A model generated the notes under the pieces. The model did not search any database and had not been told where the DNA came from. It was given only the letters and a program-made list of their open reading frames with translations. The position numbers and the translations under genes are program-made. From assembly GCA_038729465.1 (NCBI GenBank), contig JAVYRZ010000011.1, positions 1 through 34,348 of the forward strand: a DNA stretch of 34,348 bases. Direction: 5' to 3'. The stretch is from Thermoplasmata archaeon. GTDB taxonomy: Archaea > Thermoplasmatota > Thermoplasmata > Thermoplasmatales > ARK-15. Shown here in pieces: positions 1 through 34,348 of the stretch. Numbering within the stretch: position 1 is the first letter of the stretch; each line of letters opens with the position of its first letter.

Positions 1-535
1 ACAATTTTAAAAAAACTCTTTGATCTGATCTCAGAAAATACTAACTTATTATATTTGGATGAATGTCACTTCAACCAGCATGGCTCCAGATACAGAATAT
101 TGTTAACAGCAGAGGATAGAGATCCAGTAATATTACAAGAACATACAAGGAACAGTATCAGAGTATTTGGATCAGTAAATTCAAGAAATGGACAGTTCAG
201 GCAAAGATAACAACCAGTTATAACGCTATTACATTCAGAGATTATCTTATGGAAATATCTCCAAAAAAATAAAGATATAGATAATACTAGATAATGCAAA
301 GTATCATCATGCAACATCGCTAAACGAATTTCTTGAAAATAATAATGTAATACTTGAATATCTACCACCATATTCTCCAGAGCTTAATGCGATAGAAAGA
401 GTATGGGAAGTTATAAGAAAACTAGAACATCAATATTTTTCATCAATTTGTGATCTTGTATTAGGACTTAATGAACAACTCAGAAGTTTCAGCAAATCTA
501 ATGAGGCTTTAAGAAAATTATGCAAAATTACTTAA
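1..535 (+). pseudogene. IS630-family transposase, C-terminal part, decayed and cut by the window edge
   Basis: The remnant encodes the C-terminal half of a DDE transposase of the IS630/Tc1 type. Frame 1 is open from base 1 to a stop at 208-210 and contains LDECHF with the first catalytic Asp. The middle part (NAITFRDYLMEIS) continues in frame 3 from about 207 to a stop at 270. The last part is in frame 2, with ILDNAKYHH (second Asp) from about 284 and PPYSPELNAIERVW (the final Glu of DDE), ending at a stop at 533-535. All three catalytic codons survive, but the reading frame changes at least twice and in-frame stops occur, one next to a run of seven A at 263-269. It is therefore a pseudogene unless a full copy elsewhere acts in trans. 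The 5' end lies outside the window. No terminal inverted repeat could be assigned without the left end. Confidence 0.88.
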
Positions 536-594
536 TACGTTATTTATAAATTTTAGATAGAAAACATTATTTATTAAAAAGCTATTAAAATATT

Positions 595-1365
595 ATGAAT
601 TTAAAATTGGTATCTTGGAATTTAAATGGTTTGAGAGCTGCTATTAAAAATGGACTTTTTGAATTTATAAAGGATATAAATGCGGATATTATCTCGTTTC
701 AAGAAATTAAAGTAAATCAAGCAGATTTACCTCTTGAAATTTACAATTTAGGATATAATGTATATTTAAATTCTGCTGTAAAAAAAGGATACAGTGGAAC
801 ATTAGTTTTATCTAGGACTAAACCTATTACAATTAAGAATGGAATAGGTAATGAAAAATTTGATAGCGAGGGAAGGGTTCAAACTTTGGAATTTGATTAT
901 TTTTATTATATTAATTCTTATTTTCCTAATTCTCAACCTGATTTAAAAAGATTAGAATATAAACTTGAGTTTGACAAAATATTTTTAGAATATACTGAAA
1001 CCCTCCGTAAGAATAAACCATTAGTTATTGCAGGTGATTTTAATGTAGCTCATACAGAATTAGATATAGCCAGACCTAAAGAAAATGAACATAATGCTGG
1101 GTTTACAAAAGAAGAGAGAGCCTGGATGTCTGAGTTTTTAAATAAAGGATATATAGACACATTTAGAATATTTAACAAAGATGGAGGTCATTATTCTTGG
1201 TGGTCTTACCGATTTAATGCTCGTGCAAAAAACATTGGCTGGAGAATAGACTATACTATAATTACCACAGAATTATTAAAATATGTCAAGAATTCTTCTA
1301 TTTTAGAGGAGGTTAAAGGATCTGACCATGCTCCAATACTCTTACAGCTTTTATGGGATAGTTGA
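595..1365 (+). CDS. xth: Exonuclease III / AP endonuclease (ExoIII family)
   Basis: This 256-residue protein is a class II abasic-site endonuclease and 3'-5' exonuclease of the endonuclease/exonuclease/phosphatase fold, acting in base excision repair. Family landmarks appear in order: WNLNGLRA with N9, FQEIK with the metal ligand E37, Y109 in SYFPNSQ, AGDFNVAH with D148 and N150, a WWSYR substrate loop near 200, WRIDY near 220, and GSDHAP with the catalytic D244/H245 pair. The length is normal and no key residue is missing. It starts 60 bases after the transposase remnant and ends 10 bases before the convergent membrane-protein gene. A weak TATA-like stretch lies about 23 bases before the ATG and no SD is visible, so a leaderless transcript is likely. 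Confidence 0.95.
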   Translation: MNLKLVSWNLNGLRAAIKNGLFEFIKDINADIISFQEIKVNQADLPLEIYNLGYNVYLNSAVKKGYSGTLVLSRTKPITIKNGIGNEKFDSEGRVQTLEFDYFYYINSYFPNSQPDLKRLEYKLEFDKIFLEYTETLRKNKPLVIAGDFNVAHTELDIARPKENEHNAGFTKEERAWMSEFLNKGYIDTFRIFNKDGGHYSWWSYRFNARAKNIGWRIDYTIITTELLKYVKNSSILEEVKGSDHAPILLQLLWDS

Positions 1366-1375
1366 TGTGAAAATA

Positions 1376-2017
1376 TTATTTTCTATGCGCAAATAGATAC
1401 ACTGCAACAAAAAATATGGCGAATAAAGGAATCAGTAAAAGATCAGACATATTCGTGAATGCTTCAGAAAACCAGAAGACTGAAAAAGATAAGAGTAAAG
1501 CTGATACTGCGACTTTCATATTAGCCTGTTTGATCTTTCTTACTTGGCTTCTAAGTACAGCGGTACCAATTACAACGATGATTAGACCTGCTGACAGACC
1601 AAAAAATGTGGAATTATAGTTTATAGGGATAAGTGCTACAAGTACAATGGCTGCTTCAAATGCTTCTACTGCTCCCACAGAAAAGCCAGTATAAAATAGG
1701 CCTTTCTCTATCTTTTCGTCATTGGAATTTCCTACACTTCTAGATCTTAATACTGCTCTTCTAGAGCTTCTAGCAAGTCTTAATCCAAAATAAAGCAGTA
1801 AGAATCCAGCCACAAGCCTGATAAGTAATATTGGAAGTAAAGCGATCTCTTTGCCAATAATAAAAGTTATTATCAATACCATTGCTATTCCTAACCCTAC
1901 ATATAAGAACGCCTTTGATCCGCCTTCTGCATAAAGAGCTAAAGCTACTGCTGCAGCTTCAGAAATTTCAAGAAGTGTGATGCCCATAGCCGCAAGAAAT
2001 ATTGCAAAATCTATCAT
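1376..2017 (-). CDS. COG4280-like integral membrane protein with two ExxE repeats
   Basis: A hydrophobic protein of 213 residues with about six or seven membrane segments. It is built from two related halves: TLLEISEAAAVALAL near 14-28 (E17, E20) and GAVEAFEAAIVLVAL near 115-129 (E118, E121). A basic cytosolic loop rich in Arg and Ser lies around 82-105. Paired ExxE motifs inside membrane helices are typical of inverted-repeat cation transporters such as FTR1 and Gdt1-type proteins. I see a resemblance to predicted membrane proteins of COG4280, but the substrate is unknown. An ATG 18 codons further upstream (2071) is in frame, but it lies upstream of a TATA-like box at 2041-2046. That box sits 26 bases before the ATG at 2017, so the shorter start is preferred. 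Confidence 0.7.
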   Translation of the reverse strand: MIDFAIFLAAMGITLLEISEAAAVALALYAEGGSKAFLYVGLGIAMVLIITFIIGKEIALLPILLIRLVAGFLLLYFGLRLARSSRRAVLRSRSVGNSNDEKIEKGLFYTGFSVGAVEAFEAAIVLVALIPINYNSTFFGLSAGLIIVVIGTAVLRSQVRKIKQANMKVAVSALLLSFSVFWFSEAFTNMSDLLLIPLFAIFFVAVYLFAHRK

Positions 2018-2040
2018 TAATAACTTAAATTGGATAATGA

Positions 2041-2046
2041 TATAAA
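2041..2046 (-). promoter_or_regulatory. TATA box for the ExxE-repeat membrane protein
   Basis: On the minus strand the sequence reads TTTTTTTATATCATT, with the TATA core centred about 26 bases before the ATG at 2017. This is the spacing expected for a leaderless archaeal transcript and decides between the two possible start codons. Confidence 0.5.
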
Positions 2047-2104
2047 AAAATATTGTTAAATAACTGTTCAAACAAATGAAATTATTTCAGAAAATTGTAT
2101 ATAC

Positions 2105-2335
2105 AAAAGAAGAACGCAACAATACAGTTGCAGTAGAAAAGAGCTGATCAACTATTTGATGGAAGATCCGTATAAATATCTAAAAGAATAATTCAAGAGA
2201 GAGAATTCAGAAGCAGGATTTTCAGTAGACAAAAGAGAATTTGGTTGGGACACAAGTCAAAAAAGAGAAGATAGAATATCGAGAGCACAAATATGCATAG
2301 TAACAAATCACAACATTTTTTTGATGGGGAAGTAA
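2105..2335 (+). pseudogene. Transposase C-terminal remnant (DDE type, unassigned family)
   Basis: This is the main content of the otherwise gene-free stretch 2018-2444. One frame reads through ELINYLMEDPYKYLKE, then a stop at 2189-2191, then KRENSEAGFSVDKREFGW, QKREDRISRAQICI and NHNIFLMG to a stop at 2333-2335. The pattern NSEAGFSxDK-x-GW-xx-QKREDRI followed by a C-terminal NHN is one I associate with the tail of archaeal IS-element transposases, in which a conserved Glu is followed by a basic segment. It has an internal stop and no N-terminal part. It is therefore a scar, not a working gene. The exact IS family is not certain. Confidence 0.6.
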
Positions 2336-2444
2336 AAAGGACTTATGTTCCCGAACCTAAATATTCGAAAGAATTAAATAATGGAAACAGAATTATAAAA
2401 TAGCTCGATATTCATAATGAAAAAAGGTTTGTTAGGTGTAATAA

Positions 2445-2891
2445 ATGAAAAAAAATGTTAAAGTAAGTGTACTGGACAATTTAGATCTTGATATTTTAAA
2501 ATTTTTAGAGGAAGATTGTACATTAACATATCAAGATATAGCAGACAAGCTAAACAAGAATTTATGGACTGTTAGAGATAGAATTACATTACTGAAAAAT
2601 CGTGGTGTGATTAAAAAATGTAAAGGGATACTGGATTATAGCTTAATGGGCTATGATTGTAAAGGAATATTACTATGTAACATTCCATCAAATCATATTG
2701 AAGAGGCAATCCAGTTTATGAAAACTCAAGAGGAAATCAAGACCATAACTATTATTACTGGAGATAAAAGATTTATTATTACCATAATTGGCAAAAAATG
2801 CAATGACATCAGAAATTATATAAGAAGATACTTTACCAAGTTTGAGATATATAATACTGAACTAAACATAGTGTTAGAGGAACCGCTATAA
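2445..2891 (+). CDS. Lrp/AsnC-family transcriptional regulator
   Basis: A 148-residue DNA-binding regulator. Residues 12-60 form the winged helix-turn-helix (LDLDILKFLEEDCTLTYQDI, then an RDRITLLKNRGVI recognition helix). Residues 75-145 fit an Lrp ligand-binding (RAM) domain, although the usual conserved glycines are weakly preserved. The SD-like TAGGTGTA at 2433-2440 ends four bases before the ATG, which supports this start. The gene is followed 86 bases later by the ACR3-family exporter in the same orientation, which has its own promoter-like TATA region. Control of the exporter by this protein is a reasonable guess but is not shown by the sequence. It is only distantly similar to the second Lrp protein in the window (10266-10700). 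Confidence 0.85.
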   Translation: MKKNVKVSVLDNLDLDILKFLEEDCTLTYQDIADKLNKNLWTVRDRITLLKNRGVIKKCKGILDYSLMGYDCKGILLCNIPSNHIEEAIQFMKTQEEIKTITIITGDKRFIITIIGKKCNDIRNYIRRYFTKFEIYNTELNIVLEEPL

Positions 2892-2977
2892 TATTTAGCA
2901 ATTTTTTGATTATTTTACATTTAAAATACAATTTTTTGTAAATAATTTTTAAATTAATAAATCAATATTCACCGTTT

Positions 2978-4042
2978 ATGACTAATGATTCAAAGTTAGT
3001 AAAATTAAGAGATCATCTGGACAAATTTTTAGCAGTATACGTGGCCATAGCTATAGTAATAGGGCTACTTGCAGGATTGCAGGCAGGTTCGTGGGTGCCT
3101 GGACATAAAGCATTCTTAAGTATGTTAGAGCTTGCTGCCATCATTATAATGATATTTCCGATGATGGTGATGTTAAACTTTAACGGGCTTGCAAAAGGAT
3201 TTAAATCCTGGAAAATGCTTATAGTAGTACTTTTAATGAACTTTGGTTGGGGACCTTTATGGGCCATAATCTTAGGGGATATATTCTTGACCAATCCATT
3301 ATTGAGACTGGGTGTATTTCTGGCTTGGCTAGTACCATGTTCTTCCATGTCTATAGGTTATGTGGGGTTAATGCGCGGAAACATAGAAGCTGCAACAGCG
3401 ATGGTTGCAATAACCTTTATTCTAGCTATACCGATAATTCCAATTTTAGCTGACTGGTACGGTTCTGCATATCATGTAAGCGTTCCTATGATGTTACTGA
3501 TCACCACTATCATAGAGATCATAATAATTCCAATGATTGTAGGACTGATAACACATAGTGCTTTGTTAAAAAAGTTGGGTCCAGCAAAGTTCAAGCAATA
3601 TTCTCCGATCTTTCCGTCAGTGACAATGATCGGAATGTTCTTGATAGTGTTTGTCATTTTCTTTTCAAATGCGAAACTAATGGAAATGCATATAAGCTCA
3701 GTAATTGATATCTTTTACATTGCTGTGATTTTTGGAACTATATCGCTTCTGTTCATGACACTTTTTCTCAAAGCTATCAAATTCAATTTCTGGGACGCTA
3801 TGGCTGCAACGTTCCCCAGCATTGGCAAAAATGAAGCCACGGCAATAGCCATTGCGGCTCTGGCTTTTTCACCATTGGTTGTCATTGCACCATCCGTGTT
3901 TCCAGTATTTCAAATCATATTTTTGGTTACTTACATAAAATTAAGGCCCAGAATTGCACATTTCTACGGCATCAAAACAAGGGATGTAACCTTTAAGGAG
4001 GATATGGAAGAATCAAAAACTGTACAAAGTGGAGGTGAATAA
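2978..4042 (+). CDS. ACR3-type arsenite exporter / bile acid:Na+ symporter superfamily
   Basis: A 354-residue membrane protein with about ten helices, the usual size for ACR3 permeases. Two ACR3 hallmarks are visible. One is a helix with WLVPCSSMSIGY near 119-130, whose Cys matches the conserved Cys of the APC(T)AM motif. The other is GKNEATAIAIA near 297-307, whose Glu matches the conserved Glu of the NNFE helix. Members of this family export arsenite by proton antiport, but the superfamily also holds organic anion symporters, so the substrate is not certain. A TATA-like TTTTTAAATT at 2946-2955 lies about 27 bases before the ATG, and there is no SD. The stop is two bases before the UspA start, so the two genes are surely cotranscribed. 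No arsR or arsM is nearby. Confidence 0.8.
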   Translation: MTNDSKLVKLRDHLDKFLAVYVAIAIVIGLLAGLQAGSWVPGHKAFLSMLELAAIIIMIFPMMVMLNFNGLAKGFKSWKMLIVVLLMNFGWGPLWAIILGDIFLTNPLLRLGVFLAWLVPCSSMSIGYVGLMRGNIEAATAMVAITFILAIPIIPILADWYGSAYHVSVPMMLLITTIIEIIIIPMIVGLITHSALLKKLGPAKFKQYSPIFPSVTMIGMFLIVFVIFFSNAKLMEMHISSVIDIFYIAVIFGTISLLFMTLFLKAIKFNFWDAMAATFPSIGKNEATAIAIAALAFSPLVVIAPSVFPVFQIIFLVTYIKLRPRIAHFYGIKTRDVTFKEDMEESKTVQSGGE

Positions 4043-4043
4043 A

Positions 4044-4463
4044 ATGAAAAATGTTTTAATCCCAGTAGATTTTTCAAAAGACACAGTAGAATTTGTAAAG
4101 AAAGGAATTGCATTATTTTCAGACTTGGAAACAATAAATTTTCTATATGTTGTGTCATTGAGCATCAAAGAGCTGGAAGAATACGTAGATCCAGAATCTG
4201 TCTCTTTCGCAAAATCCGTGGCAGAGAAGAAAATGACTGAACTTATAAAAGAGTTAAATCTTAACAAAAAGTATAAAGTAGAATACGCAATATCTGATGG
4301 AGATCCAGCAAGGGTGATCATAGATCTGGCAAACAATGGAAAATTTGATGCGATAATTATAGGGCACAGAGGTTATTCATATATAGAAGATTTTTTCATA
4401 GGCAGTGTAACGCTTAAAGTCATATCGAAAGTTAATATTCCTGTGATCGTCGTAAAAAAATAA
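4044..4463 (+). CDS. Universal stress protein, UspA family
   Basis: A 139-residue single-domain UspA fold protein. It begins MKNVLIPVDFSKDT, with the nucleotide-contacting Asp after the first strand, and ends with the ATP-binding signature GHRG-x9-GSV near 112-126 followed by the last strand VNIPVIVVKK. The signature suggests an ATP-binding rather than non-binding member. The ATG at 4044 is preceded by a strong SD, GGAGGTGA at 4031-4038, with a five-base spacer. An in-frame GTG at 4029 is rejected because it would place the SD inside the coding region. Tight coupling to the ACR3-type exporter suggests a stress or transport-regulating role, as seen for UspA domains attached to transporters in other archaea; this is inference. 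Confidence 0.9.
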   Translation: MKNVLIPVDFSKDTVEFVKKGIALFSDLETINFLYVVSLSIKELEEYVDPESVSFAKSVAEKKMTELIKELNLNKKYKVEYAISDGDPARVIIDLANNGKFDAIIIGHRGYSYIEDFFIGSVTLKVISKVNIPVIVVKK

Positions 4464-4470
4464 AGTACCT

Positions 4471-4490
4471 TATATATTTTTTTTATTTTT
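4471..4490 (+). terminator. Poly-T terminator after the exporter-uspA operon
   Basis: Eight Ts at 4477-4484 followed by ATTTTT lie just after the UspA stop codon. Oligo-T tracts without a hairpin are the usual intrinsic terminators in archaea. It separates the operon from the convergent H+-ATPase gene. Confidence 0.5.
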
Positions 4491-4570
4491 CTCAATAGCT
4501 GCTATTAAAAAATGATATTTTAAAAAGTCCAGAAACTTTTCATTATTCAAGATACAAATTTTTATTTAAG

Positions 4571-7006
4571 TTATCTTGCCACTCCTACTTTTTTAAGCAT
4601 AAGCTTAATAGCATCATTTAAAAATAGGCCTACAATAAATGTATAAACAATTATAATTACAAAATAGTATAAGGACAATGTCGATACAATACCAAACCCA
4701 AGTAGAGAAATCAATGCTACCGCTATCATGTCAGCTATAATAGATATGAAAAGAGTTTTGCCAGGCTTCGAGCTCCAGAAAGGACCTCTTTCCCTGAGGA
4801 TCAGCGGAGTTAATAACCCAAAATACATAATACTTGCAAAAAAGAATGTGTTCATAACATTGATATTCGAAGATAACTTAAGATAGATTATGGCAATGTA
4901 TAGAAGGCCAAACATTTCTATAGTTTGCACGATTCCTAGAATAATACTATATTTAAATAAGCTTGTTACGTTCCATTTTTCTGGTTTTTTAGAGCCTCTA
5001 GTATTATCCGTAGATATGGATATGGTAACAAAATCAATTAAAAATAGGAACAGAACAATATCCAAAGCAGAGATCACATAATATCCGGTTATCAAAAAAG
5101 CCAATGCTACAAATACTGCTATCTGAAATGTTTTAACAGTTTTATTTAATACCCATGTGACTATTCTCTGATATATTTTTCTCCCATTTTTCACTAAATC
5201 TACTATATTTGATAATCCTTCTGAGGTAAGTACCACACTTGCAGCGCCTTTAGCCACATCGGTAGCAGTGCTTACAGCAATACCTACTTCTGCCTGTTTA
5301 AGTGCAGGTGCATCGTTTATGCCATCGCCGGTCATGCCTACTATATGCTCTTTAGCTTGCAAACTTTTCACAATAATATATTTGTCTTCTGGATAAACTT
5401 CCGCAAAAACGTCACTTTCTTCTGCTGTATTTGCAGCTTCTATTGGATTCTCTGATTTTAAATCTTTTATCTTTGAAGAAGAAACTATCTTATCACCGAG
5501 CCCAATCTCCATAGCTATCTCTTTTGCTATTGGTGCAGCGTCTCCAGTTAACATCTTTACTGAAACTCCTAATTTATTAAGTTCTTGAATGAAACTGCCA
5601 GTGTCTGTTCTGGGCATATCATATAAAGCTACTAATCCGCATAATCTTAAAGGCCCATTATTTTCAGATATTGCAACAGCGAGAGTTCGATATCCTTTTG
5701 TTGCAAAATTATCCATTTTTTCAGATATCTCTTTATCTATAGCTATGTTACACAAAGTACTTATTACACTTACTGCTCCCTTCACAATTTTATATTTTTT
5801 GCCATCTTTCTCTACCTCTGCTTCAGTTCTTCTAAGGCCGGGATCAAACGGTGTAAATTTCTCAACTGCAAAATTTGAAATTGGCAAGTTTCTAGCTTTT
5901 GCCTCAGAAATAAATGCAATATCTATTGCATCTTGATTAGCTTCTTGAGATGCAAGAGCACCATAAAGAATAATGTCGTTTTCAGAAAATCCATTTAATT
6001 CCACTGTTTTACTAATTGATAATTTATTAGAGGTTAGTGTACCTGTCTTATCAGCGCAGACAACGTCCATAGATGCCGCGTCTTCGATTGCGCTTAAACG
6101 TGTTAACAATACGCCTTTTTTAGAGACTTCAAGTGACCCAAAAGCCATACTAACTGTAAACATTGCGGGAAGTGCTACTGGCACTGCAAAAACTATTAAT
6201 ACCAATGCTAAAGGAATAACTGTAATCAAGCTTAGCCCTCTAATGTATGTTACCACAAACATTGCGCCAATTAAGGTAAGTACAATTATAAGCAATCTGT
6301 CTACAATTTTTGTTGTAATTTCTTCCATATGTAATTTAGGCTTTGCAAACTTGATGAGCTCGGTAGTTTTTCCAAAATATGTTTTGTTGCCGGTTTTAAT
6401 TACTATTGCCGTAGCCTCATTTCTTCTTATAATAGAACCAGAAAATAGTACATCATTAATTTTCTTATCTACCGGCATAGATTCTCCGGTAAGGGCAGAT
6501 TGATCAACCTTCAAAATATTATTACTGGCTATTTTTAGATCTGCGGGAACGAAATCTCCTGCCCTAACTCTTACAATATCTCCTGGGACCAATTCTCTTG
6601 CCGGAACTACTTTCCAGATCTTATCTCTTAAAACTCTAGCATTAACCTGTAATTTCTTTCGCAATATTTCCACTGCCTTAGTAGCTCTTTCTTCCTGCGT
6701 AAAACCAATGATCGCATTTACTATAAGCAATCCTGCAATAATATAAGCATCAATATAATTGTGTATAAACAATGAGAATACTATTACAATCTCTAGCATC
6801 CAAGGTGTAATTCCCCAGAACTTTTTCGCAATGCTTAATATAGCACTCTGTTTTTTTTCCAGTATCTCATTATATCCATATTCGCTTTCTCTCTTTTTTG
6901 TTTCTTCTTCGGTCATACCATCTTCAAGGCTTGTTTTTAAAATACTTAATACCTCTTTATAATCTAACTCTTCTATTTTTACTCTATTTTCTTTTTTATC
7001 TGACAT
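4571..7006 (-). CDS. Plasma-membrane-type H+-transporting P-type ATPase (P3A)
   Basis: An 811-residue P-type ATPase. Landmarks in order are two N-terminal helices, the actuator motif LTGES at 172-176, the M4 motif PVALP at 276-280, the phosphorylation site DKTGTLT with D319, a nucleotide-binding domain containing KGAVSVI, MLTGD, and MTGDGINDAPALK before the C-terminal helices. The M6-region FLIDFVTISISTDN resembles the proton-binding M6 of Pma1/AHA2 pumps and has no CPx metal motif. There is no long autoinhibitory C-terminal tail. It would export protons at the cost of ATP, useful for keeping a near-neutral cytoplasm. An in-frame ATG at 7048 would add 14 hydrophobic residues. The ATG at 7006 (MSDKKENR) has an AGTGAT SD-like site just upstream and is preferred. 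Confidence 0.92.
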   Translation of the reverse strand: MSDKKENRVKIEELDYKEVLSILKTSLEDGMTEEETKKRESEYGYNEILEKKQSAILSIAKKFWGITPWMLEIVIVFSLFIHNYIDAYIIAGLLIVNAIIGFTQEERATKAVEILRKKLQVNARVLRDKIWKVVPARELVPGDIVRVRAGDFVPADLKIASNNILKVDQSALTGESMPVDKKINDVLFSGSIIRRNEATAIVIKTGNKTYFGKTTELIKFAKPKLHMEEITTKIVDRLLIIVLTLIGAMFVVTYIRGLSLITVIPLALVLIVFAVPVALPAMFTVSMAFGSLEVSKKGVLLTRLSAIEDAASMDVVCADKTGTLTSNKLSISKTVELNGFSENDIILYGALASQEANQDAIDIAFISEAKARNLPISNFAVEKFTPFDPGLRRTEAEVEKDGKKYKIVKGAVSVISTLCNIAIDKEISEKMDNFATKGYRTLAVAISENNGPLRLCGLVALYDMPRTDTGSFIQELNKLGVSVKMLTGDAAPIAKEIAMEIGLGDKIVSSSKIKDLKSENPIEAANTAEESDVFAEVYPEDKYIIVKSLQAKEHIVGMTGDGINDAPALKQAEVGIAVSTATDVAKGAASVVLTSEGLSNIVDLVKNGRKIYQRIVTWVLNKTVKTFQIAVFVALAFLITGYYVISALDIVLFLFLIDFVTISISTDNTRGSKKPEKWNVTSLFKYSIILGIVQTIEMFGLLYIAIIYLKLSSNINVMNTFFFASIMYFGLLTPLILRERGPFWSSKPGKTLFISIIADMIAVALISLLGFGIVSTLSLYYFVIIIVYTFIVGLFLNDAIKLMLKKVGVAR

Positions 7007-7225
7007 AAAAATCACTTTTTCTATATATACTGAATGATAAAAATTCATTACCTCTAATAATTTTCATAACCCTGAAAAAACATTTAGCATTTTTATATAT
7101 ATATACTATTTTTATGATTTTATTTGTTAACATTTTATTCACTGATTTTTGATAACGTTAATCATACTTAAATTTTTGTAATTTATTCGATCAAAAATTA
7201 TGATCTAAAGATAATGAAAAAGATA

Positions 7226-8062
7226 TTATTCTAAAAATATAGATTTTTCAGGTACCATGTCTGGAAGTATCTTAGAGGCTACCTGATAATTAGCATTATC
7301 TTCAGTATAAAAGTCTAACAGCGCGTATCCTTTTGAAAAATAATGTTCGTAAACCTTGGCAGATAGAGTTCTCCATCGAACAGCTTCCTCAGGTTTATAT
7401 TCTTTAATAGATACAATATTTTTGGGGATCTCAATAAGAATAGTATCATCTTCTAAGTTAAGATCTATGTTCTCAATAATCCTGATATCACCCGCCTCTT
7501 TTGTAATTATGGATTTATTCAAATTAACATAACTTTTTTTTGTACCTTTTAGTTTCTCTGCTACATATTCTGAATTAATATACCATTCAGCTACTAAACG
7601 ATCAGATCTCAGCCCTCTGTTTAGTGAGTCAGTCATTGTTCCATAATGATTTTCAAGGTATACTCTTGATATGGCTCCAAGTTTGCGAAGATTGAAATTG
7701 GAATTTAGACCTTGCAACGGATCAAATGTCCAGCTAATTAAGTCTATATTTTGTTTTTTTGCCCATTCTCGCTGTTTCAATTTTAAGTTTTTACCAATAT
7801 CCTTTTTTCTATAATCCTGTGCAACCCCCGTCATATGTGAATAAAAATACATCTTTGAATTTTTATAGCCTATGAACCCAAAAGATATGCCTACCACTTT
7901 GTCCTCATCTTTAGCTATGAGGACTAGCCCACCATTGGATTTAATGCCTGTAATGATATCTTTTAAAATGGTAGCTAGATCTATAGCGCCCCATGCTTTT
8001 TTAATTACCTCCACACCCGATCTGATTTCATCGGGATCTTCAACAGCGATTATTTCAAGCAT
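7226..8062 (-). CDS. GNAT-superfamily N-acyltransferase (COG3375-like)
   Basis: A 278-residue protein. The first 150 residues form a GNAT fold: strands with GLVLIAKDEDKVVGISFGF, then the acyl-CoA loop GVAQDYRKKDIGKNL near 78-92 and the helix LKQREWA. SWTFDPLQGLNSNFNLRKLG near 115-134 is a recognisable feature of COG3375 predicted acetyltransferases. A C-terminal extension of about 120 residues carries WRTLSAKVYEHYFSKGY. Its ATG overlaps the end of the M20 peptidase gene (ATGCTTGA shared), so translation of the two is coupled. In bacteria, COG3375 proteins act with an M20 deacylase and an N-acyl amino acid racemase. Here no racemase is adjacent. The acyl donor and acceptor cannot be read from the sequence. 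Confidence 0.8.
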   Translation of the reverse strand: MLEIIAVEDPDEIRSGVEVIKKAWGAIDLATILKDIITGIKSNGGLVLIAKDEDKVVGISFGFIGYKNSKMYFYSHMTGVAQDYRKKDIGKNLKLKQREWAKKQNIDLISWTFDPLQGLNSNFNLRKLGAISRVYLENHYGTMTDSLNRGLRSDRLVAEWYINSEYVAEKLKGTKKSYVNLNKSIITKEAGDIRIIENIDLNLEDDTILIEIPKNIVSIKEYKPEEAVRWRTLSAKVYEHYFSKGYALLDFYTEDNANYQVASKILPDMVPEKSIFLE

Positions 8063-9188
8063 TTTCTATCATTCTCCTGTACATTTTTTGCATTTGAACC
8101 AGTGTAAATATAGAGACAGACTCATCTTTTCCATGAGCATTATCATTCAAGAAATCACCAGGCCCGAGTGTAATGGTCTCTGTGCCTCCATTAATCATAT
8201 ATGCAGAATCATTAGAGCCACTTCCTCCTATAAATGCAGGCTCATAGCCAAGTACCTCCTTCCCGGCAGTTTTGGCTATTTTTATGATCCTCGAATCTAA
8301 AGGTATTTCTCCTGCAGGATTTTCTCCTATAATATTAATGTCCACATTCAATGTAGGATTTTTATATTTTTGAAGTTTGATACTGTCTTCAATTACTTTA
8401 ATTATATCTTCCTTCTTTTGAGATGGTAACATTCTTATGTCAAGTGTGCTCTTCGCTAGATCAGGAATTACATTTACTTTTTCTCCACCTATGATTGTTG
8501 TCCCTATAGAGATAGTAGGTGATGGAAGATATGGATGCTTTTCAAATTTAAAATTTACATTTTTTAAAGATACTAACAAGTCTGCAAGATTTAAAATGGC
8601 ATTTACTCCTCCAGCAGGATTGCTTGCATGTGCACTTTTTCCATAAGAAACCAGCTCTATCCAGAGTGATCCTCTTACTCCAGGCCGAATATATACTATG
8701 CCACTATTTACAGAGCCTTCCATTACTACGCCATATTTGCCCTTTATTTTTCCAATTATACTTTTTGTCCCGAAATTTCCGCCTGCCTCCTCATCTGCTA
8801 CAAAAGCAAATTTACATTTTTTTAATTTCTCTTTTTGGCCAGAGTCTATAATTTCTTCAATAGCAACAATTATCGTTGCTAAAGCCCCTTTCATATCAGA
8901 ACTTCCTCTACCATATATCCTTCCATTAAATACCTCCCCGGTAGGATCATGTACCCAGCCAACTCCAATAGGGACCGTATCCATATGCCCATTAAAAACA
9001 ATATCTTCACCAGTCCCAAATATAAGATTTACCCTGCTTTCAGAAACTTCAATTCTCTCAAATGATAAGTAGTTTTTTAACCTGTTTTCAATAATGTCTG
9101 CAACAACCTCTTCATTGCCTGGCGGATTCTCACTCTTTGCTCTTATAAGATCTAACGTTAGAGAAACTATTCTATCTTGAATATCCAT
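8055..9188 (-). CDS. M20-family metallopeptidase / N-acyl amino acid deacylase (ArgE/DapE type)
   Basis: A 377-residue di-zinc amidohydrolase. The metal and catalytic residues appear in the usual order: FNGHMDT with H68 and D70, GRGSSDMKGA with bridging D98, ADEEAGG with catalytic E133 and ligand E134, a probable ligand E157 in MEGS (an Asp or Glu site in the family), and NDNAHGKDE with final ligand H352. The lid/dimerisation domain at about 170-285 contains GKSAHAS with the substrate-contacting H187. Such enzymes remove acetyl, succinyl or similar groups from amino acids, or act as dipeptidases. The coupled GNAT gene favours N-acyl amino acid metabolism. A TATA box (9211-9220) lies 23-32 bases before the ATG, and no SD is present, which supports leaderless initiation. 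Confidence 0.88.
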   Translation of the reverse strand: MDIQDRIVSLTLDLIRAKSENPPGNEEVVADIIENRLKNYLSFERIEVSESRVNLIFGTGEDIVFNGHMDTVPIGVGWVHDPTGEVFNGRIYGRGSSDMKGALATIIVAIEEIIDSGQKEKLKKCKFAFVADEEAGGNFGTKSIIGKIKGKYGVVMEGSVNSGIVYIRPGVRGSLWIELVSYGKSAHASNPAGGVNAILNLADLLVSLKNVNFKFEKHPYLPSPTISIGTTIIGGEKVNVIPDLAKSTLDIRMLPSQKKEDIIKVIEDSIKLQKYKNPTLNVDINIIGENPAGEIPLDSRIIKIAKTAGKEVLGYEPAFIGGSGSNDSAYMINGGTETITLGPGDFLNDNAHGKDESVSIFTLVQMQKMYRRMIENA

Positions 9189-9295
9189 AATATGGTGAAT
9201 AATTAATGTCTATAAATATTATTTGCACCTTTGCCAGCAAAATTTATATATTAAAGTGTATTTTCATTTTTTAAAATATACTTGAGGTGAAATTA

Positions 9296-10261
9296 ATGAA
9301 AAGAATATATGCTATTTCGATAGTTGTTGTTTTAATCGTTGCAAGTTTTGCAGTAGGATTTGAAATGAATAATTCCAAGCCGAAGCTTTCAGGAAATGAC
9401 ATTGTTACTGTTGTGGATGACTATAATACCGTTGTTAAAGTGCCCCAGCCAGTTAATAGAATCGTATCACTGGCACCTTCAGATACAGAGATATTATTTG
9501 CGTTAGGATTAGGCAATAAGATAGTCGGGGATACTGTATACGATAACTATCCTGCTGCGGCAGCTAATATAACACACATAGGTGGTGTTACTAACTCAAG
9601 TATCGAAGAGATAGTAGCATTGAAACCGAATCTGGTTTTAGCATACAGCAATTTCGAGCCTAACGTGGTTGAGAGCCTTAGAAATTTGAATATTCCGGTG
9701 ATAGTTCTGAATCCGCCTACAATAGCCTGGGTTATGCACGATATATCTATCGTTGCCCTGGCAACTAATACCACTCCTCGTGCAGATTATCTCGATAGCA
9801 TGTTTAGTAATCTTACAACCGATATACAAAATGATTCATATAACATTACAAATCCGCTGAAAGTGTTATTTTTAGCATGGTATAATCCGATTTATACGGC
9901 AGGGCAGGGTACCTTTATTAATGGAATGATCAATCTTGTAGGTGCAATTAACGTTGCCGGAAATGTGACCCAACAATGGTTCGAAATGACGGAAGAAAGT
10001 GCAATAGCATCAAATCCAGATATAATATTGCTTGCCTCTTCCAACAGTTTTATAGAATCGGACATAAAAAACGATTCAATATGGAAAGATGTAAACGCGG
10101 TAAAAAATAATTCATTCGTGATAATGAATGATGTTTATTTACTGCAAGCAGGGCCTCAGATATTCTTAGGTTTGGAGATGCTTGCTAAGATCATTTATCC
10201 ATCGATTTATGCTAATTTGCCATTGATCACATACTCTGAAATATTCCCTTCAAATCTTTAA
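9296..10261 (+). CDS. Membrane-anchored BtuF/FepB-like ABC substrate-binding protein
   Basis: A 321-residue extracellular binding protein of the TroA/BtuF type (cobalamin, siderophore or heme uptake). The N-terminus is a signal-anchor, KRIYAISIVVVLIVASFAVG, without a lipobox Cys. It is followed by VVKVPQPVNRIVSLAPSDTE, GLGNKIVGDTVYDNYP and IGGVTNSSIEEIVALKPNLV, the standard opening of the first lobe. A helix links to the second lobe near 150-180. Many N-x-S/T sites fit an exported archaeal glycoprotein. The ATG at 9296 has an SD, GAGGTGA at 9284-9290, five bases upstream. The in-frame GTG at 9287 lies inside that SD and is rejected. No permease or ATPase gene is adjacent, so its transporter must be elsewhere. 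The gene converges on the Lrp gene with four bases between. Confidence 0.85.
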   Translation: MKRIYAISIVVVLIVASFAVGFEMNNSKPKLSGNDIVTVVDDYNTVVKVPQPVNRIVSLAPSDTEILFALGLGNKIVGDTVYDNYPAAAANITHIGGVTNSSIEEIVALKPNLVLAYSNFEPNVVESLRNLNIPVIVLNPPTIAWVMHDISIVALATNTTPRADYLDSMFSNLTTDIQNDSYNITNPLKVLFLAWYNPIYTAGQGTFINGMINLVGAINVAGNVTQQWFEMTEESAIASNPDIILLASSNSFIESDIKNDSIWKDVNAVKNNSFVIMNDVYLLQAGPQIFLGLEMLAKIIYPSIYANLPLITYSEIFPSNL

Positions 10262-10265
10262 TTTT

Positions 10266-10700
10266 TTATTGTTTTACCGTAGAGAAAACTGTGATTGTTT
10301 CGGTTTTACCTATACCTTTCATCTCTCTTAACTTATCAAGAACAAAGTTACCTACCTCTTCAATTGTAGATAGCCTTACTTTCAGTAAAAGATCCCATTC
10401 ACCGGCAATTATGTAAACTTCCTCTACTTCCTTATATGATGATATCTTTAAACCAAGCTCTCTCTGTGTAATCTTTTCTTTTGGGTCAAATGCCACAAAA
10501 ATAAATGCTATGATCGGCAGTCCCAGTTCTTTATAATTCGGTTTTACTGTAAATTTATCTATAACCCCATTTTTGATCATTGTTTGCATTCTTTCATAGA
10601 TAGTTATTCTTGGAATATCCAGATTTTTAGACATCTCAGATATTTTATCTCTGCCATGCTCCATCAGGTATGTTATAATCCTTCTATCTTTTTCATCCAT
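10266..10700 (-). CDS. Lrp/AsnC-family transcriptional regulator
   Basis: A 144-residue full-length Lrp-family protein. Residues 3-50 are the helix-turn-helix (DRRIITYLMEHGRDKISEMS, then RITIYERMQTMIKNGVI). Residues 65-144 form the RAM effector domain, with PIIAFIFVAFDP, VEEVYIIAGEWDLLLKV containing the conserved GxxD-type turn, and a C-terminal KTETITVFSTVKQ. A TATA-like AAAATATATAATA at about 10722-10733 sits some 27 bases before the ATG. Divergent from the asparagine synthetase gene across a 136-base shared promoter region, it might control that gene or itself; amino acid biosynthesis is a common Lrp target. That link is inference from position only. Confidence 0.88.
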   Translation of the reverse strand: MDEKDRRIITYLMEHGRDKISEMSKNLDIPRITIYERMQTMIKNGVIDKFTVKPNYKELGLPIIAFIFVAFDPKEKITQRELGLKISSYKEVEEVYIIAGEWDLLLKVRLSTIEEVGNFVLDKLREMKGIGKTETITVFSTVKQ

Positions 10701-10836
10701 AAAGATGGTTAAGTATAACTATTATATATTTTTTTAGACTAAATGTTCAAAATTAACTTTAATAACTAACATAAAATATACAAAATGTCTATTTTTTGAT
10801 AATAATGTTTTTATTAGATTTATAATTAGAGATAAT

Positions 10837-11772
10837 ATGAAATCTCAAATAGATGTAGAAGGCATAAAGAAACATTTAGAGAAAAAAGAGCTGAAAGATG
10901 CAATATCTGTACAGAGCAATATCAGAACCATTCTGTCAGAGTTTTTTAAACAGCGAGGGTATTTAGAAATTCCGCCTGTTATAATCTCACCTTTGACAGA
11001 TCCGTTAAATCACCCTGCAGAAGATTCATACATTAACTACTATGGAATGCCCTATATTCTCACTAAAAGTATGATATTTCACAAACAGATTGCGGTTCAG
11101 TACCTGAACCAGATTTTCGCTTTTTCACCAAATGTTAGATTGGAAACTGTTGATAAAAATAAGACTGGCAGACATCTTTCAGAATTCACACAGTTTGATT
11201 TGGAAAAAAAGCACGGTACTAGAGCAGAAATGATCAATATCGTTGAAGATTTTTTTGTTTATCTATCAGAAAAGATAAATGTATTAAATTCAGAAGAACT
11301 TAGCAGATTTAACAGAACTTTGAAAATTCCGCAGCGACCTTTTAAGCAGATAAAATTCACGGATGCGGTGAACGTTTATGGCTCAGATTTTGAAGCAAAG
11401 CTGTCCAGTGAAATGGAAGAACCTTTCTGGATCATTGATATACCGTTGCAATTTCGAGAATTTTATGATAGGGAAGATGCTTTAAATCCAGAGATATTGG
11501 TTGATATGGACCTTATCTATCCAGAAGGTTTTGGAGAAGCTTTGTCCGGTGGAGAGAGAGAATACGATTACGAAAAAATAAAAGAGAGAATATTGAAGAA
11601 AGGGCAAGATGAAAAAACATTCGAGTGGTATCTTAACTTTGCAAAACAGGGACTTGAGCCTTCTGCTGGTTTCGGAATTGGAATTGAGAGATTGACCAGA
11701 TACATCTGTGGCTTAAAAAGAATAGAGGATACCCATCCGTTTCCCAAGCAGCCAGGTGTGATCTCACTATAA
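10837..11772 (+). CDS. Archaeal asparagine synthetase (AsnRS-catalytic-core type)
   Basis: A 311-residue class II aminoacyl-tRNA-synthetase-like catalytic domain without the N-terminal OB-fold anticodon-binding domain. Motif 2 is visible at 100-124 (VRLETVDKNKTGRHLSEFTQ, with R101 and E103), and motif 3 at 278-289 (GFGIGIERLTRY, with R285). ITKSMIFHKQ-like residues near 75-83 match the Asn/Asp activation pocket. Archaeal proteins of this design make asparagine from aspartate and ammonia with ATP, through an aspartyl-adenylate, and do not charge tRNA. A full asparaginyl-tRNA synthetase is unlikely given the missing anticodon domain and the length. A TATA-like region about 25-28 bases upstream and no SD point to a leaderless start. 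It ends three bases before the convergent transporter gene. Confidence 0.82.
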   Translation: MKSQIDVEGIKKHLEKKELKDAISVQSNIRTILSEFFKQRGYLEIPPVIISPLTDPLNHPAEDSYINYYGMPYILTKSMIFHKQIAVQYLNQIFAFSPNVRLETVDKNKTGRHLSEFTQFDLEKKHGTRAEMINIVEDFFVYLSEKINVLNSEELSRFNRTLKIPQRPFKQIKFTDAVNVYGSDFEAKLSSEMEEPFWIIDIPLQFREFYDREDALNPEILVDMDLIYPEGFGEALSGGEREYDYEKIKERILKKGQDEKTFEWYLNFAKQGLEPSAGFGIGIERLTRYICGLKRIEDTHPFPKQPGVISL

Positions 11773-11775
11773 TAT

Positions 11776-13752
11776 TTAAGAGTATTTTACAGTAAGATCC
11801 ATGATAACATCAGCAACATCTTCACACTTATCTGTAACGGCTTCTAAATATTCATATATTTCTTTTAACTTAAGTATATTTATTGGATCAGATTGTTTAA
11901 ATAATTCTCCCAGTGCAGAATCGAGTATGTCATCTGCATAGTTTTCCAGAGTATGTATTTCTTTACATTTTATAATGATATCTTGATAATCTCCAATTCT
12001 AATTTTTCTGATCTCTTTCAGAGCAATCTCCAGCTGTTCTGTAGATTTGACTATTATCTCTGTCAAAGCAATCATTTCAGGCGTGTTTTCTTTGATCTCA
12101 TATAGAACGATTCTATTGCTAGTAGCTTCTATAAAATCAATAATATCGTCAATAGCATTAGACAGTGCAGCAATGTCAATTACATCAATAGGCGCAGATA
12201 AAGATCTGTTTAGCTTGTTAAATATATTGTGCACAACCTCATCATTATCATGCTCTATACTTTTTATTTTCTTCTGCCTGATTTTTAGGTTATCGTATGA
12301 ACTGACCATTTCATATAATTCTTTAGCTGAGGCCCTCATGTTAGTTAATAGCTCATCAATCAGTTTCGAAAATTCTCGAAATAGCATTGATGCATCTTCC
12401 AGTGAAAGATTTTTTGTTTCTTCTCCCAGAGAAACTGTAAGAACAAGACCTATTATTGCAGCAATGCTTACAAATAACAGCATAGGAACTACTCCAAATA
12501 GCTCCAGTATTATTGGTAATAAGAATACACCTGTGATCGCGCCCATTCTACTAAAAGCAGTTGAGGTACCTTGTCCAGTAGCTCTCAATCTGGTAGGGAA
12601 CAACTCTGTTGCAATAACCCATGTCGTTGTGTTAGGGCCTGCATTCATAGACAGTTGAAATATTGCAAATAAAACGAACATGGCTAAGATCGTGGTTGGA
12701 TATGCAAAAGCTAAAATTATCAGAGACAATGCCATCCCTAAAAATCCAAAAGCCTGTAACTTTAATCTTCCTACCCGGTCTATCAAAAACATTGCAATAA
12801 TAAAACCAATAATTCCAAATATATCCAGTAATGCAGTGCCTTCAATAGATGCAAAATGTGTTTTAAATCCTAATCCTAGCAATATCGTTGGCAAAAAAAT
12901 GCCTATGCCGTAAACTGCAATGTCCATAAAGAACCATGGCAACCATGAAAAGATAGTTCTGCGAATATAAAACGGAGATAACAGCATTGATGCCTTCACT
13001 TTATCGGTTTCAGGCACTTTTAAATTATATTTTTCAGTGCTTTTAACTACACCTGCCCTCGCTTCAAGATCATTGATCACTTCATTAGCCTTTTTACGCT
13101 CTCCTTGACTAATCAACCATCTGGGAGATTCCGGCATTCTGGTCCTTAACAATATTACCACTATTGCAGGCAAAACTCCAGAAAACAACATCCATCTCCA
13201 GGCATCAGGCCCTAATGATACCATGCTTAACCCCACCGCAGCAGCAGTTAGAGAGCCTATACCCCAAAACATGAATGTTAAAGAAACTATTCTGCCCCTA
13301 TACTTTGCCGGTGCAAATTCAGATATATATGTTGAACTAATTGGATAGTCTGCCCCAATGCCTATGCCTAGGAGAATTCTGAAGAGTATCAATTCAAAAA
13401 TGTTTTGTGAAATAGCTGACAAAAAACCAAAAATTACAAAAAATATGAGATCTATCACATACATTGCTTTTCTTCCATATTTATCGGTAAAATGACCTAA
13501 AGTAACTGCGCCGACAAACATACCGATCAATGCGGAAGATGCAAGTAACCCTGTGTAAACTGCAATAGTATTGGGACTGCCCAAACTGCTGTTTAACCAT
13601 AATGGCTTTATGAAGAGAAGTGCTACGGAGATTATAAACAGATCGTAGCCATCCAAAAATACTCCTGCTGCAGAAAGCAGAAGCATTTTAATATGAAAGT
13701 TTGAAAGTGGTAAATTATCTAAACTTAACTTTTCATCTTCCAAAGAAATCAC
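11776..13752 (-). CDS. Pho84-like MFS transporter fused to a DUF47 (PhoU-like) domain
   Basis: A 658-residue two-part protein. Residues 20-440 are a 12-helix MFS transporter of the sugar/phosphate:H+ symporter branch, with DGYDLFIISVALLF (resembling the Pho84 entry motif SYDLF), GHFTDKYGRKAMYVIDL, GIGIGADYP and PESPRWLI. Residues about 445-658 are soluble, helical and rich in acidic residues: IEHDNDEVVHNIFNKLNRSL, AIDDIIDFIEATSNRI, LENYADDILDSAL and YEYLEAVTDKCEDVADVI. These are the repeated ExxxD helices of DUF47/Pit-accessory proteins, which are PhoU relatives. This suggests phosphate import with a built-in regulatory domain. The start is unclear: GTG at 13752 lies within an AGGTGAT SD-like site (13748-13754), while TTG at 13743 has that SD at a four-base distance. 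Confidence 0.85.
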   Translation of the reverse strand: MISLEDEKLSLDNLPLSNFHIKMLLLSAAGVFLDGYDLFIISVALLFIKPLWLNSSLGSPNTIAVYTGLLASSALIGMFVGAVTLGHFTDKYGRKAMYVIDLIFFVIFGFLSAISQNIFELILFRILLGIGIGADYPISSTYISEFAPAKYRGRIVSLTFMFWGIGSLTAAAVGLSMVSLGPDAWRWMLFSGVLPAIVVILLRTRMPESPRWLISQGERKKANEVINDLEARAGVVKSTEKYNLKVPETDKVKASMLLSPFYIRRTIFSWLPWFFMDIAVYGIGIFLPTILLGLGFKTHFASIEGTALLDIFGIIGFIIAMFLIDRVGRLKLQAFGFLGMALSLIILAFAYPTTILAMFVLFAIFQLSMNAGPNTTTWVIATELFPTRLRATGQGTSTAFSRMGAITGVFLLPIILELFGVVPMLLFVSIAAIIGLVLTVSLGEETKNLSLEDASMLFREFSKLIDELLTNMRASAKELYEMVSSYDNLKIRQKKIKSIEHDNDEVVHNIFNKLNRSLSAPIDVIDIAALSNAIDDIIDFIEATSNRIVLYEIKENTPEMIALTEIIVKSTEQLEIALKEIRKIRIGDYQDIIIKCKEIHTLENYADDILDSALGELFKQSDPINILKLKEIYEYLEAVTDKCEDVADVIMDLTVKYS

Positions 13753-13828
13753 CTATTATAGTAAGTGTAATGTTCAATAAATATTAAAACTTAGCTAAAT
13801 TTACAGATTTATCATTTTTCAAAATAAG

Positions 13829-13859
13829 ATATTATCAACTAAAATTTAATTGATAATAT
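13829..13859. repeat. 10-bp perfect inverted repeat upstream of the MFS-DUF47 gene
   Basis: The arms ATATTATCAA (13829-13838) and TTGATAATAT (13850-13859) are perfect reverse complements separated by 11 bases. They sit 77-107 bases upstream of the transporter start and upstream of its TATA-like region (about 13776-13790). This lies in the 374-base gene-free stretch 13753-14126, where otherwise only the two divergent promoters can be suggested. Confidence 0.5.
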
Positions 13860-14097
13860 TGATATAAACAGGAAATTATGTGATCACTGCAGTATATATT
13901 ATGTATTTATGATCATTCAAGATCCATGCTAAGAATTGCCAAGGTCTAATATGCTATGATTATTGCATGTTTTTCAGTCTGTTTTTACTAAGTGGTATGA
14001 AAAATTAATAAATAAATGCTTAATGCACATATTTTTATTAATTAAGTGATTGGTAAACGTAAAACATCTATCGCCATCACCGTTATTATGAAAAATA

Positions 14098-14106
14098 TTT
14101 TATACG
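14098..14106 (+). promoter_or_regulatory. TATA box for signal peptidase
   Basis: TTTTATACG is centred about 25 bases before the ATG at 14127, with no SD between. It is the likely promoter of a leaderless signal peptidase transcript. Confidence 0.45.
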
Positions 14107-14126
14107 ATCATAAATTATAGAATGCA

Positions 14127-14930
14127 ATGGTAAAGAAAGATTCTTTAAATTCTATAAGAGCTTTGCTAATAGTCATAATAGCTATTGCATTGATTTTTAT
14201 AGCGTTATTTGCATATTCTGGCATCTGGCCGCCAGTTGTAATTATAGAATCTTCAAGTATGCAACACGGAAGTCAATGGCAGTACGGTGTAATTAATACA
14301 GGGGATATGGTAATTGTAAAAAAAGTGACCAGTGTATCCGACATCATTACATATGTACAAGGCAGAGAGACGGGTTATAAAAGTTATGGAGATTATGGAA
14401 ATGTGATAATCTATACCTCTCAGAGTGGTATGTCAATAATACATAGAGCTATATTTTATGTGGCCTCATGGAATAACACAGTTCCAGAAATTATCGGAGA
14501 ACAAAAAGCAACTAGCTTTATGATCATATATGGAGAGGATGTAATAATAAAGGATATGGGATTTTCGCACCGAAACTTGCTAGTAAATCTTAGCCCGTTT
14601 ATTGGTCAATCAGGATTTGTTACCATGGGAGATAATAATCTTGCTAATCTTCCTCTTTCATATTTTCAAGGATACACTGTATGCGAAGCCGCTGATGAAA
14701 ATGTTGGCATTTCAAGTTCACTTGTAAACATTCATATGATCGAAGGCATAGCTCAAGGTTGGCTACCCTGGTTCGGGGACATAAAACTGATCGTTACGGG
14801 TAATACAATGTATATTCCATCAGACAGCTATTATTACCTGGTCATATCTTTAATAATACTGTTTTCAATTCCTGTTATCTATGATATCACTGTAGGATAT
14901 ATTAAGAAACAGAAAGAGCTAAAGAAGTAA
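14127..14930 (+). CDS. Archaeal type I signal peptidase (S26B, Ser-His-Asp type)
   Basis: A 267-residue membrane-bound protease that removes signal peptides from exported proteins. Helix 1 is at about 12-30, followed at once by ESSSMQHG with the nucleophile S44. Residues IIHRAIF carry H106, which replaces the Lys of bacterial enzymes, as in archaeal and ER signal peptidases. VTMGDNN carries D169. A second membrane helix at about 233-257 and a basic tail KKQKELKK close the protein. The 130-residue insert between H106 and the second helix is larger than in minimal archaeal enzymes. The last 12 bases overlap the convergent orc1/cdc6 gene. Confidence 0.88.
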   Translation: MVKKDSLNSIRALLIVIIAIALIFIALFAYSGIWPPVVIIESSSMQHGSQWQYGVINTGDMVIVKKVTSVSDIITYVQGRETGYKSYGDYGNVIIYTSQSGMSIIHRAIFYVASWNNTVPEIIGEQKATSFMIIYGEDVIIKDMGFSHRNLLVNLSPFIGQSGFVTMGDNNLANLPLSYFQGYTVCEAADENVGISSSLVNIHMIEGIAQGWLPWFGDIKLIVTGNTMYIPSDSYYYLVISLIILFSIPVIYDITVGYIKKQKELKK

Positions 14931-16151
14931 CGTTTGCTTAGCAAACCCAAAATTGCTTAATGCTGAAAAATATTCATCTTTCAGTAACAATTTTTTTATT
15001 TCGGAGGATGGGATAGATAGCTCTATAATCTTAGTTCTGCCATATCTCCCGAAAGATTTTACCTTCGTGCGAATTAATCCAAGCATATCCAGTTCGGATA
15101 TTAGGTCTGTTATTCTTCTCACCGTAAGAGTGGGAAATCCTACTTTCTGTGTAATAATTTTATATCCATCAAATAACTCAGAAGTAGTTAGCTGAGATTT
15201 ACCTGCTTCATCATGAAGGATAGCACACAAAAGTATCAATTTAGATTGTGGTGGTAATGTATTGATTGTTTCTATTACTGTATCTATCTCTAGCTTGGAT
15301 TTAGCAGCTAAAATGTGTTTTTCTTCAATTCTGTACTCCCCATCTTGGCTTGCTATATCAACTGCGTATCTTAGAAGATCTATAGCTCTGCGTGCGTCGC
15401 CATGCTCTTGAGCAGCAATACTTGCTGCGAGCTTAACGGCAGAGTTGTCTATGTATTCAGTTAAATTTGAGCTTTCTACCCGTTCCAGCAAGATGTCTTC
15501 AATCTGTATAGCGTTATAAGGCCCAAAAACTATTTTTTCCTCATTTAATCTACTTTTAACCCTGGCATCAAGATACTCTGTAAATTTAAGCTCGTTAGAG
15601 ATACCTAACAATGATATTTTGCTGTTTTTCAATTCTGAGTCTAAAAACAATAACCTGTATAATATATCATCTCCAGCGTTGGCTATTAATCTATCTATTT
15701 CGTCCAGAATTATTATTAATACTCCGTTCCAAGTATCGACATTGGATTTAACAACATTATATACTCTGTCCAGAGGCCAACCTGTAAATGGGATCTGTTC
15801 TTCACTAGCTATATAGTTTCCTATCGTTTGTAAAATAGAATATGTGCTATCAACCATCTCGCAGTTAATATATATGTATTCCAGTTTTTTCTTACCATAA
15901 AATTTCTCTGCCTTTTTCAGTTCTCTGCCTATGTATTTAGCCACGGCGGTTTTGCCGGTTCCAGTCTTGCCAAATATCAGAATATTTTTTGGCTTTTCCC
16001 CATTTAAGACAGTATAATATTCTCTTGCTAACATATCTATTTCTCGCTCTCTATGTGGCAATCTGTCTGGTATATACGAACTTTCCAATACTTCTTTCTT
16101 TATTTCAAACTTTGAGGAAGTACTGATATATTTCTCAAATATTGTTAACAT
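14919..16151 (-). CDS. Orc1/Cdc6 replication initiator, AAA+ ATPase
   Basis: A 410-residue archaeal replication initiator. The AAA+ module has Walker A GKTGTGKT at 61-68, Walker B IIILDEID ending near 153, a sensor-1 region SLLGISNELKF, and the sensor-2 motif EHGDARRAIDLLRYA. A C-terminal winged helix at about 300-400 carries TLTVRRITDLISELDMLGLI, used to bind origin DNA. The ATG at 16151 gives MLTIFEKYI, the usual opening of this family; an in-frame GTG at 16163 would add four residues and cannot be excluded. Archaeal orc1 genes often lie near origins, but the spacer upstream (16164-16255) is too short and shows no obvious origin-box repeats. Confidence 0.93.
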   Translation of the reverse strand: MLTIFEKYISTSSKFEIKKEVLESSYIPDRLPHREREIDMLAREYYTVLNGEKPKNILIFGKTGTGKTAVAKYIGRELKKAEKFYGKKKLEYIYINCEMVDSTYSILQTIGNYIASEEQIPFTGWPLDRVYNVVKSNVDTWNGVLIIILDEIDRLIANAGDDILYRLLFLDSELKNSKISLLGISNELKFTEYLDARVKSRLNEEKIVFGPYNAIQIEDILLERVESSNLTEYIDNSAVKLAASIAAQEHGDARRAIDLLRYAVDIASQDGEYRIEEKHILAAKSKLEIDTVIETINTLPPQSKLILLCAILHDEAGKSQLTTSELFDGYKIITQKVGFPTLTVRRITDLISELDMLGLIRTKVKSFGRYGRTKIIELSIPSSEIKKLLLKDEYFSALSNFGFAKQTLLL

Positions 16152-16255
16152 CCTAAATCTCACACTGGTAAAAACGATATTAGATTAGAACTACATATAC
16201 CTTTTTTAACTGAGATTATTACCAAAATGTTTATATTGCTTTGAAAAGTAATATA

Positions 16256-17476
16256 TTAATCTGAATAGAATATATAATTTAGATCATGCAGTTTTTTATT
16301 GTATTTAGAATTCATTTTAAATTTAATATAATATTTATCCTTTTTTTCAATTTTGATTAACTTTCCGTATTCATATATGAAAGATAATAAAGGGCTGTAA
16401 TCTACATTATCTCTAATTGCCAAATCATATTCTTTATCAAATTCAATAGATTGTTCAATAGCCTCTAATACCTCCTCAATATGTTCATTTTGCTTTGCAG
16501 ATATCAGTATTATCTCTGTACCAAAATTTTGAATATATTCAATTTTGCTCTCTATATCTGAAGGTTTTAAGTCTATTTTATTTATTATTGTAATTATCTT
16601 GGATTTAGAGTGCTCTTTTAGAATCTGATAGGACAGATCGAATTTTTTATTAAAGATATCTAAAGGATCAGTTCCATCAATAATCAAAAGCACAAGATCA
16701 GACCTGTATATCTCTTCTAACGTAGCGCTAAAAGATTCGATTAACCAAGGTGGTATATCTTTAATAAAACCGACAGTGTCTGTAATTAGCACTTTTTGTT
16801 TTAATTTTACCTTCGCTATTTTTGGAACTAACGTTGAAAACATACGTCCTTCTATTAATACCTCTTCCCCAGACAAAGCTTTCATTAATGTGCTTTTACC
16901 GCTGTTTGTATATCCAGCCAGGCTAACTAGAAAATAGCCTTTTTCATTTCTATTTTTTCTCTGTATATCTCTCTGTTTTTTTATCTTTTCAAGTGTGTCA
17001 TTTATCTTCTTCATCTTTTTCTTTATGTGATCTAGATACTGTGAAGCATCATATTCTCCAGCTGCCATAAATCCTGGATGCTCTCCTTTTTTAGATTTAT
17101 GCACCCATTCTTTCAGCAGCGGAACCTCATACTTCAGTTTAGCCAGCTCAGTTTCTAACCTTGCTTCAGTGCTTTGTGCCCTATCTCTAAATATCTCAAT
17201 AATTAGTCTGATTCGATCTTCAACTTCTATATCCAGCTCTTTTTCAAGATTATACCATTGAGTAGACTTCAAATCTCCGTTAATAACTACTATCTCAGCA
17301 TTGTATAATTTCTCTATTTTTTTTATATATTCAAGCTTTCCGAAGCTGATAAAGTATTTGGCAGTGTACTCTTTAAAATACACAGTTTCCAAAATATTGA
17401 AATTCAAAGATTCTGCAAGAGATAAAAATTCTGCATCTTGTTCTCTACTAACTAATATTGCTCTTTTTTCATCCAT
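16256..17476 (-). CDS. hflX: HflX-type GTPase
   Basis: A 406-residue GTPase of the Obg-HflX superfamily, which binds the large ribosomal subunit and helps rescue or split stalled ribosomes. Residues 1-100 are the HflX N-terminal domain. RAQSTEARLETELAKLKYEV at 99-118 is the conserved family segment, and a coiled coil follows at about 145-175. The G domain has G1 AGYTNSGKST at 187-196, G3 DTVGF at 233-237, and G4 NKID at 299-302, plus a C-terminal cap. The glycine-rich GPGETQLE-like loop of bacterial HflX is not seen; its place is taken by KGEHPGFMAAGEYDAS. The start codon lies inside the 3' end of folC (25-base overlap), so translation is probably coupled. Confidence 0.92.
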   Translation of the reverse strand: MDEKRAILVSREQDAEFLSLAESLNFNILETVYFKEYTAKYFISFGKLEYIKKIEKLYNAEIVVINGDLKSTQWYNLEKELDIEVEDRIRLIIEIFRDRAQSTEARLETELAKLKYEVPLLKEWVHKSKKGEHPGFMAAGEYDASQYLDHIKKKMKKINDTLEKIKKQRDIQRKNRNEKGYFLVSLAGYTNSGKSTLMKALSGEEVLIEGRMFSTLVPKIAKVKLKQKVLITDTVGFIKDIPPWLIESFSATLEEIYRSDLVLLIIDGTDPLDIFNKKFDLSYQILKEHSKSKIITIINKIDLKPSDIESKIEYIQNFGTEIILISAKQNEHIEEVLEAIEQSIEFDKEYDLAIRDNVDYSPLLSFIYEYGKLIKIEKKDKYYIKFKMNSKYNKKLHDLNYIFYSD

Positions 17477-18711
17477 TCTTCTAGCTCTCCCAATAAATAA
17501 AAAGATCCAGTTACCACTATAAAATCTGAGCTATCAATCGCAAATTTGTACGCTTCAACTGGATTCTTAAAAGCATACACGTTTTTAAAAAACTTTTTTG
17601 CTTCTTCTTTCAATAATTCTACATCTTTTTTCCGTACATCTTTAACTTCGGTTACTATTATGCTCTGGGACACCTTGCTTAAAACCTTGAGAAATTCCAA
17701 TGAGTTTTTGTCTTTTAGCTGGGTTACAAGCAATAGTGGTTCTTTTTTATAAAATTTTTTAATCGTATTAACTAGCACTTTGGCTGCTCCTGGATTATGA
17801 GCAACATCAAATATAATTAAGGGTGATCTGCTCTTTATTTCGAATCTACCATTAATTTTGAAATTTCTAAAACCAGCCTCTATATCATTTTTAGATATAT
17901 CTGTACTGGACAACTCTAACATACCGAGAGATACTAGGGCATTATTTATCTGATACTCACCAGGAACTGAAATAAACACATTATAGTTATTTTTCATCCC
18001 CTCTACGTAAAAACTGGTTCCTGATTCAGATATCTCTACCTGCTTAGGCTTATATAACTCAGCAATAGTAAAATATGGGGCACCTTTCTCTCTGGCTATT
18101 TTTTTAAGCGTTTCTAGAGGTTCTTGGGCTATTTGCCCAAATACTACTGGCTTTTTTGATTTTATAATACCTCCTTTTTCACGTGCAATGTCCGTTAAGG
18201 TATCTCCTAATTTATCGGTATGGTCAAATGATATGGATGTGATTCCTGCGGTTTCTGGAACTATTATATTTGTTGCATCAAGTCTACCACCCATCCCCAC
18301 TTCTATTACCGCATATTCAACGTTCTTACTCTTAAAATAATCAAATGCCATAGCTGTCGTTACCTCAAAAAATGTTGGCTGAGATCCTTCTTTTGCAAAC
18401 CTTTCGATGACCGGTTTTTTTTCCTGGATCCAATTACTCATGTATGAATTCTCTATAAGTTGATCCATTGCTATAATTCGTTCATTAAAATCCAGTATGT
18501 GCGGCGAAGTATAAAGCCCTGTTCGATACTTATTTTTAAGAATAGAGTAAAGCATAGTGCAGGTAGAACCCTTTCCATTGGTACCAGTGACATGAAAAGA
18601 TTTGAAAGATAATTGCGGATTTTGGAGTTCAGAAACAAAATTCTGCATCGTACTTAATCCTAGTTTTATCCCGTACCTGGATAGTGAATATAGATACTCT
18701 AAATCATCCAT
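17452..18711 (-). CDS. folC: Folylpolyglutamate synthase / dihydrofolate synthase (Mur-ligase family)
   Basis: A 419-residue ATP-dependent ligase that adds glutamate to folates or dihydropteroate. It has the P-loop VTGTNGKGSTCTM near 41-53, YTSPHILDFNERI near 67-79, GMGGRLDATNI near 139-149, and SFDHTDKLGDTLTDIAREKG followed by GIIK, whose Lys is the usually carbamylated residue. The C-terminal domain contains IIFDVAHNPGA near 298-308. A TATA-like ATTTTTTAATAC centred at about 18738, 27 bases before the ATG, marks a leaderless promoter for the folC-hflX unit. Some archaea use this family for coenzyme F420 or methanopterin tailoring, but the motif set here is that of FolC. Confidence 0.9.
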   Translation of the reverse strand: MDDLEYLYSLSRYGIKLGLSTMQNFVSELQNPQLSFKSFHVTGTNGKGSTCTMLYSILKNKYRTGLYTSPHILDFNERIIAMDQLIENSYMSNWIQEKKPVIERFAKEGSQPTFFEVTTAMAFDYFKSKNVEYAVIEVGMGGRLDATNIIVPETAGITSISFDHTDKLGDTLTDIAREKGGIIKSKKPVVFGQIAQEPLETLKKIAREKGAPYFTIAELYKPKQVEISESGTSFYVEGMKNNYNVFISVPGEYQINNALVSLGMLELSSTDISKNDIEAGFRNFKINGRFEIKSRSPLIIFDVAHNPGAAKVLVNTIKKFYKKEPLLLVTQLKDKNSLEFLKVLSKVSQSIIVTEVKDVRKKDVELLKEEAKKFFKNVYAFKNPVEAYKFAIDSSDFIVVTGSFYLLGELEEWMKKEQY

Positions 18712-18906
18712 GCAGTGAGATATTTCAAATCAGTATTAAAAAATTGCTTTTTATGATTCTCTCTAAAAATATTACTTATGCGCACATAATAATTTTCAAT
18801 CGAGTTTTTATTACACTAAAAGATTGTAAAAATATGTTTTTTTCACTTTAAAATCTCGTTGTTTGTCGATATTGTTAAATATCAGCACGCTATAATATTA
18901 TATAAT

Positions 18907-19587
18907 ATGAATATGGAACTCGAGGAAAAAATTGCCGGCGAGATAGTTCTGTCAGATCATCCGGGATTAACTATCAAAAAATGGCGTGAACAATTTAAAG
19001 TTTCCCAACAGGAATTATCTAAGATCATGAAGATATCTTCATCTGTAATAAGCGACTATGAAACTGGCCGTAGAAAATCACCCGGAGTATCGGTGGTTAA
19101 AAGGATAGTTGCTTCCATAATACTCGTTGATAAAAACAAAGGTGGAGAAATTATAAAGAGATATACAGAGTCATATGGGTCAGATGCTATCCTGGATATA
19201 AGAGAGTTTAAGAGTGGTATTAAAGCATCTGAAATTGTTGAAAAAATAGAGGGTAAAAACTATACAGAAAACATAGATCTCTCGCGAATACTTTTTGGGT
19301 ACACAATTATTGATAGCATAAAGGCTATTTTAAGTTTCAATGCATATGATTATTTGAAAATATATGGATGGAGTAATGAACGTGCCTTAATTTTTGAAGG
19401 GGTAAAATATGGAAGATCGCCATTAATAGCAATCAGGGCTCACCCTCTAAAGCCAGCATTGATAGTCTTTGCCAGACCAGATAATGTTGATCCTCTGGCA
19501 ATTAAGCTGGCAGAGCTTGAAAATATACCCCTTGTATCTACAAAATTAGATATAGATACCCTGATAAACAGGCTTAGAAAAATTTAG
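18907..19587 (+). CDS. COG1709-like transcriptional regulator with XRE helix-turn-helix
   Basis: A 226-residue archaeal regulator. Residues 20-75 are an XRE/Cro-type HTH (LTIKKWREQFKVSQQELSKI, then SSVISDYETGRRKSPG). The remaining 150 residues form a separate domain ending in ALIVFARPDNVDPLAIKLAE and ENIPLVSTKLDIDTLINRL. That pattern looks like a small ligand-binding alpha/beta domain of the DRTGG type, but this is not certain. The assigned ATG at 18907 follows an A+T-rich TATA-like run at 18890-18906. The ATG two codons later, or a TTG at 18859, are other options. It is divergent from folC and is followed five bases after its stop by the next reading frame. Confidence 0.8.
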   Translation: MNMELEEKIAGEIVLSDHPGLTIKKWREQFKVSQQELSKIMKISSSVISDYETGRRKSPGVSVVKRIVASIILVDKNKGGEIIKRYTESYGSDAILDIREFKSGIKASEIVEKIEGKNYTENIDLSRILFGYTIIDSIKAILSFNAYDYLKIYGWSNERALIFEGVKYGRSPLIAIRAHPLKPALIVFARPDNVDPLAIKLAELENIPLVSTKLDIDTLINRLRKI

Positions 19588-19604
19588 ATTGGATGTGTAA
19601 TTAT

Positions 19605-20102
19605 ATGGACAAAAAAATAGTATTGATCGGTTCAATCATTGCAGTTATCAGCATTTTATTGCTAGTTTTTTATGTACCTATTACGACACTCAGCGCTACA
19701 CAATTATCTGAACAGTATAACAAAAGTAATGGCACATATGCATATTCAGAGGGAACGATTCAGAAAATTTCAGGAACTGTTGAAGCAATAAAATACATTC
19801 CTTCCTTCAATATTACACTGGTTACCTTAAACAACGGAAACGGATCCTGGCTGGCAGTATTCGGAAATATCACAAACAAATTAAAGATCGGAAATGACAT
19901 AATCGCTGTTGCAACATTGATTAAATTACAGTTTCCACTTAAAGTTTATCTTGATATTATAACTGGAAGTTCTCTGCGATATGCGTGGTTCAGTAATGCT
20001 CACAATATCATTTTCTCTGGGAGTTATGATATATTCTTTAGCATATTCATTGTGTTAGGTGTATTAATTGCAGTATTCGGAGTTTTTAGGAAAAAACAAT
20101 GA
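19605..20102 (+). CDS. Small bitopic membrane protein with an external OB-like domain
   Basis: A 165-residue protein with membrane helices at about 4-24 and 138-158, and an exported region of some 110 residues between them. The middle part (SEGTIQKISGTVEAIKYI, ITLVTLNNGNGSWLAVFGN, LKIGNDIIAVATLIK) has the strand pattern of an OB fold, similar to CcmE/NirD-like or tRNA-OB domains. No Cys or His that would bind heme is seen, so a CcmE function is not supported. It starts at ATG 19605; an ATG at 19593 is in frame and would add four residues. It probably shares a transcript with the COG1709 regulator. Function unknown. Confidence 0.65.
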   Translation: MDKKIVLIGSIIAVISILLLVFYVPITTLSATQLSEQYNKSNGTYAYSEGTIQKISGTVEAIKYIPSFNITLVTLNNGNGSWLAVFGNITNKLKIGNDIIAVATLIKLQFPLKVYLDIITGSSLRYAWFSNAHNIIFSGSYDIFFSIFIVLGVLIAVFGVFRKKQ

Positions 20103-20177
20103 TCTGCAGAACATAAAGTAACAAATCGATGTAATACTAGAAAAATATATATACTATTATTTATTAATAATAATCAG

Positions 20178-20453
20178 ATGAGTAAAGTACAACATTCAGA
20201 AAACTTAAAAAATATGTTGGATCTCAGCACTGTTTTAAGAGTCAGCATTGACAGAAGAAGATACGGAAAATATATGACTATCATAAGCGGCTTAGAAAAT
20301 TCTGACGCAGATATCAAGGAATTAACTAAAATTTTAAAGAGAAATATTGCTACTGGTGGTACGTATAAAGATGGAAAAATAGAATTGCAGGGTGATCATT
20401 CTGAAAAAGTTAAAAAATTATTGGAAGAACTGGGATACACTGTTGAAAGCTAG
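20178..20453 (+). CDS. Translation initiation factor aIF1 (SUI1 family)
   Basis: A 91-residue homologue of eIF1, which checks start-codon pairing on the small ribosomal subunit. The core is clear: RVSIDRRRYGKYMTIISGLE, DIKELTKILKRNIATGGTYK, GKIELQGDHSEKVKKLLEEL. The N-terminal 20 residues are poorly conserved, as usual. A TATA box AAATATATATA at about 20143-20153 lies 29 bases before the ATG, with no SD, so the mRNA is probably leaderless. The gene is monocistronic and converges on the aldo/keto reductase gene with 22 bases between. Confidence 0.93.
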   Translation: MSKVQHSENLKNMLDLSTVLRVSIDRRRYGKYMTIISGLENSDADIKELTKILKRNIATGGTYKDGKIELQGDHSEKVKKLLEELGYTVES

Positions 20454-20475
20454 ATAACTTTTATAATTTTTCCGC

Positions 20476-21438
20476 TCATTTATAGAACCAATTTATAACT
20501 TTAGAATACATTCCCTCTTTTATTTTTAAGTTCGCAGAAAGCGAGTCTATTTTTTTAATATCTTCTTCTTCAAGCCGCCAGTTCATCGCTCCCGCATTCA
20601 AGATTGCCTGCTCCTCATTTTTTGCGCCCGGTATTGCAATGTTACCTTTAGAAATAATCCAGTTTAAAGAAACCTGGGAAATTGTCCTGTTATATTTAGA
20701 TCCTATTTCAGTTAACCCCCTAAAAAGAGGTTCAAGCACAGATAAGTTTCTATCTGTTATGAGACGATCTCTCTTTCTAGATTTATATAGCTCAAAAGTT
20801 TTTTTGTAATATTTGTCCGTTAAAATTCCTTTTGCAATTGGGCTCCAAGCTATCACAGAGATATTTTTTTTCTTGCAGTACGGTATGATCTCTTTTTCTG
20901 CAACATTTTGTATGATATTAAACCTGATCTGATCAGACACAATCTTTTCAGTCGATAGAGCATATTCTGCCTTTTTTAGCCATTTTACAGGGAAATTGCT
21001 CACTCCTATGTACCTTATTTTCCCTTGTTTAACCAGAAGCTCCATAGCCTTCATTGTTTCTTTGATATTTACAAAAAAATTAGGATAATGAATCTGATAC
21101 AGGTCTATAGTTTTTACTCCTAACCTTTTTAAGCTTGAATCTGCAGCTTTGAGAACTTTATCATACTTCAGGTTCTCACCCTTTACCTTTGTAGCTATAA
21201 TAACTGATTCATCTAATTTTTTTAGTGCCTCTCCCACGATGCTCTCTGATACTCCATCTCCATATAATTCGGCTGTATCTATAAAATTCACGCCGTTTTC
21301 AACGCTCTTTTCAATAGCAGCAATTATATCATTCTTTGTGTAATTTGTGCCCCAGTCTCTCATACCTGCCTGCCAGGTACCTATGCCTATTGGCGATATC
21401 ATCAAATCTGAGGATCCTAATTTAATCAAATCACCCAT
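20476..21438 (-). CDS. Aldo/keto reductase
   Basis: A 320-residue NAD(P)H-dependent (alpha/beta)8-barrel oxidoreductase. The catalytic tetrad is complete: D54 and Y59 in FIDTAELYG, K84 in IATKVKG, and H117 in YQIHYPN. The C-terminal cofactor site IPGAKNEEQAILNAGAMNW is also present. It resembles the YajO/general stress protein branch of bacterial aldo/keto reductases. The substrate cannot be told. A TATA box GTATATATATTTG (about 21456-21468) lies 25 bases before the ATG, again without an SD. Confidence 0.9.
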   Translation of the reverse strand: MGDLIKLGSSDLMISPIGIGTWQAGMRDWGTNYTKNDIIAAIEKSVENGVNFIDTAELYGDGVSESIVGEALKKLDESVIIATKVKGENLKYDKVLKAADSSLKRLGVKTIDLYQIHYPNFFVNIKETMKAMELLVKQGKIRYIGVSNFPVKWLKKAEYALSTEKIVSDQIRFNIIQNVAEKEIIPYCKKKNISVIAWSPIAKGILTDKYYKKTFELYKSRKRDRLITDRNLSVLEPLFRGLTEIGSKYNRTISQVSLNWIISKGNIAIPGAKNEEQAILNAGAMNWRLEEEDIKKIDSLSANLKIKEGMYSKVINWFYK

Positions 21439-21525
21439 GCTTATTCATATACTTATTCAAATATATATACATTTACAAATCCTTCTATCTTAACAAAATA
21501 TCTAAATTGCAATAAAAATTTAGTG

Positions 21526-22752
21526 CTATTCCGATGATAAAGCTTCTTTTTTATTTGTTCTAATTTTAAAGAGGTTAATGCTTAAAAAGTATGAAATACC
21601 GGCAATAAATGTAATTATTGCAATATAAATCCAGAATATATACGAAACATTTTTAAGAATGTATAATAAGTACAAGCCCAGAAAAGAGCCTAAAAACCTG
21701 CCCATACTTGTTATTAGATTATAGGTACCGATATAGGTACCTTTTAAATTTTTAGGAGCTATAGTCGTAATAATCGTTTGTGTAGTAGGAGCCATAAAAT
21801 CTTCGCCGATAGTGAATATTCCCATAACAAAGAGTATAGAGATTAGATTAGTGGAAAAAGCCAGAAATGCAAAGCCAATAGCATAAAATAATGAAGAAAT
21901 GCCTCTCCAGAACACAGGGGATCCGCTCCTAGACATGATCTTTAAAAAAGGCATCTGCAATGCAATTACAATCAATCCATTTAACGAATAAATATATCCA
22001 ATATCAATTATCGGTAGGTTATTGAGATCAAATGCATATAACGTAAGTGCTGGCCCGTTTTGTCTTAGCGCGAACCCCAAGATAACGCCAATTAATATAA
22101 AAACTACAAAAAATTTGTCAGCCTTAAAAATCTGATATGAAAATGCTGGTTTTTCATATTTTTTAGGAAAATAAGTTTCTTTAAAATATATATAGAGAAT
22201 TATGCCTTCTACAACTGTTGATAATGAGGCTATCAAGAAAATATATGAATAATTAAAATAAGCCAGTATTGCTCCGAGCAATGGCCCTATTGCCGCACCC
22301 ACATTTGTTAGTATACGGATCAATGTATATCCAGACAGCCTCTCATACTCTGTCGTTATATCTGCGACTGAAGCTTCTATAGCAGGGTATTGCAGAGCGT
22401 TCGATATAATTGTACCGTACCATGCCAATATTATAAAAATGAAATTTATCCTGAAATAAACGATATAAAACATTAAAAAATATAGTGCTGCTGTTGGAAA
22501 TGGAACCATTATTAAGAAAAATCTGCGCCCTATTTTGTCAGTCCATATTCCTGAATAAAACTGTACTATGCTCATTATCAAAATCGCAAATCCAAGGAAT
22601 ATACCTGTTTCCAAAAAAGAAATATTATAAACAAATACAAAGACTAATGGCAGGAATATAAACGAGGACACTCTCCCAGAAGATCTGATAAATCTAGTGA
22701 TCGCAAGGTACCACAATCGCTTATCCAGGTTCTTAAATCCATATTTATACAT
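21526..22752 (-). CDS. MFS transporter, drug/efflux-like
   Basis: A 408-residue, 12-helix major facilitator. Motif A is seen as GIWTDKIGRRFFLI near 68-81 between helices 2 and 3. Other landmarks are IRILTNVGAAIGPLLGAILA near 145-164 (a motif C-like Gly/Pro-rich helix typical of exporters) and FTIGEDFMAPTTQTI near 316-330. This places it with 12-helix efflux pumps rather than with the phosphate symporters seen at 11776-13752. The substrate is unknown. A TATA-like ATTAAATAATAAATAT lies about 26 bases before the ATG. The gene is divergent from trpB2 across 233 bases. Confidence 0.87.
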   Translation of the reverse strand: MYKYGFKNLDKRLWYLAITRFIRSSGRVSSFIFLPLVFVFVYNISFLETGIFLGFAILIMSIVQFYSGIWTDKIGRRFFLIMVPFPTAALYFLMFYIVYFRINFIFIILAWYGTIISNALQYPAIEASVADITTEYERLSGYTLIRILTNVGAAIGPLLGAILAYFNYSYIFLIASLSTVVEGIILYIYFKETYFPKKYEKPAFSYQIFKADKFFVVFILIGVILGFALRQNGPALTLYAFDLNNLPIIDIGYIYSLNGLIVIALQMPFLKIMSRSGSPVFWRGISSLFYAIGFAFLAFSTNLISILFVMGIFTIGEDFMAPTTQTIITTIAPKNLKGTYIGTYNLITSMGRFLGSFLGLYLLYILKNVSYIFWIYIAIITFIAGISYFLSINLFKIRTNKKEALSSE

Positions 22753-22928
22753 TTATAGTGTGGATTAAACATATTTATTATTTAATGCTATTGATGTTTA
22801 TCCGTCTAGATTGCAGAAGTATTTGCATTCATTTTTTGATGATTGGATTTAATGCTCTTAAAAATAATATTTTTGTAATTATTAATTGTTCATCGTTATC
22901 CGTAGTTCTCCATGAAATTATAAATTAG

Positions 22929-22946
22929 ATGTATTTTTAAATACAT
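22929..22946. promoter_or_regulatory. Inverted repeat (putative operator) abutting the trpB2 promoter
   Basis: The arms ATGTATTT and AAATACAT are perfect reverse complements with a TT spacer. The element ends ten bases before the TATA box and lies 40-57 bases upstream of the start codon. It is well placed for a dimeric regulator. Confidence 0.5.
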
Positions 22947-22949
22947 TAA

Positions 22950-24736
<1,787 letters not shown>

Positions 24737-24744
<8 letters not shown>

Positions 24745-24770
24745 ATAAGATTATGTATTCTCATGCTCTT
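24737..24770. repeat. Inverted repeat overlapping the start codon of the ACT-domain regulator
   Basis: The arms AAGAGCAT (24737-24744) and ATGCTCTT (24763-24770) are perfect reverse complements separated by 18 bases. The first arm contains the regulator's start codon; the second adjoins its TATA box. It is a candidate autoregulatory operator. Confidence 0.45.
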
Positions 24771-24874
24771 ATATAAGGATTTTTAACATTTTAGCAGAGC
24801 GTTTAAACGGTTAAATATGCTAATTCATATTCTTTAAAATCTAAAAAACTTATAAATACTTCTTATTTATTTTA

Positions 24875-25291
24875 ATGAGTATGAACGAAAAGATGGAGGC
24901 ACTTAAAGAACTGATTGTGAATGATAACTTTTTCAAGTATATAGGCGCTAAAGTAGAAAAAATGGAAGAAGGATATTGCAAAATATCTATTGATTTCAAA
25001 GACAATCTGACAAGATATGGAAATATACTAAATGGTGGGGTAATCTCCACACTTGCTGATTCTGCCGGAGGATGTGCAGTATTGAGCGTCAATGACGGCA
25101 GAGACCAGCTGACTGTGAACCTGAACATTTCATATTTGTCCGCTATAAAATCTGGTCCTGTTGTTGCAGAGGCTACGGTCCTGAGATCCGGAAAAAATAT
25201 CGTTTACGCAGAAATTGATATATTTGATGGGTCTGGAAAAAAATGCGCAAAAGCTATCGGTACCTGGTTTTTCAGAGAAATAAAAATATAA
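24875..25291 (+). CDS. PaaI-like hotdog-fold acyl-CoA thioesterase
   Basis: A 138-residue single hotdog domain. The signature is RYGNILNGGVISTLADSAGG near 47-66, in which N53 takes the place of the usual His of HGG and D62 matches the conserved Asp of LADTA. The central strands QLTVNLNISYLSAIKSGPVV and ATVLRSGKNIVYAEIDIFD are typical. Such enzymes hydrolyse medium-chain or aromatic acyl-CoA esters and often recycle CoA next to degradation pathways. It converges on the acyl-CoA dehydrogenase gene with five bases between. A TATA box CTTATAAATA lies about 24 bases before the ATG, with no SD. Confidence 0.88.
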   Translation: MSMNEKMEALKELIVNDNFFKYIGAKVEKMEEGYCKISIDFKDNLTRYGNILNGGVISTLADSAGGCAVLSVNDGRDQLTVNLNISYLSAIKSGPVVAEATVLRSGKNIVYAEIDIFDGSGKKCAKAIGTWFFREIKI

Positions 25292-25296
25292 AAAAA

Positions 25297-26373
25297 TTAA
25301 AATTTAGCGCTGGGAATATCCAGCACTAAGTTTGCAAGCTTTATTTTGTCACGCAGAGAATTGGTGGTCAGAACTGAGAGCGCCATGGCATCTCTATAAT
25401 ATTTCTCGATCTGGAAATCTTCAAGATAGCCATATCCTCCATGTACCTGTAGCGCCTGTTTAGTGACCCTTATTACAAAGCTTGTTGTCAGATGCTTTAG
25501 CATCAGTTGCTCCTTTTCACTTGGCTCTGACAGAGATAATGTGTCTAGATAATTCTGTAAAGATTTAAGTTCTGCATAATTCTCGCTCATGGCAAACGCA
25601 GGAGATTGAAACTCAGCAATCAAAGATTCAAATGCTTTTCTGACCTTTGAATATTCGATAGCCTTGCTAAGCACGTTTTCGCTCATACCCAGAGATATTG
25701 CGGATATTGCCAGTGATGCTTCATCAAGCAGCTCTTCTATGACCTTTTTAGATCCGTTTTTAGCAACAATATTTTTTTCTGTGAAACTGCTGTTAAACTC
25801 CATTCTGGAAAAATTCAAGCCTCTAAATCCCAGCTTGCTGTTTTCAGAAACTACCTTAAAACCGTTGTCAAGCATCAACAGCATGTGATCAGCACCTGCA
25901 ACAGTGAATACTATATTACTGTTTGAGTTTATTACATAGTTTCTCGCACCAATAACTTTGTTATTCTTTATTTCAAGCAGTGCCGGTGCCGAATTCTGTA
26001 AAACATCTTCCAGTACTATAGCCCCATTAATTTTTCCCGCAGCTATCTTTGGCACATACTCTTCAGCAAGTTCTTTTGAGCTTGATTTCAATAACAGTTT
26101 GATTATTAGCGAGTTCTGAATAAGCACATAAAATGCAAGAGATGGAGAATATTTTGCAAGCTCTTCTAGCAGTATAATATAACTGGCCTGGTCCAAATTA
26201 GAACCTCCATATTCGAATGGCGCAAGAGCACCCATAAATCCTTTTTCAACCATCTTGTCTATCAGCTCTTTGCTTATTCCTTCTCTTTCCACCTTCAAAG
26301 CCACTGGATCTATCTCTTTTTCTGCAAACTCATGTACCAATTTTTTTAACAGTAACTGATCTTCACTGAACAT
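25297..26373 (-). CDS. Acyl-CoA dehydrogenase-like subunit B lacking catalytic Glu
   Basis: A 358-residue member of the acyl-CoA dehydrogenase family. The C-terminal parts that contact the neighbouring subunit's FAD are intact: R245 and F248 in VRKAFESLIAEFQ with Q256, and HGGYGY at 311-316. But the FAD/substrate loop that normally reads TExGAGSD is replaced by LEDVLQNSAP near 121-130. The catalytic Glu in the YEGTS motif is replaced by T336 (YYRDAMALSVLTTNS). Alone it should not be active. The gene overlaps the acyl-CoA dehydrogenase A gene by 11 bases and has a strong SD, GGAGGGATC, before its ATG. It is probably the non-catalytic partner of A, similar in principle to the paired FadE/ChsE heteromers of Mycobacterium. 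Confidence 0.85.
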   Translation of the reverse strand: MFSEDQLLLKKLVHEFAEKEIDPVALKVEREGISKELIDKMVEKGFMGALAPFEYGGSNLDQASYIILLEELAKYSPSLAFYVLIQNSLIIKLLLKSSSKELAEEYVPKIAAGKINGAIVLEDVLQNSAPALLEIKNNKVIGARNYVINSNSNIVFTVAGADHMLLMLDNGFKVVSENSKLGFRGLNFSRMEFNSSFTEKNIVAKNGSKKVIEELLDEASLAISAISLGMSENVLSKAIEYSKVRKAFESLIAEFQSPAFAMSENYAELKSLQNYLDTLSLSEPSEKEQLMLKHLTTSFVIRVTKQALQVHGGYGYLEDFQIEKYYRDAMALSVLTTNSLRDKIKLANLVLDIPSAKF

Positions 26374-27508
26374 CTGATCCCTCCTTTAACTTATTTTTTA
26401 TGAGCATCCGCGCTATGACCAATTTTTCAACCTCGCTTGTTCCTTCCCATATGTCAGTAATCTTAGAATCACGATATAAGCGCTCAAGGTCCGTGTTTAT
26501 TCCCTCAATCCCCATATATTCTAGCACCTTTTCGGTCGCAAATGTGGCCGCTTCTGCAGTATAGTATTTAGCCATGCTCGTTGTGGCCGGGTCAGGATTG
26601 AAATTGAACAGATAGCTTGCAGCTTTGTATGTGATCAATCTCGCAGCTTCGATCTTTGTTGCTATTTCTGCAACCAGCATTTCGGTGTTTTCATTGTCTG
26701 ATACCTTTGATCCAGACCTCTTATTTTTCACTATATAATCCATCAGTCTGTCATATGCACCTTCTGCTATGCCCAGCCCCTGCGCTGCAACATAGATTCT
26801 GCTAATGTTGAAAAACGTCATAACATAATAAAATCCTTTGCCTACTTCTCCAATTATATTTTCTTCTGGTATTTCAACATTGTCAAATGTCAACTCTGCA
26901 GTGTTCGTAGCCCTCATTCCCATCTTTCCTTTCAGCTGCGATGCAGAAAAGCCAGGCATGCTCGATTCTACTATTATCATCGTCATGCCATGATGTCTCT
27001 TTTCAAATGAAGGTGGGGGAGATGTGCGCGTTAATGCATAAAAATGATTTGCTACGGTTCCATTTGTGATAAACATCTTCTCTCCATTCAATATCCATTT
27101 TCCATTTTTCTTCTCAAGTTTTGAGGATATTCCAGCAACATCACTTCCTGCACCAGATTCTGTGATTGCAAAGCCGCTGATCTTCTCACCTCTGAGCACC
27201 GGCTCTAGATACTTTTTCTTCTGCTCTTCAGAGCCGTAAAACATCAGAACTTCAGATCCAAACGCTGGCACCAAAGATGATAACCCGAGCCCTGGATCCA
27301 CTCTGCAAAATTCTTCCATGGTAACAAGCATGCCCCATGGATTGTTAATATCTAAAAATCCAGCTTCATATGCTTTCTTTCTTATTTCATCAGGGTACTT
27401 TTCATTCTTGTCATAATAAACTTTTTTTTCTGCTGTAAACTCTTTCAATGCAAACTCTCTTGCTTTTTTTCTTACCTTTTCCACATCTTCAGGCAACGTA
27501 AAATCCAT
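26363..27508 (-). CDS. Acyl-CoA dehydrogenase subunit A (catalytic)
   Basis: A 381-residue flavoprotein that oxidises acyl-CoA to trans-2-enoyl-CoA. The FAD/substrate loop AITESGAGSDVAG (TESGAGSD at 116-123) and the catalytic base E355 in DIWEGTSEVEKL are present. However, the region that should contact the FAD of the adjacent subunit is altered. The usual RxxFG...FQ segment reads NKRSGSKVSDNE at 262-273, so Arg, Phe and Gln are replaced by N262, S265 and E273. HGGYG is replaced by MGIEG at 332-336. Subunit B keeps exactly those elements, which points to an A-B heterodimer with one FAD site. A GTGAT SD-like site lies just before the ATG and overlaps the thiolase stop. The gene sits five bases after the thiolase gene. 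Confidence 0.9.
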   Translation of the reverse strand: MDFTLPEDVEKVRKKAREFALKEFTAEKKVYYDKNEKYPDEIRKKAYEAGFLDINNPWGMLVTMEEFCRVDPGLGLSSLVPAFGSEVLMFYGSEEQKKKYLEPVLRGEKISGFAITESGAGSDVAGISSKLEKKNGKWILNGEKMFITNGTVANHFYALTRTSPPPSFEKRHHGMTMIIVESSMPGFSASQLKGKMGMRATNTAELTFDNVEIPEENIIGEVGKGFYYVMTFFNISRIYVAAQGLGIAEGAYDRLMDYIVKNKRSGSKVSDNENTEMLVAEIATKIEAARLITYKAASYLFNFNPDPATTSMAKYYTAEAATFATEKVLEYMGIEGINTDLERLYRDSKITDIWEGTSEVEKLVIARMLIKNKLKEGSDVQ

Positions 27509-27513
27509 TTAAA

Positions 27514-28698
27514 TCACACTCTCTCAACGCTCATTGAAAATCCCTGCCCACCACCTACACACAGTGTGGCAATGCCACGCTCTTTTTTCTTATCCTGCAA
27601 GGTTCTCGCAAGGGTTCCCAAAATTCTAGTACCTGTAGCACCCAACGGATGCCCGATCGCAGTTGCACCGCCATGTATGTTCACTTTATCTATATCCAAT
27701 CCCAGCTCTCTTATTGCATAGAGAGAAACTACTGCAAATGCCTCGTTGATCTCCCAGTAATCTATATCAGATGCTTTAAGATTCAGTTTCTTCAACAGCT
27801 TCTGACTGGCTGGTACAGGCCCTTTACCCATAACGCTCGGGTCTACACCTGCCCATGCCATGCCCGTGATCTTTGCAAGAGGCTTTAGCCCATATTCTTT
27901 GACTTTCTTGTCTGACATCAACATCACCAATGATGCTCCGGCATTGAGCGGAGATGAGTTTCCTGCAGTAATAACGCCATCAGCCTTGAACGCAGGTGGC
28001 AGCTTTTTTATTTGCTCGAGAGTAGTGTCTGCCCTTATGGCCATATCGTGGTCTACAACCTTCATAGATCCATTATATTCAACTTCGATAGGCAGTATCT
28101 CATCCTTGAACCAGCCCTCATCTAAAGCTTTTGCTGCTAATTGATGACTTCTCACCGCAAATTGATCCATCTGCTCTTTTTTTATGCCGCTTTCTTCAGC
28201 CAGTTTTTCAGCGGTCAAGCCCATACTGTATCCTATGTTCATCTGGTATCTTAGATACTCAGGCCTGATCAAAAGTTTGTAGTTTGGATTGATGTGCGGA
28301 TTATTTGCTAATGGAACATGTGTCATATGCTCCATTCCACCCGCCAAAACTATATCTGATGCGCCGGTCATTATCTCCATAGTGCCAATGCTTGCAGCCA
28401 TCAAAGATGACGAGCATGCTCGGTCTACCGCCATGGCCGGCACTTCTACTGGTAACTCTGCCAGAAACACTGGATGCCTTCCGCCATATAACCAGTTTTC
28501 GTCTGCCTGTAACGCACAGCCAGATATCACATCCCCTATTTCCAGAGGATTTATTCCGGTCCTTTCTATCTCTTTTTTTAATAACATGCCCAGTGCTTCA
28601 TCCATACGCAGTGTGTTAAAAACATCTTTTTCAGGTTCTGTAGGCCTGGATCTGGAAAACGCAGTTCTCAAATAATCTACTAAATATACATCTGTCAT
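27514..28698 (-). CDS. Acetyl-CoA acetyltransferase / 3-ketoacyl-CoA thiolase
   Basis: A 394-residue thiolase, which cleaves 3-ketoacyl-CoA with CoA to acetyl-CoA and a shortened acyl-CoA. The nucleophile is C95 in DRACSSSLMA. NEAFAVVS, H350 in AIGHPLGATG, and the acid/base C380 in LCVGGGQG complete the active site. It is full length and colinear with bacterial FadA/AtoB-type enzymes, unlike the shorter archaeal mevalonate-pathway thiolases that depend on a DUF35 partner. No DUF35 gene is adjacent. An AGTGAT SD-like site precedes the ATG. It lies nine bases after the dehydrogenase/hydratase fusion in the operon. Confidence 0.94.
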   Translation of the reverse strand: MTDVYLVDYLRTAFSRSRPTEPEKDVFNTLRMDEALGMLLKKEIERTGINPLEIGDVISGCALQADENWLYGGRHPVFLAELPVEVPAMAVDRACSSSLMAASIGTMEIMTGASDIVLAGGMEHMTHVPLANNPHINPNYKLLIRPEYLRYQMNIGYSMGLTAEKLAEESGIKKEQMDQFAVRSHQLAAKALDEGWFKDEILPIEVEYNGSMKVVDHDMAIRADTTLEQIKKLPPAFKADGVITAGNSSPLNAGASLVMLMSDKKVKEYGLKPLAKITGMAWAGVDPSVMGKGPVPASQKLLKKLNLKASDIDYWEINEAFAVVSLYAIRELGLDIDKVNIHGGATAIGHPLGATGTRILGTLARTLQDKKKERGIATLCVGGGQGFSMSVERV

Positions 28699-28707
28699 AA
28701 TTATTAA

Positions 28708-30705
28708 TCACTTCCCTTTAAATTCCGGCTTTTTCTTGGATAACATTGCAGTTATCCCTTCTTTCAAATCTTCGGTGCTGTATACTATGCCCGCAGCAAA
28801 AGATTCCATCTCTAGTCCTATATCCATTCCTGCCTCTACACCTTTATTAACAAGCCTCTTTGCCAGTGCTGCCGAGATGGGCGCAGAGGTCATCGCTATC
28901 TCTTTTGCATAGTTTAAAGATTCAGTATCTATATCTTTAAATATCTTTGCTACTAACCCTATATCATATGCATCTTTTCCCGTTATTCGCTCTCCTGTAA
29001 GAACAAGCTGCAGTGCTTTTGACATGCCTACCAACTTTGCAAGCCTTTGTGAGCCACCCCAAGCAGGTATCAGCCCCAATGTTACCTCTGGCAACCCCAA
29101 TTTCACATCCTCTGTAGCAACCCTGATATCGCAGGCCATCGACAGCTCTAGACCTCCGCCAAGCGCATAACCTTTTATTGCTGCTATGGTGATTTTTGGG
29201 ATCTCTGACAGTCTCCTAAATATACGTTCTCCCTTTCTTGAAAATTCTAAAAAATGCTGCGGTGTTGGAAAATATGAGGTTAGCTCTGCGCCCGCTGAAA
29301 AAGTAGTGCCCTGCCCTGTGATCAAGATCACATTTACCATGTTATCGTTCCAGAGCATATCAATCGCTTTATTTAAATCGTCAAGTACCTCTTCATTTAT
29401 AGTATTGTGCTTTGGCCTGTTTATTATAATGCGCACAACCTTCTCTTCAAATCGCTCAATTATCAGTGTGTTTAAAGTCTCAGAGCCCTGCGCTTTTATA
29501 GGCTCGATCTTTACCTCTTTCTTCTCTTCTTTTTTTGCTACTTGATATAACCTGCCATCTACCGCTTCTCTCATTTTTCCTTGCTTTAGCGCATCTGCAG
29601 GCTCGAATACTTTACAATCATATTGTTTGGCAAGGCTCTCTAGCTTTGCCTTTACTTCCGCATTTGTAAGGCTTTTTGCTATGGTGATTGGCCCGAATGG
29701 TCTGTTTAACCCTAATTTTACAGCTGTTTCAATGTCTTGCGGTGTGGCTATCCCTTCTTGCAAAATTTTTAATGCTTCATTTATTTCTATCGAAAACAAA
29801 TCTATCAATGCCAGTTTCTTGGTGCTCTTGCTGGTATCTATGTGCGGCCTTCCTGCACTCCAGTCATAAAAACCCTTGCCAGTTTTCTTGCCCAACATTT
29901 TTTTGTCGACAAGTTCTTTGAAAGTTTTGCATTTGAGATACTCAGGAGAAAGCTCTTTGCCATAATACTGAAGCGAATCATAAACTATATCAATGCCTAC
30001 AAAGTCGAGAAGCTCATAAGGACCCATGGGCAATCCCTGCGTTTTGCCAAATGCATCGATTTCTTCAGGACTGGCTACATTATGATCCTGCAACAAACAG
30101 AAAAACAGCATGTCAGGCGCATTGATCCTGTTCACTATGAACCCGGGTGAATCTTTGTTAACCCTGACCCCGGTCTTTCCTATTTTTTTAACCAGTTCAG
30201 CTACTGTATCCATCGTTGCGTCATCAGTATCATCGCCCCTGATTATTTCGACCAGCTTCATCATAATTGGCGGATTGAAAAAATGTATACCTACTACCCG
30301 TTTTGGATCCGATACATTCTTGGCGAGCTCGGTAATTTTTATATTGGATGTGTTAGATCCAAGTATCGCATCTTTTTTGGCAAACTGATCTAACTGCTTG
30401 AAAATCTGGTTTTTTAATGATACAATTTCTGGAACTGCTTCGATAACCAGATCTGCATCTTTAACCGCTTTTTCTATTTCTGTGTAACTGCTTATCCTAC
30501 CTAAAATTTGGTTAGATTGCTCTTCTGTTATATTTCCTTTTTTTACAAATTTCGCAATGCTCTCTGTTATACTGTTAATTGCCTTTTTTAAGGCTTCAGG
30601 AGAAATATCCATCATGTTTACTGTATATCCGGCCATGGCAAATACTTCCACTATACCATGCCCCATATCTCCTGATCCGATCACTGCTATCTTTTCTATC
30701 GCCAT
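28708..30705 (-). CDS. 3-hydroxyacyl-CoA dehydrogenase / enoyl-CoA hydratase fusion
   Basis: A 665-residue bifunctional enzyme with the dehydrogenase first and the hydratase second, the reverse of bacterial FadB/FadJ. Residues 1-190 are the NAD-binding Rossmann domain (GSGDMG at 10-15; S120, H141, E153 and N192 at the active-site positions). Residues 190-390 contain the two 3HCDH C-terminal domains. After a charged linker near 390-405, residues 411-665 form a crotonase fold with both catalytic Glu residues, E520 in GGGLELSMACD and E540 in LGLPEVTLGL. This order is known in archaea, such as the crotonyl-CoA hydratase/3-hydroxybutyryl-CoA dehydrogenases of Sulfolobales. The SD AAGGTGAT precedes the ATG, next to the SCP2 stop. 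It catalyses the two middle steps of beta-oxidation. Confidence 0.95.
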   Translation of the reverse strand: MAIEKIAVIGSGDMGHGIVEVFAMAGYTVNMMDISPEALKKAINSITESIAKFVKKGNITEEQSNQILGRISSYTEIEKAVKDADLVIEAVPEIVSLKNQIFKQLDQFAKKDAILGSNTSNIKITELAKNVSDPKRVVGIHFFNPPIMMKLVEIIRGDDTDDATMDTVAELVKKIGKTGVRVNKDSPGFIVNRINAPDMLFFCLLQDHNVASPEEIDAFGKTQGLPMGPYELLDFVGIDIVYDSLQYYGKELSPEYLKCKTFKELVDKKMLGKKTGKGFYDWSAGRPHIDTSKSTKKLALIDLFSIEINEALKILQEGIATPQDIETAVKLGLNRPFGPITIAKSLTNAEVKAKLESLAKQYDCKVFEPADALKQGKMREAVDGRLYQVAKKEEKKEVKIEPIKAQGSETLNTLIIERFEEKVVRIIINRPKHNTINEEVLDDLNKAIDMLWNDNMVNVILITGQGTTFSAGAELTSYFPTPQHFLEFSRKGERIFRRLSEIPKITIAAIKGYALGGGLELSMACDIRVATEDVKLGLPEVTLGLIPAWGGSQRLAKLVGMSKALQLVLTGERITGKDAYDIGLVAKIFKDIDTESLNYAKEIAMTSAPISAALAKRLVNKGVEAGMDIGLEMESFAAGIVYSTEDLKEGITAMLSKKKPEFKGK

Positions 30706-30719
30706 AATTTATCACCTTT

Positions 30720-31052
30720 TTAACTTACTTTTTTTACGATGTTTATCAGTTTTTGAGATAAGAATATATCTCCTGTAAACTTAATTTTACCTGAAAAAAA
30801 CGCTTTTGTACCGTCCAGTTTTCCTGATAATATGTCTTGCATCACCTCGTCTGTTGCAATAATAGTAACATTTGGAGTGGCAAATGCTCCCAAATTCAGA
30901 GAAAGATCTCCAGATTCCATGATTTGCAAATAGAATTTATCCCCCCCAAGTTCAAATTGCAAAATTTTGGATGCACCTTTTAGTTCACTTTTTACAGAAT
31001 CACTGGCGTTTGCTCTTTTTACTATGCTTTCTAAAATTTCATAGCTTTTCAT
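30720..31052 (-). CDS. SCP2 sterol-carrier-like lipid-binding protein
   Basis: A 110-residue single SCP2 domain, a small alpha/beta fold with a hydrophobic tunnel for acyl chains or acyl-CoA. It is recognised from ILQFELGGDKFYLQI, SGDLSLNLGAFATPNVTIIA (an SCP2 'P-D/N-V' strand), VMQDILSGKLDGTKAFFSGK, and IKFTGDIFLSQKLINIVKKV. It is the first gene of the beta-oxidation operon, 14 bases before the dehydrogenase/hydratase fusion. A carrier role for acyl-CoA intermediates is likely, by analogy with peroxisomal SCP2 domains. A weak TATA-like site (about 31073-31079) is 24 bases upstream, and there is no SD. Confidence 0.85.
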   Translation of the reverse strand: MKSYEILESIVKRANASDSVKSELKGASKILQFELGGDKFYLQIMESGDLSLNLGAFATPNVTIIATDEVMQDILSGKLDGTKAFFSGKIKFTGDIFLSQKLINIVKKVS

Positions 31053-31112
31053 ATTAAAATTTAATATTCACATATTTAATAAGCTTTTCGGTTTAAAAAT
31101 AGATAAAATTTT

Positions 31113-31120
31113 AAAAAAAA
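31113..31120 (-). terminator. Poly-T terminator after the acyl-CoA ligase gene
   Basis: Eight As on the plus strand (T8 on the minus strand), flanked by more T-rich sequence, lie 19 bases beyond the ligase stop. They also lie upstream of the SCP2 start at 31052. This tract is a likely intrinsic terminator separating the ligase from the beta-oxidation operon. Confidence 0.4.
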
Positions 31121-31138
31121 TAAAGTTTTTTAAAAATT

Positions 31139-32743
31139 TTATTTATATTGCTTGCGCAGCTCTTTTTTGTCGATCTTGCCAGTGCTTGTTTTTGGCAATT
31201 CTTTCATAAATATAACTCTATCTGGCAACCACCATTTTTGTATCCTGCCCACATCAACGTACTTTTCAAGATGTTTGTAAACATCGTCTTCGGTCAAAGT
31301 TCCAGAGGCTGTTATGTATGCTACTGGCCTTTCACCCCACTTTTCGTTTGGTATGCCCACAATAGCTACTTCGCCAACACCTTTGCACTCGCTTATGACA
31401 TTCTCGAGAACGAGCGAAGGTATGAACTCACCACCACTTTTCACTGCATCTTTCTCTCTGTCTACAATATGTATATACCCCATACTGTCTATCTCTGCAA
31501 GATCACCTGTGTGAAGCCATCCATCTTTCCACAACTCGCTTGTCTTTTCTGGATCTTTGTAATACTCTGTAGTAAGCCATGGCGCCCTGACCACTATCTC
31601 TCCAATGCTCTTATTGTTCCATGGCACCTCTTTGCCACCAGAATCAATAACCTTTATATTGACAAACGGTATCGGTATGCCAGTGCTGATTTTATACTCA
31701 AACTTGTCCTCATCTTTCATGTTCTTGATCTTATTGGTAAATAGTGCAATAGAAAGAACAGGACAGGTCTCTGACAATCCGTACCCGCCAATGGTCTCTA
31801 TTCCATAGCTCTCAGCTTTCTTAGCAAGTCCTTTTGGCGTTGCTGCGCCTCCTATTACTACTTTCCAGCCTTTTAAATATTTTGCATAGCGTTCTATGTC
31901 CGGATAACCAAGTATCATGTACAAAATTGAAGGTACCATCAATGTAAGGGTCACATGCTCATTTTTTATCAGCTCCAAAATGTTTTTAACATCGTATCTG
32001 CCGGGCAGTACGTATTTATTTCCAGTAATCATCGTTACATACGGCAGTCCCCAAGAATGAACATGAAACATAGGAACTAAGCTCATAAATACGTCTTTAT
32101 CTGTGACGTATAATGGCTCCATATGCACTGCCATGGCAAGCGCTTCTGCATGCAAAACCAGATTTCTGTGCGTAAATGTAACACCTTTTGGCAATCCTGT
32201 GGTACCGGAGGTATAGAATATCGTAGCAGTAGTGTTTTCGTCAAGATCTGGAAATTCATAAGGCTCTGAGGTATCTACTAATTCTTCATAATGATATGAC
32301 GGAGATAAAATAGTTTTTATATCATCAGTAGTATCAGAATATATAATCCATCCTTTTATAAAATCAAAGAGCTGTATTGCCTTTTCAATAATAGGCACAA
32401 ATTCATCTCTTATTATCACATACTTGTCTTCAGCATGCTGCATTGTATAAAATATCAGTTCGGGTGGATATCGGATGTTTACAGTGTGCATTACTGCTCC
32501 TGTCATTGGTATTGCAAAATAGCTTTCCATATAATGGTTAGTATCCCAGTCAAGAACCGCTATTTTGTCTCCTGGCTTTACACCAATTTTCAATAATGCA
32601 TTCGCAATTCTGCTCACTCTATCATAAAACTCTTTAAAACTAAACTTTTTCAGGTTTTGATAGACAATTTCTTGGTCTGAAAAATTTCTCAAAGATGAGG
32701 GAAATATGTTTTTTATATTCAATTCAAACTTGTATTTTTCCAT
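31139..32743 (-). CDS. Medium/long-chain fatty acid-CoA ligase
   Basis: A 534-residue ANL-superfamily ligase that activates fatty acids to acyl-CoA through an acyl-adenylate. The phosphate loop FYTSGTTGLPKG lies near 176-187. GGYGLSETCPV is the A5 motif, LHTGDLA the A7 motif, DREKDAVKSGGEFI the A8 hinge, and KTSTGKIDKKELRKQ the C-terminal catalytic lysine motif A10. It resembles AlkK-like medium-chain ligases. An in-frame start 29 codons upstream (32830) would overlap a promoter. A TATA box at about 32768-32777 sits 27 bases before the ATG at 32743, giving the natural start MEKYKFELNIK. The gene supplies substrates for the beta-oxidation operon that follows on the same strand. Confidence 0.92.
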   Translation of the reverse strand: MEKYKFELNIKNIFPSSLRNFSDQEIVYQNLKKFSFKEFYDRVSRIANALLKIGVKPGDKIAVLDWDTNHYMESYFAIPMTGAVMHTVNIRYPPELIFYTMQHAEDKYVIIRDEFVPIIEKAIQLFDFIKGWIIYSDTTDDIKTILSPSYHYEELVDTSEPYEFPDLDENTTATIFYTSGTTGLPKGVTFTHRNLVLHAEALAMAVHMEPLYVTDKDVFMSLVPMFHVHSWGLPYVTMITGNKYVLPGRYDVKNILELIKNEHVTLTLMVPSILYMILGYPDIERYAKYLKGWKVVIGGAATPKGLAKKAESYGIETIGGYGLSETCPVLSIALFTNKIKNMKDEDKFEYKISTGIPIPFVNIKVIDSGGKEVPWNNKSIGEIVVRAPWLTTEYYKDPEKTSELWKDGWLHTGDLAEIDSMGYIHIVDREKDAVKSGGEFIPSLVLENVISECKGVGEVAIVGIPNEKWGERPVAYITASGTLTEDDVYKHLEKYVDVGRIQKWWLPDRVIFMKELPKTSTGKIDKKELRKQYK

Positions 32744-32767
32744 AATAAATCTTAATGATTTATCTAA

Positions 32768-32794
32768 TATAAAAATATTATTACTAACTTTAGT
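32768..32794 (-). promoter_or_regulatory. TATA box and adjacent palindrome of the acyl-CoA ligase gene
   Basis: The TATA-like AATATTTTTATATT is centred about 27 bases before the ATG at 32743. Just upstream lies the palindrome ACTAA-CT-TTAGT (32783-32794), a candidate operator. The promoter position rules out the longer reading of the ligase. Confidence 0.45.
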
Positions 32795-32834
32795 ATCGGT
32801 TTTGAAAATGTATCTATAAAATAAAGACAAAAAT

Positions 32835-33305
32835 TTAAAATTTAGACAGCTCTTCCTCTATTTTCTTGTAATCTGGCTCTTTTCCAGGATCTTCACTTAT
32901 CCATATATATCTTATTATCCCTTTTGCGTCCAAGACAAATATTGATCTTTTTGATGCTTGCAAACCTTTTATTCTTGCAAAATCATGATGCAAGACATCA
33001 TATTTTTTGCTGACCTCCTTATTGAAATCGCTTAGCAAATCAAAGTTTAGCCTGTTTTCTTTTGCAAATGCAGCCTGAGAAAATGGCGGATCAACACTTA
33101 TTCCGACAACCTTCGCATTTAGCCTGTTTAAGTTAGATAGCGAATCACGAAAAGTGCAGAGCTCTTTTGTGCAAACAGATGTGAACGCTCCTGGAAAAAA
33201 TGCAAGCACTGTTTTATTTCCCAAATACTCAGACAACTTACGCATTTTTAAGTTATAGTCTGGCAGCTCAAAGTCCGGTGCTGTGTCTCCTATTTTTAAA
33301 ACCAT
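32835..33305 (-). CDS. bcp: Peroxiredoxin, BCP/PrxQ type
   Basis: A 156-residue thioredoxin-fold peroxidase that reduces H2O2 and organic hydroperoxides. The active-site segment FFPGAFTSVCTKELC carries the peroxidatic C45 (PxxxTxxC) and a possible resolving C50. This C-x4-C spacing is typical of the BCP/PrxQ group. The C-terminus is short, without the AhpC-type resolving Cys. The SD GAGGTG (33313-33318 on the plus strand) precedes the ATG. Placed between an acyl-CoA ligase and a membrane oxidoreductase, it may protect against peroxide formed by flavin-dependent acyl-CoA oxidation, but this is inference. Confidence 0.92.
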   Translation of the reverse strand: MVLKIGDTAPDFELPDYNLKMRKLSEYLGNKTVLAFFPGAFTSVCTKELCTFRDSLSNLNRLNAKVVGISVDPPFSQAAFAKENRLNFDLLSDFNKEVSKKYDVLHHDFARIKGLQASKRSIFVLDAKGIIRYIWISEDPGKEPDYKKIEEELSKF

Positions 33306-33483
33306 AAAAATACACCTCTATTTATTGATAAATATAAGTGATATTTAATTTATTTGTAGCTTCAAAGAGCAATCTCTCATCTCAAAAAAATTGGAAAATA
33401 CCTCAATTTTAAAATTTAAAAGCATAAACTATTAATATGTTTTTAAACATTAGCACTAAATATAAAAAAAAGGTGTCAAAATC

Positions 33484-34348
33484 ATGATTCCTATAATAAG
33501 ACATAACCTGATCTATATTGCTTTTCAAGAACTTTTAATTCATTATTCTGAAATGATTGCTGTAATTATTTTATATCTGTTTTGGCTACGTTTAATGTTT
33601 AAAAAATTCGATCTCACAATTTCCAGAGCTTGGAACTTTGTAAAACATAATTTCTGGCTCATTATCAAAAGATTGTTTATATTTGCATTTTTACAGAAAA
33701 AGTTTATTAAAAATAAGTATGCGGCAATAATGCATTATTTCATTTCTTACGGGCTTTTGCTTCTGACCCTTTCTACTGCCCTCGTATTTTTGGATAATGA
33801 TATTCTTACACCGTTTCATATCCGCATCTTGGTAGGAAACTTCTATATCGCATTCATGTTATGGTCTGATACTGCTGGCTTAATATTTTTAATAGGGCTA
33901 TTTATGGCGCTTTATCGTAGAATCAGAAAAAAGGTGTTATTAGAAACTACCTGGGCAAACGATTATGTTATATTGTTGGGATTTTTGTTAATTGTATTTG
34001 AAGGCTTTTTTTTAGAGGGATTGAACATATACCTTTCAGGGTTCTGGTTTAATGAATATCGATATATTGGCTCACTTTTTGCAAAAATATACTTGATGGT
34101 AGGATTACCTCATGCACAGGGAGTTTTAATATACCAAATCTTGTGGTTTGCACATTTTACAACGGTGTTTATAGGGTTAGCATATCTTCCTTTTTCTAAA
34201 CTATCACACATAATTTTGTCACCTTCATACGTTGCCACAACCAGAGATAAACCGAGAGGAGAGATGTCCACTCCATTTTTGTTAGAAGAAGTTCTGGCAA
34301 AAGGAACCTTTGACATGAAATTCGGGCTGAAAAATAATAAAGAGCTTA
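33484..34348 (+). CDS. Heme-b/Fe-S membrane oxidoreductase (HdrD/NarI-like), N-terminal part, cut by window end
   Basis: The 288 visible residues form the membrane domain of a fused NarI-like/heterodisulfide-reductase-like oxidoreductase. About five helices lie near 20-38, 80-102, 118-143, 158-178 and 218-240. Likely heme-b ligands are H84 in MHYFISYG, H224 in WFAHF and H242 in KLSHI. The reading frame is open to the end and stops just where the family's first 4Fe-4S motif would begin, so the CCG/iron-sulfur part is outside. In beta-oxidising bacteria this family (EMO) passes electrons from electron-transfer flavoprotein to menaquinone. Its place beside an acyl-CoA degradation cluster fits that role. 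The SD AGGTGT at 33471-33476 precedes the ATG. No ETF gene is in view. Confidence 0.85.
   Translation, partial: MIPIIRHNLIYIAFQELLIHYSEMIAVIILYLFWLRLMFKKFDLTISRAWNFVKHNFWLIIKRLFIFAFLQKKFIKNKYAAIMHYFISYGLLLLTLSTALVFLDNDILTPFHIRILVGNFYIAFMLWSDTAGLIFLIGLFMALYRRIRKKVLLETTWANDYVILLGFLLIVFEGFFLEGLNIYLSGFWFNEYRYIGSLFAKIYLMVGLPHAQGVLIYQILWFAHFTTVFIGLAYLPFSKLSHIILSPSYVATTRDKPRGEMSTPFLLEEVLAKGTFDMKFGLKNNKEL

Follow-up and report, generated by a model that had tools for sequence, protein, structure and literature searches.

Results

Two overlapping genes on the minus strand of a Thermoplasmatales contig (JAVYRZ010000011.1) very probably encode the two subunits, alpha and beta, of an acyl-CoA dehydrogenase (ACAD) that is an obligate heteromer, to judge from the way the residues of a single active site are divided between their sequences. 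The window that we analyzed is a 34,348-nucleotide stretch of this contig. Subunit A (alpha; 26363..27508, minus strand, as are all features given below except one) is a 381-residue ACAD whose motif columns mark it as the flavin, substrate, and catalytic half-site. Subunit B (beta; 25297..26373) is a degenerate ACAD of 358 residues that appears to retain the ADP-binding half only. The first-pass annotation had described two overlapping reading frames here, and their strand, coordinates, and 11 bp overlap (26363..26373) all agree with the sequence. The ATG start codon of B is at 26373 and a ribosome-binding-like AGGAGG (26380..26385) lies six nucleotides before it, inside the 3' end of A, so the pair looks translationally coupled.

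In homomeric ACADs of the MCAD family, the R..F..Q and HGG segments of each FAD site are supplied by the neighboring subunit. We aligned A and B with six further ACADs of the same genome, and every residue that had been named for the two proteins checked out. A keeps the flavin-binding loop TESGAGSD (residues 116–123; 27140..27163), FITNG at 146–150, R237, and the catalytic base Glu355, which lies within IWEGTSE at the MCAD-type position (26444..26446). In A, the R, F, and Q of homomers are replaced by N262, S265, and E273 (26690..26725), and MGIEG (332–336; 26501..26515) stands in place of HGGYG. B keeps R245, F248, and Q256 (25606..25641) together with HGGYGY (311–316; 25426..25443). Its segment aligned with TExGAGSD is a hypervariable EDVLQNS (25990..26010) in which the motif is lost, and T336 occupies the catalytic-Glu position (25366..25368). 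Going beyond what had been claimed, neither the FITN strand nor an Arg equivalent to position 237 of A is present in B. We considered whether B might hide an alternative Glu at the helix-G position used by IVD and LCAD, and rejected this; the aligned residue is Ala (LLDEASLAIS). None of the B proteins examined has a Glu at the catalytic position. Two other ACAD paralogues of the window's genome (L002:2078-3214 on contig C6 and L006:811-1983 on contig C4) lack the C-terminal Glu and the Phe of R..F, and have Gly and Ala, respectively, at the helix-G Glu position.

All three domains of the ACAD superfamily (PF02771, PF02770, and PF00441) were found in A, while B has the N- and C-terminal ones only (PF02771 and PF00441). 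The middle domain, PF02770, was detected in 17/17 A proteins scanned and was undetectable in 17/17 B proteins. Despite this, the monomer model of B has the whole ACAD fold (TM about 0.8–0.9, pLDDT 90.7); the model of A also has the ACAD fold (pLDDT 84.6). The sole listed segment of the B model with pLDDT below 50 is residues 314–319, within and just after HGGYGY. This is the piece that we would expect the partner's FAD to order, although the low confidence is suggestive only.

We then asked how far the division of residues extends. A search for B in 60 relatives gave 30 best loci, the window's own included. In each of the 30, B is immediately preceded by an A-type gene in the same orientation, although the A gene of L028 is truncated where its contig ends. 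Together with a scan of named genomes and a phylum search, this yielded 51 distinct A–B pairs. All 51 A proteins keep T116, E117, S122, D123, R237, and E355, and in all 51 B proteins the Arg, the Phe, and every glycine of the three in HGGYG are conserved. None of the 51 A proteins combines Arg with Phe in R..F or has GG: the A protein of L138 has Arg at 262 but neither Phe nor GG, and in four others Phe occurs at 265 in the absence of the Arg. Likewise, no B protein in this set has the SD loop or the Glu. The complementary half-sites first noticed in the window therefore recur as the same split in every pair, with neither subunit keeping the other's half, and a complete FAD site plus Glu in one chain, as found in homomeric ACADs, occurs in neither A nor B in any of the 51. 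One part of the original description can be refined. The Arg and Phe of R..F..Q do belong to the split, but the Gln is not part of the rule, being present in 24/51 B proteins; the equivalent position of A is Glu in 51/51.

The check proposed with the first-pass annotation, to look in Thermoplasmata genomes for neighboring A and B genes carrying these substitutions, thus came out strongly positive. The intergenic gap from A to B is mostly −26 to +5 nucleotides, with B immediately downstream every time. This excludes the pattern that would have counted against a heteromer, namely ordinary separate enzymes that do not co-occur. Given at least 51 related adjacent pairs with the same complementary halves, A and B almost certainly function only when paired.

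Every catalytic residue is retained in A, and one A-clade protein has no B beside it (see below), so A alone might be an active homomer that holds FAD in an altered way, with B as a non-catalytic companion such as a regulator, a lipid carrier, or an ETF-docking protein. We consider this very unlikely. It does not explain why the Arg, Phe, and HGGYG of B are invariant in 51/51 pairs when the flavin loop and middle domain of the same protein have degenerated, nor why the clamp has been lost from A only in the lineage that has B.

The A-clade protein in question (L174:3385-4515, genome G306) is the one clear exception: a long-branched paralogue with a hydroxyacyl-CoA dehydrogenase and acyl-CoA ligases as neighbors, in a genome that also has a second, normal pair. 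It may share the other B of that genome or may have turned into something else. Other apparent orphans are cut by contig ends (L043, L028, L160, and L178) or have frame breaks (L066, L157 and L161 (Thermogymnomonas), and L135). L135 comes from a closed genome (G024), where B is split into two ORFs in two frames; this may be a sequencing error, a frameshift, or a real split.

That split gene, and the fact that B evolves at about twice the rate of A, could be taken as signs that B is a decaying pseudogene or an annotation accident, with A degenerate alongside it. The chance of this is negligible, and the selection and conservation data refute it: B is full-length, its motifs are invariant in 51 pairs, and its dN/dS in close pairs is 0.04–0.18, far below 1 and indicative of purifying selection. 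B is thus not a pseudogene.

Nor can adjacency alone have caused the losses. Seven adjacent ACAD pairs in Bacillota, outside the A–B clade, have an intact site in both copies. The nearest A homologues outside the clade, which come from Archaeoglobi, Desulfobacterota, Bipolaricaulota, Aquificota, Bacillota, and others and are mostly 35–45% identical, lack B, and their sites are complete in every case. An A-type gene followed by an intact ACAD was found in none of the adjacent ACAD pairs in the fetched loci. Since both the B-less homologues of A and the Bacillota pairs are intact, complementary loss is specific to the A–B clade and not due to adjacency.

Several ACADs outside this clade show partial degeneration of their own. 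Two A-like proteins (L167:3737-4879, genome G068, and L175:3291-4442, genome G077) have lost R..F and HGG but keep the flavin loop and the Glu, and a degenerate partner is absent next door; these are possible split-site enzymes of another kind. Two bacterial adjacent pairs (L055:557-1756 and 1839-3128; L098:2790-5062), in Bacillota and Desulfarculus bins, have one degenerate member each and are candidates for further heteromers. The upstream member of the L055 pair has its Glu at the helix-G position.

In a tree of 81 proteins, A and B each form one clade with 100% SH-aLRT support, and the A clade sits among enzymes of the intact, homomeric type from Archaeoglobi and Desulfobacterota. The free tree does not place A and B as sisters, but B branches are long and an AU test did not reject a single clade (p = 0.295). 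Distances among A proteins correlate with those among B proteins (r = 0.82; maximum of 0.13 in 500 permutations). The species tree accounts for some of this signal, which we therefore take as evidence of co-inheritance and not of contact.

The pair is present in three families (f1, f3, and f6) of the window's order, Thermoplasmatales, and in three genomes labelled Thaumarchaeota or Conexivisphaerales (loci L039, L040, and L110 in genomes G328, G327, and G326, respectively). Two of these three genomes are represented in the tree, where their A proteins group with the window's family. Gene order in the Conexivisphaerales/"Thaumarchaeota" loci is the same as in the window, with SCP-2, the hydroxyacyl-CoA dehydrogenase/hydratase fusion, thiolase, A, and B in succession. 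This grouping and the common gene order point to horizontal transfer, and suggest that the whole beta-oxidation cassette moved between archaeal phyla. When 300 genomes of the phylum of G326 (Conexivisphaerales) were searched, B was found in G326 only.

The pair closes an operon whose other members were assigned by domain or model matches. In order of transcription these are an acyl-CoA ligase of the PRK06187 subfamily (31139..32830), a stand-alone SCP-2 lipid-binding protein (30720..31052), a 3-hydroxyacyl-CoA dehydrogenase/enoyl-CoA hydratase fusion (28708..30705), and a PRK06445-type thiolase (27514..28698) directly upstream of A. A gene for a hotdog-fold acyl-CoA thioesterase on the plus strand (24875..25291) is convergent with B and adjoins the pair at some of the loci. 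Every examined locus whose sequence continues upstream of A preserves the order thiolase, A, B (the L186 contig ends there), and in several relatives, too, the SCP-2 gene adjoins the fusion gene. The neighbors of A and B are general beta-oxidation genes and do not form a steroid catabolism cluster. The presence of SCP-2 in this archaeal operon is a hint that the substrate is bulky or has a long chain.

Discussion

In the arrangement that we propose, A would contribute Glu355 as catalytic base together with the substrate pocket and the flavin loop, and B, reaching over the dimer interface, would contribute the Arg/Phe pair and HGGYG to clamp the ADP moiety of the FAD bound by A. With the clamp of B on the FAD held by A, an AB dimer would have one live site; because B has lost the loop and A has lost the clamp, the second site would be dead. 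By analogy with the paired enzymes discussed below, the particle is probably an alpha2beta2 tetramer with two FADs, one per AB dimer. Such an enzyme would carry out the first oxidation of its beta-oxidation operon, yielding trans-2-enoyl-CoA, and would presumably pass electrons to an ETF, for which the genome has two gene pairs.

The substrate probably belongs to ordinary fatty-acyl or isoprenoid-acyl catabolism. Thermoplasmatales from acid mine drainage carry and express beta-oxidation genes, and their many ACADs make the individual roles of these genes hard to tell (PMC3750248). Annotating A and B as separate acyl-CoA dehydrogenases would overcount the enzymes of this order, and attempts to express either one alone would probably fail.

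As a speculation that we think is more likely wrong than right, split-site ACADs could have arisen independently in archaea with the dead beta half kept because it allowed the complex to take bulky acyl chains. In that case, this Thermoplasmatales enzyme would oxidize long or branched isoprenoid acyl-CoAs, perhaps derived from archaeal lipids, and the SCP-2 protein of the operon would present them to it.

So far, the literature has treated heteromeric ACADs as particular to steroid catabolism in bacteria. The examples that we found in the literature are steroid or bile-acid enzymes plus a suggested dicarboxylate case. We found no report of a heteromeric archaeal ACAD, which is weak evidence given that the subscription and primary ChsE literature was poorly covered. 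A conserved counterpart in archaea, encoded in an operon for general beta-oxidation, would mean that partition of the active site between paralogues arose more than once in the superfamily, and would offer a natural experiment on why active sites get partitioned.

The closest parallel in organization is with ChsE4-ChsE5 (FadE26-FadE27) and ChsE1-ChsE2 of Mycobacterium tuberculosis, alpha2beta2 enzymes (4X28) that, like A–B, combine two partly degenerate ACAD chains. The alpha subunit of ChsE4-ChsE5 carries the catalytic Glu and binds both substrate and isoalloxazine, and the ADP-ribose of FAD is bound by the beta subunit (PMC11153573). There is one FAD and one live site per alpha-beta dimer, and activity requires the heterotetramer (PMC8399759). 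The residues of A and B, known here from sequence, are divided in a manner that matches these alpha and beta roles. The ChsE pairs, however, are bacterial and belong to a steroid cluster, whereas A–B is archaeal and belongs to a general beta-oxidation operon. The position of the base appears to differ as well: steroid alpha subunits typically use a helix-G Glu, and A has its Glu at the MCAD-type C-terminal position.

Other heteromers encoded by paired genes, as A–B is, include IpdE1-IpdE2, Scd1AB, the Thermomonospora curvata steroid ACAD (Tcur3481), and the proposed PimCD and relatives. For PimCD-type ACADs, the dicarboxylate case, a heteromeric nature has been suggested (PMC12543098). These systems serve bacterial steroid, bile-acid, or dicarboxylate catabolism, and their similarity to A–B is low.

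The same division of the site and the same two-gene arrangement, along with a weak match of the C-terminal domain of B to the IpdE2 model, might mean that A–B is a direct lineal member of this ChsE/IpdE/Scd/PimCD family, acquired from bacteria. We regard such descent as highly improbable. The profile of A scores 134 bits to ChsE4 (4x28_A) versus 299 to homomeric MmgC, and that of B scores 76 bits to the T. curvata steroid subunit (6wy8_A) versus 171 to homomeric CarC. The place of A among intact enzymes in our tree, the standard beta-oxidation genes of the operon, and the C-terminal Glu of A also argue against it. A plasmid search for steroid-type beta subunits to serve as tree outgroup returned partial ACAD matches only.

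The resemblance to mycobacterial ChsE/FadE pairs that the first-pass annotation had drawn thus holds for the division of labor but probably fails for close kinship, since profile scores favor homomeric enzymes. In both sequence and fold, the nearest solved relatives of A and B are the homomeric short-chain or butyryl-CoA dehydrogenases MmgC (5lnx), 4l1f, and CarC (6fah). Each chain of those enzymes has a whole FAD site, whereas A and B have half each. Judged by these profile scores, the split-site A–B enzyme probably arose independently of the ChsE and IpdE pairs.
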